Positions 1 to 52,520 of a DNA stretch of 52,520 bases are shown here, one piece after another. This stretch comes from Betaproteobacteria bacterium. Lineage in GTDB: Bacteria > Pseudomonadota > Gammaproteobacteria > Burkholderiales > SG8-41. Position numbers and translations under genes: made by a program. Numbering within the stretch: the stretch's first letter is position 1; each line of letters starts with the position of its first letter. The notes beneath the pieces were generated by a model. That model saw nothing but the letters and a program-made list of their open reading frames with translations. It ran no database searches and was not told where the DNA came from. Where the stretch lies: NCBI GenBank assembly GCA_021732605.1, contig JAKFUS010000035.1, positions 6,443 through 58,962 of the forward strand, given 5' to 3'.

Positions 1-30
1 ACTGGTGACTGGTGACTGGTGATTAGGTGA
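1..30. repeat. Edge of a 7-bp tandem repeat array (GGTGACT/GGTGATT family)
   Basis: The first 30 bases are consecutive heptamers of the type GGTGACT and GGTGATT, ending directly at the stop codon of the next gene. It is the same heptamer family as the larger array at 11731-11930. The array probably continues to the left of the window, so its full size is unknown. Confidence 0.75.
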
Positions 31-1038
31 TTATTGCTCTAGTTTGATGTTGGCTTCCTTGATTACTTTGCCCCATTTGGCGGTTTCGTTTTTTAGGAAG
101 GCGGTGAATACTGCGGGGGTGCTGCCTACGGCGAGGGCGCCTGAGGCTTCGAAGGTTTTGGCCATCTCCGGTGATTGCACGATGGCAGCAACCTCCTTGC
201 CCAGTTTTTCGATGATGGCGCGCGGCACACCGGCCGGCGCGATCATGCCCTGGAAGGCTTCCGCCTGATAACCCTTCAGCGTTTCGCCGATGGTCGGCAC
301 GCCGGGCATGTTGTCCAGGGGTTTGGCACTGGTCAGCGCCAGCGCCTTGACCTTGCCGGCCTTGATATGCGGTGCCGCGGAGATCGTGGTGGTGAACAGC
401 ATCGTCACGCGGCCGCCGATGACATCGGTGATCGCCGGCGGGATGCCTTTGTACGGCACGTGGATCATTTCGATGCCGGCCATGCGTTTGAACAGTTCCG
501 CCGACAGATGTGGCGCAGAACCCGCGCCCGGCGTGGCAAAGGTCAGTTCGCCGGCTTTGGATTTGGCCAGCGCGATCAGGTCCTTGATGCTGGCCGCGGG
601 TGCTGAAGCGCTGACAATCAAAATATTGGGCTGGGAATTGAGTTGCGTCACCGGCGTGAAATCCTTGATCGGATCGTACGGCAGCTTGGCATAGAGGCTG
701 GGGTTGATCGCAAAGGTGGTGGTGATCATCAGCATGGTGTAACCGTCAGGCACGGACTTCGCAGCGATTTCCGTGCCGATGATGGTGGCCGCACCCGGAC
801 GGGTATCGATCACCACGTTCTGCCCCCACTTCTCGGTGAGCTTCTGCCCGATCAGGCGCGCGGTGATGTCGAGTCCGCCACCGGCGGCGAATGGCACGAT
901 CATGCGGATGGGTTTGTTCGGATAGCTGGTAGTAGAAACGGTGGCAGCAGAAGAGACAGCTGCTTTGTCTTGGGCTACGGCGATGCCGCTGACTGCGAAT
1001 ACCGCGGCAAAGGATGCGGCACAGAAGGGATATTTCAT
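31..1038 (-). CDS. Bug/TctC-family periplasmic solute-binding protein
   Basis: Predicted secreted receptor of about 335 residues. These proteins bind carboxylates or other small organic acids in the periplasm, and some serve a tripartite tricarboxylate transporter (TctAB). Visible family features are the signal peptide starting MKYPFCAASF, then YPNKPIRMIVPFAAGGGLDI, a VVIDTRPGA loop, the DGYTMLMI segment, and HVPYKGIPPAITDVIGG. I start at the ATG at 1038 because it directly precedes the signal peptide; the open frame extends 24 codons further upstream without family similarity. It is the last of three Bug genes in the same orientation (spacing 140 and 27 bases) and has no transporter genes beside it. 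The ligand cannot be told from sequence. Confidence 0.93.
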   Translation of the reverse strand: MKYPFCAASFAAVFAVSGIAVAQDKAAVSSAATVSTTSYPNKPIRMIVPFAAGGGLDITARLIGQKLTEKWGQNVVIDTRPGAATIIGTEIAAKSVPDGYTMLMITTTFAINPSLYAKLPYDPIKDFTPVTQLNSQPNILIVSASAPAASIKDLIALAKSKAGELTFATPGAGSAPHLSAELFKRMAGIEMIHVPYKGIPPAITDVIGGRVTMLFTTTISAAPHIKAGKVKALALTSAKPLDNMPGVPTIGETLKGYQAEAFQGMIAPAGVPRAIIEKLGKEVAAIVQSPEMAKTFEASGALAVGSTPAVFTAFLKNETAKWGKVIKEANIKLEQ

Positions 1039-1178
1039 GCTGATTGCAAGCCCAGGGATTGTTTGATTTGATGTTATCACGCTCGCCGGAAGCGAGCGGA
1101 TTGGTGCCATGTCCTGACTGCTAACGTCAGGTCAGTTAACCCCGAAAAAAAACCTGTCACCTGTCGCGGATTGCGCTT

Positions 1179-2162
1179 TCACTCGCCCTTGATTCCGGCG
1201 ATTTTTGCAACCTTGGCCCACTTGTCCATTTCGTCGATGACATGCTTGCCGAGTTCTTCCGGCGACTTCGTCATCGGTTCCGCGCCTTCGTTGATCATGC
1301 GTTTCGTGGTCTCCGGATTTTCGAGCACGACCTTGAGTTCGGCATTGAGACGCTTGATGATCGCCGGTGACGTGCCGCGCGGCGCAGCAACACCCCACCA
1401 GTTTGCCGTGTCATAACCGGGTACGCCGGATTCGGCGATGGTCGGCATGTCGGGCAGCGTGATGCTGCGTTTCGCGCCGCTGGTGGCGAGGCCGCGCAGT
1501 TTGCCAGAGCGGATATGGCCGATGGCCTGAATCAGGGATGACAGGCAGATGTGCGCCTGTCCGCCGATGGTGGCGATCAGCGCCGGACCGCCGCCCTTGT
1601 ACGGCACATGCAGCATCTTGGTGCCGGTCATGTATTTGAAAAGTTCAGTGCCAAAATGCGCATTGCTGCCAACGCCTGTCGAGGCGTATATCACATAGTC
1701 CGGCTTGGCCTTGGCCAGTGCGATGAGTTCTGCCACGGATTTGGCCGGAAAGCCCGGGTTCACCGCCAGCACATTCGGGCCGGAGCCGAGCATCGCCACC
1801 CAGGCAAACGCCTTTTTCGAATCGTAGGGCAGCTTGTGGATGATCGGGTTGGTGGTGAACGAGGTGGAAATCACCAGCAAGGTGTAGCCGTCGGGCTGTG
1901 AAGTCGCGGCGATTTCGGTGCCGATGATGGAGTTACCGCCGGCTCGGTTGTCGATGACCACCTGTTTGCCGAGTCGTTCGCCGAGGCCGGCGCCGACCAG
2001 CCGTCCTACGATGTCGTTGCTGCCGCCGGGCGGGAACGGCACCACCAGCCGCACCGGCCGCGAAGGATAAGACTGCGCCACGACGTTAAATGGGGTGGCG
2101 CAGGTCATTACAATGGCGGCGACCACAGCACCGGCAGCCACCGTGAATTTATTTTTATTCAT
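1179..2162 (-). CDS. Bug/TctC-family periplasmic solute-binding protein
   Basis: A 327-residue secreted receptor. The N-terminus is a signal peptide (MNKNKFTVAAGAVVAAIVMT, cleavage probably after VVA), followed by YPSRPVRLVVPFPPGGSNDI, the VVIDNRAGG loop, DGYTLLVIS, and MLHVPYKGGGPALIATIGG, which are the family landmarks in order. It lies 27 bases after the preceding Bug gene on the same strand and 140 before the next, so the three are probably cotranscribed. No membrane subunits of a tripartite transporter are nearby; as in many Burkholderiales the receptor is an orphan. The substrate is unknown. Confidence 0.93.
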   Translation of the reverse strand: MNKNKFTVAAGAVVAAIVMTCATPFNVVAQSYPSRPVRLVVPFPPGGSNDIVGRLVGAGLGERLGKQVVIDNRAGGNSIIGTEIAATSQPDGYTLLVISTSFTTNPIIHKLPYDSKKAFAWVAMLGSGPNVLAVNPGFPAKSVAELIALAKAKPDYVIYASTGVGSNAHFGTELFKYMTGTKMLHVPYKGGGPALIATIGGQAHICLSSLIQAIGHIRSGKLRGLATSGAKRSITLPDMPTIAESGVPGYDTANWWGVAAPRGTSPAIIKRLNAELKVVLENPETTKRMINEGAEPMTKSPEELGKHVIDEMDKWAKVAKIAGIKGE

Positions 2163-2189
2163 CTTGGGGCCTGTGATGTGGATTTCAGG

Positions 2190-3182
2190 TCAGTTCAAAT
2201 CAAGTTTTGCGGCCTTGGCAAGCTTGTTCCATTTCGCCATTTCGGAGCGGATGTGCGCGGTGAACTGCTCCGGCGTCGAACCGACGGGCGTCGAGCCGTC
2301 GGAGGCCAGGCGCTTGGCGATTTCCGGGTTCTTCAGCGCTTCGACGATGCCGTTACGGATCTTGTTGACGATGGGTTTCGGCACTTTGGCACCGGTGATC
2401 ACGCCGTACCATTGATCCACCTCATAGCCCGGCACGCCGGATTCGGCAACAGTCGGAATGTCCGGCACGGCGGGGGAACGTTTGCCGGCGGTGATCGCCA
2501 GCACGCGCACGCGGCCCGATTGCCAGTGCGCACGCACGCCGAAGAAGGTGCCGAAACCGACCTGCACATCGCCTGCGAGGTTGGCGATGACGCCGGCCGC
2601 GGTGCCCTTGTACGGCACATGGATCATCTGCACCTTGGCCATGTAATTGAACATCTCGCCGGCAAAGTGCTGCAGCCCGCCGGTGCCGGATGAGCTGAAC
2701 AGCAGCTTGCCGGGATTGGCCTTGGCGTAAGTAATCAGTTCCTGGATGTTTTTTGCCGGCACTTTTTCATTGACGTACACGGCATAGAACAGCGAAGTCG
2801 CCTGAGAAATGCCCTGCAAATCTTTGCCGAGGTCATAAGGCATTTTTGGATTGGTGCCGGAATTGACGCTGTGCGATGCCGAGATCAGGCAGATGGTGTA
2901 GCCGTCGGGCGGCGCCAGCGCGGTGAGTTCGACACCGATCGAACCGGCAGCGCCGGTGCGGTTGTCGACCACGAACTGCTGGTTCATCGAGTCGCCGAGG
3001 AACTTCGCCAAAGTACGCGCAGTGGTATCGGTGCCTGCCCCCGGCGTGAACGGCGAAATGAATCGCACCGGCTTGGTGGGGTAATCCTTGGCGGCATCGG
3101 CCTGTGCCCAGGCAGTGGTTGAAACTGCGGCGACCAAAGCTGCGGCAAGCGCGCCGGCAGCGCGTTTGGGAATGACTGACAT
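2190..3182 (-). CDS. Bug/TctC-family periplasmic solute-binding protein
   Basis: A 330-residue secreted receptor, first of three Bug genes in a row. The start at 3182 is chosen because GAGGAG lies just upstream and the protein then begins with a signal peptide (MSVIPKRAAGALAAALVAAV, cleavage near AWA). The long upstream extension of the open frame runs through tandem repeats and is not coding. Family landmarks are YPTKPVRFISPFTPGAGTDT, FVVDNRTGA, DGYTICLISA and MIHVPYKGTAAGVIANLAGD. The gene follows an Old Yellow Enzyme-type reductase 238 bases upstream on the same strand, which suggests but does not prove a shared aromatic or carboxylate catabolic role. Confidence 0.93.
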   Translation of the reverse strand: MSVIPKRAAGALAAALVAAVSTTAWAQADAAKDYPTKPVRFISPFTPGAGTDTTARTLAKFLGDSMNQQFVVDNRTGAAGSIGVELTALAPPDGYTICLISASHSVNSGTNPKMPYDLGKDLQGISQATSLFYAVYVNEKVPAKNIQELITYAKANPGKLLFSSSGTGGLQHFAGEMFNYMAKVQMIHVPYKGTAAGVIANLAGDVQVGFGTFFGVRAHWQSGRVRVLAITAGKRSPAVPDIPTVAESGVPGYEVDQWYGVITGAKVPKPIVNKIRNGIVEALKNPEIAKRLASDGSTPVGSTPEQFTAHIRSEMAKWNKLAKAAKLDLN

Positions 3183-3206
3183 GGTGATACTCCTCAGTGG
3201 AAATGC

Positions 3207-3294
3207 TTTTTTGCTGCTTAATTTTTTGCTGCTTGATAATAGGCTAGTAAGAATAGGCAAGTAAGGATAGGCGCGTAATGGTAGGCAATTAGCC
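3207..3294. repeat. Two short tandem repeats in the leader of a Bug gene
   Basis: Positions 3207-3236 hold two copies of a 15-bp unit (TTTTTTGCTGCTTRA). Positions 3239-3294 hold four degenerate copies of a 14-bp unit beginning ATAGGC or GTAGGC (starts at 3239, 3253, 3267 and 3281). Both lie just upstream of the Bug start at 3182, so they would fall in its leader or promoter. A function is not evident. Confidence 0.6.
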
Positions 3295-3359
3295 TGCTTT
3301 GCGCCATGCAGTTCCCGCACTGCGGACACTGCCGTTCATACCCTCACTGGAAAATCATA

Positions 3360-3377
3360 TAACTATTTGATTTTATT
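3360..3377 (-). promoter_or_regulatory. Perfect IHF-consensus site with upstream A-tract
   Basis: Read on the minus strand the site is AATAAAATCAA-N4-TTA, which contains WATCAANNNNTTR, the IHF consensus, with an A-rich tract before it. It lies in the 238-base spacer between the reductase gene and the Bug genes. Three more sites of the same form occur at 11052, 33987 and 48492. Binding is inferred from the consensus only. Confidence 0.5.
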
Positions 3378-3420
3378 TATTATTTAAACAAACACCGTTG
3401 ACGACATAAATGCAGCCGTA

Positions 3421-4650
3421 TCAGCGATGGCCCCTGCGATCGGCGATACCCGCCTCCCAGGAATAAGCAACCTGCTCTTCCGTGCCAAAGGGGATATCGA
3501 CCGTGTTGCCGGGTGGGTATGACTTGCTGTGCTGCGCTAGTTGGCGCAGGCGTTGCGCTTCGCGCGCATGCACGAGTGCCAGCGGATCCGCGCAGCCGAG
3601 TTCACGCGCTGCGTGCAGCGGCCAGTTCGGGTCGTCCATCAAACCGCGCGCCAGTGCAATCAGATCAGCATGCCCTTCGCGCAGGATGGCTTCGGCATGA
3701 CTCGCGTCGCTGATCATGCCGACAGCAACCGTCGGCATGCCGGTCTCGCGGCGGATTTCACGCGCGTATCCCGCCTGGAAACCCGGCACGCGGGGAACCG
3801 CTGACAAACCACCCTCGCCGCCAAGGGCGATGCCGCCGGAAGAACAATCGACCATGTCCACACCGCGCTGTTTCAGTTCACGCACCAGCGTCAGCGTTTC
3901 CTCGATGCCCCAGACGCCGCCGGGGCCTTCAACGGCCGATGTGCGGAAAAACAGCGGCCGGTCCGCAGGCCAGACAGCGCGTACCGCCTCGACGACTTCG
4001 AGGGGGTATCGCATGCAGCCTTCGAGATTACCGCCATAAGCATCAGTACGCAGATTCGATAGCGGAGACAAGAATTGATGGATAAAGTAACCGTGAGCGC
4101 CGTGGATTTCGCAGATGTCGTAACCGGCATCGACCGATCGTTGTGTTGCCTCGCGCCAGGCGGCGATGGTGGCGCGGATGTCGCTGACATCCATCTCGCG
4201 CGGAATGACGCCACCCGGTGTCGGCGGCAAAGGGCTGGGTGATATGCCCTGCCAGGGGCGTTCGGCCTCGTTCAGCGCGACACGGCCTTTCAGCGGACCA
4301 TGCCGGGAAGCACGCCGGCCACAATGTCCCAACTGGATGCCGGGCACGGCACCCATCGACTTGATGAAATCGGTCATGCGCCGGTAGGCGGGGATGTGGC
4401 TGTCTTTATAGATGCCGGCGCAATGGTGGGTCTTGCGGCCGCGCGCCTCGACTGCGGTTTCTTCGCCGAACACAATGCCGCAGCCACCCATCGCGAAGCG
4501 GCCGAAATTGACCAGTTGCCAATCCTCTGGAGCGCCATCGTCCGACAGGTACTGGCACATCGGCGAACTGACGATGCGATTGCGGGCGACAACCGAGCGC
4601 AGCCGGATCGGCGTAAACAGCATCGGCATGTCCGGTGACACGTCATTCAT
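3421..4650 (-). CDS. Old Yellow Enzyme family NADH:flavin oxidoreductase (YqjM/XenA-like)
   Basis: A 409-residue FMN-dependent ene-reductase of the YqjM class, which reduces activated C=C bonds using NAD(P)H; some relatives act on xenobiotics or in aromatic catabolism. Landmarks are FTPIRLRSVVARNRIV at the N-terminus, SPMCQY with C32 and Y34 (matching YqjM Cys26 and Tyr28), the HGAHGYFIHQFLSP motif with H183, H186 and Y188 (substrate and proton relay), and the C-terminal phosphate-binding region around ALARGLMDDPNWP. Length fits the family. The ATG at 4650 has a weak GAAAG upstream; an ATG at codon 8 is also possible. It is followed on the same strand by three Bug receptors. Confidence 0.92.
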   Translation of the reverse strand: MNDVSPDMPMLFTPIRLRSVVARNRIVSSPMCQYLSDDGAPEDWQLVNFGRFAMGGCGIVFGEETAVEARGRKTHHCAGIYKDSHIPAYRRMTDFIKSMGAVPGIQLGHCGRRASRHGPLKGRVALNEAERPWQGISPSPLPPTPGGVIPREMDVSDIRATIAAWREATQRSVDAGYDICEIHGAHGYFIHQFLSPLSNLRTDAYGGNLEGCMRYPLEVVEAVRAVWPADRPLFFRTSAVEGPGGVWGIEETLTLVRELKQRGVDMVDCSSGGIALGGEGGLSAVPRVPGFQAGYAREIRRETGMPTVAVGMISDASHAEAILREGHADLIALARGLMDDPNWPLHAARELGCADPLALVHAREAQRLRQLAQHSKSYPPGNTVDIPFGTEEQVAYSWEAGIADRRGHR

Positions 4651-4715
4651 TTTGTGGAATCTTTCAGAGCGGACTCATTTTGGAATGTTGTAGTGTATGC
4701 GAGGTAACCGACTAG

Positions 4716-4745
4716 CCCCGCATCTGCTACCCCCGCATCTATTAC
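4716..4745. repeat. 15-bp direct duplication at the end of hrpA
   Basis: Two adjacent copies of CCCCGCATCTRYTAC (4716-4730 and 4731-4745, two mismatches). The second copy contains the hrpA stop codon. It looks like a small local duplication. Confidence 0.55.
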
Positions 4746-7700
4746 CCCATCAAGCTCCACAGCTTGTCCAACCGTTTGTATGACACCGGGGACGGCGTCT
4801 TCAGTTCCTGTGCGTACAGCGACACGCGCAGTTCCTCAATGTGCCAGCGGAATTCAAGCAGGCGCGGATCAACCATGCCCGCCTTCTGCTGCTGGTCGAG
4901 GCGCATTTCGTAACGGCCCCAGAGCTGGGCGATGCTCGCCGCATGTTTGGCGTCGCGTTCGGCGTTCGCCGGAAATTTGGTGAGTCGCATGCGCATCGCC
5001 TGCAGATAACGCGGCAACTGAGACAACTGCGGCCAGGGCGTGGCGTTGAAAAATCCCTTGTAGACCAGCCGCTGGAGCTGCGCGCGGGTGTCGTTGGCGG
5101 CGCGCGCGACCGTGCCCTTGGCCGCACCCAGTGCCAGCGACAACAGGTGATGCTCCGTAGCAATGGTCACAAATATACGGCAAGCCGCTTCATTCACCGC
5201 CGGCAGCCGCGTGCGTGCACGCTTGACCTGGTCCTCAAACGCTTTTAATCCGCGCGGCAGTTCATCATCGCCGATAAAGGCACGGTCGCAGATCGCACTG
5301 ACCAGATCGGCGCGCAGTTCATCGACATTGGCAACGGTGCGCAATTGCAGCGCCGCCTGCTCGAAACCGCGCAGGTTTTTTTCGAGCTGGCGCATCTGCT
5401 CTTTGAGTACGATACGGGTCAGGCGCACGATGCCGGCGCGCATTGATGCCTGGGCCGCGGCCTCGACATCAAACAGCTGGATCGCCACGCTGTCGCCCTC
5501 GTCGGCCAGCGCCGGATAGCCGGTGACCTTGCGACCGGCGCGGGTAAAGGTAATGGTCTGCGGCAGATCGCCGAAATCCCAGCTGCGGATGTCCTTGCGT
5601 TCGATGCCGGTGGTCGTGGTACTGAAGGTCAGTTGCGCCGCCTCGCCGAGTTGGGCTTTTAATGCGACCAGATCACGGCCCTGCGCCAATTCGCGTCCCG
5701 ATTCGTCGATCACGCGGTAGTTGCAGCGCAGGTGCGGCGGGTAATCAATGGCAGCAGCCTCGTCGCGTGCCAGCGGCGCGGCGGCGGCGCGCGAGGCATA
5801 ACGTACAACCGCATCACCGAGTAAACCCTGAGCCGTTCCTTCAGTCTGCAGGAATCGCGTCACATGCTCCGATGGCGGCGTCAGGCTGCGCCGCCAGTTT
5901 TTCGGCAAGGCCTTGAACGCAAACGCGACCTTGTCGCGAATCATGCCCGGCACCAGCCAGTCGAAGGCTGCCGCATCCAGCTTGTTGAGCAGCGCCAGCG
6001 GCACGGTGGCGGTGATGCCGTCGAGCGCATGGCCGGGATCAAAACGGTATTTCAGCGGCACATCAAACTCGCCCGCATGCAGACTGTCGGGAAACTGTGC
6101 TTCGGTGATGTCCTCGGCGGCGTGGCGCATCAGGTATTCACGCGTCAGCAGCAGGTGCGCGGCGTTTTTCTGCTCTGCGTCCTTGCGCCATTTTTCAAAA
6201 CCTGCACCGTTGACGATGTCCTGCGGAATCAGCGCGTCATAAAACGCGAATATTGCTTCGTCGCTGACCAGCACATCGCGTTTGCGCGCCTTGTGCTCCA
6301 GCTCCTGCACTTCTTTTATAAGTAATTGATTTTGTTTAATAAATTTAGACTGCGTGGCGTAATCACCGGCCACCAAGGCTTGACGAATAAAGATCTCCCG
6401 CGACTCCTGCGGATTGATCGCGCCGTAATGCACGCGGCGCTTGGGCACGATGGTGATGCCGTACAGCGTGACGCGTTCGAAGGCGGTGACCATCGCGCGT
6501 TCGCGCTCCCAGTGCGGATCAAAATAGTGGCGGTCGACCAGGTCGCGCGCCAGCGGTTCTATCCATTCCGGTTCGATGCGCGCAACACTCCTGGCGTACA
6601 AACGCGCGGTATCCACCAGTTCACCGGCCATCACCCATTTCGGCGAATTTGCGTTATTAGCTTTGCGCAAACCCGAGCCGGGAAAAATCGTGAACTTGAT
6701 GCCGCGCGCACCGAGGTACTCACCGTCTTCGTTTTTGAAACCGATGTTGCCGAGCAGGCCGGCGAGCAGCGCGCGATGAATCTGCTCCGGCGTGGCCGCT
6801 GTTTCATTGACCTGCATGCCGAGTTCGGCCACCAGCGACGCGAGCTGGCTGTGGATGTCGCGCCATTCGCGCAGCCGGCGCTGCGACAAAAACTGTGCAG
6901 CCAGTTCCTGCGCCAGTTTGCTGTTGGATTTTTTGTGCTGAATGGCGTCGCCGAAAAACTGCCACAGCTTCAAGTACACCATGAAGTCCGACTTGTCATC
7001 GACGAACTGCGCATGCGCACGGTCCGCAGCCTCGGCCTTGTCGAACGGGCGTTCGCGCGGATCCTGCACCGACAGTGCGGAGGCGATGATCAGCACTTCG
7101 TTTAAACAGTTTTCCTGTTTTGCAGCGATGATCATGCGCGCGATGCGCGGGTCGATCGGGAATTTGGCGAGCTGCCAGCCAACGGGCGTCAGCGCCTTGC
7201 CCGCATCAACGGCACCAAGCTCGGCCAGCAACTGGTAGCCGTCGGCAATCATCCGCGAGGTCGGTGCCTCGAGGAAGGGAAAATCCTCGACGTCGCCAAT
7301 GCGCAGCGCCTTCATGCGCAGGATCACGTGGGCCAGTGACGAGCGCAGGATTTCCGGATCGGTGTATTGCGGGCGCGCCGCGTAATCGTCCTCGGCGTAG
7401 AGCCGGATCGCGATGCCGGCAGCGACACGACCGCAGCGCCCGGCGCGCTGGTCGGCGGAGGCACGGGCGATTTTTTCGATCTGCAGCTTCTCGACCTTGT
7501 TGCGGTAGCTGTAGCGGTTGATGCGGGCGAGCCCGGTATCGACCACGTAATGAATGCCGGGGACGGTCAGCGAAGTCTCGGCAACGTTGGTGGCGAGCAC
7601 GATGCGCCGCGCGCCGCCGGACTTGAACACCCGGTCCTGCTCCTCGAAGGACAGCCTCGCATACAGCGGCAGGATTTCCGCGCCCTTGGGATGATTTTTG

Positions 7701-8521
7701 CGCAATGCCTCGGCGGCCTCGCGGATTTCGCGCTCACCGGGCAGGAACACCAGCACGTCGCCGCCCGCGCGTTCACGCCACAGTTCGGCGACGGCATCAA
7801 CGATGGCTTGATCGAGGTCTTTTTCTTCTTCAGCTACGGGGTGATAACGCACCTCTACCGGATAGGTGCGTCCGGAAACCTCGATCACCGGCGCCGGTTT
7901 GCCATCCGTCGCAAAATGCTCTGCAAATCGGGTTGAGTCTATGGTCGCCGAAGTCACAATGATTTTGAGATCCGGCCGCCGCGACATCAGCCGCTTCAGG
8001 TAACCGAGCAGAAAATCGATGTTCAGGCTGCGCTCATGCGCCTCATCGATGATCAGCGTGTCGTAAGCACGCAGGTCGGGATCTCCCTGGGTTTCGGCGA
8101 GCAGGATGCCATCGGTCATCAGCTTGATATAGCTGTTCGATGACATCTTGTCGGAGAAACGCACCTTGTAACCCACGGCATGGCCGAGCGGGGTTTTCAG
8201 TTCCTGCGCGATGCGCGTCGCCACCGTTCGCGCGGCAATGCGTCGTGGCTGGGTGTGGCCGATCAGGCCGCTGACACCGCGCTTGAGCTCCAGGCAGATC
8301 TTCGGCAACTGCGTGGTTTTTCCGGAGCCGGTTTCACCGCAGATGATGACGACCTGGTTTTCAGCGACCGCGCGGGCGATGTCCGCGCGCATCGCCACCA
8401 CCGGCAGGTCGTCGGGGTAGGTCGGCTGCGGCAGGTTGCGCAGGCGTTGTGCGATGTCTTCGGGGGTGCGGGGTTTCAAAACGGATAAAACCTCAGCCAC
8501 AGAGGTCACAGAGCACTGCAT
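4742..8521 (-). CDS. hrpA: ATP-dependent RNA helicase HrpA (DEAH box)
   Basis: A 1259-residue DEAH-box helicase close in length to E. coli HrpA (1300), implicated there in mRNA processing and ribosome quality control in the cytoplasm. Visible motifs are Walker A GETGSGKTT at 62-70, HTQPRRIAART (motif Ia), DEAH at 159-162, SAT at 191-193, and motif VI with DQRAGRCGRV. The remainder is the helicase-associated region and the long HrpA-specific C-terminal part ending VSYKRLDKLWSLMG. The N-terminus is shorter than in E. coli. The assigned ATG at 8521 lies between the arms of an inverted repeat (8495-8552) whose left arm falls in the first codons, so the first 10 or so residues are uncertain; homology starts near YPDDLP (residue 35). 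Confidence 0.96.
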   Translation of the reverse strand: MQCSVTSVAEVLSVLKPRTPEDIAQRLRNLPQPTYPDDLPVVAMRADIARAVAENQVVIICGETGSGKTTQLPKICLELKRGVSGLIGHTQPRRIAARTVATRIAQELKTPLGHAVGYKVRFSDKMSSNSYIKLMTDGILLAETQGDPDLRAYDTLIIDEAHERSLNIDFLLGYLKRLMSRRPDLKIIVTSATIDSTRFAEHFATDGKPAPVIEVSGRTYPVEVRYHPVAEEEKDLDQAIVDAVAELWRERAGGDVLVFLPGEREIREAAEALRKNHPKGAEILPLYARLSFEEQDRVFKSGGARRIVLATNVAETSLTVPGIHYVVDTGLARINRYSYRNKVEKLQIEKIARASADQRAGRCGRVAAGIAIRLYAEDDYAARPQYTDPEILRSSLAHVILRMKALRIGDVEDFPFLEAPTSRMIADGYQLLAELGAVDAGKALTPVGWQLAKFPIDPRIARMIIAAKQENCLNEVLIIASALSVQDPRERPFDKAEAADRAHAQFVDDKSDFMVYLKLWQFFGDAIQHKKSNSKLAQELAAQFLSQRRLREWRDIHSQLASLVAELGMQVNETAATPEQIHRALLAGLLGNIGFKNEDGEYLGARGIKFTIFPGSGLRKANNANSPKWVMAGELVDTARLYARSVARIEPEWIEPLARDLVDRHYFDPHWERERAMVTAFERVTLYGITIVPKRRVHYGAINPQESREIFIRQALVAGDYATQSKFIKQNQLLIKEVQELEHKARKRDVLVSDEAIFAFYDALIPQDIVNGAGFEKWRKDAEQKNAAHLLLTREYLMRHAAEDITEAQFPDSLHAGEFDVPLKYRFDPGHALDGITATVPLALLNKLDAAAFDWLVPGMIRDKVAFAFKALPKNWRRSLTPPSEHVTRFLQTEGTAQGLLGDAVVRYASRAAAAPLARDEAAAIDYPPHLRCNYRVIDESGRELAQGRDLVALKAQLGEAAQLTFSTTTTGIERKDIRSWDFGDLPQTITFTRAGRKVTGYPALADEGDSVAIQLFDVEAAAQASMRAGIVRLTRIVLKEQMRQLEKNLRGFEQAALQLRTVANVDELRADLVSAICDRAFIGDDELPRGLKAFEDQVKRARTRLPAVNEAACRIFVTIATEHHLLSLALGAAKGTVARAANDTRAQLQRLVYKGFFNATPWPQLSQLPRYLQAMRMRLTKFPANAERDAKHAASIAQLWGRYEMRLDQQQKAGMVDPRLLEFRWHIEELRVSLYAQELKTPSPVSYKRLDKLWSLMG

Positions 8522-8552
8522 ACCCTGGCTTTACTCGATGACTTCTGTGGCT
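8495..8552. repeat. Inverted repeat spanning the 5' end of hrpA
   Basis: Arms AGCCACAGAGGTCA (8495-8508) and TGACTTCTGTGGCT (8539-8552) are complementary with one mismatch and 30 bases between them. The left arm lies in the first hrpA codons, and the right arm overlaps the stop codon of the small upstream gene. It could form a hairpin in the hrpA leader that masks the start. Confidence 0.6.
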
Positions 8553-8700
8553 AAAAGGGTTTTGCTTCAGCAAATAAGCGTGGCCGGCGGGGTATTGCCA
8601 TTGTCTTCCAGCGTACAGACGGGCTTCGTGCCGACACACAGTATGCAAGTTCGGTGACTGTGGGCTGCTGGTCGCCGAAGCTGATGCCGGTTAATTGCAT
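8551..8700 (-). CDS. Small hypothetical protein upstream of hrpA
   Basis: A 49-codon frame starting MQLTGISFGDQQ. It is listed because a strong AAGGAG lies eight bases before the ATG at 8700. It is basic in its second half (WKTMAIPRRPRLFAEAKPF), with no signal peptide and no domain that I recognise. Its TAG stop overlaps the right arm of the inverted repeat, and hrpA starts 29 bases later on the same strand, so it could be a leader-type gene cotranscribed with hrpA. Chance occurrence cannot be excluded. Confidence 0.35.
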   Translation of the reverse strand: MQLTGISFGDQQPTVTELAYCVSARSPSVRWKTMAIPRRPRLFAEAKPF

Positions 8701-8913
8701 GGCTGAAACTCCTTGATTCTGCTCCTCACTGCGGCGCTTCGGCACAGGCACCGCAATTGAGGCCGCCAGTATAACAAAGGCCTTTGTTTTTAATGGTCTT
8801 GAAGCGCGTTCAAGAAGAGTCGTGGCACGCAATTACCGCAACAGAAAGGATTTCAAAGGCCATGCGCCAGTGGTTCGCGCATGGCGCAGCACAACTGCTG
8901 AAAGGATTACCTC

Positions 8914-9291
8914 ATGAAACACCTCATTCACACTTTGCTGGCCGGCGCCCTGCTCAGCCTGCCGCTGCTTGTCCAGGCCGAGCAACCCCGGAATCCGGAT
9001 CGCGCAGGGACCGGCACTGTTGAAAATCTTTATCAGAAGGTTGCGAACGGTGTTTTTATGGATGTCCGTTTGTTGCGTGACCGGAAACCCGCGGAAACGT
9101 GGAGTGACGTGCTGATCCGCGATGCCGACACCGGCAGCGCGCGCAACCGGCTGACCAAAGTCCCGGCAAACACGCACCTGCGCCCGGGTGACACTGTGCA
9201 GACGAACATGGTCGCGCAGTCCGTTAACGGAAAAAGCCCGGAAGAACCGGCTTATCTCGCAGGCCGGCAGTTCTGTGGCCCGGCGCTTTAA
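8914..9291 (+). CDS. Hypothetical exported protein
   Basis: A 125-residue protein with a clear signal peptide (MKHLIHTLLAGALLSLPLLVQA, cleavage after QAEQ or QA), so mature protein should be in the periplasm. The start at 8914 is supported by AAAGGA ten bases upstream. The mature part is polar, with one cysteine near the C-terminus (RQFCGPAL) and a segment TGTVENLYQKVANGVFMDVR. I do not recognise the family. It is the only plus-strand gene here, convergent with the metalloprotease gene that ends at 9333. Confidence 0.75.
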   Translation: MKHLIHTLLAGALLSLPLLVQAEQPRNPDRAGTGTVENLYQKVANGVFMDVRLLRDRKPAETWSDVLIRDADTGSARNRLTKVPANTHLRPGDTVQTNMVAQSVNGKSPEEPAYLAGRQFCGPAL

Positions 9292-9332
9292 ACAGTAACC
9301 GGTTAGCAGTTTGGAGTTACCGATCGCGCGCT

Positions 9333-10373
9333 TCAGCGACTTGCCAGTGCTGCAAGCCGCGCCTTACGCGCATCGGCGGGCAACGCCGCGAGCGTCTTGA
9401 CCGCCGCGTAAAAGCGCGGCAGATCGTTGTTGTTGTCGGCGAGCAGCGCCTCGAACGCCGGTACTTGCTGCGTATAAATCGCCACTGACGCGAGATGCGC
9501 GTTGCCCAGCGGCTGCGCGAACCAGCGGTCGTATCCGGAAAATCCGCCCCACTCCCCTTTGCGCTCCCGGTACTGGCTTTGCAGCACCGCCAGCAGTTCG
9601 GCCTTGCGCCGGCGTTTCTCTGCCGGCTCGGCGTCGCCGGTATACAGCGCGGCAAGTTCAGTGCGCGTTTGCGTCACCAGCGCGCGGAAATCGGCGCGAA
9701 AACGCTGCAGTTGTACAAAACGCGTGCGGTCGGCGTCGCTGCCATGGGCAATCAACCAGCGCGCAATACCGGCCTGCTCAACCACCGTGGCGAAGGATTC
9801 GTTGAACACGGTGTCGTCTTTGACGTACAGCACCTGATGCGCCAGTTCATGGAACAGCAGCCGTGCCAGCTCCGGCTCCGGGTAATGAATGAAGGTATTG
9901 AGCAGCGGATCGTCAAACCAGCCGATGGTCGAATACGCCGGCACGCCGCCGACGTAGACATCGTTGCCTTCGGCCACCAGCGCTGCGGCATGGCTGCGCG
10001 CTTCCGTCTCAGCGAAATAACCGCGATAGCGGACACAGCCGGCCACGGCAAAACACCACTGCCGCGGTTCGATCGAAAACTCCGCCGCGGCAAACACGTT
10101 CCACACCACAAACGGCCGCGCGAGGTCGGCATACGAACGATAACTGGGGTTGTCGGGAAGCCCGAGTTCGCGGCTGGCGTAGTCGCGGATGCGTATTGCG
10201 CGTTCGAGCTGCGCTTTAAGCGTCGGCGAGAGATCAGGATCCCCGAGCAGGCGTTCGACCGGCACTTCACGCTGCCAGATTTCAAGCTGACCGCCGACCG
10301 ACTGCAGGTAATAGGACACATTGCCGCAACCCGCCAGCAGCAGCGTGACCAGCAATATCATCAGGACGCGCAT
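9333..10373 (-). CDS. COG4324-type putative aminopeptidase, zinc metalloprotease lipoprotein
   Basis: A 346-residue predicted lipoprotein of the 'predicted aminopeptidase' family. The start at 10373 gives MRVLMILLVTLLLAGCG, with lipobox LLAGC and the acylated cysteine at residue 16. The catalytic motif HELAHQ lies at 175-180, with NESFA (Glu 192) as the probable third zinc ligand. The start overlaps the stop of the upstream hydrolase as TGATG, so the two are translationally coupled; the open frame extends 12 codons upstream, but the overlap and lipobox decide the start. Membrane anchoring and proteolysis are family-level inferences; the substrate is unknown. Confidence 0.88.
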   Translation of the reverse strand: MRVLMILLVTLLLAGCGNVSYYLQSVGGQLEIWQREVPVERLLGDPDLSPTLKAQLERAIRIRDYASRELGLPDNPSYRSYADLARPFVVWNVFAAAEFSIEPRQWCFAVAGCVRYRGYFAETEARSHAAALVAEGNDVYVGGVPAYSTIGWFDDPLLNTFIHYPEPELARLLFHELAHQVLYVKDDTVFNESFATVVEQAGIARWLIAHGSDADRTRFVQLQRFRADFRALVTQTRTELAALYTGDAEPAEKRRRKAELLAVLQSQYRERKGEWGGFSGYDRWFAQPLGNAHLASVAIYTQQVPAFEALLADNNNDLPRFYAAVKTLAALPADARKARLAALASR

Positions 10374-11011
10374 CAGGCGAACCGTCCGTTGCGCAGGAAT
10401 GCGCAGCACTGCCGAGCCACTTCGCGCGAGACCAGCATCTCGGTATGACCGACTTTCAGTTCAATGCGGCGGGTCACACCGGGCACCGCGGTCTCCGCGA
10501 GCGCAACCACACCATCGTGCGGCTGCGGCAGGTCTGGGGCGATCAATCGCCCCAGACCATAACCGCGGGTGCCGGCGATGATGCCGACCTCCACATCGCC
10601 GTCCGGCACCGGTCGCGGCGAACTCAGCCATTCGGCGATGCTGCGACCGAGCAAGGCACTGCCACCCGGAAACCGCGCCAAGCGCTGTGCGGCAAAGCTG
10701 CCGCTGTACGGCGTGCCGATCAATACCAGACGGCCGCAGCGCAGCGGACGATTCATCTCAAGCATTTTCAAGGCCACCAATCCGCCCATGCTGTGGGCAA
10801 CGATATGCACCCGTGGTGCCGCGAGGCTTGCGCAATAACGCGCGAAGCGTTCGGCGTTTTCGCCCAGCGACAGCCGCATCGTAGGATAGGCATAAGTGCG
10901 TGCGGCAAAACCATCCTGCGCAATGCGCCGCGCCAGCAGGCCCATGATCAGGCCGGGCACCCACAAGCCGTGGATGATGATGACCGGTTCGTTAGTCGTG
11001 ACCACGGACAC
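10373..11011 (-). CDS. Alpha/beta hydrolase (lipase/PGAP1-like)
   Basis: A 212-residue cytoplasmic alpha/beta hydrolase. It has the oxyanion motif HGLW (14-17), the nucleophile elbow AHSMGG with Ser 74, Asp 166 in PHDGVV and His 189 in VGHTEML, a complete catalytic triad. The fold resembles small triacylglycerol lipase and PGAP1-like esterases. It has no signal peptide. Its TGA stop overlaps the ATG of the downstream metalloprotease, implying a two-gene operon. The substrate is not predictable. Confidence 0.88.
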   Translation of the reverse strand: MSVVTTNEPVIIIHGLWVPGLIMGLLARRIAQDGFAARTYAYPTMRLSLGENAERFARYCASLAAPRVHIVAHSMGGLVALKMLEMNRPLRCGRLVLIGTPYSGSFAAQRLARFPGGSALLGRSIAEWLSSPRPVPDGDVEVGIIAGTRGYGLGRLIAPDLPQPHDGVVALAETAVPGVTRRIELKVGHTEMLVSREVARQCCAFLRNGRFA

Positions 11012-11051
11012 TCAGCGCTGCACACTGCGAGCAGTGACCAATGGATAACTA

Positions 11052-11069
11052 TAAATAGTTGATTTTATT
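11052..11069 (-). promoter_or_regulatory. Perfect IHF-consensus site next to a small AT hairpin
   Basis: On the minus strand it reads AATAAAATCAA-CTAT-TTA, again an A-tract plus WATCAANNNNTTR. The neighbouring AACTATAAATAGTT (11047-11060) is a 6-bp stem. It lies between the end of the phosphatase gene and the start of the hydrolase gene. It may be an IHF site, a weak terminator, or both. Confidence 0.5.
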
Positions 11070-11086
11070 AATATTTTTATCATGCC

Positions 11087-11725
11087 TTACACCGTGCCGT
11101 CACCGAAGATGGTGACACCATCGCCCAGGTGATCGGCATCACCCCAGCGCCCCGCACTCCAGCGACCATCATCACACTCAAACCAGTTGAGGCTGGCATT
11201 GACCAGCGGCACCGGGCGCTGCGCTTCGAGCGCGAGTCCGGTGGCCGCGCGATACGCCGCATCAAGCACCAGGCCATGAGTCACGATGACGATGGTTTGA
11301 CCGGCATGGCGCGCAGCAAGTTCTTCCAGTACCGCGCGACAACGCGAAAAAAATCCTGCCGGACTTTCACCGCCGGGAGCGGCGTATTGCGGATCGCGCG
11401 ACATGAAGCGCGTGTAGATTGCCGCATCGTGCTGCTCCATCTCGGCGCGGTTCAATCCTTCGAACAGTCCAAAATGACGTTCGCGCAGCCGCGCGTCGTC
11501 AATGATCGCGTGGCCGGTGACTTCGGCAATGCGCTGCGCTGTCAGCCGCGCCCGCGGCAGGTCGCTGGAATAGAGCGCCGCAAACGCCACTCCCCGCAGC
11601 CGCTCGCCGAGCCGGCACGCCTGCCACACGCCACGTTCGGTCAGCGGACTGTCGAGCTGGCCCTGCATGCGACGCTCGGTGTTCCACAGCGTTTCGCCGT
11701 GGCGGATCAGGATTAGTTTTGTCAT
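11087..11725 (-). CDS. Histidine phosphatase family protein (phosphoglycerate mutase-like)
   Basis: A 212-residue protein of the branch-2-like histidine phosphatase superfamily; related enzymes include CobC-type alpha-ribazole phosphatase and broad phosphatases. The catalytic RHGET motif is at the N-terminus (MTKLILIRHGETLWN), followed by GQLDSPLTERG, the acid-base region RLRERHFGLFEG, and the second catalytic His in VTHGLV. The start at 11725 is chosen from homology; the open frame continues 36 codons upstream, but that extension is only the translated heptamer array (LPVTSYQ repeated). No good ribosome binding site is visible, since the leader is the repeat array itself. Confidence 0.9.
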   Translation of the reverse strand: MTKLILIRHGETLWNTERRMQGQLDSPLTERGVWQACRLGERLRGVAFAALYSSDLPRARLTAQRIAEVTGHAIIDDARLRERHFGLFEGLNRAEMEQHDAAIYTRFMSRDPQYAAPGGESPAGFFSRCRAVLEELAARHAGQTIVIVTHGLVLDAAYRAATGLALEAQRPVPLVNASLNWFECDDGRWSAGRWGDADHLGDGVTIFGDGTV

Positions 11726-11730
11726 TCGAT

Positions 11731-11930
11731 GGTGATGGGTGACTGGTAACTGGTAACTGGTAACTGGTAACTGGTAACTGGTAACTGGTAACTGGTGATT
11801 GGTGATTGGTGATTGGTGATTGGTGATTGGCAATAAGCAGTCAATGATGAATTCAAAATCGGAGAAATTACAGGCAAAGCACTCTCACTCATTACCATTT
11901 ACCAGTTACCAGTCACCAGCCACCAACTCC
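11731..11930. repeat. Heptamer tandem array with inverted partner array
   Basis: Positions 11738-11828 are 13 uninterrupted heptamers: one GGTGACT, seven GGTAACT, then five GGTGATT, with a degenerate GGTGATG before. After a spacer of about 60 bases the reverse complement occurs as a shorter, more diverged array at 11891-11924 (ATTTACC, AGTTACC, AGTCACC, AGCCACC). The pair could fold into a long hairpin. It sits between the divergent phosphatase and TauE/SafE genes. A second site with another heptamer sequence but the same layout is at 32696-32806. Confidence 0.9.
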
Positions 11931-11964
11931 TCCGCACTCGATTCTACCGTTTATACTTCGCACG

Positions 11965-12714
11965 ATGCCGCTATCAGAACTACTGCAGCCCCACATTCTG
12001 ATTCTCGCGCCGCTGATCGTGTTCGCGGCCTATGTGGTCATGGGCATATCGGGTTTCGGCTCGACGCTGATTGCAGTGCCGCTGCTGGCGCACCTGTTCC
12101 CGCTGCAGTTCGTGGTGCCATTTTTCGTGCTGCTCGATTGTGCAGGCGCTTTCAGCATGGGCATACGCCTGCGCGCCGACGTGATGCGCCGTGAAATCAC
12201 CCTGCTGCTGCCGTTCATGGCCATCGGCATCATCGGCGGTGTTTACCTGCTGGTGCGCGTCAGCCCGGAACTGTTGCTCGGCGGCCTCGGGGTGTTCGTG
12301 GTCCTTTTCGGTGTCTCGTATGTGGTCAAAAGCGGCAAAGGCATTTCGGTGCCGCACTGGTGCGGTGCGCCGATCGGCTTCTTTGGCGGCGCCACCTCGG
12401 CGGTGTTTGGCATCGGCGGCCCGATTTATGTGTTTTTTCTCGCCGGGCGCGAGGCTACACCGACGCAGATCCGCGCCACCATGCCGATGATATTCATGTT
12501 CACCACGGTCGCGCGGATCGTGTTGTTCATCTTCGCCGGGCTGTATTCGCCAGCCGCACTGGCCGCCGCACTGGCGCTGCTGCCGGTGATGGCGCTGGGG
12601 GTGTGGGCCGGCCACCACCTGCATCTGAACCTGTCGCGGGAAACGGTGATTCGCATGATGGGGGCACTGCTGGTGCTGAGCGGCATATCGCTGATCACGC
12701 GAGCACTGGCCTGA
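11965..12714 (+). CDS. TauE/SafE-family membrane permease
   Basis: A 249-residue inner-membrane protein with about eight hydrophobic segments. It has the typical duplicated glycine-rich halves (MGISGFGSTLIAVPLL near the N-terminus and GATSAVFGIGGPIYVFFLAG in the second half) of the TauE/SafE family, whose members export sulfite or sulfoacetate or take up organic anions. The ATG at 11965 lies close after the inverted heptamer array and has no clear ribosome binding site. The gene ends at a strong symmetrical terminator. The transported anion cannot be fixed; a sulfatase gene lies 1.1 kb away on the other strand. Confidence 0.9.
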   Translation: MPLSELLQPHILILAPLIVFAAYVVMGISGFGSTLIAVPLLAHLFPLQFVVPFFVLLDCAGAFSMGIRLRADVMRREITLLLPFMAIGIIGGVYLLVRVSPELLLGGLGVFVVLFGVSYVVKSGKGISVPHWCGAPIGFFGGATSAVFGIGGPIYVFFLAGREATPTQIRATMPMIFMFTTVARIVLFIFAGLYSPAALAAALALLPVMALGVWAGHHLHLNLSRETVIRMMGALLVLSGISLITRALA

Positions 12715-12735
12715 GCGATACTGATACTAGAAAAT

Positions 12736-12762
12736 AAAACGGGACCCGCGGGTCCCGTTTTT
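12736..12762. terminator. Bidirectional rho-independent terminator
   Basis: A perfect inverted repeat with arms ACGGGACCC and GGGTCCCGT around GC, flanked by A-run on the left and T-run on the right. It can serve both the TauE/SafE gene (plus) and the dienelactone hydrolase gene (minus), which converge here. Confidence 0.92.
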
Positions 12763-12785
12763 CATTCCTCAACCATCAAAGCACA

Positions 12786-13661
12786 TTACACGCCGTTTTT
12801 CTTGAACCACTCGGTGGCGCGTTTCCAGCCGTCGTCCGCCTGCGCCTTGCGGTAGCTCGGACGGTAGTCGGCATGGAAGGCATGCGGCGTGTCGGGATAG
12901 AGATGGATCATCGACGGTTTGGCTTTTTCCTTCAGCGCGGCATTCATCTTATCGACGGTGTCGTTGGGGATGCCGGCGTCGGCGCCGCCGTAGAGACCCA
13001 GCACCGGCGCGTTGATCTGATCCACGAGATCGAGCGGGTGTTTCGGCGTCATGTCGGTGGCGTCACCGACCAGGCGGCCGTACCAGGCCACGCCGGCCTT
13101 CACATTTTTGTTGTGCGCGGTATACAGCCAGGTGATGCGCCCACCCCAGCAAAAACCGGTGATGCCGAGGCGTTTGCCGTCGCCGCCGTTTTTCGCCGCC
13201 CAGGCCGCTGCCGCGTCGAGGTCACTCATCACCTGCGCGTCAGGCACCTTGCTGACCACCATTGCGAAAATTTCCTTGTTGTCTTTCAGCTTCGACACAT
13301 CGCCCTGGCGGAAATACATTTCCGGGGCAATGGCCAGATATCCGGCCTTGGCAAAACGCCGGCACACATCCTTGATGTGTTCATGCACACCGAAAATTTC
13401 CTGCACGACGAGAATGGTGGCCAAGGCCTTGCCGCCGGCAGGCATCGCACGATAGGCGGGAATGTCGCCGCTGCCGGTGGTGATTTTGACTTCTCCCGCG
13501 GTCAGGCCGTCGCTTTCAGTGACAATCATGGTTTGTGCCGATACCGGCTGCACGGCCAGTGCGAATCCTGCCGCCAGCGAGCCGGCGACAAATTCGCGGC
13601 GCGACACCGTGGTGCGGTTGGAAACAAGGGCGAGCAGGTCTTCACGCAGCATGTCGTTCAT
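12786..13661 (-). CDS. Dienelactone hydrolase family protein, Tat-exported
   Basis: A 291-residue alpha/beta hydrolase of the dienelactone hydrolase family. The N-terminus carries a twin-arginine signal (SRREFVAGS at 20-28 followed by [13 protein letters not shown]), so the folded enzyme is probably exported to the periplasm. The catalytic triad is visible: Cys 171 in GFCWGG, Asp 228 in YGGADAG, His 260 in TPHAFHAD, with Glu 88 in VQEIFG contacting the cysteine in this family. The start has AAGGAG at good spacing. Dienelactone hydrolases open lactones in chloroaromatic degradation, but exported members often have other, unknown substrates. Confidence 0.93.
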
Positions 13662-13805
13662 GGTGATCTCCTTAAATGAAAATTGGCGAGATGGAACACT
13701 AGGCTAAAGCCTGTGATCTGACAAGGCACAGCGGGCAGCCGCCCCCTATTCCCGGGGAGGTTTGCACTTGTCCATGACACCCAGGACGCAGCCCGGAATC
13801 CGGCG

Positions 13806-15173
13806 TCAACTTTTGTAGACTTGCGGCCGGTAGCTGTCGGGGGCGCCAGGCGGAATCGGTGGATTACGCTTCAGGTCTTCCTGGAATTCGTGAATCATGT
13901 GCCGCAAGGGTGTGCGCGCCCAGCTCGCCAGGCTGTTGACGTCCGTTTCCTCTTTCGGATCCTGGGTCAGGTTGAACAGCAGCGGCGATTCGAGATGGTT
14001 GGCGCCGGCATTGGGTTCGGGTTCCCATACCAGGTGCAGTTTCCATTCGCGCCATTTGGCGGCGCGCAGTTCGGTCTTGATGTAAAACACCAGCCCTTCG
14101 CGCGCCGATTTCGCGGTTTTTCCGGTAAAAAAATCCAGTTGGTTGATACCGTCGATCGGGCGGTCGGCGGGCAACGCTGCCCCGGTGATCTGCGCCAGCG
14201 TGGTGTAGAGATCGGTGACTTGCACGATTTCATTCGATACGCCGCCCGCCGGAATGCGTCCCGGCCAGCGCAGCATGCAGGGTGCTCGCAAGCCGCCCTC
14301 CATCGAGGTGTGATACGTGCCCTGCCACATGCCGGCCGAGCCGCGCCACGGCCGGCGGAATTCCGGGCCGTTATCGCTGGCGAAAATGAACAGCGTGTTG
14401 TCCGCAATACCGAGTTGCACCACGGTATCCAGCAGCTGTCCGACACGGTGATCCATTTCCACCATCGCATCGGCAAAATCGCCTGCACTGGTTTTGCCGG
14501 AGAAATCCATGTGCGGAATCGTCGGATAGTGCAATTGTGTCAGCGGCAAATATGCAAAAAAAGGTTTTCCGGCCTTGCACTGCCGCGCAATGAAATCCTG
14601 CGCCCGGACAACCAGATCGCTGTCGATGCGGCGACGCATCTCAAGATCGTACAACGCGACTTCGTGCGGAATTTCGCCGGCACGCGCCTCCAGCACGTAC
14701 GGCAGCGGCGTGACCTTAGGGTCATAACCGGCGGAACTGGTGAACATGCTCTCGTTGGTAGTGCGCGGGATGCCGTACCACTCGTCAAAGCCACGGTCCG
14801 TCGGAAAGCGTCCCGGCCGGTCGCCGAGATGCCATTTGCCGTGGATCGCCGTCGCGTATCCCTGCTGCTTCAATAACTGAGCCAGGGTGATTTCCCACGG
14901 AATGATGCCCTGCGGCAGCCCCGCCGGTACCGACTGCAGCGCGCCGGTGCGGATCGGGTGCCGCCCGGTCATCAGCGCCGAGCGCGTCGGTACACAATCG
15001 CTTTCGACATTGAAATTGAGCAGGCGCAGGCCTTCGGCGGCCAGCGCGTCGATGCGCGGAGTCGGTGCCCCGCGCAGCATTCCGCCGCCATAACAACCCA
15101 GCTCTCCCCAACCCAGGTTGTCGGCAAGGACCAGTACTATATTGGGATGACCGGGGATGCGGCGCTCAGTCAT
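13806..15173 (-). CDS. Type I (formylglycine-dependent) arylsulfatase
   Basis: A 455-residue sulfatase hydrolysing sulfate esters. The signature CVPTRSALMTG begins with Cys 60, the residue converted to formylglycine. Metal and sulfate-binding segments follow the family: ADNLGWGELGCYGG at the N-terminus, GKWHLG, and SDNGPE with the second metal ligands. No signal peptide is visible, so it may act in the cytoplasm. The ATG at 15173 has GGAG upstream; the open frame reaches a TTG 11 codons earlier that lacks support. It lies 39 bases behind a trmB-like regulator gene, so the two likely form one operon. No sulfatase-modifying enzyme gene is present here. Confidence 0.93.
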   Translation of the reverse strand: MTERRIPGHPNIVLVLADNLGWGELGCYGGGMLRGAPTPRIDALAAEGLRLLNFNVESDCVPTRSALMTGRHPIRTGALQSVPAGLPQGIIPWEITLAQLLKQQGYATAIHGKWHLGDRPGRFPTDRGFDEWYGIPRTTNESMFTSSAGYDPKVTPLPYVLEARAGEIPHEVALYDLEMRRRIDSDLVVRAQDFIARQCKAGKPFFAYLPLTQLHYPTIPHMDFSGKTSAGDFADAMVEMDHRVGQLLDTVVQLGIADNTLFIFASDNGPEFRRPWRGSAGMWQGTYHTSMEGGLRAPCMLRWPGRIPAGGVSNEIVQVTDLYTTLAQITGAALPADRPIDGINQLDFFTGKTAKSAREGLVFYIKTELRAAKWREWKLHLVWEPEPNAGANHLESPLLFNLTQDPKEETDVNSLASWARTPLRHMIHEFQEDLKRNPPIPPGAPDSYRPQVYKS

Positions 15174-15212
15174 TTCAGAGTCTCCATTGAGGTGGGATTG
15201 CGGCAATTGCGT

Positions 15213-16106
15213 TCATGGCGTTTCCGGCTCACTGCCCTCAAGCACCTGCCGTTCACGCCCCGGCGGCCGGTACTTGCGGCGCAGGCGAGCCAGCTGGCGG
15301 CCGAATCGCGAGTCGAGCTGCCTGCCGAAAGCCGCATGGATTTCGGCGAGGTAGACTTCGTGCAGCAGCAGGGTTTCGATCACGTAGACAATGGAATAGT
15401 CGCGCGCGAACGACGCCTTGGCAATGCCGGTAAACGACGCGATCAGCATGCCTTCGCTGTCGACCGCTGCGGTGAGCATCCGGTCCGAGGGCGGACCGTG
15501 GGGCTCACCATCGCCCTCATGCGGTATCAGCTGTATGAGTTTGTGCGGCTTCAGTCCTGGCACCGACTTCCCGAACAGGATAAGGAAAACCATCGCACCT
15601 CGACGCGCGGCGGCAGCCAGCGCGGCGGCATGAGGTTCGATCAGCGCCACCGGCCCCTTCAACCAAATATGCTCGCGGGCGCGCCCGATCATGTCTGTCA
15701 ATTTGGCGCGGACCTCTTGATCACCGCGGTAGATTGAAACATAGGCGCTCTCCGCGGGCTTCATGTCGTGCCGCATCGCGCGTATTACGTCCTCGCAATG
15801 ACCGGCAGTGGTGCGCTGAATCCTGCGAAAAAAATGCTCAGGATCTACCGGCACGTAGCGCACAGGATTTTCGGTGACCGGCTGGATCGCGCCCCTGGCC
15901 TCGAGATTATGCAGCGCGGCGTAGACATTGGCGCGCGGCAGACTGGCCTTATTGGCAATCTCGTATGCCGTGGCCGGTTGCGTAGCCGCGAGCGCCACAT
16001 ACGCACGCGCCTCGTAATCGGTGAATCCAAGTTCCCGCAGCACGACCGCCAGCGGCGGCGCAGGGCGCCGGGCAGCATTCTTGATCTTAGTGGTGGGCAG
16101 TGGCAT
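15213..16106 (-). CDS. TrmB-family transcriptional regulator
   Basis: A 297-residue DNA-binding regulator. The N-terminal winged helix (about 20-85) reads LRELGFTDYEARAYVALA...ATAYEIANKASLPRANVYAALHNLEARGAI, the TrmB pattern. The C-terminal part (about 110-250) resembles the phospholipase-D-like effector domain of TrmB regulators (REHIWLKGPVALIEPH). It is divergent from a Bug-hydrolase pair and upstream of the sulfatase, so it plausibly controls both. The ATG is preceded not by a Shine-Dalgarno sequence but by a palindrome, so translation may be leaderless or autoregulated. Confidence 0.88.
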   Translation of the reverse strand: MPLPTTKIKNAARRPAPPLAVVLRELGFTDYEARAYVALAATQPATAYEIANKASLPRANVYAALHNLEARGAIQPVTENPVRYVPVDPEHFFRRIQRTTAGHCEDVIRAMRHDMKPAESAYVSIYRGDQEVRAKLTDMIGRAREHIWLKGPVALIEPHAAALAAAARRGAMVFLILFGKSVPGLKPHKLIQLIPHEGDGEPHGPPSDRMLTAAVDSEGMLIASFTGIAKASFARDYSIVYVIETLLLHEVYLAEIHAAFGRQLDSRFGRQLARLRRKYRPPGRERQVLEGSEPETP

Positions 16107-16125
16107 AGTAGTTGTTAATACTACT
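16107..16125. promoter_or_regulatory. Palindrome abutting the trmB start, likely operator
   Basis: AGTAGT and ACTACT arms are separated by seven bases and touch the trmB start codon, in the 105-base divergent spacer to the Bug gene. The location suggests autoregulation by the TrmB protein. This is inferred from symmetry and position only. Confidence 0.45.
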
Positions 16126-16211
16126 TCTAAAGTACAGGATTAACAAAGCCTGCCGGGCTTTCCACCCCGGCGACCAACGACGACAACGATAAGCTGCTGA
16201 GAGGCAAACCC

Positions 16212-17198
16212 GTGAGCACACTGCACCCAATTTTGCGCCGCCTGGCGCGGATCGCACCGGCGCTGGCTGTCGCACTGTTTCTGGTCACCGAGTCCGCAAT
16301 TGCACAATCATGGCCCAATCGTCCGGTACGTCTGGTCGTTCCTTACGTGCCGGGCGGCGCCACCGACCTGGTATCGCGAATTGTTGCCGAACAACTGACC
16401 GCAAAATTGGGCCAGCAGGTCGTTGTCGACAACCGGCCCGGTGCCACCGGCACGATCGCCTTCACCGGTGTGGCCGAGGCGATTGCAGACGGCTACACCT
16501 TGATTACTGCCGCGGACTCACTGACTCTGCTGCCGTCTGCCTACAAGAGCCTGAAATTCGATCCGCGTACCAGTTTTGTGCCGATTTCCCTGATGTCGAC
16601 ACAGCCTTTGGTGCTTGCGGTGCATGCGGCGATGCCGGCAAAAAGCGTCAAGGAATTCATCGCGCTCGCCAAAACCCGATCGCTGTCCTTCGGCACTTCG
16701 GGCACCGGTACCTCGCAGCACCTGTCGGGTGAGTTGATCAAGAACATGACGGGAATCGACATGGTGCACATCCCGTACAAGGGCGGTGGGCAGGCCATCG
16801 TCGATCTCGCCGGCGGCCAGGTGCCTGTGGCAGTCCTTGGCTCCTCAACAGTGATCCCCCAGACCAGGATCGGACGGGTACGCATACTCGCGGTAACTTC
16901 AAAAAACCGCTCGGCGGCACTGTCCGACATCCCGACGCTTGATGAGTCGGGGCTGAAGGGCTTCGATGTCTACCAGTGGACGGCGATGCTGGCGCCGGCG
17001 AAAACGCCCAAAGCGATCCTTGTCCGACTGAACAGCGAAGTCACAGCCATCATCAAGGAACCAGTCTCGCGCGACCGGCTGCAGGCGGCCGGCTTCGAGC
17101 CGCAGACCAGCACGCCGGACCATGTCGCGCAACTGATCCGCGATGGCATGGCACGCTGGGGCAAACTGATCCAGGAACTCAAGCTGGATCTGCGTTAA
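16212..17198 (+). CDS. Bug/TctC-family periplasmic solute-binding protein
   Basis: A 328-residue secreted receptor starting with GTG at 16212, after GAGAGG. It has a signal peptide (LARIAPALAVALFLVTESAIA), then WPNRPVRLVVPYVPGGATDL, VVVDNRPGA, DGYTLITAA and MVHIPYKGGGQAIVDLAGG. It is followed 46 bases later by a lipoprotein hydrolase in the same direction and faces the trmB-sulfatase operon. The arrangement suggests uptake or sensing of a compound released by the hydrolase or sulfatase, which is inference from context. Confidence 0.93.
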   Translation: MSTLHPILRRLARIAPALAVALFLVTESAIAQSWPNRPVRLVVPYVPGGATDLVSRIVAEQLTAKLGQQVVVDNRPGATGTIAFTGVAEAIADGYTLITAADSLTLLPSAYKSLKFDPRTSFVPISLMSTQPLVLAVHAAMPAKSVKEFIALAKTRSLSFGTSGTGTSQHLSGELIKNMTGIDMVHIPYKGGGQAIVDLAGGQVPVAVLGSSTVIPQTRIGRVRILAVTSKNRSAALSDIPTLDESGLKGFDVYQWTAMLAPAKTPKAILVRLNSEVTAIIKEPVSRDRLQAAGFEPQTSTPDHVAQLIRDGMARWGKLIQELKLDLR

Positions 17199-17244
17199 AT
17201 AGACCCACTTTTTGTCTCTCCGACAATTCCCTATTGAGGTAGCC

Positions 17245-18558
17245 ATGAAAGCGACAATGCGATCAACTCTGTTTCTGGGTGCTGCGTTCGCCCTGCTCGC
17301 TGGTTGCGCAACCACGCCTTTGCATCCGCCCGAAGTCGCGCCACAGGCCGCTGTCTGCCCGGATGGCACGCCGGCTGGTGCCCGCTGCCTGCGTGGCCAG
17401 GATTCTGCAAAAGCTCATTACCTGATCGTCATGCCCGCCCAATGGAGCGGCGTGCTCGTCGTACATGCGCATGGCGGGCCGGCGCTTGGCGAACCCAAGG
17501 CCTCGCGCGCCGACGAGGATATCAAGCGCTGGGCGATCACGGTGCAGCAGGGCCATGTCTGGGCGGGTTCAGTGTTTCGCCAGGGCGGTTTTGCCGTTAC
17601 CACCGCGGCGGAAGACACTGATCGTGTACGTCGCATCTTCATCGACCATGTTGCCAAGCCGCGGCGCACACTGCTGCACGGGCAGTCCTGGGGAGCGATG
17701 GTCGCCACCAAGGCGGCCGAACTGTTCCCGAAATCGTGGGATGGCATGCTGCTGACCAGTGGTGTCGTCGCCGGCCCCGCCACCTACGACTTCCGACTCG
17801 ACCTCCGGGTGATCTACCAGTACCTGTGCAACAACCACCCGCGGCCCGATGAAGCGCAATACCCGCTGTGGATGGGCCTGCCGGTTGATAGCAAGCTGAA
17901 CAATGCCGATCTCACTGCGCGCGTGAATGACTGCCTCGGTTTGGACAAGCCGGCCGCGCAGCGTACGCCCGAGCAGGCGCGGCGCGTGCGCACCATCGTC
18001 GATGTTGTACGCATCCCCGAAAACGCGATCATCGGCCACCTGCAATGGGGCACTTTTACGCTCCGCGATGTGATCCTGCGTACCGGCGCCAGCCCTTTTG
18101 GCAACGAAAGGGTGCTCTACACGGGTGCGGACGACAGTGTGGCCCTGAATGCCGGCGTCAAGCGCTACCGCGCCGACCCTGCAGCGGCGGCCCGTTTTTC
18201 GGCAGACGTCGATTACGTTGGCCGTTTCGAGATGCCCGTGCTGGCAGCCCACGGCATCAACGACTCGACCGTCTTCGTCGAAGGCAGCGACACCCTGCGC
18301 CAGCGCATGGCGGCGACTGGAAACAGTGCGCGCCTGGTCCAGACTTTTATCGACTCGAACCAGCACAGCTACTGGGGTGATGCGATGTATCCACCTCTGT
18401 TCGATGCGCTTCTGAACTGGGTCGACAAGGGCGAGAAGCCCACACCGGCCGGCATTGCAGCGCGTTGCCGGACGCTGCGCGCCGCGACACCTTCCGACTG
18501 CCGGTTCGTCGTTGACTACGCCGTCAAGCCCCTGGCTTCGAGGATTCCGCCGCGCTGA
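17245..18558 (+). CDS. Alpha/beta hydrolase-fold lipoprotein
   Basis: A 437-residue predicted lipoprotein: the signal MKATMRSTLFLGAAFALLAGC gives an acylated cysteine at residue 21. The hydrolase fold shows HAHGGP (oxyanion region), nucleophile elbow HGQSWGAM with Ser 148, a late HGINDST acid segment and QHSYWGDA with the probable catalytic His. The start at 17245 has TTGAGGT upstream; an earlier in-frame start would lack a signal peptide. It is probably cotranscribed with the Bug gene before it. It could be an esterase of the cell envelope; the substrate is unknown. Confidence 0.82.
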   Translation: MKATMRSTLFLGAAFALLAGCATTPLHPPEVAPQAAVCPDGTPAGARCLRGQDSAKAHYLIVMPAQWSGVLVVHAHGGPALGEPKASRADEDIKRWAITVQQGHVWAGSVFRQGGFAVTTAAEDTDRVRRIFIDHVAKPRRTLLHGQSWGAMVATKAAELFPKSWDGMLLTSGVVAGPATYDFRLDLRVIYQYLCNNHPRPDEAQYPLWMGLPVDSKLNNADLTARVNDCLGLDKPAAQRTPEQARRVRTIVDVVRIPENAIIGHLQWGTFTLRDVILRTGASPFGNERVLYTGADDSVALNAGVKRYRADPAAAARFSADVDYVGRFEMPVLAAHGINDSTVFVEGSDTLRQRMAATGNSARLVQTFIDSNQHSYWGDAMYPPLFDALLNWVDKGEKPTPAGIAARCRTLRAATPSDCRFVVDYAVKPLASRIPPR

Positions 18559-18813
18559 CCTGCCCGGGTGCGAGCGCACGACAGCACCTGCTGCGGAAAC
18601 TGATCCGCGCGTCACGCCAGAGCAGGGTTAATCTCCGGATTATCCTTGCAAATCAGCGCTTATACCCCCATACTCCGCGCCGGCGGTTGGATGTCAGTCT
18701 ACTCTTCGTGTCCGTTCGGACGATTCTCGTTCGGATGCCTCTGTTTGGTCTTCTCCATACGTCATTGATCCCGCGTCCAATTTCCGACGCGACCCATTTC
18801 CGGAGAAGCAAGC

Positions 18814-19023
18814 ATGCCTACCATCGGTACCGTAAAATTTTTCAACGCCACCAAGGGTTTTGGTTTCATTCAGCCGCAGGACCAGTCCAAGGACGTATTC
18901 GTGCACATTTCGGCGGTAGAACGCGCCGGCATGAAAACCCTGACTGAAAACCAGCAGGTTTCTTTCGACATCGAAAAGGGCCAGGATGGCCGTTCATCCG
19001 CAATCAATCTGGCCGCCGTTTAA
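18814..19023 (+). CDS. Cold-shock protein, CspA family
   Basis: A 69-residue single cold-shock domain that binds single-stranded RNA and DNA and melts RNA structure. RNP1 is KGFGFI (residues 15-20) and RNP2 is VFVHIS (28-33). Length and sequence match the CspA/CspD family. The ATG has CCGGAGAAG upstream. The spacer before the gene is 255 bases with no other gene, which leaves room for the long structured leader typical of cold-shock genes. infA follows 87 bases later, so the two RNA-related genes may share a transcript. Confidence 0.96.
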
Positions 19024-19056
19024 GCGTTTATTTTTTGATCGTTACCTCATCCGCGG

Positions 19057-19078
19057 GCGCGACGCCTTGTCGTCGCGC
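19057..19078 (+). other. Stable hairpin between csp and infA
   Basis: Arms GCGCGACG and CGTCGCGC with a six-base loop (CCTTGT). There is no T-run behind it, so it is more likely a processing or partial attenuation structure than a full terminator. Confidence 0.45.
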
Positions 19079-19110
19079 TGATTGACTAACCCTCCACAGG
19101 AAATTTGCCA

Positions 19111-19383
19111 ATGTCAAAAGAAGATATGGTCGAATACGAGGGCGTCATCGACGAGGTGCTGCCCAATACGATGTTCCGCGTCAAGCTGGAAAACGGCCAT
19201 GCCGTCACCGCCTACGCCTCGGGCAAAATCCGCAAACACCGCATCCGCATTCTTGCCGGCGACCGCGTCACCATCGAGATCTCGCCCTACGATCTCAACA
19301 AGGGTCGCATCAGCTTCCGCCACAAGGATGAACGCGCCGGCCCGCCGGGCGCAGCACGTCCCGCTTACGTCAAGCGGCGTTAG
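19111..19383 (+). CDS. infA: Translation initiation factor IF-1
   Basis: A 90-residue S1/OB-fold protein that occupies the 30S A site during initiation. The sequence [40 protein letters not shown] and [18 protein letters not shown] is clearly IF-1. It is longer than the typical 72 residues by a basic, Pro/Ala/Arg-rich C-terminal tail, as in some betaproteobacteria with a second infA. The start at 19111 follows an AGGAA. Its place next to a cold-shock gene instead of the ribosomal-protein operon suggests the extra, stress-linked copy. Confidence 0.95.
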
Positions 19384-19405
19384 GGTCTGTTGACAGGCCC
19401 TGATC

Positions 19406-19431
19406 ACGGCCCTCTTCAGGGCCGTTTTTTT
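19406..19431. terminator. Rho-independent terminator after infA
   Basis: ACGGCCCT and AGGGCCGT arms with loop CTTC and a run of seven T. It overlaps the last codon of the convergent lrp-type gene (stop at 19416-19418). Confidence 0.93.
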
Positions 19432-19940
19432 CGCGCTGTCATTGCCGGAATGGCACCCGGCAACGGCAATGCCGTCTTGTATTTGACCTGCTTCAGCGCA
19501 AAACTGGATTTCAGATTGCCGACACCGGGAATCTTCGCCAGAAAATCGACGATGAAACGCTCCAGCGCCTGCACGTCGGCCACCATCACCCGCAGCATGT
19601 AATCCGAATCACCGGTCATCAGGTAACACTCCATGACCTCGGGCCGCTCGGCAATCGCACGTTCGAAAATCTCCAACGCCTTTTCCACCTGCCGCTCCAG
19701 CCGCACCTGGATGAACACCGACACCGTCAGTCCCAGCGCCAGCGCGTCGAGCAGCGTCACATAACGACTGATCAGCCCGCCCTCCTCCAGCCGCCGCACC
19801 CGCGCCAGGCACGGCGACGGCGACAGGTTCACCGCGCGCGCCAGTTCCACGTTGGACAGCCGCGCATCCTGCTGCAGCCGGGCGAGGATATTCCAGTCTG
19901 TTGCATCCAGCTCGATTGCGCTTTGCTGCGTTTTCGACAT
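19416..19940 (-). CDS. Lrp/AsnC-family transcriptional regulator
   Basis: A 174-residue regulator. The N-terminal helix-turn-helix is [38 protein letters not shown], and the C-terminal part is the ligand-binding RAM domain ([29 protein letters not shown]). The basic tail after residue 155 is slightly longer than usual. It is divergent from aceE across a 138-base AT-rich spacer, so it probably senses an amino acid and controls that gene. The layout recalls mdeR next to mdeB in Pseudomonas. Confidence 0.94.
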
Positions 19941-20078
19941 TTTATGCTGCTTTATATTAAATATCCGGCATTATATGCTTATATTATGTTCAAAAACAAT
20001 AACATACGAAACCCTGTTCCGCAGCCTTGCGCGTAACATCCCGTTCATGCGCGTAAGCCTGCGCGCGGAGGAAGCCCG
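19941..20078. promoter_or_regulatory. Divergent lrp/aceE promoter region
   Basis: 138 bases, markedly AT-rich between 19940 and 20015, with overlapping imperfect inverted repeats around ATTATATGCTTATATTATG. This is the type of sequence bound by Lrp-family octamers. The aceE ribosome binding site GGAGGA is at its right end. Confidence 0.5.
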
Positions 20079-22895
20079 ATGACCGATTTATCCGCTAATT
20101 CGTCCGAATTTGCCGCCGCCTTCTGGCGCGTGATGCCCGCCGACCCCGACCCGACAGAGACCCGCGAATGGCTGGACGCCTTCAATTCGCTGATCGAATC
20201 CGGCGGGCGCGAACGCGCCACCTACCTGCTGCGCAAACTGCTCGATGAGGCACGCGCAAAACGGGTGCCGATGCCGCCGGTGCTGAACACGCCGTACTGC
20301 AACAGTATCGACCTCGCCGAACAGCCGCAATTTCCCGGCAATCTTGATGTGGAAACGCGCATCTCAGCCTTGGTGCGCTGGAATGCGCTGGCAATGGTCG
20401 TGCGCGCCAATCGCGGCGCCGCCGAACTCGGTGGCCATATCGCGACTTACGCCTCGATCGCCGATTTGTTCGAAGTTGGCTTCAATCATTTTTTCCGTGC
20501 CGGACAAAATGGTGATGCGGTATTTTTCCAGCCCCATGCCTCGCCCGGGATTTACGCCCGCGCCTGGCTCGAAGGTCGCTTGAGCGAAGACCAGTTGAAC
20601 AACTACCGCCGCGAAACCGGCGGACCAGGCACGGGGCTGTCGTCCTATTGCCACCCCTACCTGATGCCGGATTTCTGGCAATTCCCCAATGCATCGATGG
20701 GTCTGGGTCCCGTCAACGCGATTTACCAGGCGCGTTTCATGCGTTACCTGGAACACCGCGGCATCCAGAAGACCGCGGAGCGCAAGGTATGGGCCTTCGT
20801 CGGCGACGGCGAGATGGACGAACCGGAATCACTGGCGGGTCTTTCGCTGGCCGCGCGCGAGGGCCTCGACAACCTGATCTTTGTCGTCAACTGCAACCTG
20901 CAGCGGCTCGACGGTCCGGTGCGCGGCAACGGTTCGCTGATCCAGGAACTCGAAGGCCTGTTCTCAGGCGCTGGCTGGCATGTCACCAAACTGTTGTGGG
21001 GCTCGGAATGGGATCCTCTGTTCGCGCGCGATACGGAACACGTGATCCTCAAGCGCCTGCATGAAACCGTCGATGGCGAATTCCAGAAATACGCCGCCAC
21101 CGACGGCCGTTTCAACCGTGAGCAATTTTTCAACAAGGATCCGGAGCTGCAGGCGCTGGTATCGCATTTATCCGATGACGACATCGACCGTCTGCGCCGG
21201 GGCGGCCACGACCCGGTAAAAATTCATGCCGCCTATCAATCGGCCATCAACCATCGCGGCCGGCCGACGGTGATCCTCGCGCAGACCAAGAAGGGTTATG
21301 GCATGGGCCACTGGGGGCAGGGCAAGATGGGCGCGCACCAGCAGAAAAAAATGGAGGACGATGCGCTGCTCGCCTTCCGCGACCGGTTTGCGTTGCCGAT
21401 TCCCGACGCCGACGTCAAAGCACTGAAATTCTGGAAACCCGCAGACGACAGTCCGGAAATGCGTTACCTGCACACGCGCCGCGCAGCGCTCGGCGGCTAC
21501 CTGCCGGCACGGGTGACCACGGCACCGAAACTCGCAGTGTCGGCGCCCGAAGCCTATGCGCGCATCACCGAAGGCTCCGGCGGGCGCGAAGAATCAACGA
21601 CCATGAGTTTCGTCAAAATGCTGGCGCTGATGCTGAAGGACCCGGCCATCGGCAAACACATCGTGCCCATCGTCGCCGACGAGGCGCGCACCTTCGGCAT
21701 GCAGTCGCTGTTCCGTCAGGTGGCGATTTATTCACCCTTTGGCCAGCTCTATGAACCCGAGGATCGCGACGAGCTGCTCTATTACAAAGAAGCCCAGGAC
21801 GGGCAGATTCTCGAAGAAGGCATCAACGAGGCGGGCGCGCTGTCGTCATGGATCGCCGCAGCCACCAGTTACAGCGTACACGGCACACCGATGCTGCCGT
21901 TTTACATTTTTTATTCGATGTTCGGCTTCCAGCGCGTCGGCGACCTGATCTGGCAGGCGGGTGATTGCAGATCCAGGGGTTTCCTCATCGGCGCCACCGC
22001 CGGCCGCACCACCTTGTCCGGCGAAGGTCTGCAGCACCAGGACGGCTCATCTCACCTGATCGCCTCCACCGTGCCCAACTGCCGCGCCTGGGATCCCGCC
22101 TACGGTTATGAGCTGGCGACCATCATCCAGGACGGTGCGCGGCGGATGCTGGAGGCGCAGGAAGACGTTTTTTATTACATCACGGTGATGAACGAAAACT
22201 ACGTGCAGCCGGCGCTGCCCGATCCCTCATCCCCAACCCTTCTCCCGAGGGGAGAAGGGTGCTCGAATCTCCCCTCTCCCTCTGGGAGAGGGGGCGGGGG
22301 TGAGGGAAAGAAAGCGAAACAGACTATTCGCACCAATACGCGGCAACAATGTATCGAAGGCATTCTGAAGGGCATGTACCTGCTGCAGCAGAAAGACCAG
22401 GCACAGGTGCAACTGCTGGGCAGCGGCACCATCCTGCGCGAGGCGATTGCCGCAGCGGATTTGCTGCAGAACGATTTCGACATTGCCGCCAATGTCTGGA
22501 GCGTCACCAGCTGGAGCGAACTGCGCCGTGACGGCATGGCCTGCGCGCGCCACCACCGCCTGAATCCGGCAGCGGTGCCGCGCCTGTCGCATGTCGAGAG
22601 TTTGCTGGCCAAACATACCGGCCCGGTGATTGCCGCATCCGATCATGTCACCGCCGTACCCGACCTGATCCGTGCTTACGTGCCGCAACGATATGTCGCG
22701 CTGGGCACCGACGGTTACGGCCGCAGCGACAGCCGTGAAAACCTGCGGCGGTTTTTTGAAATGGACCGCCACCACATCGCGGTCGCTGCGCTGGCCGCGC
22801 TGTCGGATGAAAACAAAATCAACAAGGAAGTAGTTGCCGAGGCGATCCGGCGTTATGACATCGCCGGTGACATCACACCACCGTGGGAACGCTGA
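20079..22895 (+). CDS. aceE: Homodimeric pyruvate dehydrogenase E1 (AceE-like)
   Basis: A 938-residue thiamine-diphosphate 2-oxoacid dehydrogenase; the E. coli enzyme has 887. The ThDP motif GDGEMDEPES lies at 242-251 and continues to NCNLQRLDGPV; the C-terminal LGTDGYGRSDSRENLR is diagnostic of AceE. It normally decarboxylates pyruvate and acetylates the E2 lipoyl group. No aceF or lpd follows, and a divergent Lrp regulator controls the promoter. It could therefore be an MdeB-like paralogue acting on 2-oxobutyrate. Around residues 716-743 an intergenic-type hairpin repeat is inserted in frame between NENYVQPALP and the conserved EGILKGMYLL, adding roughly 40 residues. Confidence 0.93.
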   Translation: MTDLSANSSEFAAAFWRVMPADPDPTETREWLDAFNSLIESGGRERATYLLRKLLDEARAKRVPMPPVLNTPYCNSIDLAEQPQFPGNLDVETRISALVRWNALAMVVRANRGAAELGGHIATYASIADLFEVGFNHFFRAGQNGDAVFFQPHASPGIYARAWLEGRLSEDQLNNYRRETGGPGTGLSSYCHPYLMPDFWQFPNASMGLGPVNAIYQARFMRYLEHRGIQKTAERKVWAFVGDGEMDEPESLAGLSLAAREGLDNLIFVVNCNLQRLDGPVRGNGSLIQELEGLFSGAGWHVTKLLWGSEWDPLFARDTEHVILKRLHETVDGEFQKYAATDGRFNREQFFNKDPELQALVSHLSDDDIDRLRRGGHDPVKIHAAYQSAINHRGRPTVILAQTKKGYGMGHWGQGKMGAHQQKKMEDDALLAFRDRFALPIPDADVKALKFWKPADDSPEMRYLHTRRAALGGYLPARVTTAPKLAVSAPEAYARITEGSGGREESTTMSFVKMLALMLKDPAIGKHIVPIVADEARTFGMQSLFRQVAIYSPFGQLYEPEDRDELLYYKEAQDGQILEEGINEAGALSSWIAAATSYSVHGTPMLPFYIFYSMFGFQRVGDLIWQAGDCRSRGFLIGATAGRTTLSGEGLQHQDGSSHLIASTVPNCRAWDPAYGYELATIIQDGARRMLEAQEDVFYYITVMNENYVQPALPDPSSPTLLPRGEGCSNLPSPSGRGGGGEGKKAKQTIRTNTRQQCIEGILKGMYLLQQKDQAQVQLLGSGTILREAIAAADLLQNDFDIAANVWSVTSWSELRRDGMACARHHRLNPAAVPRLSHVESLLAKHTGPVIAASDHVTAVPDLIRAYVPQRYVALGTDGYGRSDSRENLRRFFEMDRHHIAVAALAALSDENKINKEVVAEAIRRYDIAGDITPPWER
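22224..22306 (+). repeat. GC-rich multi-hairpin repeat inserted inside aceE
   Basis: An 83-base element, 5' CCCTCATCCCC to GGGTGAGGG 3'. It contains hairpin CCCTTCTCCC/GGGAGAAGGG (22237-22259), hairpin CCCTCTCCC/GGGAGAGGG (22272-22292), and the outer ends pair with each other, giving a three-way fold. A second copy with the same architecture lies at 44841-44918 between genes. Here it is translated without a stop. Confidence 0.9.
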
Positions 22896-22910
22896 ACGCG
22901 ATGGCAGAGG

Positions 22911-22933
22911 TTAATTAAGTTATTGTTTTTATT
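22911..22933 (-). promoter_or_regulatory. Near-match to the A-tract IHF-type site
   Basis: In the spacer after aceE the minus strand reads AATAAAAACAA-TAAC-TTA, one substitution from the four perfect sites elsewhere in the window. The surrounding 22896-23101 holds no gene. Confidence 0.3.
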
Positions 22934-23050
22934 TATATTTTTACATAATCGCGATTACGCTTAGAAACCAAGGGGTGGACAGCAAGGCGTCAGCGGGATC
23001 AGATCAATGGTTAAGAAAGAAATCCACTCCGACAACCATGCCCCTGATCC

Positions 23051-23076
23051 ATTTATGCGTGTATTTGCATATAAAT
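23051..23076. promoter_or_regulatory. Imperfect palindrome before a toxin-antitoxin pair
   Basis: ATTTATGC and GCATATAAAT form imperfect arms 26 bases upstream of the toxin start. A position like this suits the autoregulatory operator of a HigBA-type module; evidence is limited to the symmetry. Confidence 0.35.
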
Positions 23077-23101
23077 GCGTAATTCAGCATACTTCGCCAA
23101 T

Positions 23102-23419
23102 ATGAAAGCAGTCATCTGGCTGGGCAGCAGCAAGGCGGATTTAAAATCGTTTCCCGCTGCCGTCGTGGATGACATGGGGCATCAGTTGTTCCTGGTGCAA
23201 TGCGGGCTCGAACCTGACGACTGGAAGCCGATGGCATCCGTCGGCAATGGTGTGAAGGAAATTCGCGTGAAAGATATTGCCGGCATCTTTCGCACGGTTT
23301 ATCTGGCGACCCGGCCGGAGGCCATCTATGTGCTCCATTGTTTTCAGAAAAAAACGCAGCAAACTGCTCCGCGCGATATCGATTTGGCCCGGAAACGATT
23401 GAAAAACGTGTTGAGGTGA
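23102..23419 (+). CDS. RelE/HigB-like toxin (phage Gp49 family)
   Basis: A 105-residue protein beginning MKAVIWLGSSKADLKSFP, with VVDDMGHQLFLVQCG, VKEIRVKDIAGIFRTVYLA and YVLHCFQKKTQQTAPRDIDLARKR, the standard order of the Gp49-like/HigB family of ribosome-dependent mRNA interferases. The start at 23102 is chosen from homology. The antitoxin gene begins five bases after its stop, so they form one operon with toxin first, as in higBA. It lies in a patch of mobile character. Confidence 0.92.
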   Translation: MKAVIWLGSSKADLKSFPAAVVDDMGHQLFLVQCGLEPDDWKPMASVGNGVKEIRVKDIAGIFRTVYLATRPEAIYVLHCFQKKTQQTAPRDIDLARKRLKNVLR

Positions 23420-23424
23420 AAATC

Positions 23425-23697
23425 ATGGCAAAAAAGAAAGTGCGCAGTGTGTTTCACGATCTGTACCCGGCAGATCAGGCGGCCGAGATGGAAATGCGAT
23501 CCCTGTTGCTGCAAGGACTGAGTCAATGGCTCGCGGATTCCGGAATGACCCAAACCGAGGCCGCCAAAGTACTCGGTGTCACGCAGGCACGGATATCGGA
23601 TCTGAAACGCGGCAAAATCAGTCTGTTCAGTCTTGACCTGCTGGTGCGCTTGGCGTCGCGGGCGGGGTTGCAGCCACAATTGCAATTGGCTGCCTGA
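23425..23697 (+). CDS. XRE-family antitoxin (HigA-like)
   Basis: A 90-residue antitoxin with helix-turn-helix MTQTEAAKVLGVTQARISDLKRGKISLFSLDLLVRLASRAG, the HTH_37 pattern usual beside Gp49-type toxins. GAGGTG precedes its ATG. It should bind and neutralise the toxin encoded just upstream and repress their common promoter. Confidence 0.93.
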   Translation: MAKKKVRSVFHDLYPADQAAEMEMRSLLLQGLSQWLADSGMTQTEAAKVLGVTQARISDLKRGKISLFSLDLLVRLASRAGLQPQLQLAA

Positions 23698-23866
23698 ATA
23701 CTGCGAACACCAGCTATTCAAACGGTAGGGAGAGTGCGTGCAGTATTTAACTTGCCCGCCTGCTTTTCGGGAAAAGCAAGCGACCCCGATTCCGGCAATT
23801 TGCAGAAAGAAATCCGCCCCGGAACCTTTGATCTATTCTAAGCTAAAATCAGCTTTGATCCAGTTT

Positions 23867-24649
23867 ATGAGACAAAAAATGCAAGCTGTTTTCTTCTTCA
23901 TCCCTTCCTCAAAGTTTGCAGATATGGCTGCGGATTTTATCCGATGTATTACGACGACGCTCAAGATAAACCGAAAATATTTCAAGAAAACGTTGCTATA
24001 TACAATCGAACACGCCGCTATACCGAACAGCATAGAGGTAGACTAAATTATCAGACTCCCATCACGCTATCGGTCCTATTTACACTTTATGAGAGTAATG
24101 TCTTGGGTGCACTATCTGGGCACGGAGCATTTTGAGACGGATACCGTTTTTCTAGATGCCGATATTGTGCTCAATCGTCAAATTGACGAGGTTTTCGATA
24201 ATGATTTTGCACTAGCTTTTGCTAGCGTCCCATCCCCAAAGACCTACAGCCGCATAAATACGGGAGTTATATTCGCGAAGAAGGCTGAGCAGAAGGTCGC
24301 GCATATGCATGCACAGAAACTTCTGCTCATCGCTGAAGACTTACGGCTTGTTAAAGAGCCCCGGTTTCCACAATTTCAATCTGCGGGAGTATGGGGCGTG
24401 GATGAGATGTGCGTTAACGTCTATCTGAATGAGCTAGCAAGAGCAAAAAATTCCACATTGCCCGAGGTTGCTGAGAGCATTAAGTTTGAGGAATTTCGTA
24501 GTTTTGACGACGGCATAAGCTTATTTGGCCCAAGGTTTAATGCTGACTATAGATACCTTGAAGAATCAGAGTGGACTAAACCTTCTGTATTGCATTTTCC
24601 GGGCCAACCGAAACCGAAACTATTCGAGTATTGTAAAAATCTCCAATAG
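23867..24649 (+). pseudogene. Glycosyltransferase-like gene interrupted by an in-frame TAA
   Basis: One reading frame runs from the ATG at 23867 (or 23879) to the stop at 24649, broken only by TAA at 24044-24046. Before the stop are 59 codons (MQAVFFFIPSSKFADMAADF...). After it the same frame continues IIRLPSRYRSYLHFMRVMSWVHYLG, then FLDADIVLNRQIDEVF with a DxD-type nucleotide-sugar motif and NTGVIFAKK, as in small nucleotide-diphospho-sugar transferases. The base composition is clearly richer in A+T than the flanks, and the codon use differs, which suggests horizontal origin. A downstream ATG at 24089 could give a 186-residue fragment lacking the N-terminal nucleotide-binding strand. Confidence 0.65.
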
Positions 24650-24808
24650 ATTTAAATATTCGCATTTCGCGGCGAATGTTTGCAAAAGCGCAATCTCGCT
24701 CAGATTTCAGCCAAATAAGCCTAGAGTCTGTTATGCATTTGAGATAAGCGGAATGATGCGATGTGGACTTCCCGGACTATTACGGTCACCTTTAAACCCG
24801 TTTCGACA

Positions 24809-25024
24809 CTGCTTCAAACACCCCACGGACACGCCCAGCAACAGGCCGGACTGCGATTACGACAACCCCGTAAGTTCGCGAGCCTCGATTGCCGTTGACA
24901 AAACCACCTGAGTCTTGCCGACTTTCATTTGCTGCACGGACTCAAGCAATTCGGCGGCAAGGTCACGTTTGGCCTCATAGGGCCGCAGCTTTGCATTGGT
25001 GAGTGGTTTAGTTTTCGAGGGCAC
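24809..25024 (-). pseudogene. Degraded helix-turn-helix antitoxin-like gene
   Basis: From a GTG at 25024 with AGGGG upstream, 55 codons read MPSKTKPLTNAKLRPYEAKR, then DLAAELLESVQQMKVGKTQ and IEARELTGLS, ending at TAA (24857-24859). This matches the N-terminal half of NadS/HigA-like antitoxins. After the stop the frame continues SQSGLLLGVSVGCLKQ, which resembles the family's LSQSEFAELLGVSVRTLQ with substitutions and a small deletion. The gene is therefore broken within its HTH. No matching toxin gene is next to it. Confidence 0.55.
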
Positions 25025-25096
25025 GGCGAATCCCCTTTGGCTTGTTGCCGGAGAAAATTAATTTCCGAAACTTCTTTAAAAAATCAACCCTGAAGC

Positions 25097-25474
25097 CTAT
25101 ACCGCCTTCGCCCGCAGTTGCGATGAAGGCCGTTTTTTCCCTGCCTTGAACAATCCCTTGCGCGAGAGTGGTTGCGCGGCGGCAAACGCGGCGCGCACTG
25201 CTGCGGGTTGTTTTGATGCAACCAGGAGCAAGGCACGGGCTGGGCCTTGTGGCTCCCGTCGATCCTGCTCCCAGTTCCTCAGTGTGCCGATGCTCACACC
25301 CATGAACCCAGCAAATTCCGGTTGCGAGAGTCCGAGTTCTTTGCGAATTGCCGGCACGTCTGCCGCCTTCGGCATTTCTATCGTATGGATTTTGAGCTTC
25401 AGTTCGCCGCGTTTCCACGCTTTGATTTCTTCCAGCCCGCGGATGATTTCCTGACCAATATTGCGTTTACTCAT
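25097..25474 (-). CDS. HTH-type antitoxin (HigA/NadS-like)
   Basis: A 125-residue protein. The N-terminus MSKRNIGQEIIRGLEEIKAWKRGE leads to the helix-turn-helix IRKELGLSQPEFAGFMGVSIGTLRNWEQDRREPQGPARALL, characteristic of antitoxins paired with RelE-type toxins. Its start overlaps the toxin stop by four bases (25471-25474). A basic tail after residue 105 is longer than usual. It likely binds the palindrome upstream of the toxin gene. Confidence 0.92.
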   Translation of the reverse strand: MSKRNIGQEIIRGLEEIKAWKRGELKLKIHTIEMPKAADVPAIRKELGLSQPEFAGFMGVSIGTLRNWEQDRREPQGPARALLLVASKQPAAVRAAFAAAQPLSRKGLFKAGKKRPSSQLRAKAV

Positions 25475-25785
25475 TTCAGCTCCTCGATCAGTTTCACGAC
25501 CTGTTTAAGCTCTGCCGCACTCAAATCCGCCTTGTCGCCCTTGCCATAGAGGGTGAGCAGGAATATCTGGTCATCACTTCTCATCCAGTAATAAATAATC
25601 CGCAGACCGCCGGATTTACCCTTGCCCCCTGCCGCCCAGCGCACTTTACGGACGCCGCCCGAACGTTGGATGATGGCGCCGGCGTCGGGCCGTTCAATGA
25701 GGTAACTCTGCAGGTTGCGATAGCCCTCATCGCTCAGATAGTCCGGCAAGGCCCTGCTGAAAATGCTGGTTTCCACGAAGACCAT
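25471..25785 (-). CDS. RelE-family toxin
   Basis: A 104-residue RelE/HigB-superfamily toxin. It begins MVFVETSIFSRALPDYLSDE, followed by GAIIQRSGGVRKVRWAAGGKGKSGGLRIIYYW, the conserved basic and aromatic stretch of the family, then IFLLTLYGKGDKADLSAAELKQV. The ATG at 25785 is used; an upstream TTG is unlikely. It is translationally coupled to the antitoxin gene. Expected action is cleavage of mRNA on the ribosome. Confidence 0.93.
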   Translation of the reverse strand: MVFVETSIFSRALPDYLSDEGYRNLQSYLIERPDAGAIIQRSGGVRKVRWAAGGKGKSGGLRIIYYWMRSDDQIFLLTLYGKGDKADLSAAELKQVVKLIEELK

Positions 25786-25791
25786 GCGCAA

Positions 25792-25830
25792 ATATACGCC
25801 AATGACTTACTGTCAGTCAATGGCGTATAT
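25792..25830. promoter_or_regulatory. Operator-like inverted repeat of the RelE-type module
   Basis: Arms ATATACGCCAATGAC (25792-25806) and GTCAATGGCGTATAT (25816-25830), with one mismatch and nine bases between. It lies six bases before the toxin start, the expected place for autorepression by the toxin-antitoxin complex. Confidence 0.75.
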
Positions 25831-25883
25831 CCGCATTGGGATCACACCGGAAATTCCGGCTTTTCCAGCTACACCTGTAAAAA

Positions 25884-26591
25884 TCAGGCGCGGCGCCGGC
25901 GCGGCGCGGATTTCGCCGCCTTACGCGGCGTTTTGTGTGCGCGGCGCAAGGCAGGCTTCGCCGCAGGTTGTGCAGGCATGTGCAGGATGCCGTCAAGAAA
26001 TACATCAATGACCAGTCCGGCGTCGCTTTCCGGCGGCATGTGTTCGGGATCCTTCGCCCAGTTGCTGATCAGGCCGTCAACCAGTGCATGCAGGCCGAGC
26101 GCCGTGCGCCGCGCATCGAGAGCCTTGGGCAACTGCCCCAATTTCTGTGCCCGCGCCAGCCCCTGCTCCAGCCGGGACAGGCAGCCCGCCTGCATTTTGC
26201 TGAAGCGCTTGCGCACCGGCTCCATTTCATCGACGTATTCGCATTTGTGGAACACGATATGAAAAACCCGCCGCGCCTGCACATCACCGGAGGTGCGTTG
26301 CAGAATCCCGGTCAGCATCGCGCGCACGCTGGCCAGCGGATTGGCTTCCAGCGCAGGATTGATCTGGCACGGCGCGTCTTCCATCGGCATGGTCACGCGC
26401 GCCACCATTTCACAAAACAGGTCGGCCTTGTCCTTGAAATGCCAATAGATTGCACCACGGGTCACCGATGCCGCCTCGGCAATATCCGCAAGCGAAGTGC
26501 GTGACACGCCACGCTTGCTGAATACCCGCTCCGCCGCGTCAAGAATCTGGTTGCGGGTTTCCACCGCCTCGTCTTTGGTGCGTCGAGCCAC
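25884..26591 (-). CDS. TetR/AcrR-family repressor of the divergent RND pump
   Basis: A 235-residue regulator. The N-terminal HTH ARRTKDEAVETRNQILDAAE, with SLADIAEAASVTRGAIYWHFKDKADLF, is of AcrR/TtgR/MtrR type, and the middle HIVFHKCEYVDEMEPVRKR is typical of AcrR-like pump repressors. It ends with an unusual Ala/Lys/Arg-rich tail of about 25 residues (KTPRKAAKSAPRRRRA). It is divergent from the pump operon, and an AcrR-like palindrome lies between them. Drug binding presumably releases repression. Confidence 0.94.
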   Translation of the reverse strand: MARRTKDEAVETRNQILDAAERVFSKRGVSRTSLADIAEAASVTRGAIYWHFKDKADLFCEMVARVTMPMEDAPCQINPALEANPLASVRAMLTGILQRTSGDVQARRVFHIVFHKCEYVDEMEPVRKRFSKMQAGCLSRLEQGLARAQKLGQLPKALDARRTALGLHALVDGLISNWAKDPEHMPPESDAGLVIDVFLDGILHMPAQPAAKPALRRAHKTPRKAAKSAPRRRRA

Positions 26592-26653
26592 AGTCCTCCA
26601 ATAGTTCCAGAAATACGTCTCTGCTGGTGCTGGACGTTGTCATAAAACTGTAC

Positions 26654-26681
26654 TTTACATACATTCATGGTTGTATGTAAA
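26654..26681. promoter_or_regulatory. AcrR-type operator
   Basis: A 28-base palindrome with arms TTTACATACA and TGTATGTAAA. It closely resembles the E. coli AcrR site (TACATACA...TGTATGTA) and lies in the 164-base spacer between the tetR-type gene and the pump operon. Confidence 0.8.
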
Positions 26682-26755
26682 CTGTTTCCATCAAGTATTT
26701 TATACAGGCACCTGCCGCCGGCTCAACCGGCCGGCCATCCTCAGGGAACAACAAC

Positions 26756-27982
26756 ATGATCGTCCATCAGCCACCTTATTTGCCTCCTGCTCTGCAACGC
26801 GCAGCTATTGCAACGTCACTGCTGCTTGCCGGCTTGATTTCCGGCTGCGGGCCTGCCGGTGGACCGCCGGCTTTTCCGCCGGCCCCCGTCTCCGTCATCA
26901 CCACCGAGACCCGCGATGTGCCGATCGCGCTGGAGTACACCGCGCAGACTGCCGGTTACCGCGAAGTCGAGGTGCGCGCCCGGGTCAGCGGCATCCTGCT
27001 CAAACGCAATTACCGCGAAGGCAGCACGGTGCGTCAGGATGAATCGCTGTTCAGCATCGACCCCGCCACATTCCAGCTCGCCCAGAGGCGCGCCCAGGCC
27101 GACCTCGGGGTCGCTGAAGCCCAGTTGCAGCAGGCGCAGCGCGAACTGGCCCGGCTGAAACCCGTCTATGAAGCCAAAGCGGTCAGCCAGAAAGAGCTCG
27201 ATGACGCCACGTCCAGCGAACGTATTGCCGCAGCACAGGTTGAAAGCGTGCGGGCGCGGCTGAACGAAGCAAAACTCAATCTGGAATGGACCCGCGTTGA
27301 ATCCCCGATCACCGGTGTTGCCAGCCGTGCCGCAGTCTCTGAAGGCACCCTGGTCTCCGGCGCCAGCGTGCTGCTGACCACGGTCACCCAGACCGACCCG
27401 ATGTATGTGATTTTCGGTGTCTCTGATCGTGATCACCTTGCGCTGCGACGTGACGTCGAAGCCGGGCGCATCAAGTTGCCTGCCGACGGCAAACTCAAAG
27501 CGACGCTGAAGCTGGGTGACGGCCAGGACTATGCGCGTGGCGGGGCGGTCAATTTCAGCGACGTACGGGTCAACACCCAGACCGGCACCAGCGAATCGCG
27601 CGCCGAATTCCCCAACCCCGGCAATCAGTTGCGTGCCGGCGAGTTCGTGCGCATCGTGCTCTCCGGCGCCACCCGTCCGGCGGCGATCGTCATCCCGCAG
27701 CGCGCGGTACTCGAAGGCCCCACCGGAAAATTCGTCTACGTGGTCAATGCCGAGTCGAAAGCCGAACCGCGCCCGGTCGATGTCGGCACCTGGGTCACTG
27801 ACGGCTGGGTGATCAACGCCGGCCTCAAACCCGGTGAACGTGTCATCGTCGACGGTGTACTTAAAATCGGTCCTGGCGCCCCGGTCAACGTGACCGAGCC
27901 CGCAGCAGCGGCGGCGAACGGCAAAAAACCAGCAGACCAGCCCAAAGAAAAACCCCCGGCCAAAGCGGCCGTGAAATCCTGA
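26756..27982 (+). CDS. RND efflux periplasmic adaptor (AcrA/MexA type)
   Basis: A 408-residue membrane-fusion lipoprotein: the lipobox LISGC places the acylated cysteine at 31. It shows the lipoyl halves (VEVRARVSGILLKRNYREGSTVRQDESLFSID and VESPITGVASRAAVSEGTLV), the coiled-coil hairpin between them (about 105-170), and beta-barrel and membrane-proximal domains. A Lys/Pro/Ala-rich tail (KKPADQPKEKPPAK) ends the protein. It is the first of three genes; the pump gene starts 19 bases later. Confidence 0.95.
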   Translation: MIVHQPPYLPPALQRAAIATSLLLAGLISGCGPAGGPPAFPPAPVSVITTETRDVPIALEYTAQTAGYREVEVRARVSGILLKRNYREGSTVRQDESLFSIDPATFQLAQRRAQADLGVAEAQLQQAQRELARLKPVYEAKAVSQKELDDATSSERIAAAQVESVRARLNEAKLNLEWTRVESPITGVASRAAVSEGTLVSGASVLLTTVTQTDPMYVIFGVSDRDHLALRRDVEAGRIKLPADGKLKATLKLGDGQDYARGGAVNFSDVRVNTQTGTSESRAEFPNPGNQLRAGEFVRIVLSGATRPAAIVIPQRAVLEGPTGKFVYVVNAESKAEPRPVDVGTWVTDGWVINAGLKPGERVIVDGVLKIGPGAPVNVTEPAAAAANGKKPADQPKEKPPAKAAVKS

Positions 27983-28001
27983 ACCAGGCGGAACGACAAC
28001 C

Positions 28002-31000
28002 ATGTCACGTTTCTTCATAGACCGCCCGATTTTCGCCGTGGTGGTATCGATTTTCATCGTACTCGCCGGCCTTGCTGCGATACGTGTGCTGCCGATTGCG
28101 CAATACCCGGAAATCGCCCCGCCGGTGGTCACCGTGCGCGCAGTCTATCCGGGCGCCTCGGCTCAGGTGATCGAGCAGACCGTCGCAGCACCGCTGGAAA
28201 ACCAGATCACCGGCGTCGAGAACATGCTCTACATGAGCTCGAACTCGACCTCCAACGGCGTGCTGGAAATCCAGGTCACCTTCGACATCGGCACCGACGT
28301 CGACAAAGCCGCGCTCAACGTCAACAACCGTGTCAAGCAGGCCGAACCGCGGTTGCCTTTGGAAGTTCGGCGCCAGGGCGTCAGCGTCGAGAAAGGCTCG
28401 TCGTCGTTCCTGCAGGTGATCGCGTTCAGTTCACCCGACGGCAGCCGCGACGACCTGTTTATCTCGAACTACGTCACGCTGAACGTACTCGACGCGCTGA
28501 AACGCATACCCGGCACCACCAATGTGCAGATTTTTGGCGCCAAGGATTACGCCATGCGCATCTGGACGCGTCCCGACCGTCTGGCGCAATTGAAGCTCAC
28601 ACCGTCGGACCTGACGCGCGCGCTGAATGAACAGAACGCGCAGTTTGCCGCCGGCAAGATTGGTCAGTCGCCGACCGGCGGTCCGCAGGAGCTGGTCTAC
28701 ACCATCACCACCAAAGGCCGGCTGTCGGAGCCCGCGGAGTTCGAAAACATCGTCGTCCGCGCCAATCCCGACGGCACGCTGCTCAGACTGAAGGACGTTG
28801 CGCGCGTCGAACTGGGCTCTAAAGATTACGACTTCATCGGCCGCGTCAATGGAAAATCAGCCACGCTGGTTGGTATTTTCCTGCAGCCCAACGCCAACGC
28901 ATTGGCCACTGCGGATAGCGTCAAGGCAGCCATGGCGCCACTGGTTCAGGCTTATCCGCCGGGCTTCACCCACAACGTGGTGTACGACACCACGCGTTTT
29001 GTTCAGGTCTCCATACGCGAGGTGGTGTACACCCTGCTCGAAGCCATGGCGCTGGTGTTTCTGGTGGTGTTTCTGTTCCTGCAGAACTGGCGCGCAACCC
29101 TGATTCCGTTCGCCGCGGTACCGGTATCGCTGATCGGCACCTTTGCCGGGCTGCTGCTGCTCGGCTATTCGATCAACACCCTGACACTCTTTGGCATGGT
29201 GCTCGCCATTGGTATTGTCGTTGACGATGCGATCGTGGTGCTGGAAAACGTCGAACGCATCATGCACGAAGAGCACCTCGAGGCACGCGAGGCTGCGATC
29301 AAAGCCATGAAGGAGGTCACCAGTCCGATCATCGCCATCGTGTTGACGCTGTGCGCGGTGTTCGTGCCGATCGCCTTCCTCGGCGGCCTCACAGGCGAAC
29401 TTTACCGCCAGTTCGCGGTAACGATATCGATTGCCGTGGTGATCTCGGGCATTGTCGCGCTGACGCTGACCCCCTCCCTCTGTGTGCTGATCCTGAAACG
29501 CCAGCACGGAAATCCCGGCCGGTTCTTCACTTGGTTCAACAATTGGTTCACCCGCATGACGGGGCGTTATGTCGATGGTGTGACCTGGATGCTGCGCCGC
29601 GGCCTGATTGCCCTGCTGCTGTTTGTCGGCATGGTCGCGCTGACCTTCGGTCTCTGGCGTGCCACGCCGGGATCACTGGTGCCCGACGAAGATCAGGGCT
29701 ATTACATTGCGGCCGTATTCCTGCCGGATGGCGCAACCCTCCAACGCACCGACAAGGTGGTCAACGAAGTGGTCGAGATCATCAAGTCGAACCCCGCCAA
29801 CGAAACGGCGATCGCCTTCACCGGCCTGGATTTCCTCGGCGGTGGTTTCCGCAACAGCGCGGCAACCATCTTCGTCACCCAGAAACACTGGGACGAGCGC
29901 ACAGTTTCGACCGGCCAACTGGTCGGCGAATTTTTCATGAAAACCGCTCATATCAAGGAAGGCCTGGCACTGGCCTTCGGTCCGCCACCAATTTTCGGCC
30001 TGGGGAATGCCGGGGGCTTCGAGTTCTACATCCAGAACCGCGGCGAAGGCGGCGCGCAAAAACTTTCCGAAGCCACGCAACAGCTGTTGGCCGCAGTCGC
30101 CAAGGATCCGATGTTCGGGCAGGTCAATACCCTGTGGCGTGCCAACGTGCCGCAACTCTTTGTCGAAACCGACCGCGAAAAAGCGAAAACACTGGGTGTG
30201 CCGATCGACGAACTCTACAACACGCTCGCCTCGACGCTGGGCACGGCCTACGTCAACGACTTCAACAAATTCGGCCGTACCTGGCAGGTGCTGATGTCGG
30301 CGGAACCGGGCTACCGCAAACGCCCCGACGATGTCGGCGCGGTGTACGTGCGCTCGGAACGCGGCGCGATGGTGCCGCTGTCAGCACTGGCCAAGGTGAA
30401 CTATTCCTCGGGGCCGGATTCGCTGGATCGTTTCAACAACCTGCCCGCGGTGAAAATCTTCGGTTCAGCCAAACCCGGTTTCAGCTCGGGCGAGGCTATT
30501 GCCGGTATGGAACGAATCGCGAAGGCGACGCTGCCCGCGGATTTCACATTTGACTGGGGCGGATCTTCATTCCAGGAGAAACGTTCGGGCGGCACCTCGC
30601 TGATTGCACTGGGATTGGCGGCGCTGATGGTGTTCCTGATCCTTGCCGCGCAATACGACCGCTGGTCGCTGCCACTGGCTGTGATGCTGGCGCTGCCCTT
30701 CGGCACCTTCGGCGCGCTGGCGGCGATTTTCATCAACAACCTGCTGCCGATGCCCTATTACCTGGCATCGGGAATTCCATGGCTGCAGGGCCTGCTGTCA
30801 CCGCTGGCCGGTATTGCGCGGCTCAGCAATGATGTCTATTTCCAGATCGGCTTGGTCACGCTGCTCGGTCTGGCCGCGAAAAACGCGATCCTGATCGTCG
30901 AGTTTGCGGTGATGAAAAAGCACGAAGGCCTGTCCACTTCGGCAGCCGCGATCGAAGCAGCACGCCTGCGTTTCCGCCCGATTCTGATGACTTCGCTCGC

Positions 31001-31280
31001 CTTCATTCTCGGCGTGGTGCCACTGGTCATCTCCAGCGGTGCCGGTGCCGGCGCGCGCCATTCCGCCGGCACGGGGGTCATGGGCGGCATGCTGGCGGCG
31101 ACCTTCCTCGCGATTTTCTTCATCCCGTGGTTCTACAAATTGATCAGTGATCGCAAACTGTCGGACAGTCGCTCCACAGCAGAAATCGAGAGCGAAGTAG
31201 CGCACCATCGCGAACAGGCGTTGCGCTCGGTGCGCACGCCACGCCATGCACCGCCGAGCAAGGGGGCTGGTGATGAATAA
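28002..31280 (+). CDS. RND multidrug efflux transporter (AcrB/MexB, HAE1 family)
   Basis: A 1092-residue inner-membrane proton/drug antiporter. It begins MSRFFIDRPIFAVVVSIFIV and shows the two large periplasmic loops, the TM4 sequence GIVVDDAIVVLENVERIM with the proton-relay aspartates (DD), and the second-half GLAAKNAILIVEFA with the conserved lysine. Length slightly exceeds AcrB (1049) because of a C-terminal extension rich in charged residues. Its stop overlaps the OprM-type gene start by eight bases. The tripartite set suggests export of hydrophobic drugs, solvents or aromatics. Confidence 0.97.
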   Translation: MSRFFIDRPIFAVVVSIFIVLAGLAAIRVLPIAQYPEIAPPVVTVRAVYPGASAQVIEQTVAAPLENQITGVENMLYMSSNSTSNGVLEIQVTFDIGTDVDKAALNVNNRVKQAEPRLPLEVRRQGVSVEKGSSSFLQVIAFSSPDGSRDDLFISNYVTLNVLDALKRIPGTTNVQIFGAKDYAMRIWTRPDRLAQLKLTPSDLTRALNEQNAQFAAGKIGQSPTGGPQELVYTITTKGRLSEPAEFENIVVRANPDGTLLRLKDVARVELGSKDYDFIGRVNGKSATLVGIFLQPNANALATADSVKAAMAPLVQAYPPGFTHNVVYDTTRFVQVSIREVVYTLLEAMALVFLVVFLFLQNWRATLIPFAAVPVSLIGTFAGLLLLGYSINTLTLFGMVLAIGIVVDDAIVVLENVERIMHEEHLEAREAAIKAMKEVTSPIIAIVLTLCAVFVPIAFLGGLTGELYRQFAVTISIAVVISGIVALTLTPSLCVLILKRQHGNPGRFFTWFNNWFTRMTGRYVDGVTWMLRRGLIALLLFVGMVALTFGLWRATPGSLVPDEDQGYYIAAVFLPDGATLQRTDKVVNEVVEIIKSNPANETAIAFTGLDFLGGGFRNSAATIFVTQKHWDERTVSTGQLVGEFFMKTAHIKEGLALAFGPPPIFGLGNAGGFEFYIQNRGEGGAQKLSEATQQLLAAVAKDPMFGQVNTLWRANVPQLFVETDREKAKTLGVPIDELYNTLASTLGTAYVNDFNKFGRTWQVLMSAEPGYRKRPDDVGAVYVRSERGAMVPLSALAKVNYSSGPDSLDRFNNLPAVKIFGSAKPGFSSGEAIAGMERIAKATLPADFTFDWGGSSFQEKRSGGTSLIALGLAALMVFLILAAQYDRWSLPLAVMLALPFGTFGALAAIFINNLLPMPYYLASGIPWLQGLLSPLAGIARLSNDVYFQIGLVTLLGLAAKNAILIVEFAVMKKHEGLSTSAAAIEAARLRFRPILMTSLAFILGVVPLVISSGAGAGARHSAGTGVMGGMLAATFLAIFFIPWFYKLISDRKLSDSRSTAEIESEVAHHREQALRSVRTPRHAPPSKGAGDE

Positions 31281-32685
31281 TAAGCCGTTGATTTACATGC
31301 TGTTTGTATCGACAGTTCTCGGCGGCTGCACGCTAGGCCAGCCCTACGAGCAACCGGCGGCTGAACTGCCCGACACCTGGCGCGCGGCGCCCGCGCAGGG
31401 TCAGACCATTGCCGCCGAACGCTGGTGGATGCTCTACAACGACGCGACGCTTGATCGCCTGATTGCAGAAGCGCTGGAACACAATCAGGATCTGGCGCTG
31501 GCGACCGCACGCCTTGACGAAGCGCGGGCACAGGCACGAGTTGCCTATGCCGAGCCGGCGCCGTCGGTCGATGCCGCATTCCAGCGCGACCGTTCGCGGC
31601 GATCCGACAGCACTTCGACGCGGTTTCCGGGTTCCCTGGAAAACAACAATTACCGGGCGCAACTGAATGTTGCCTACGAACTCGATCTGTGGGGCCGTCT
31701 GCGCGGCAGTGCAAAAGCGGCACAAGCCGAATTGCTTGCAACGACGGCTGCGCGCGAAACGGTGCGCATCGCGCTGACCTCCGAGGTGGTGCAATCCTAT
31801 TACGCGCTGGTCGGATTCGACGCGCAGATCGCAGCCACGCGAAAATCTCTGGCCCTGCGCCAGGACAACCTGCGCCTGCAGCGTATCCGCGCCGACGCCG
31901 GACTGATCAACGATTTCGCACTGCGCCAGCTCGAAGCCGAAGTGGCGGCGGCACAGGCCCAGCTGCCGGCGCTCGAACGCCGCCGCACCGGCGAGGAACT
32001 CGCTCTGGGCGTGCTGCTCGGGCGCAGCCCGCGCGCGCTGATCAATGAATCAGTGGCGCGGGATACTGAACGCGGCACGCTGGCAACACCGGTGATTCCT
32101 GCCGACCTGCCTTCGGCGCTGCTGTTGCGCCGGCCAGACGTCGCAGCCGCGGAACAGCGGCTGATCGCCGCCAACGCCCGCATCGGCGTCGCCCGCGCAT
32201 CGCTCTTTCCGCGAATCGGACTCAGCGGATTTTTGGGCAGCGAAAGCGCCGCACTGACAGATCTGTTTACGGCACCGGCTCGCATCTGGAGCCTGGGGTT
32301 TGCGCTGGCACAGCCGATTTTCCAGGGCGGCCAGCTGTTCGGCGAAATCGAAGCGGTGCAGGCACGCGAACGGCAGGCGCTGGCGCAATACCAGAAAACC
32401 CTGCAGACGGCGTTTCGCGAAACACATGAGGCACTGGTGGCGCAGACCAAGGCACGGGAGGTGTTCGATGCCGAAAACGCACGCGCCACCGCCCTCGGCG
32501 ATTCGCTGCGGCTCGCACGTATCCGCTACGACAACGGTCTGACCAGTCAGCTCGAAGTGCTGGATGCCGAGCGCAATCTGCTCAGTGCCGAACTCAATCG
32601 CGCCGATGCGCTGCGCGCACAGCGCGCCGCCATTGCCGATGTGGTCAAGGCGCTGGGTGGCGGATGGACGGGACTGCAGCTATGA
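31273..32685 (+). CDS. Outer-membrane efflux channel lipoprotein (OprM/NodT family)
   Basis: A 470-residue TolC-type lipoprotein. MNNKPLIYMLFVSTVLGGC gives an acylated cysteine at residue 19, followed by YEQPAAELPDTWR and the two repeated halves of the outer-membrane factor family (HNQDLALATARLDEARAQAR and YDNGLTSQLEVLDAERNLLSAE). It starts inside the end of the RND gene after AAGGGGG. It completes the pump. The gene ends ten bases before the second heptamer array. Confidence 0.96.
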   Translation: MNNKPLIYMLFVSTVLGGCTLGQPYEQPAAELPDTWRAAPAQGQTIAAERWWMLYNDATLDRLIAEALEHNQDLALATARLDEARAQARVAYAEPAPSVDAAFQRDRSRRSDSTSTRFPGSLENNNYRAQLNVAYELDLWGRLRGSAKAAQAELLATTAARETVRIALTSEVVQSYYALVGFDAQIAATRKSLALRQDNLRLQRIRADAGLINDFALRQLEAEVAAAQAQLPALERRRTGEELALGVLLGRSPRALINESVARDTERGTLATPVIPADLPSALLLRRPDVAAAEQRLIAANARIGVARASLFPRIGLSGFLGSESAALTDLFTAPARIWSLGFALAQPIFQGGQLFGEIEAVQARERQALAQYQKTLQTAFRETHEALVAQTKAREVFDAENARATALGDSLRLARIRYDNGLTSQLEVLDAERNLLSAELNRADALRAQRAAIADVVKALGGGWTGLQL

Positions 32686-32695
32686 ATGAGGGCTC

Positions 32696-32806
32696 GGATT
32701 TAGGATTTAGGATTTAGGATTGAGGATTGAGGATTGAGGATTGAGCGGAACGTCAAAACCAGCGGAGGGGTTCACTCCTCAATCCTCGCTCCTCAATCCC
32801 CAATCC
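32696..32806. repeat. Second heptamer array with inverted partner (GGATTTA/GGATTGA)
   Basis: Positions 32696-32744 are three GGATTTA followed by four GGATTGA. After 27 bases the reverse complement appears as five units at 32772-32806 (TCACTCC, TCAATCC, TCGCTCC, TCAATCC, CCAATCC), ending directly at the stop of the convergent Bug gene. The layout, perfect blocks first and a diverged inverted partner second, is the same as at 11731-11930 though the heptamer differs. Here it fills the whole spacer between convergent genes. Confidence 0.9.
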
Positions 32807-33772
32807 TCATTGCGCTTTCATCCCTACGTCCTTGACCAATTTGACGTAACGGTCGTATTCGGACTTCATCAGCTTGTCGTAAGCCTCCGGTCCGGAACCC
32901 ACCGCTGCTTCCGCGCCCTGCTTCTCGAACGCCTCCCTGATCCGCGGCTGAGCGATGATTTTTTGCACGTCTGCGGCCAGTTGCGCGACGATTTTTTTCG
33001 GCACACCTGCCGGTCCGACGATGCCGAACCAGCCGGTGGATTGCGCCGCCGGCAGGCCCTCTTCGACGATCGACGGGATGTTCGGAAACGCCGGATTGCG
33101 CTTTACCGACGTCACCGCCAGCGGCCGCAGCCTGCCGTCGCGCACCATCGGTGACAACGTCGGCACCGTGAACACCAGGTAATGCACGCGCCCGGCAATC
33201 GTTTCGGCGAATACATCCGGCACCACCTTGAACGGGATATGCACCGTGCGCACACCTGCGGCCTGGTTGAAAATTTCCCCGGCGATATGCGCCAGTGTAC
33301 CGGTGCCCAATGAGGCGTAGTTGTACTTTGCCGGATCCTTCTGCAGCAAGGCCACCAGCTCCCTGACATTTTTCGCCGGCAGGTTGGGCGTCACTGCAAG
33401 AATGTTCGGTATCGATGCGACTTCGGTGACCATCGTGAAATCGCGAATCGGATGATACGGCGGATTTTTCTGCAGCAGCGCGGCGACGGTATGCGGCGGC
33501 GCGACCATCGCGTAGGTATAACCATCACCCGTCGCCTTGGACAGTATGCTGCTGCCGATCAGCCCGCCGGCACCGGGACGGTTATCAACAACGACCTGCT
33601 GGCCATACAGTTCCGTCAGCGGCACGCTCAGCGTACGGGAGAGGAAGTCACTGGCTGATCCCGGCGGCAGCGGCACGATCATGCGGATCGGGCGTTCGGG
33701 AAATTTCTGGGCTGCGGCCACGCCAACAAACAGTAACGCCAGGATGGCAGCCAGCCTCGATAATGATTTCAT
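32807..33772 (-). CDS. Bug/TctC-family periplasmic solute-binding protein
   Basis: A 321-residue secreted receptor. The start at 33772 is supported by GGGAGGAG and by the signal peptide MKSLSRLAAILALLFVGVAA. Landmarks: FPERPIRMIVPLPPGSASDF, VVVDNRPGAGG, DGYTYAMVAPP, TVHIPFKVVPDVFAETIAG. The loop PLPPGSASD departs slightly from the usual PFPPGG. It stands alone on the minus strand, facing the end of the pump operon and divergent from a VOC gene 269 bases away. Confidence 0.93.
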   Translation of the reverse strand: MKSLSRLAAILALLFVGVAAAQKFPERPIRMIVPLPPGSASDFLSRTLSVPLTELYGQQVVVDNRPGAGGLIGSSILSKATGDGYTYAMVAPPHTVAALLQKNPPYHPIRDFTMVTEVASIPNILAVTPNLPAKNVRELVALLQKDPAKYNYASLGTGTLAHIAGEIFNQAAGVRTVHIPFKVVPDVFAETIAGRVHYLVFTVPTLSPMVRDGRLRPLAVTSVKRNPAFPNIPSIVEEGLPAAQSTGWFGIVGPAGVPKKIVAQLAADVQKIIAQPRIREAFEKQGAEAAVGSGPEAYDKLMKSEYDRYVKLVKDVGMKAQ

Positions 33773-33986
33773 GCGCTTCTCCTCCCTTGCCAGTCGGGCT
33801 TGTGCTTTTTTGTGCATGAACCCTTATGATTATTCTACGGAGCGGTTGCGCAATGCATTGACTGCGCAGCGCCATGGTAAGCGGCAGGGATTGTTTGCAC
33901 AATGCGAACAGCAACACATTGCAGGCCCGTGCAAGGCAGGCTAGAGTGAACAAGAGTACAGCACTAAGCATGCGTAAAAAAATAGC

Positions 33987-34004
33987 AATAAAATCAAATA
34001 CTTA
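33987..34004 (+). promoter_or_regulatory. Perfect IHF-consensus site before the VOC gene
   Basis: AATAAAATCAA-ATAC-TTA, an A-tract plus WATCAANNNNTTR, ends 37 bases before the VOC start. A short palindrome GATAATTATC (34006-34015) lies just after it. The rest of the 33773-34041 spacer has no recognisable element. Confidence 0.5.
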
Positions 34005-34041
34005 AGATAATTATCATCCTGTTAGCTCACCGGAGACCCTG

Positions 34042-34482
34042 ATGAAGATCGATCGCATTCACCACCTCAACATCCGCTGCACGCCCGGCGATCTCCCCGT
34101 GATCGAAAAGTTTTACGGCGAAGTCATCGGTCTGCATAAAGGTCCGCGGCCTAATTTTCCCAACCCCGGCATCTGGCTTTACCTCGACAATCATCCGCTG
34201 GTGCATGTCAGCGCGCGCTGCGTCGAAGGTTTTCTGCAGGAAAAACACCACAGCAGCGTCGACCACATCGCCTTCGATAGCCACGGCGCCAGGGAATTCC
34301 AGGCCAAGCTGGACGGCATGAACATCAAATACGAACAGCAGAATGTGCCGAACGCCGGCTACCAGATTTTCATGCGCGATCCGGTGGGCACCATGCTCGA
34401 ATTCAATTTTCCCAACAGCGAAGCGCCGGACGTCATCGCTTCAGGCACGCTCGCCCCGCGTCAGACGGCAACTGCCGCCTGA
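34042..34482 (+). CDS. VOC (glyoxalase/dioxygenase) superfamily protein
   Basis: A 146-residue vicinal-oxygen-chelate protein with two beta-alpha-beta-beta-beta modules. Likely metal ligands are His 8 (IHHLNIRC), His 75 (SVDHIAFDS) and Glu 120 (GTMLEFNF), the usual spacing. Such proteins are small lyases, dioxygenases or resistance proteins; which one is not predictable. GGAGA precedes the ATG. It is the only plus-strand gene before a long minus-strand redox cluster and converges with the nitroreductase gene 19 bases away. Confidence 0.88.
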   Translation: MKIDRIHHLNIRCTPGDLPVIEKFYGEVIGLHKGPRPNFPNPGIWLYLDNHPLVHVSARCVEGFLQEKHHSSVDHIAFDSHGAREFQAKLDGMNIKYEQQNVPNAGYQIFMRDPVGTMLEFNFPNSEAPDVIASGTLAPRQTATAA

Positions 34483-34501
34483 ATCCGGCCCCGGTCCGCC
34501 T

Positions 34502-35107
34502 TCAACTGGCGGGCCGTCCCCAGCTCCCACTGTAAAAACGCTCGGCCACCGGCTTGCGCCCGCGGGCTTTGAGTTCCTTCTGCCGCGTTTCTTCGTCGGC
34601 TATGGTTTCCGGCGCCGCCTGATAACCCACGGCAATCATCGCCATCGGCATGAAATCGTCGGGGACCGCAAACGCCGTGCGCGATTTGGCAATATCAAAA
34701 CCGCCCATCTGGTGCGCAACCAGTCCCTGGGCCACAGCCTCAAGCGACAACGACAATGCGGCCATGCCGGTGTCGTACTGCGCCCAGCGGTTGGCCTGTC
34801 CGTTGTTCTCGAACGTCGACGCAGCACAGGTCATAAACAACAACGGCACGTTTTTGCACCACTTGCGGTTGTTCTCCGACAGGCAGTCGAAGGCCCGCTG
34901 CCACCCCGCTGCGTCATCGGCACGGTTCCACACCAGGAAGCGCCACGGTTCGGCGCCGAAACACGACGGTGCCCAGCGCGCTGCTTCAACCAAGGCGGCG
35001 ACTTGCGCCGGCGTCAAGCCCCGCTGCGCATCAAATGCGCGCGGGCTCCAGCGTCGCGCAGCGAGATCGTTAATGGGTACACTGGTGATGGCTTTGCGGT
35101 CCTGCAT
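34502..35107 (-). CDS. Nitroreductase family protein
   Basis: A 201-residue FMN-dependent NAD(P)H oxidoreductase. The N-terminal RRWSPRAFD with PSCFGAEPWRFLVW is the FMN-binding pattern, and QYDTGMAALSLSLEAVAQGLVAHQMGGFD is the dimer-interface helix region. The family reduces nitroaromatics, quinones or unsaturated aldehydes. GGAG precedes the ATG. It is the last gene of a run that starts with pirin near 40.6 kb and shares the redox theme of that cluster. Confidence 0.92.
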   Translation of the reverse strand: MQDRKAITSVPINDLAARRWSPRAFDAQRGLTPAQVAALVEAARWAPSCFGAEPWRFLVWNRADDAAGWQRAFDCLSENNRKWCKNVPLLFMTCAASTFENNGQANRWAQYDTGMAALSLSLEAVAQGLVAHQMGGFDIAKSRTAFAVPDDFMPMAMIAVGYQAAPETIADEETRQKELKARGRKPVAERFYSGSWGRPAS

Positions 35108-35137
35108 GGTGATCTCCGGTAGTTGAATGACTGCTGT

Positions 35138-36763
35138 TCAGAGGGCTTCATCGCCGGCATGGTCCGCGGCGTTGACGGCAACCCAGTGCGTGACCGGCGG
35201 CGACCCGTCACCACGATGAAAAGCGCGGAGCCGCGTCACCACCGCGGTATCTTCGGCGGTGCCGCGGTGATGCTGGCGCAGGTGCTCGGCCCAGGACTCG
35301 ACGACAAAGGTTTCAACATAGCGCCCGGGCACGGCTGCGTCCTCGAACAATCCCCAGGACAGTGCGCCGTCGCGGCGGCGGATGCGCTGCATGGCCTGCG
35401 CAGCCGCGATGAAATCCGCAGCGTCTGCCGGTGTGATCAGGTATTCAACATGCACGGCCACCGGACCGCGCTCGGGTGCAATTTCCGTATGGTGCTGCGG
35501 ATGCGGCTGCAACAAGTTTGCCGGTTCGGTGCGTGACAGCCCGTCCTCGCTGCCCAGCGACAGCCGCCAGGTGGCAAACATCGCAAGCACTCCGCCCGCC
35601 GCCGCCAGCAGCAGTGCCAGCGGCACGCCCCAGCGTGCCGCCACTGCCCCCCACATCACTGCACCGCCGGTCATGCCTGCGGCGTAAACCATCAAATAGG
35701 CCGACAGCGCGCGGGCCCGTACCCATTGCGGCACGGCAGTCTGCGCGCTGACATGCAACGTCGACAACACCGCCAGCCAGGCGGCGCCGCCGGCAAACAT
35801 CGCCGGCAGCAACAAGGCCATGCTGCCCGCCAGCGCGATGCCCACCGTCGCCGCCGCGTATAACACTGTGGCACCCCGTACCAGCACATCCCGCGCAAAA
35901 CGCCGCCGCAACCGCGGCATCACCATTGCGGCGCTGACCGCGCCGACTCCGATACCGGCGAGCAGCAAGCCGTAGCTATTTGCACCACCTCCGGTCTCGC
36001 GCGCAACCAGCGGCAGCAACGCCCAGGTGGCCGTCGCAAACAGAAAAAACGCCGCCGCCCGCGCCATCACGAATTGCAGCGCGACTGCTTCGCGCACATA
36101 ACGCACTCCGGCGCGCATCGCACCGAAAAACCGCTCCGCCGGCAAGGTGCTCGGCCGGGTCTCGCGCTGCCAGCGCGCCAGCACAAAGATGACTACGACA
36201 AACGACAGCGCGTTGAGCAGGAATGCCGCCTGCGGGCCGGCAGCGGCAACGAGCACACCGGCCAGCGCCGGCCCCACGGCGCGCGCAAGGTTGATACCCA
36301 GACTGTTCAGCGCAATCGCTGCCGGCAATTGCGCCCGCGGTACCAGCTCCGGCACGGTTGCCGCCCATGCCGGCGTGTTCAGCGCGGCGCCGCAGGCCAG
36401 TGCAAAGGTGAACGCGAGCAATGCCCAGGCATTGATCCAGCCCAGCGCGGTGACCACCGCCAGCAGCACCGCAACCAGCAGCATCCACAGTTGCGTAAAA
36501 ATCAGGTAACGCCGGCGGTCGACAATGTCAGCCAGTGCGCCGCCCGGCAATGCCAGCAGGAATATCGGCAGCGCAGCGGCGGCCTGCACCAGCGACACCA
36601 TCACCGGATGCGGATCGAGGGTGACCATCAGCCAGCCGGCGCCGACCTCATGGATCCAGGTGCCGATGTTGGAAATGACCGTGGCAATCCACAATGCACG
36701 GAACAGCGGCTGGCGCAGCGGCGTCCAGGCGGAAGGTGGCGATCCGGGTTGGGGATCAGTCAT
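35138..36763 (-). CDS. MFS transporter of the EntS/MFS_3 type with C-terminal soluble domain
   Basis: A 541-residue protein. Residues about 20-410 form a 10-12-segment major-facilitator exporter (FRALWIATVISNIGTWIHEVGAGWLM, motif-A-like GGALADIVDRRR). The last 120 residues are soluble (VAVHVEYLITPADAADFIAAAQAM, GALSWGLFEDAAVPGRYVETFVVESWAEHLRQHHR) and resemble an antibiotic-biosynthesis-monooxygenase-type ferredoxin fold, a pairing seen in this MFS subgroup. The ATG at 36763 is chosen by homology; a 17-codon extension lacks support. It follows the AhpD-like gene by seven bases. Confidence 0.88.
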   Translation of the reverse strand: MTDPQPGSPPSAWTPLRQPLFRALWIATVISNIGTWIHEVGAGWLMVTLDPHPVMVSLVQAAAALPIFLLALPGGALADIVDRRRYLIFTQLWMLLVAVLLAVVTALGWINAWALLAFTFALACGAALNTPAWAATVPELVPRAQLPAAIALNSLGINLARAVGPALAGVLVAAAGPQAAFLLNALSFVVVIFVLARWQRETRPSTLPAERFFGAMRAGVRYVREAVALQFVMARAAAFFLFATATWALLPLVARETGGGANSYGLLLAGIGVGAVSAAMVMPRLRRRFARDVLVRGATVLYAAATVGIALAGSMALLLPAMFAGGAAWLAVLSTLHVSAQTAVPQWVRARALSAYLMVYAAGMTGGAVMWGAVAARWGVPLALLLAAAGGVLAMFATWRLSLGSEDGLSRTEPANLLQPHPQHHTEIAPERGPVAVHVEYLITPADAADFIAAAQAMQRIRRRDGALSWGLFEDAAVPGRYVETFVVESWAEHLRQHHRGTAEDTAVVTRLRAFHRGDGSPPVTHWVAVNAADHAGDEAL

Positions 36764-36770
36764 GGGTGTT

Positions 36771-37340
36771 TCAAGTGGCGACAGGCCTTTTCCTGAGAAA
36801 CGCATCGAACTCACCCTGTTTGGCCGACAAGGTTTTCAGCCAGCGCTGGCCGCCGAATGTAAATCCGATCCAGTAGCCGATTTCGACGATTTCAGCCTCG
36901 GAGAATTCACCTTTCAACTGCCCCCACAGCGCGTCATCAGCCTGATTGGGGTCATACATGATGGCGTCGGCGTAGCGGAGCGCGATCTTTTCCCGATCCG
37001 AAAACTTCCCGGACTGTTCGTATTTAAGCAGTTCGTACATCCTGTCATTCTCATCCAGCGCGGACCGCGCTGTTCCCTGATTGCTTCAGTAACCGCATTC
37101 AATGGTATGCGCGACGTAAGCCCTCAACAGCTCCTTGAGCTTGTGCTCGACGACGCCGGCGTCGTTGTCAAACAGCAATTCACGCGTGAGCGTAAACGAG
37201 CGCATGACGTCTGGCTGGTGCGCGCGAATCGCCTGATTTTCAGGGCCCGGTCGTCCAGCGGCGACTGCGACGTCGAGCCATCCGCGGATTTGCGGATCGG
37301 CAATGGTCTCGGGATCAACGTAACTTAAACGCGCCATCAT
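36771..37340 (-). CDS. Carboxymuconolactone decarboxylase/AhpD-like protein, probable selenoprotein (TGA = Sec)
   Basis: A single 189-codon frame from the ATG at 37340 (GGAGG upstream) to 36771 contains one TGA at 37086-37088. The first part ends LKELLRAYVAHTIECGY; after the TGA the same frame continues SNQGTARSALDENDRMYELL, then SDREKIALRYADAI and EIGYWIGFTFGGQRWL, as in full-length family members. These have C-x-Y-C followed by x-N-Q at this point, so the TGA replaces the second cysteine of the redox CxxC motif (Cys 82, Sec 85). A stem-loop with loop GGUCC follows 19 bases after the TGA. In AhpD the CxxC pair carries out peroxide reduction. Sec insertion is inferred; a Cys-to-stop mutation is the alternative. 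Confidence 0.75.
37056..37072 (-). promoter_or_regulatory. Bacterial SECIS candidate in the AhpD-like gene
   Basis: On the mRNA, CAGCGC-GGUCC-GCGCUG: a perfect 6-bp stem with a 5-base loop starting GG, 19 bases between the UGA and the loop. A lower AUC/GAU pairing extends it. The loop differs in one base from the GGUCU of the E. coli fdhF SECIS. This meets the known criteria for SelB recognition (G in first two loop bases, loop 16-37 bases from UGA). Confidence 0.7.
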
Positions 37341-37448
37341 CTGCCTCCATGGTTCTGCCGGAAAATCACCGGGTTAAATTGCAGAATTGCTTTACGAGCG
37401 GGCCGCCAGTTTGGCCGGGAAACAACCTCCCGGTTGCACTAGCGGATA

Positions 37449-38390
37449 TCAGTCAAACAGGAAAACATCCACCGCGCCACCCTCAGCGATCCATGCCTCA
37501 AGTCCGCCTTCGAGCGGACGCACCCGCCGAAATCCCCGGTCCATCAGCATGCGGGCGACACGCGCCGCGCTGGCTTCGTTGGGTCAACTGCAATACACCA
37601 CCACATCGCGGTCCGGGGGAATGTCAGGCAGCGCGGCGGCGACATCGGCCATGTTCACGGCGACAGCGCCCGGTATGCGCCGCGGATCGAGTCTGCGCAC
37701 GGCGTCCGAGCGCACATCAACCACCACCGGCGGAATTTCACCCCGCAACAATTCCTGCAGTTCCTGCACTGTCATCCGCGCCGCCCGCAGCATGCGCAGG
37801 AACAGATAACGCTGCACGGCCTTCAGCGCGACATAAGCTGCGATCACCGCACCGAGCATCAACAATGCCCCGGAGCCGAGTTCGGTCAGCCGTCCAAGCG
37901 CCCATTCGACCTCTGTATGAAACACTGCTCCCAGCGCCACCGGCACCGCAATCCACAGCAGGGCGCCGAGGGTGCTGAACAGCAGGAAGGACGGCAAACC
38001 GAGCTGCATCGCGCCGGCCAGCGGCGGTGCAACCGTCGAAAATCCGGGAATATATTTGGCGACAATCAGCGACGGCGCGCCCCAGCGCTCGAAAATGGAT
38101 TCCGTCTGCCGGACACAGGAATCCGGCTCGATCGAAATCCGGCACAGCGTGCGCAGCACCCGGTGGCCGTAACGCCGGCCGGCAAAATACCAGGGAATAT
38201 CACCGGCCAGGGTCGCCGCCAGCGCAGTCAGCAGCAGCGCGGCGTAACCGAACTCGCCCTGTGCCGCCAGCGCGCCGGCTACCACCAGCATCGGCACAGC
38301 GGGCACCGGAATACCCGCCTGCGTCAGCAAAACATTGGCAAACACCAGGAGCAAACCGTGTTGTGCCAGTAGTTCCGTCATTTCGTGCAT
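37449..38390 (-). CDS. DedA-rhodanese fusion, probable selenoprotein (TGA = Sec)
   Basis: A 313-codon frame with GGGAG before the ATG at 38390. Residues about 1-200 are a DedA/SNARE-associated membrane domain (AGIPVPAVPMLVVAGAL, GDIPWYFAGRRYG, AKYIPGFSTVAPPLAGAM). Residues about 205-313 are a rhodanese domain (VQELQELLRGEIPPVVVDVR, RRIPGAVAVNM). The frame meets TGA at 37584-37586 after DVVVYCS and then continues PNEASAARVARMLMDRGFRR, RVRPLEGGLEAW, up to a TGA at 37449. Homologues read YC-[ST]-CPNEAS, so Sec 269 stands at the rhodanese catalytic cysteine. A SECIS-like stem-loop follows. Read as a normal stop, the protein would lose the active site and last 44 residues. Confidence 0.75.
37546..37571 (-). 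promoter_or_regulatory. Bacterial SECIS candidate in the DedA-rhodanese gene
   Basis: On the mRNA a GGCG/CGCC top stem carries loop CGUGU, extended by GC/GC and AGC/GCU with small bulges. The apical loop lies 21 bases after the UGA and has G as second base and a GU pair, within the bacterial SECIS criteria. It is less regular than the one in the neighbouring gene. Confidence 0.55.
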
Positions 38391-38459
38391 CGATGCTCCC
38401 TGTAAGCCGACCCGCCGCGCCCCGCCATGAGCTTAACTCAGGGCCGTGATGACCGCGCT

Positions 38460-39242
38460 TTAATCAAAGCGCCAGGCATCCATGCCGATCACGCCGTAGG
38501 TGTAGCCGCTGTGGATATGCTGCGGCGACACTCCGGGTGTTCCCGCGCCATAAGCCGCAAACAACGGCAATAAATGCTCTTCCGTCGGATGGTTGCGCGC
38601 CGCCTGTGGCGCCAGCCGACGATAGTCCAGCAGATCCGCGCTGCGTCCCGCCGCTATCGTTTCCGCCAGCCAGTCATCGAATGTGCTGACCCAGTCCGGC
38701 GGCGGCGAATCATAACGATGATTGCGGAATTCACTCAGGTTATGCGTCGCGCTGCCGGAACCGATGATCAGCACACCTTCATCGCGCAAGGGCCGCAAGG
38801 CCTCGCCCAGTCGCAGGTGATGCGCCGGACCCAGTTGCGTTTGCACCGCGACCTGTGCCACGGGAATATCGGCATCCGGATACATCAGCAGCAAGGGCAC
38901 CCACGCGCCGTGGTCGAGGCCGCGATCCGGCACTGCAGCGGCAGCCAGGCCGGCTTCCGTCAATAATTGCAGCGCCTGCTGCGCAAGCAGAGGTGCACCC
39001 GGTGCCGGATAACGCATCCGGTACAGTGCTTCCGGGAAACCGTAAAAATCATGAATGGTTTCCGGCTGCAACGCAGTGCTGATCGCGGGCGCCGCCGTTT
39101 CCCAATGCGCCGACACCACGAGTATTGCCTTGGGACGCCCGAGCCCGGTGCCGAGTTGCGCGAGAAAACCGCGCGTCGATCCGGGCTCAAGCGCCAGTGT
39201 GGGCGCACCGTGCGACACAAACAGTGCAGGGAAACGGTCCAT
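38460..39242 (-). CDS. LigB/DODA-type extradiol dioxygenase (YgiD-like)
   Basis: A 260-residue class III extradiol ring-cleavage dioxygenase similar to E. coli YgiD, 4,5-DOPA dioxygenase. Probable metal and catalytic histidines are visible: His 11 in FVSHGAP, His 46 in SAHWE, His 111 in DHGAWVPL, and His 223 in EEHLLPLF; SGSATHNL is also conserved. It is placed between the WrbA-like and DedA-rhodanese genes on the same strand, which suggests a role in catechol or quinol removal. Its natural substrate is unknown. Confidence 0.93.
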   Translation of the reverse strand: MDRFPALFVSHGAPTLALEPGSTRGFLAQLGTGLGRPKAILVVSAHWETAAPAISTALQPETIHDFYGFPEALYRMRYPAPGAPLLAQQALQLLTEAGLAAAAVPDRGLDHGAWVPLLLMYPDADIPVAQVAVQTQLGPAHHLRLGEALRPLRDEGVLIIGSGSATHNLSEFRNHRYDSPPPDWVSTFDDWLAETIAAGRSADLLDYRRLAPQAARNHPTEEHLLPLFAAYGAGTPGVSPQHIHSGYTYGVIGMDAWRFD

Positions 39243-39283
39243 GTGGTGCGCCTGTATTTACTACTCCTTAACGCCTGCTCCGC

Positions 39284-39868
39284 TTACGCCGGTACCGCGA
39301 CGCGTTCACCGGCAAACTGCAAGGTGATCAGTGCCACGCGCCGGCCCAGATGCTCCGCGGTTTTCAGATCGCTGGGCGGAATCGCATCCGCGCCCTGATC
39401 CGAACCCGACTGCGTCAGCGAGCCGGTCGAGCTGCCCAGCCGGTTCAGATCATTGACACTGCCCTTGCTTGAATTGTTGCCCGGCAACAGACCGAGCCCG
39501 GTCCAGATCATGCCGTGCTGCATGGCCAGAGTGAACAACTGCGTCACGGTGTTGAACTTGTCCCCGCCCTGGCTTGCGGAATGGGTAAAGCCGGCAGCAA
39601 TCTTGTCCTTCCAGCCCTGCGCCATCCAGATCTTCGAGCTCTCATCCATGAAACCCTTGAACGGCGCGGACACACCGCCCATATAGGTCGGCGTACCGAA
39701 GATGATCGCGTCAGCCGCATCGAGATCCTGCCAGTGTTTGTCGATGTCGGTCACCGAGATCAGTTGTGCGTCGATGCCGGCAATACCCGCCGCGCCGCGC
39801 GCGACCGCCTTTGCCACTTCAGCCGTATGGCCATAACCGCTGTGATAGACGACTGCGACTTTGCTCAT
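39284..39868 (-). CDS. WrbA-like NAD(P)H:quinone oxidoreductase / flavodoxin family
   Basis: A 194-residue flavodoxin-fold protein with FMN phosphate loop VVYHSGYGHTAEVA at the N-terminus, the second FMN loop GTPTYMGGVSAPFKGFMDES, and third loop FTHSASQGGDKF. It matches the two-electron quinone reductase WrbA family (198 residues in E. coli) more than electron-transfer flavodoxins. GGAG lies before the ATG. The gene follows pirin by 47 bases, a common pairing. Confidence 0.92.
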   Translation of the reverse strand: MSKVAVVYHSGYGHTAEVAKAVARGAAGIAGIDAQLISVTDIDKHWQDLDAADAIIFGTPTYMGGVSAPFKGFMDESSKIWMAQGWKDKIAAGFTHSASQGGDKFNTVTQLFTLAMQHGMIWTGLGLLPGNNSSKGSVNDLNRLGSSTGSLTQSGSDQGADAIPPSDLKTAEHLGRRVALITLQFAGERVAVPA

Positions 39869-39915
39869 GTTGTTCTCCAGTAAATTCAGGTTGAATTAAA
39901 TTCTGTTTAAAACTG

Positions 39916-40611
39916 TTACGGCAGGTCGAAGACCAGCACTTCGGCTGCTTTTCCGTTTTCCAGCGTCAGCAAGCCGGCACCGGTTTTCAGCGCATCACCT
40001 GCACCCAGCACCTGGCCGTTGACCGTGATCTGCCCGAGGGCAACATGCACATAGGCACGACGTCCCGCATCCAATTGCAATTCGCCGCGCTCAGCGCCAT
40101 CGAACAGACCGGCGTAAAGCAGCGCGTCCTGGTTCATGCCCACCGAACCGTCGCGCCCGTCGGGTGAAACGATCAGGCGCAGGCGCCCGCGCTTCTCCTC
40201 GGCAGAAAAATGCTTCTGCTCATAGGACGGCTTGATGCCGGTGAACTTCGGCTCGATCCAGATCTGCAGGAAATGCGTCGCGCCGGATTTGTTGTGGTTG
40301 AACTCGGAGTGGCGCACGCCCGTGCCGGCGCTCATGCGCTGCACGTCACCAGGCACGATCGTTGAACCGTTGCCCATCGAATCCTCGTGACCCAACCCGC
40401 CTTCGAGGACGTAGCTGATGATTTCCATGTCGCGATGGCCGTGCGTGCCGAAGCCCGAGCCGGCCTGTACGCGGTCTTCGTTGATGACACGCAGCGGGCC
40501 ATACCCCATGTGCTGCGGGTCTTGGTAACTGGCGAAGGAAAAGCTGTGATACGAATCCAGCCAGCCGTGGTTGGCATGGCCGCGGTCTTCACTTTTGCGC
40601 AGGGTCAGCAT
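39916..40611 (-). CDS. Pirin family protein (quercetinase-like bicupin)
   Basis: A 231-residue pirin with all metal ligands in place: His 57 and His 59 in FGTHGHRDMEI, His 101 and Glu 103 in GVRHSEFN. The start at 40611 follows GGAG; the open frame extends upstream without homology. Bacterial pirins include flavonoid (quercetin) 2,3-dioxygenases and redox sensors. It heads the minus-strand cluster and is divergent from a LysR gene, its likely regulator. Confidence 0.94.
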   Translation of the reverse strand: MLTLRKSEDRGHANHGWLDSYHSFSFASYQDPQHMGYGPLRVINEDRVQAGSGFGTHGHRDMEIISYVLEGGLGHEDSMGNGSTIVPGDVQRMSAGTGVRHSEFNHNKSGATHFLQIWIEPKFTGIKPSYEQKHFSAEEKRGRLRLIVSPDGRDGSVGMNQDALLYAGLFDGAERGELQLDAGRRAYVHVALGQITVNGQVLGAGDALKTGAGLLTLENGKAAEVLVFDLP

Positions 40612-40802
40612 GTTGTCTCCAGTTCTGGTTGCGTTGATCGGCTGTTGCATGAAACGCATTCTGGGAGCACTGCCCGGCACTTGATAGCGGAAGAATTTGA
40701 CCTTTTCAATCAAATTTTATGAACTATATTTATATTTAAAAACAATATGTTATATTAATAACTAAGAATTTATTGTTTAACTGCATCAGACTTGGACTGA
40801 AC
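40612..40802. promoter_or_regulatory. Divergent pirin/lysR promoter region
   Basis: 191 bases, strongly AT-rich from 40690 to 40780 with several overlapping inverted AT motifs. It should contain the LysR-binding T-N11-A boxes and both promoters; no single box stands out. A near-match to the IHF consensus (AATCAAATTTTAT) is at about 40700. Confidence 0.45.
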
Positions 40803-41738
40803 ATGAGACTCTCTCTCGACGCATTACTGGTGATCGACGCCATCGACCGCAAAGGCAGCTTTGCCTCTGCCGCGCACGAACTGCATCGCGTGCCCTCGGC
40901 CATCACCTACACCGTGCAGAAATTGGAAGAAGACCTCGACGTGCTGCTGTTCGACCGTCGCGGCCATCGCGCAAAACTCACGCCTGCTGGACATGAACTG
41001 CTCAACGAAGGCCGCCACCTGCTGCACGCCGCCGTCGATCTCGAAGCGCGCGTCAAACGGGTCGCCACCGGCTGGGAAGCGGAACTGCGCATCGCCTTCG
41101 ACGGCCTGATACCGCCCAACCTCATGCTCGAGCTCGCGCGCGATTTTCATGCGCAGACCAGCAGCACACGCCTGCGTTTTTCGACTGAAGTGCTCGGAGG
41201 ATGCTGGGATGCGCTGGCCTCGGGTCGCGCCGACCTCGCCATCGGCGCCTCGGGCGACGGCCCCGCCGGCGGCGGTTATCAGACGCGCGCGCTGGGGGAA
41301 GTCGACTGGGTGTTTGCGATTGCGCCGACGCATCCGCTTGCCACTGCGGCCGAACCGCTGACCCGCGACGACATCCTCAAACATCGCGCCGTCACCGTCG
41401 CCGACAGCTCGCGCAACCTGCCGCCGCGCACCACCGGATTGTTATCAGGGCAGGAAACGCTGACCGTGTTCGACACGGCCTCCAAACTGCAGGCACAGAT
41501 CATGGGCCTGGGCGTGGGTTATTTGCCGCAGTGCCTGGCTGCCGCAGTCGCCGCCAAAGGTGAACTGGTGATGCGCCGCACCGAGGAACCCAAGGTCAGC
41601 CAGATGCTGTACCTCGCGTGGCGCACAACACATCGTGGCAAAGCCCTGAAGTGGTTTGTCGAACAGGTCAGCGCCAAGGGCTGGCTGGAGCGCGCCTTGC
41701 AGACTTGCGCCGCAGAACAGTCGCGCTCAGTGTCCTGA
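40803..41738 (+). CDS. LysR-family transcriptional regulator
   Basis: A 311-residue regulator. The N-terminal HTH LDALLVIDAIDRKGSFASAAHELHRVPSAITYTVQKLEEDLDVLLFDRRGHRAKLT is classic LysR; the effector domain follows from about residue 90. It is divergent from pirin and presumably activates the pirin-wrbA-dioxygenase cluster on sensing a quinone or aromatic compound. The ATG at 40803 is used. Its 3' end overlaps the convergent RND gene by 12 bases. Confidence 0.95.
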   Translation: MRLSLDALLVIDAIDRKGSFASAAHELHRVPSAITYTVQKLEEDLDVLLFDRRGHRAKLTPAGHELLNEGRHLLHAAVDLEARVKRVATGWEAELRIAFDGLIPPNLMLELARDFHAQTSSTRLRFSTEVLGGCWDALASGRADLAIGASGDGPAGGGYQTRALGEVDWVFAIAPTHPLATAAEPLTRDDILKHRAVTVADSSRNLPPRTTGLLSGQETLTVFDTASKLQAQIMGLGVGYLPQCLAAAVAAKGELVMRRTEEPKVSQMLYLAWRTTHRGKALKWFVEQVSAKGWLERALQTCAAEQSRSVS

Positions 41739-44700
41739 AGCCGGCGCCGGAGCGCCCTGCGCATCCAGCATTTTGCGCTCACCGACGATATAGGTGTAGG
41801 CCACGGGGACCACAAACAGCGTGAACAAGGTGCCGAAGCTCATGCCGCCGACGATCACCCAACCGATCGCGGAACGCGACTCGGCACCAGCGCCAACTGC
41901 CGTCGCCAGCGGCACCGCACCGAGCACGGTGGCCAGCGTGGTCATCAGGATCGGCCGCAGCCGCAACGCGCAGGCCTCGATCAGCGCCTCGATTTTTTCA
42001 CGGCCCTGATCGCGCAACTGATTGGCGAATTCAACAATCAGGATGCCGTTTTTGGTGATCAGGCCGATCAGCATCACCAGCCCGATCTGGCTGTAGACGT
42101 TGAGCGTTCCCCCGGTGAGTTTCATGATCAACAGCGCACCGGTCACCGCCAGCGGCACGGTCAGCATGATCACCAGCGGCCCGCGGAAACTTTCAAACTG
42201 CGCGGCCAGCACCAGATAGATGAAGGCCAGCGCCAGCACAAAAATCAGGTAGAGCTGCTTCCCGGATTCGCGGAATTCGCGTGACTGCCCATCGAGCGAG
42301 GTCTGGTACTCCGGCGTCAGCACCTCGCCTGCCGCCTTTTCCATGAAACCCAGCGCCTCGTTCAGCGTATAACCGGGCGAGACGTTGGCCGAGATGATCG
42401 CTGCGCGCAGCCGGTTGAAGTGATTGAGCTCCTTGGGTGCCACGGTTTCGCGCACCGTGACCAGATTCGACAACTGGGTGGTAGTGCCGTTGGCGCCGCG
42501 TACGTAAATCGAAGTCAGGTCGGTGGGCTGGCGCCGGTCCTTGTCTTCAAGCTTGACGATGACATCGTACTGTTTGCCTTCGCGCTTGAAGCGCGTCACC
42601 TGACGGCCGCCGAGCAGCGTCTCCAGTGTGCGGCCTATGGTTTCAATCTGGATGCCGAGGGCGGCAGCCTTTTCGCGGTCGATGTCCACCGACAATTGCG
42701 GCTTGTTCAGCTTCAGGTCGCTGTCGATATTGGTCAGCGCCGGCGAAGTCCGCGCCTTCGCCAGCAGCGCGTTGACCATGCGGTCAAGCTCCTCGTATGA
42801 ATTGCCCTGCACCACGAACTGCAGCGCCGGATTGCGGAAACTCTGTCCCAGCGACGGCGGGTTTACCGGAAACGCCAGCACACCGGGCATGGTCGCAAAC
42901 ATTTTTGGCGCAATTGATGCGGTGATCGCCTGGGTCTTGCGGCTGCGCTCCTCCCAGGGCTTCAGGCTGACAAACGACAAGGCAAAGTTCACCGGGTTGG
43001 GCCGGTCCAAGCCCGGCGCCACCACTACGAAATAGGCATTGATCTCCGGCACGTCCTTGAAAATACGCTCCCAGGTGCGCGCGTAGTCATCCATGTATTC
43101 CTTGGTCGCGCCTTCCGGCCCCGACATGATGCTGAGGAAAAATCCGCGGTCTTCCAGTGGCGACAATTCGGACTTGATGGTCATGAACAATACGCCGCCG
43201 CCGACCGCGACCGCCACGAACATCGCCACCACATACAGGCGGTGCAGCAGACTCCAGCGCAGCAGGCGCTCATAACCGGAGGACATCGCCGTGAAAAAAC
43301 GCTCCAGCGCGTTGTACATACGGCCGTGGGAGGACTCACGGCGCAACAGCCTGGAACACATCATCGGCGTCAGCGTCAGCGCGACGAAGCCCGACACCAC
43401 CACCGCCGAAGCCACCGTCAGCGCGAACTCGAGGAACAAGCGTCCGGTATTGCCGGTGGCAAACGCCAGCGGTGCAAACACCGCGGCCAGCGTCACCGTC
43501 ATCGCCACCACGGCAAAAGCGATTTCACGGCCGCCAACCAGTGCGGCCTCGATCGGCTCCATGCCGTCTTCAATGTGGCGATGGATGTTCTCCAGCACCA
43601 CGATCGCGTCATCGACCACCAGGCCCACCGCCAGCACGATGCCGAGCAGTGTCAGCACGTTGATCGAAAAACCCATGATCCAGATCAGGAAACAGGCGCC
43701 GATCAGCGACACCGGGATGGTCACGAACGGAATCAGCGTCGCCCGCACCGAGCGCAGAAACAGGAAAATCACCAGCACCACCAGCACCAGCGCCTCGCCC
43801 ATCACGGTATAAACGGAAGTGATTGATTTTTCGATGAACACGGAAGTATCGAAGGCCACCGCGATCTGCATGCCTGCGGGCAGTGCCGCGGCGAGTTTCG
43901 GAATCTCCTTCTTCACCGCCTGCGCAACCGCCAGCGTGTTCGCCGTGGACTGCTTGACGATACCCAGACCCACCGCGGGATTGCCGTTGACGCGCAGGAT
44001 GTTGCGTTCGTCCGCCGCACCAAGTTCCGCGCGGCCGACATCGCTGAGGCGCACCGGGTAACCTTTCACTTCGCGGATGATCAGCTGATTGAACTGCTCC
44101 GGCGAGCGCAGGTCGGTTTCGGACAGCACTGTGAATTCGCGCTGGCTGCTTTCGATGCGCCCGGAGGGCACTTCGATGTTCTGCCGGCGCAACGCATCCT
44201 CGACGTCCTGCGGCGTCAGCGCGTAGGCTGCCAGCCGCTCACGGTCGAGCCAGATGCGCATCGCATAGCGGCGTTCGCCGCCGATGATCACCGAGGCAAC
44301 ACCGGGCAGGGTTTTCAGCCGGTCGGCGACATAACGGTCGGCATAATCGGAAATTTCCAGCGCGCCATGTCGGTCGGAAATCAGCCGCAGCCACATGATC
44401 GCCTGGGCATCAGCTTCGACCTTGGAAATGATCGGCTCGTCGACTTCATCAGGCAGGCGGCCGCGCGCACGCGACACCCGGTCGCGCACGTCGTTGGCGG
44501 CAAGATCCGGATCACGGTCGTTGGTGAACTCGACGGTGATCTGACTGACTTCCTCGCGGCTGATCGACTTCAGTGTTTTGACGCCCTCAATGCCGGAAAT
44601 GCTGTCTTCCAGCGGCTGCGTCACCTGCGATTCGATCACCTGCGGACTGGCGCCCGTATACACCGTGCGCACCGACACCACCGGCGCATCGATCTTCGGA

Positions 44701-44810
44701 TACTCGCGCACCGTCAGCCGGTCGAAGGCAATGATGCCGATCAGCATGATCAGCAGGCTCATCACCGTGGCCAGCACGGGACGTTTGACGGATAACTCGG
44801 GCAGGAACAT
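41727..44810 (-). CDS. RND efflux transporter (MexF/MdtB-like HAE1 family)
   Basis: A 1027-residue inner-membrane antiporter beginning MFLPELSVKRPVLATVMSLL. TM4 has GLVVDDAIVVLENIHRHIEDG with the proton-relay aspartates, and GLITKNGILIVEFANQLRDQG contains the conserved lysine in the second half. The ATG at 44810 is preferred over a TTG six codons earlier. It is the second gene after an AcrA-type adaptor, 147 bases apart, with a multi-hairpin repeat in between. No channel gene accompanies it, so it may share the OprM-type channel encoded at 31-32 kb. Confidence 0.96.
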   Translation of the reverse strand: MFLPELSVKRPVLATVMSLLIMLIGIIAFDRLTVREYPKIDAPVVSVRTVYTGASPQVIESQVTQPLEDSISGIEGVKTLKSISREEVSQITVEFTNDRDPDLAANDVRDRVSRARGRLPDEVDEPIISKVEADAQAIMWLRLISDRHGALEISDYADRYVADRLKTLPGVASVIIGGERRYAMRIWLDRERLAAYALTPQDVEDALRRQNIEVPSGRIESSQREFTVLSETDLRSPEQFNQLIIREVKGYPVRLSDVGRAELGAADERNILRVNGNPAVGLGIVKQSTANTLAVAQAVKKEIPKLAAALPAGMQIAVAFDTSVFIEKSITSVYTVMGEALVLVVLVIFLFLRSVRATLIPFVTIPVSLIGACFLIWIMGFSINVLTLLGIVLAVGLVVDDAIVVLENIHRHIEDGMEPIEAALVGGREIAFAVVAMTVTLAAVFAPLAFATGNTGRLFLEFALTVASAVVVSGFVALTLTPMMCSRLLRRESSHGRMYNALERFFTAMSSGYERLLRWSLLHRLYVVAMFVAVAVGGGVLFMTIKSELSPLEDRGFFLSIMSGPEGATKEYMDDYARTWERIFKDVPEINAYFVVVAPGLDRPNPVNFALSFVSLKPWEERSRKTQAITASIAPKMFATMPGVLAFPVNPPSLGQSFRNPALQFVVQGNSYEELDRMVNALLAKARTSPALTNIDSDLKLNKPQLSVDIDREKAAALGIQIETIGRTLETLLGGRQVTRFKREGKQYDVIVKLEDKDRRQPTDLTSIYVRGANGTTTQLSNLVTVRETVAPKELNHFNRLRAAIISANVSPGYTLNEALGFMEKAAGEVLTPEYQTSLDGQSREFRESGKQLYLIFVLALAFIYLVLAAQFESFRGPLVIMLTVPLAVTGALLIMKLTGGTLNVYSQIGLVMLIGLITKNGILIVEFANQLRDQGREKIEALIEACALRLRPILMTTLATVLGAVPLATAVGAGAESRSAIGWVIVGGMSFGTLFTLFVVPVAYTYIVGERKMLDAQGAPAPASGH

Positions 44811-44840
44811 GTTTAATGCACCTGACAAAATGAAAGTCTT

Positions 44841-44918
44841 CCCTCATCCCCACCCTTCTCCCGGAGGGAGAAGGGCTTTTCATCCCTCTCCCTCCGGGAG
44901 AGGGACCGAGGGTGAGGG
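44841..44918 (+). repeat. GC-rich multi-hairpin repeat, intergenic copy
   Basis: A 78-base element running from CCCTCATCCCC to GGGTGAGGG, with inner hairpins CCCTTCTCCC/GGGAGAAGGG and CCCTCTCCC/GGGAGAGGG. It matches the copy inside aceE (22224-22306) in order and sequence except in loops and junctions. It lies in the 147-base space between the adaptor and pump genes of an RND operon. Confidence 0.92.
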
Positions 44919-44957
44919 GTATTTTTGTACGGCCCACGAGTCATTTTGTTAAGCGCC

Positions 44958-46043
44958 CTAAGGCTTCGCTGCCGGCGGTTTCTCCGCGACCACGGCAACC
45001 GCTGCGCCGTCCTGCAGCCTCAGCTGGCCATCGGCAACGACGCTCTGCCCCTCCTCCAACCCAGCGACTATTTCGACTTCACCGGGACGGCGCAGACCCA
45101 TTTGCACCTTGGTCAGCACGGCCTTGCCATCGATGATGCGGAAGACAAAACGCTCGCTGCCGCGCGGCACCAGCGCCTGCTCCGGCACCAGCAGCGCATT
45201 GGCGCGCTGCTCCAGCGTGAGGTTTACCCGGGCAAACATGCCCGGTTTCAGGCGCACGCCCGGATTGGGCAGGCGGGCGCGGATCAGCACCGTGCGCGTG
45301 GCCTCATCGACTGAAGGTTCGATGGCGTAAATCGTGCCGGTGAAAGTTTCGGCGGGATAGGCATCCACCGCCACCGCCAGCGTCTGGTCGACGCGGATCT
45401 TGCGCAAATACAGTTCGGGCACGCGGAAATCAAGTTTGAGGACGCCGATGCCTTCCAGTCGCGCCACATCCTGCCCCGCTTTGGCATAAGCACCGGGACT
45501 GACCTGGCGCAATCCGGTAACGCCCTCGAACGGCGCGCGAACCACGCTTTTCGCCAGCTTGGCCTTGATCTCGGATTCACGCGCATTGCTCTGGTTGACG
45601 GTCTCGCGGGCATCATCGAGTGCCTGGGCGCTGATGAATTTTTTCTCGAACAGTTCCTCGGTACGTTTCAGCCGGCTGCGATTCAGGTTCGCGGCGGCCA
45701 CCGCTGAGGTGAACTGCGCTTCCACCTCGGATGCGTCCAGCGACACCAGCTTTTCGCCCTTGCGCACCACCTGGCCTTCCTGAAAATGGATAACCTCGAT
45801 CCGACCGTCGATTTCCGGCCGGATCATCACCGACTCGTTGGCCAGTAAGGTGCCCACCGCGCTGACCGTATCGGTGACCGTGTCCTTGCGCACCTGCGCC
45901 GCCTTCACCGGCAGCGCACGCGCAGGGCCTGCGGCCGCAGGTTTTGCCGCGGGAGGGAGCTGTGGTTTGGAAAAATGCCGCCAGGTCAGGCCGGCAGCCA
46001 CAAGCAATGCGACCGCAAGCGCAAGATAAACAATGCGTTTCAT
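44958..46043 (-). CDS. RND efflux periplasmic adaptor (MFP family)
   Basis: A 361-residue membrane-fusion protein anchored by an N-terminal transmembrane helix (MKRIVYLALAVALLVAAGLTW) and lacking a lipobox cysteine. It shows the lipoyl halves (IRPEIDGRIEVIHFQEGQVVRKGEKL and VVRAPFEGVTGLRQVSPGAYA), a short coiled-coil, and barrel domain (LDFRVPELYLRKIRVDQTL). It is the first gene of the two-gene pump operon. The adjacent regulator, if any, is not visible; 46044-46195 has no recognisable element. Confidence 0.94.
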   Translation of the reverse strand: MKRIVYLALAVALLVAAGLTWRHFSKPQLPPAAKPAAAGPARALPVKAAQVRKDTVTDTVSAVGTLLANESVMIRPEIDGRIEVIHFQEGQVVRKGEKLVSLDASEVEAQFTSAVAAANLNRSRLKRTEELFEKKFISAQALDDARETVNQSNARESEIKAKLAKSVVRAPFEGVTGLRQVSPGAYAKAGQDVARLEGIGVLKLDFRVPELYLRKIRVDQTLAVAVDAYPAETFTGTIYAIEPSVDEATRTVLIRARLPNPGVRLKPGMFARVNLTLEQRANALLVPEQALVPRGSERFVFRIIDGKAVLTKVQMGLRRPGEVEIVAGLEEGQSVVADGQLRLQDGAAVAVVAEKPPAAKP

Positions 46044-46195
46044 ATATAAATCAGAGTGATTTCGGGCAACCCGGGAGTTGTGACAACAACAGGCGCCTGA
46101 AGTTTACCGCGACTGAACGCGCGTTGTCAGAATGAGCACGGATTGCCCCGGCGCAGTGCCGGTGCACCAGTCACGGGCCTGAATCCCTCCACAGA

Positions 46196-47359
46196 TCAGG
46201 TCGGCAGATTGGCCGCAATCCAGTCCGCGACAAAATCAACACCCGCCTGCCGGTTGTCGACATGGGCATGCTCGGCACCGCCGTCTTCTGCGGTAAACAC
46301 GCGCAGGGTTTTGCGCTTCGAGCCGATGGCGTCATAGAGCTTCTGCGCATTCTCCGCCGGCACCACACGATCATTCGCGCCGTGGGTGACGAGGAAGGGC
46401 ATGGTGATCTGTTGTGCCACATCCTTCAGCGTGAAACGTTTCGCGACCTCGATGCCGGCATCGGCATCCGCTGCACCCACCACCCACTGGAACTGGAAAT
46501 TCGACTGCGCGACCTTGTTGCCCTCGGCCAGCGCTTTTTCCTTGATGCGAATCTGCCACGCCGCCAGATCCCAGTGCAGCGCAGTCATCGCTACACCTGC
46601 GGCATAACGCTGCTCGAAGGCCGCGATGCGCCCCGAGTAATAACCGCCAAAGCTGTAACCCATGATCACCACCCGCGCCGGATCGACATCAGCGCGTTGC
46701 GCGACATAATCGTACGCCGCCTTGCCCGGCACCTCGTAATCGTAGCGGCTGGGGATGCCGCGAAAACGCAGCGTCTCGCCCTGCCCCGGCCCGTCGATCG
46801 CCAGCGTGTGCATGCCGCGCTTCGCGAATTCGATGCCGGCGAAAACCACACTCATCTCCTTGCAGTTATCCATGCCGTTGAAAATCACCACGGTCGGTGC
46901 GCGCGACGACACACCCGGCGCTTTCATGAACAGCGCCGGCAGCGTGATATCCAGATACGGCACTTCAACGAATTCGAGATTGGCATAACTGCGGCCAAGG
47001 CCCGCTTTGAAGCAACGATAAGCTTCGCGCCCGACCGCGACCTTGGCCTCGCCCGGCGGAATAAAGCGCTCACCGGTGTAGTAATAGTTGCCGGCGCGCA
47101 TATAGTAATTACCCGCCGTGCGGTCATTGCCCTGCGCCGCCGCCGCATCCGCAACCTTTTCGACTTGCGCCGCCATTGCGCACCACTCTTCCTGCCAGGC
47201 CTGCGGCTCGCTCTGCCGCGTTTTCAGTTTTTCGGCGATGCGGTCGATTTCATCCATCGCCACCACGCCGTAGGGCGCCATGCCCTTGCAGGCCAGTGCG
47301 GCGTTGGACCAGAGAAAATTACCGGGGAAATGATCAATCCAGAAACCACGTGTCGACAT
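46196..47359 (-). CDS. FrsA-like alpha/beta hydrolase
   Basis: A 387-residue hydrolase with an alpha-helical N-terminal cap region (1-150) and a catalytic domain like FrsA and 2,6-dihydroxypseudooxynicotine hydrolase, which cleaves C-C bonds. Nucleophile Ser 236 sits in GYSFGG, acid Asp 330 in HGANDRVV, and His 364 or 366 in GGAEHAHVDN. TGAGGAG precedes the ATG. No signal peptide is visible. The gene is divergent from a Bug receptor (149 bases), a frequent combination for aromatic catabolism; substrate unknown. Confidence 0.88.
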   Translation of the reverse strand: MSTRGFWIDHFPGNFLWSNAALACKGMAPYGVVAMDEIDRIAEKLKTRQSEPQAWQEEWCAMAAQVEKVADAAAAQGNDRTAGNYYMRAGNYYYTGERFIPPGEAKVAVGREAYRCFKAGLGRSYANLEFVEVPYLDITLPALFMKAPGVSSRAPTVVIFNGMDNCKEMSVVFAGIEFAKRGMHTLAIDGPGQGETLRFRGIPSRYDYEVPGKAAYDYVAQRADVDPARVVIMGYSFGGYYSGRIAAFEQRYAAGVAMTALHWDLAAWQIRIKEKALAEGNKVAQSNFQFQWVVGAADADAGIEVAKRFTLKDVAQQITMPFLVTHGANDRVVPAENAQKLYDAIGSKRKTLRVFTAEDGGAEHAHVDNRQAGVDFVADWIAANLPT

Positions 47360-47508
47360 TGCAACTCCTCAGAAGGCTGTGGCGCAGCCTTTTATTGATT
47401 GTTGTGGCGCAGGGCCGCCGCAGTTTGCCAGATGGTTTGACACTAAGACAAGGGAATGAAAACATGGTCCGCAGCACAACGATAAAAACCTACCGGGGGA
47501 GAACCACC

Positions 47509-48471
47509 ATGTTTCGTTCGACCATCATTGGCGCCGCACTGCTCGCCACCATCACCGGCGCTGCGGCGCAGGGTTATCCCGTCAAACCGGTGCGCATGCT
47601 GGTACCGTTTGCACCCGGCGGCAATGTCGATATCACCGCGCGCAGCGTCGCACCGGGGCTCGCCGAATTGCTCGGGCAACAAGTGCTGGTTGAAAACCGT
47701 CCGGGGGCCGGCGGCTCCATTGCCACCAATGCGGTGGCCAAGGCGCCGCCCGACGGTTACACCATCCTGATGGCGTCGAGTAGCGTGATGACCAATGGCC
47801 CGGCGCTATACCAGAACCTGCCCTACGACATCGTGCGTGATCTGGCACCCGTCGGCCGCGTCAGCGTTGTGCCGCTGGTGATCGTGGTCCATCCATCCGT
47901 GCCCGCGAAAACCACGCGCGAGCTGATCAATGTCGCCAAAGCCCAGGACGGCAGGATGCTGATGGCGAATGCCGGCGTCGGCACCACCAACCATCTGGTG
48001 GCGGAACTGTTCCTGATCCGCACCGGCATTAAAATGAACCTGGTGCCATACAAGGGCAGCGGCCCCGCGCTGATGGATCTGGTCGCGGGCCAGATGTTCG
48101 CGCATGTCGATCAGGTGTCCTCGGCACTGCCCTTCATCAAGGCGGAACGCATCCGCGCCATCGCCGTCACCACGGCGCAACGTGCAGCAGCTTTGCCGCA
48201 GGTGCCGACACTCGGCGAATCGGGTGTGCCCGGATTTGATGCCAGTACCGTCACCGGCATCCTCACGCCGGCGGCAACACCACGCGAAGTCATCACCCGG
48301 CTCAACGCCGCGCTGAACAAGGTGCTCGCCACCGCCGCAGTACGCGAACGCTTCGCCGCCCTCGGTGCCGAAGTTCAGCCCAGCAGCAGCGAAGAACTCG
48401 GCAAGTTCATCCGCGAAGATCTCGCGTTATGGGTCAAGGTGGTCAAACAGGCGGGTATCAAGGTTGAATGA
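47509..48471 (+). CDS. Bug/TctC-family periplasmic solute-binding protein
   Basis: A 320-residue secreted receptor. GGGGGAGA lies upstream of the ATG at 47509, which begins the signal peptide MFRSTIIGAALLATITGAAA. Landmarks: YPVKPVRMLVPFAPGGNVDI, VLVENRPGAGG, DGYTILMAS, LVPYKGSGPALMDLVAGQ. It is divergent from the FrsA-like hydrolase and ends at a strong bidirectional hairpin. It is the sixth Bug gene in the window. Confidence 0.94.
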   Translation: MFRSTIIGAALLATITGAAAQGYPVKPVRMLVPFAPGGNVDITARSVAPGLAELLGQQVLVENRPGAGGSIATNAVAKAPPDGYTILMASSSVMTNGPALYQNLPYDIVRDLAPVGRVSVVPLVIVVHPSVPAKTTRELINVAKAQDGRMLMANAGVGTTNHLVAELFLIRTGIKMNLVPYKGSGPALMDLVAGQMFAHVDQVSSALPFIKAERIRAIAVTTAQRAAALPQVPTLGESGVPGFDASTVTGILTPAATPREVITRLNAALNKVLATAAVRERFAALGAEVQPSSSEELGKFIREDLALWVKVVKQAGIKVE

Positions 48472-48509
48472 AATCAATGGGTTATGCGATATAACCCATT
48501 GATTTTATT
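48471..48509. terminator. Bidirectional terminator containing a perfect IHF-consensus site
   Basis: Arms AAATCAATGGGTTAT and ATAACCCATTGATTT (15 bp, perfect) with loop GCGAT, followed by T-rich sequence. It separates the convergent Bug and thioredoxin-like genes. Read on the minus strand, 48492-48509 is AATAAAATCAA-TGGG-TTA, again the IHF consensus with an A-tract. Confidence 0.88.
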
Positions 48510-48515
48510 GATATT

Positions 48516-48896
48516 TTACTGTTGCTGTTGCTCTGCAGCCTGGCGCGCCGCAATGTCGCTGCGCACCTTGTCCATGTCCAGCGCCTTGACCTGACCGAGC
48601 ACGCTGTCGAGGCCAGCGGCCGGTAGCGCACCGGCCTGCATGAACACGATCACTTCCTCGCGAAACAGGATCAGGGTCGGAATCGAGCGGATGGCGAAAT
48701 GCGCGGACAGCGCCTGCTCGTCATCGGAATTGACCCTGGCAAACACCACGTCGGGATGTTTTTCCGATGCCGCTTCGAATACCGGCGCGAATCCTTTACA
48801 GGGACCGCACCACGGCGCCCAGAAATCGATGATCACGATTTTGTTGCCGGTGACCGTACTCTCGAAATTTTCCTGCGTTAGCTCCTGTACCGCCAT
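48516..48896 (-). CDS. Thioredoxin-family protein
   Basis: A 126-residue cytoplasmic thioredoxin-like protein with active site WCGPC (Cys 30 and Cys 33), the cis-proline in RSIPTLILF, and a Gln-rich tail (AAEQQQQ). The redox site is complete, so it should act as a disulfide reductase. It differs from canonical TrxA by a 20-residue C-terminal extension. The ATG at 48896 is chosen because it begins the thioredoxin fold; the open frame extends 17 codons upstream. Confidence 0.92.
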   Translation of the reverse strand: MAVQELTQENFESTVTGNKIVIIDFWAPWCGPCKGFAPVFEAASEKHPDVVFARVNSDDEQALSAHFAIRSIPTLILFREEVIVFMQAGALPAAGLDSVLGQVKALDMDKVRSDIAARQAAEQQQQ

Positions 48897-49219
48897 AACC
48901 CTGACTCCCGATATATGCCGCCCGCTCCATGCGCAACGCGACCACATTATATTCTGCCGCTATTCGCAATGCACCATGCAGGACTGAAGGAATAACACCA
49001 TGCTGACCGCCGGTTGCCCTCCAGATAATCTGTATTTCCCGGGATTGCCAAAGAATCCCTAAAGGCATGTGTCAGGATTTCCCTACAGCGAGCCCCACCC
49101 CTTGCTGGTTTAATTGCGCCTCCCAGATTGAGATTGCGCCGCAATCATCGGGAGCGTTCCGGTCGCCAGGGCGCACGGATAACCAGAAATTGTTTGAACA
49201 CAGAAAAACAGGGGTCAAT
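48897..49219. other. Intergenic region before the chaperone-usher locus
   Basis: 323 bases with no supported gene. It contains the divergent promoters of the thioredoxin-like gene and the pilin gene. No strong palindrome, terminator or binding-site motif stands out by eye. Confidence 0.4.
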
Positions 49220-49717
49220 ATGCGCAAGTCGATAACAGCAGCGTTTTTCGCAGCAATGGCAGCTACGTCAACCGTTGCCCTGCCCGCGACCACCACAACC
49301 ACGTTTGCAGTGACTGCCATAGTCGGCGCAAGTTGCACCTTGGGCACCGTGACCACGCTTGGATTCGGCACTTACGATCCGCTCACGGCCACCGACAATG
49401 ATGCAACAACCAGCATAGCCGTGACCTGCACCTTGCTGACCTCCTATAACATCGGGCTGAACGCCGGAACCACAACCGGTGGTACCGTTGCGCAGCGAAA
49501 AATGCAGGGCGTTACTCCGGCAAACACGCTCAACTATAATCTTTACAGCAACGCCGGCCGCACGACAATCTGGGGCAATACCATTGGCACCAATACCGTG
49601 GCAGCCACTGGAAGCGGCACAGCCCAGAACCACACCGTTTACGGCCGCATCGCCAACGGCACGGCAGCAAACGCTGACACATACTCTGATACCATCACTG
49701 TAACCGTGACGTACTAA
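49220..49717 (+). CDS. Spore-coat-protein-U-domain pilin (Csu/archaic chaperone-usher subunit)
   Basis: A 165-residue secreted subunit. Signal peptide MRKSITAAFFAAMAATSTVA is followed by the SCPU domain: FAVTAIVGASCTLGTVTTLGFGTYDP, then VTCTLLTSYNIGLNAG and a C-terminal YSDTITVTVTY strand, which in these pili donates or completes the fold. Two cysteines (GASC and VTC) form the usual disulfide. CAGGGG precedes the ATG at 49220. It precedes a chaperone and usher, so it is a pilus subunit of the sigma/archaic class. Confidence 0.93.
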   Translation: MRKSITAAFFAAMAATSTVALPATTTTTFAVTAIVGASCTLGTVTTLGFGTYDPLTATDNDATTSIAVTCTLLTSYNIGLNAGTTTGGTVAQRKMQGVTPANTLNYNLYSNAGRTTIWGNTIGTNTVAATGSGTAQNHTVYGRIANGTAANADTYSDTITVTVTY

Positions 49718-49754
49718 AGGTTATCAACCGGTCGCACGGCAAGTGGGAGGTTGA

Positions 49755-50477
49755 TTGAACGGCAAAGCCTGCGCAATATTGGTCCTGATCGGCATGTCGG
49801 CACTGGGTGAAGCCCATGCCGGCTCGTTTCACGTCTCGCCAATCCGCATCGAGCTTTCTGCCGCACAACCGGTGGCAATCATTAGTGTCACAAACAACGA
49901 TGACCATGCCACCAGAATACAGCTGCAGCTGGTTTCCTGGTCCCAGCAGGACAATCGCGATGTTTATGTTGAGACCGGAGCGCTGATCGCAAACCCGCCG
50001 ATATTCACGCTCCCGCCCAAGGGCAAGCAGATCGTCCGCGTCGGCCTCTCCAAACCGGAAAAAAACCAGCGCGAACAATCCTACCGGATATTCCTTGAAG
50101 AACTTGCCGACTCCGTAACAGCGGACAAATCCGCCGGACTCAAAATCCAGCTGCGCATCGGATTGCCTGTGTTTGTTTTACCGCAGCAACCTGTGAAACC
50201 CCAATTGCGATGGATTGCCCGCGCCGCCAGGGATGCGATCCAGATTGAGGCAAAAAACGACGGTGATGCCCATGTGCAGATCAGGGAAATAAAACTGCTT
50301 GCGCGGAACAGCGAAAAACCGCTGGCAACCAACACCATGTCGGACTATGTATTGCCTGGCAGCAGTCGTACCTGGCTGATCAAGCCGGTCCCAATCGGGA
50401 AAGGAGAAGTTTTGCGTCTGGTGGCGCAAACCAACGTCGGCGCGATCAATGCGGATATTTCAATGGAAAACCCCTGA
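49755..50477 (+). CDS. Periplasmic pilus chaperone (PapD/CsuC-like)
   Basis: A 240-residue chaperone starting with TTG at 49755 after GGGAGG. Signal peptide MNGKACAILVLIGMSALGEAHA; the first immunoglobulin-like domain shows SFHVSPIRIELSAAQPVAIISVTNND and the donor-strand region LPPKGKQIVRVGLSKP, with EQSYRIFLEEL as the family signature. It folds subunits by donor-strand complementation. The usher frame begins before its stop. Confidence 0.92.
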   Translation: MNGKACAILVLIGMSALGEAHAGSFHVSPIRIELSAAQPVAIISVTNNDDHATRIQLQLVSWSQQDNRDVYVETGALIANPPIFTLPPKGKQIVRVGLSKPEKNQREQSYRIFLEELADSVTADKSAGLKIQLRIGLPVFVLPQQPVKPQLRWIARAARDAIQIEAKNDGDAHVQIREIKLLARNSEKPLATNTMSDYVLPGSSRTWLIKPVPIGKGEVLRLVAQTNVGAINADISMENP

Positions 50478-52520
50478 GTCCTGCATCCTGGCCATCTGCA
50501 TGGCCTGTTGTGCACCCCATGCCGGCGGCAGTGATGGCCTGCTCCTCCTGCAAACAACTCCCGCACTGGGAACCAGCACCCCTCAGCTGAATCCATCCAC
50601 GCAGCCCCTCCCAGCGCCATTGCAGCTTGCACAAAGTGGCGATCTGCGCACCGATTCGTCAGTTTCCCGGGCATCGGTCGCACTGATGACCGTGCGCATC
50701 AACGGACGAGAATTAAGCGATGTTTACCGTATCCTGCAACTTGCGGACGGCAGCCTGCTGATTAGCGTCGGGGATTTGCAGCGCTGGCGTCTGAGGTTGC
50801 CGAAAGCCATCACCCTGCACCAGGGAGAACCATACATCGCCTTGTCCGGCATTGATGGGCTCTCCTACAGTCTGGATACCGGCAGGCAGGAATTGGCGTT
50901 ACGGGCGGCACCGGCATTATTTGAGGAAGAACGCATCACCCTCTCGCGGGATCGCAGCGCCCCGCCGGTTCAGCCTGGATGGGGAAGTTTTCTGAATTAC
51001 GACATCCTCGCCCAGCGCACGAATCAGATCGATACATTGAACGGACTCGCCGAACTGGGGGTGTTCAGCCCCTGGGGGGTGGCCACCAGCACGCACCTCA
51101 ACGAAGATCAGGGCCAGCGGCGGCGAAGCTTGCGTCTTGAAACAACATTTACACGCGATCTCCCTTACCAGCGCAGCAGCCTGCGATTGGGAGACACGCA
51201 GACCAGACCCGGCATCACCGGCACCGGCGTGCGTTTTGGCGGCACCCAGTGGACCACCAACTTTGCCACGCAGCCTGGATTCATCCCCTATCCACTGCCC
51301 GCACTCCGCGGCGAAGCTGCAGTGCCGTCGGCAGTGGAAATTTTTGTCAATAACGCATTGAACACCCGCAGTGAAGTGAGGCCGGGACCCTTTGAAATCA
51401 CCAGACTGCCGGTGATCACCGGCCAGGGCGAAGTGCGCCTTGTACAGCGGGATTTCCTCGGGCGTGAAGTGATCAGCGTCGTACCCTATTACGTGAGTCC
51501 GCAACTGCTGCAGCAGGGACTGGATGATTTCTCCTACCAGGCCGGTATGGTCCGCGAAAACTTCGGCCTTGAAAGTGATGACTACGGCCGCGCATTTTTT
51601 TCCGGCCTGCACCGTTACGGGATATCAAATCGCCTGACCGGAGAAGCCCGGATGGAACTGCTGTCCGACCAGCAGACGCTGGGACTCGGCGGCAGCTATC
51701 TTTACCGGGAGATCGGCACCCTCAGCACTGCCGCTGCCGTCAGTCATTCTCCCGCCGGCACCGGACACCTGACACTGCTGCAGCTTGAACGCCAGACTCA
51801 GCGCATGAGCGCAGGCGCCCGCTATCAGATTGCCGACGATGCATACACGCAACTGGGCAGCACTCAATTTTTCAGCGTGCCGCGAAAACAGAAAAACCTG
51901 AACCTCGGTTATTCACCGGGTATCGGCTCTTTCGGCGTCAGTTACACCGACCTGGAATACCGCAACAATCAGTCCACCCGCATCCTGTCCATGAGCTACA
52001 GCCTGCCCCTGCCCGGAGGTTTTTTTCTCAGCCTGACTGCCTTGCAAATCGAGGACAACAGCGCAAAAAACCACAGCGTCGGCCTCACACTGGTCAAAGC
52101 GATCGGCCAACGCACTACCCTGGCGGCCAATACCACACGCCAGTCGGGCAGGGATGACAGCACCCTTCAGATACAGCAGAATCTGCCGGCCGGTCCGGGC
52201 ACGGCGTTTCGGGCCCTGGTCGGGACCGGCGCCACACAGCGCGAAGAGGCCGGCATCGCTTTGCAGACCAACACCGGAAATTACAGCCTTGATGCCGGAC
52301 GGTCGGCGGGCACCGACAGCGTCCGCCTCAATGCATCCGGCGGCATAGCCGCAATCGACAGCCGGCTGGTTTTTTCGCGCAGACTTGAGGACAGCTTCGC
52401 AATGGTGAACGTGGGCGGATATGCCGGTGTTGATGTGTACCAGAACAATCAGCTGATTGCCCGCACTGACGAAGCCGGCAAAGCGCTGCTGCCGCGACTG
52501 CTGCCCTATCAGGAGAACCG
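50449..52520 (+). CDS. Fimbrial outer-membrane usher (CsuD-like), runs off the right edge
   Basis: An open frame of 690 complete codons without a stop to the window end. From an ATG at 50449 (29 bases inside the chaperone gene) a signal-like N-terminus MRIFQWKTPESCILAICMAC, with a possible cleavage after APHA, leads to the usher N-domain (VRINGRELSDVYRILQLADG). Barrel and plug regions follow: GWGSFLNYDILAQ, GVRFGGTQW, PALRGEAAVPSAVEIFVNN and LPVITGQGEVRLVQRDFLGR. It secretes and assembles SCPU-type subunits. The start is uncertain; an internal ATG at 50500 would cut the signal peptide. Confidence 0.9.
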   Translation, partial: MRIFQWKTPESCILAICMACCAPHAGGSDGLLLLQTTPALGTSTPQLNPSTQPLPAPLQLAQSGDLRTDSSVSRASVALMTVRINGRELSDVYRILQLADGSLLISVGDLQRWRLRLPKAITLHQGEPYIALSGIDGLSYSLDTGRQELALRAAPALFEEERITLSRDRSAPPVQPGWGSFLNYDILAQRTNQIDTLNGLAELGVFSPWGVATSTHLNEDQGQRRRSLRLETTFTRDLPYQRSSLRLGDTQTRPGITGTGVRFGGTQWTTNFATQPGFIPYPLPALRGEAAVPSAVEIFVNNALNTRSEVRPGPFEITRLPVITGQGEVRLVQRDFLGREVISVVPYYVSPQLLQQGLDDFSYQAGMVRENFGLESDDYGRAFFSGLHRYGISNRLTGEARMELLSDQQTLGLGGSYLYREIGTLSTAAAVSHSPAGTGHLTLLQLERQTQRMSAGARYQIADDAYTQLGSTQFFSVPRKQKNLNLGYSPGIGSFGVSYTDLEYRNNQSTRILSMSYSLPLPGGFFLSLTALQIEDNSAKNHSVGLTLVKAIGQRTTLAANTTRQSGRDDSTLQIQQNLPAGPGTAFRALVGTGATQREEAGIALQTNTGNYSLDAGRSAGTDSVRLNASGGIAAIDSRLVFSRRLEDSFAMVNVGGYAGVDVYQNNQLIARTDEAGKALLPRLLPYQEN

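Follow-up and report, generated by a model that had tools for sequence, protein, structure and literature searches.

A TGA-interrupted gene of the CMD/AhpD superfamily as a probable CxxU selenoprotein in a betaproteobacterial genome, adjoining a very probable DedA-rhodanese selenoprotein

The DNA analysed here is a stretch of 52,520 nucleotides from a betaproteobacterial genome, referred to throughout as the window. On its reverse strand lies a gene of the carboxymuconolactone decarboxylase (CMD)/AhpD superfamily that carries TGA both internally and as its terminator, and directly upstream of it is a gene for a DedA-rhodanese fusion protein with an internal TGA of its own. The features of the locus, named according to the readings argued for below, are as follows.

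35138..36763 (-), MFS_3 transporter gene, downstream and co-oriented; its ATG (36761-36763) lies 7 nt after the CMD stop
36771..37337 (-), probable selenoprotein gene of the CMD/AhpD superfamily, 188 codons plus a TGA stop at 36771-36773
37056..37072 (-), SECIS-like hairpin CAGCGC-GGTCC-GCGCTG, its stem beginning 13 nt after the TGA
37086..37088 (-), TGA read as selenocysteine (U84), second position of C81-x-x-U84
37449..38390 (-), very probable second selenoprotein gene with DedA/VTT and rhodanese domains, 313 codons plus a TGA stop at 37449-37451
37550..37583 (-), presumed SECIS region of the rhodanese gene, with synonymous sites frozen in TGA members only
37584..37586 (-), TGA read as selenocysteine (U269), rhodanese motif YC-S-U-PNEASA
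38460..39242 (-), LigB-type dioxygenase gene, upstream and co-oriented

The first-pass annotation, made from the letters of the window, had reported a TGA at 37086-37088 inside an otherwise intact frame, at the position of the second Cys of a CxxC motif, and this is borne out: the internal TGA is residue 84 of the CMD protein (85 if counted from the first ATG) and the motif around it, ECGY-U-SNQGTARS, is of the C-x-x-C type. The frame, given there as 189 codons with the strand left unstated, is indeed intact and lies on the reverse strand; it comprises 188 codons from the ATG at 37337 and one more from the ATG at 37340, the second of these two ATGs having GGAGG 6 nt before it and being the one at which homologues begin in the alignment. 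A plain listing of open reading frames breaks the gene into pieces of 84 and 89 amino acids, just as had been claimed for standard callers.

Six co-oriented genes run from 40713 down to 35138 on the reverse strand (pirin, flavodoxin-like, LigB, DedA-rhodanese, CMD and MFS_3), with a LysR gene divergent from them and a gap of 111 nt between the DedA-rhodanese and CMD genes. Since all six are co-oriented they may form one operon, possibly one concerned with redox or aromatic-compound metabolism. When the neighbourhoods of 47 relatives and of the window (48 loci) were clustered, no functional partner emerged; judged by their representatives, the clusters seen most often are TctC receptors, GntR regulators and patatins. 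Apart from the window's genome, just two (L022/L051 and L077) had both the CMD and the DedA-rhodanese gene within the fetched flanks of at most 4 kb; in at least seven more (G004, G005, G016, G017, G019, G020 and G026) these two Sec genes lay 20-35 kb apart on one contig.

When the 313 TGAs of the window that are flanked on either side by open frames were ranked by codon usage, the two read here as Sec codons came 3rd and 10th, which by itself is not decisive. Ranked 12th was the TGA at 51625-51627, which parts two same-frame open reading frames (50917-51867, reverse strand); codon use resembles that of coding sequence both before and after it, Pfam matches neither of the two frames, and no Cys motif surrounds this TGA.

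Conservation of the CMD site was assessed in a single scan across genomes of bacteria and archaea, which yielded 49 loci, 48 of them spanning the TGA site (L095 ends before it). Six search patterns were used and the single pattern spanning the site has Cys there, so the scan was not biased toward TGA. All 48 site-covering loci, from Pseudomonadota, Myxococcota and Acidobacteriota, have TGA at the Sec position. A Cys codon at this position, which the first-pass annotation had named as evidence that would count against its reading, was looked for in the homologues and found in none of the 48, their identity to the window protein being 55-89%. L082, which has TGA at the site, meets a TAA in frame 11 codons further on. 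Pooling the scan with the loci of further relatives, L082 and L095 excluded, gave 50 distinct Sec proteins. No variation was seen at E69, C81 or the Sec position (where L134 has Cys) in an alignment of 38 rows, and the frame beyond the TGA is conserved among the homologues.

Cys at the Sec position was seen solely in more distant paralogues of the same genomes (motif C-E-F-C-G-N-Q-R-S, e.g. L134), which share the NQ after the redox pair and have approximately 33-41% identity. In a tree of 52 hand-picked rows, the clade holding the window gene has Sec in 27 of 27 rows (support 95/99), whereas these nearest Cys proteins, among them L134 from the window's own genome, form a separate clade with Cys in all 10 rows (support 100/100). 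The fork that places the Sec clade against the Cys clade is not resolved in this tree, which does not give the order of Sec and Cys. As judged from these sequences, the window gene appears to belong to a subfamily that is so far all-Sec and is present in genomes of three phyla.

The perfect 6-bp hairpin with loop GGUCC claimed in the first-pass annotation was recovered exactly (CAGCGC-GGTCC-GCGCTG); its distance of nineteen bases from the TGA holds for the start of the loop, not for the stem, which begins nearer to the TGA. The loop may be similar to the fdhF SECIS loop. Folded as a single sequence the hairpin is not significantly stable (z -1.24, with 22 of 200 shuffles equally stable), perfect hairpins of at least 6 bp starting 8-20 nt downstream follow 46 (2.8%) of the 1643 TGA trinucleotides that the window has on its two strands, and an Rfam search at the gathering score gave no match, so that the hairpin on its own is weak evidence. 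Comparison with relatives lifts it well beyond chance. For the hairpin alignment we used 36 of the 44 distinct 39-mers following the TGA, the other eight being L046 and seven of the L081-L093 group, the latter excluded on account of a hairpin judged by eye to be shifted. Standard pairs occupy all 216 pair cells of the 36 sequences, and two-sided changes are present in four of the six pairs, in nine cells altogether; the window hairpin itself has one such change, A-U as against C-G or U-A in relatives. The observed value was reached by none of 500 shuffles on four of five covariation measures, the fifth, further pair types, being matched by 29 of 500, and structures slid along the alignment paired at no more than 61.6%. 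Codon diversity was measured in the 34 betaproteobacterial-type genes among 51, excluding the more distant remainder, and was 0.226 over the 12 codons following Sec versus 0.431 elsewhere; the lowest of 153 ten-codon windows begins at the codon right after Sec. Selection on the hairpin is thus supported by covariation and codon constancy, stability alone not being significant.

The window's own genome (3.48 Mb in 75 contigs) encodes selB (423 bits; cut-off 242), a tRNA-Sec with anticodon TCA (75.9 bits; cut-off 47), selD (421 bits; cut-off 125) and, adjoining selB, selA (571.6 bits; cut-off 268). The absence of selB or selC, raised at the outset as a possible objection, is therefore contradicted by the presence of selA, selB, selC and selD in the genome. 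A TGA homologue scoring above 140 bits was found in 32 of 199 genomes (own included); selB at E<=1e-60 is present in 31 of these 32 versus 97 of the 199 overall, a count that is not independent since the genomes are related, and the remaining genome, G061, has selB in fragments at contig ends. SelD of the window's genome (L015) is probably a selenoprotein as well, its gene having an in-frame TGA within a GGGUGCK motif. Two other CMD genes of the same genome are also interrupted by an in-frame TGA (L131 and L133; CHYUMAH and CRYUMAH), the former scoring 69 bits against TIGR01926, under the cut-off of 81.8.

Two readings would dispense with selenocysteine. The gene could be a pseudogene or the product of a sequencing or assembly error, a Cys codon having turned into TGA by mutation or mis-call, as might be suspected from its splitting in the open reading frame listing, from the 75-contig assembly and from the additional in-frame TAA of homologue L082. 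The same codon is nevertheless TGA in every covering locus, the frame after it is kept and the hairpin shows two-sided compensatory changes, and we give this explanation practically no credence. Genome-wide reassignment of TGA, or its suppression without a SECIS to give Trp, Cys or another residue, would account for the internal TGA codons in several genes of this genome, but both the CMD and the rhodanese gene terminate in TGA, the Sec machinery is complete, the codons after the TGA are constant and TGA occupies Cys positions of homologues, all of which renders it highly improbable. Pseudogene, sequencing error and genome-wide reassignment were accordingly all rejected on TGA conservation, machinery and TGA stops. 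In a comparative sense Sec decoding is demonstrated by conservation, covariation, constant codons and the machinery, and we hold it to be nearly certain that the TGA-interrupted gene is a selenoprotein gene, decoded with Sec into a Cys-Sec redox protein. The original proposal of a CxxU selenoprotein is in this way supported both by comparison across relatives and by the Sec machinery in the genome.

The upstream gene encodes a DedA/VTT domain (50.9 bits) and a rhodanese domain (49.4 bits). The residue at its Sec position was checked in 46 genes including that of the window, roughly twenty other matches scoring over 200 bits lying outside this set; TGA was found in 33 of the 46 and Cys in 13. 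Four of the 33 TGA genes (L107, L119, L123 and L125) have TAG or TAA listed within the match, the query having run 17 residues beyond the stop. selB at E<=1e-60 is present in 32 of the 33 TGA holders (G061 has fragments) and in five of the 13 Cys holders. Across codons 275-279 the 33 TGA genes do not differ at a single base, and their codon diversity is 0.165 over the 12 codons after Sec versus 0.492 elsewhere; the corresponding values for the Cys set are 0.589 and 0.494, with only seven scorable codons and with the window gene added to the 13 for numbering. As a single sequence the presumed SECIS region does not fold significantly (z -1.00). On this comparison the DedA-rhodanese neighbour is very probably a second selenoprotein and, with TGA and Cys versions side by side and synonymous sites constant in the TGA version only, it offers a clean sequence-based example of Sec decoding.

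The assignment of the CMD protein to the CMD/AhpD family in the first-pass annotation stands for superfamily and fold; it does not extend to canonical AhpD, given the missing His and the scores below cut-off. The protein falls short of every NCBIfam and Pfam cut-off, scoring 21.9 bits against Pfam CMD PF02627 (gathering score 23), 33.2 bits against the peroxidase-related TIGR01926 (curated cut-off 81.8) and 50.5 bits against NF053654 (curated cut-off 310). The last of these, GroundWater_YciW 'YciW-related (seleno)protein', is the best NCBIfam match, over positions 1-158 of 179, and is matched by all 38 scanned rows at E<=0.01 (best row 4.3e-17). An AlphaFold model of the protein had a pLDDT of 80.5 and a pTM of 0.79, with residues 40-49 below pLDDT 50, and in a fold search with this model ranks 1-31 were all AhpD/CMD-type structures at a probability of at least 0.85, the matches having a TM of about 0.5, a large rmsd and in a single case E<=0.001. 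The model thus supports a predicted all-helical AhpD/CMD fold. The nearest solved proteins by profile are PA0269 and Atu0492, followed at a greater distance by Bmp8 (32.6 bits), which was also among the fold-search relatives and is, going by its PDB title, a CMD-fold debrominase; a literature search on Bmp8 found nothing relevant.

The invariant Glu of the 38 rows, E69, stands 12 residues before the first Cys, C81, and its spacing to the redox pair presumably matches that of the Glu and CxxC of AhpD. Canonical AhpD has a proton-relay His after the second Cys. At +3 and +4 after the redox pair the window protein has instead Q87 and G88, conserved in at least 90% of the rows (the distant Sec row L046, with His at +4, is an exception), whereas PA0269 and Atu0492 have His at +4, aligned with G88, and Bmp8 has His at +3, aligned with Q87. 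L131 and L133 of the same genome also have His at +3. With no His at either position, the AhpD proton relay cannot be transferred to the window protein which, being below every NCBIfam cut-off as well, is not a plain AhpD. The Cys paralogue clade likewise has no His at +3 or +4, and the absence of His therefore marks a wider group, not Sec.

Other CMD arrangements were observed among the relatives. L169, L170 and L171 have a tandem CMD pair, a Sec form C-x-Y-U-G-N-V-R-S followed by D-x-Y-F with neither Cys nor Sec, and the motifs suggest an active subunit paired with a degenerate one. In L155 a 3.2-kb stretch holds three CMD genes: two carry an in-frame TGA (CTYUGNQ and CEFUVDI), the third has Cys (CEFCGNQ).

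In the mechanism that we propose, SelB carrying Sec-tRNA(Sec) would bind the hairpin directly 3' of the UGA and Sec would be inserted at residue 84 of a CMD protein with the all-helical AhpD fold, in which Cys81 and Sec84 would constitute the redox pair. Sec84 would make the nucleophilic attack on the substrate, a peroxide or some other oxidised compound, Cys81 would resolve the intermediate to a selenenylsulfide, and this would be reduced by a thiol or thioredoxin-like partner; the chemistry, the roles of Cys81 and Sec84, the substrate and the reductant are all inferred. A function mainly as a peroxidase or thiol oxidoreductase is our favoured prediction, held with reasonable though far from full confidence. 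Granted Sec decoding, the protein might alternatively catalyse some other Cys-Sec reaction, such as a Bmp8-like reductive dehalogenation or persulfide/selenide chemistry with the rhodanese, a suggestion that draws on the appearance of Bmp8 among the solved relatives by both profile and fold, on the missing AhpD-type His and on the Sec rhodanese directly upstream. PA0269 and Atu0492 are, however, closer solved profile matches than Bmp8, which itself has His at +3, and in the fetched flanks the rhodanese fusion adjoins the CMD gene in just two other genomes; we consider such chemistry rather unlikely. More specifically, a Sec CMD subfamily lacking the AhpD-type His and performing non-peroxide chemistry, whether Bmp8-like dehalogenation or persulfide/selenide chemistry, and possibly acting in series with the membrane-anchored Sec rhodanese, seems to us a long shot. 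On the favoured reading, peroxidase or thiol oxidoreductase, the gene would make available for functional work a small Sec oxidoreductase, its genome holding no fewer than two other CMD genes interrupted by an in-frame TGA. As standard open reading frame calling splits the gene and the all-Sec subfamily lies below the curated models, such proteins may be truncated in annotations or missing from them.

The neighbour shares a rhodanese domain and CxU with NF041203, rhodanese-related (seleno)protein (form 3, CxU), but scores only 74.2 bits against it (curated cut-off 115) and is in addition fused to a DedA/VTT membrane domain; in a literature search combining DedA, rhodanese and selenoprotein, none among the matches listed contained both DedA and rhodanese. 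The searched terms were absent from the deep-Sep paper (PMC12013277). For the CMD protein, the earlier statement that AhpD-like selenoproteins had been reported from environmental data agrees with the accessible text of two surveys, which describe CxxU proteins of the AhpD/CMD superfamily from the Sargasso Sea (PMC1088965) and GOS (PMC2398784). AhpD-like and CMD-like CxxU families, together with a CxU rhodanese, are tabulated in the accessible parts of a 2022 review (PMC9312934), where the AhpD-like family is COG2128 and is named YciW, and of a 2026 review (PMC13188914), whose table files the CxxU AhpD/CMD families under TIGR01926 and PF02627. These published selenoproteins, as far as the accessible text describes them, have the same superfamily, the same C-x-x-U placement and a SECIS after the TGA. 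The window protein differs in falling below both of the models under which they are filed (33 against 81.8 for TIGR01926 and 21.9 against 23 for PF02627), a comparison with models and not with member sequences, and overlap of its subfamily with the published families is possible. Given a YciW-related best NCBIfam match and an AhpD-like family named YciW, it could be part of the broader family already described. The window protein is best classed, at subfamily level, with the known CxxU AhpD/CMD-like selenoproteins.
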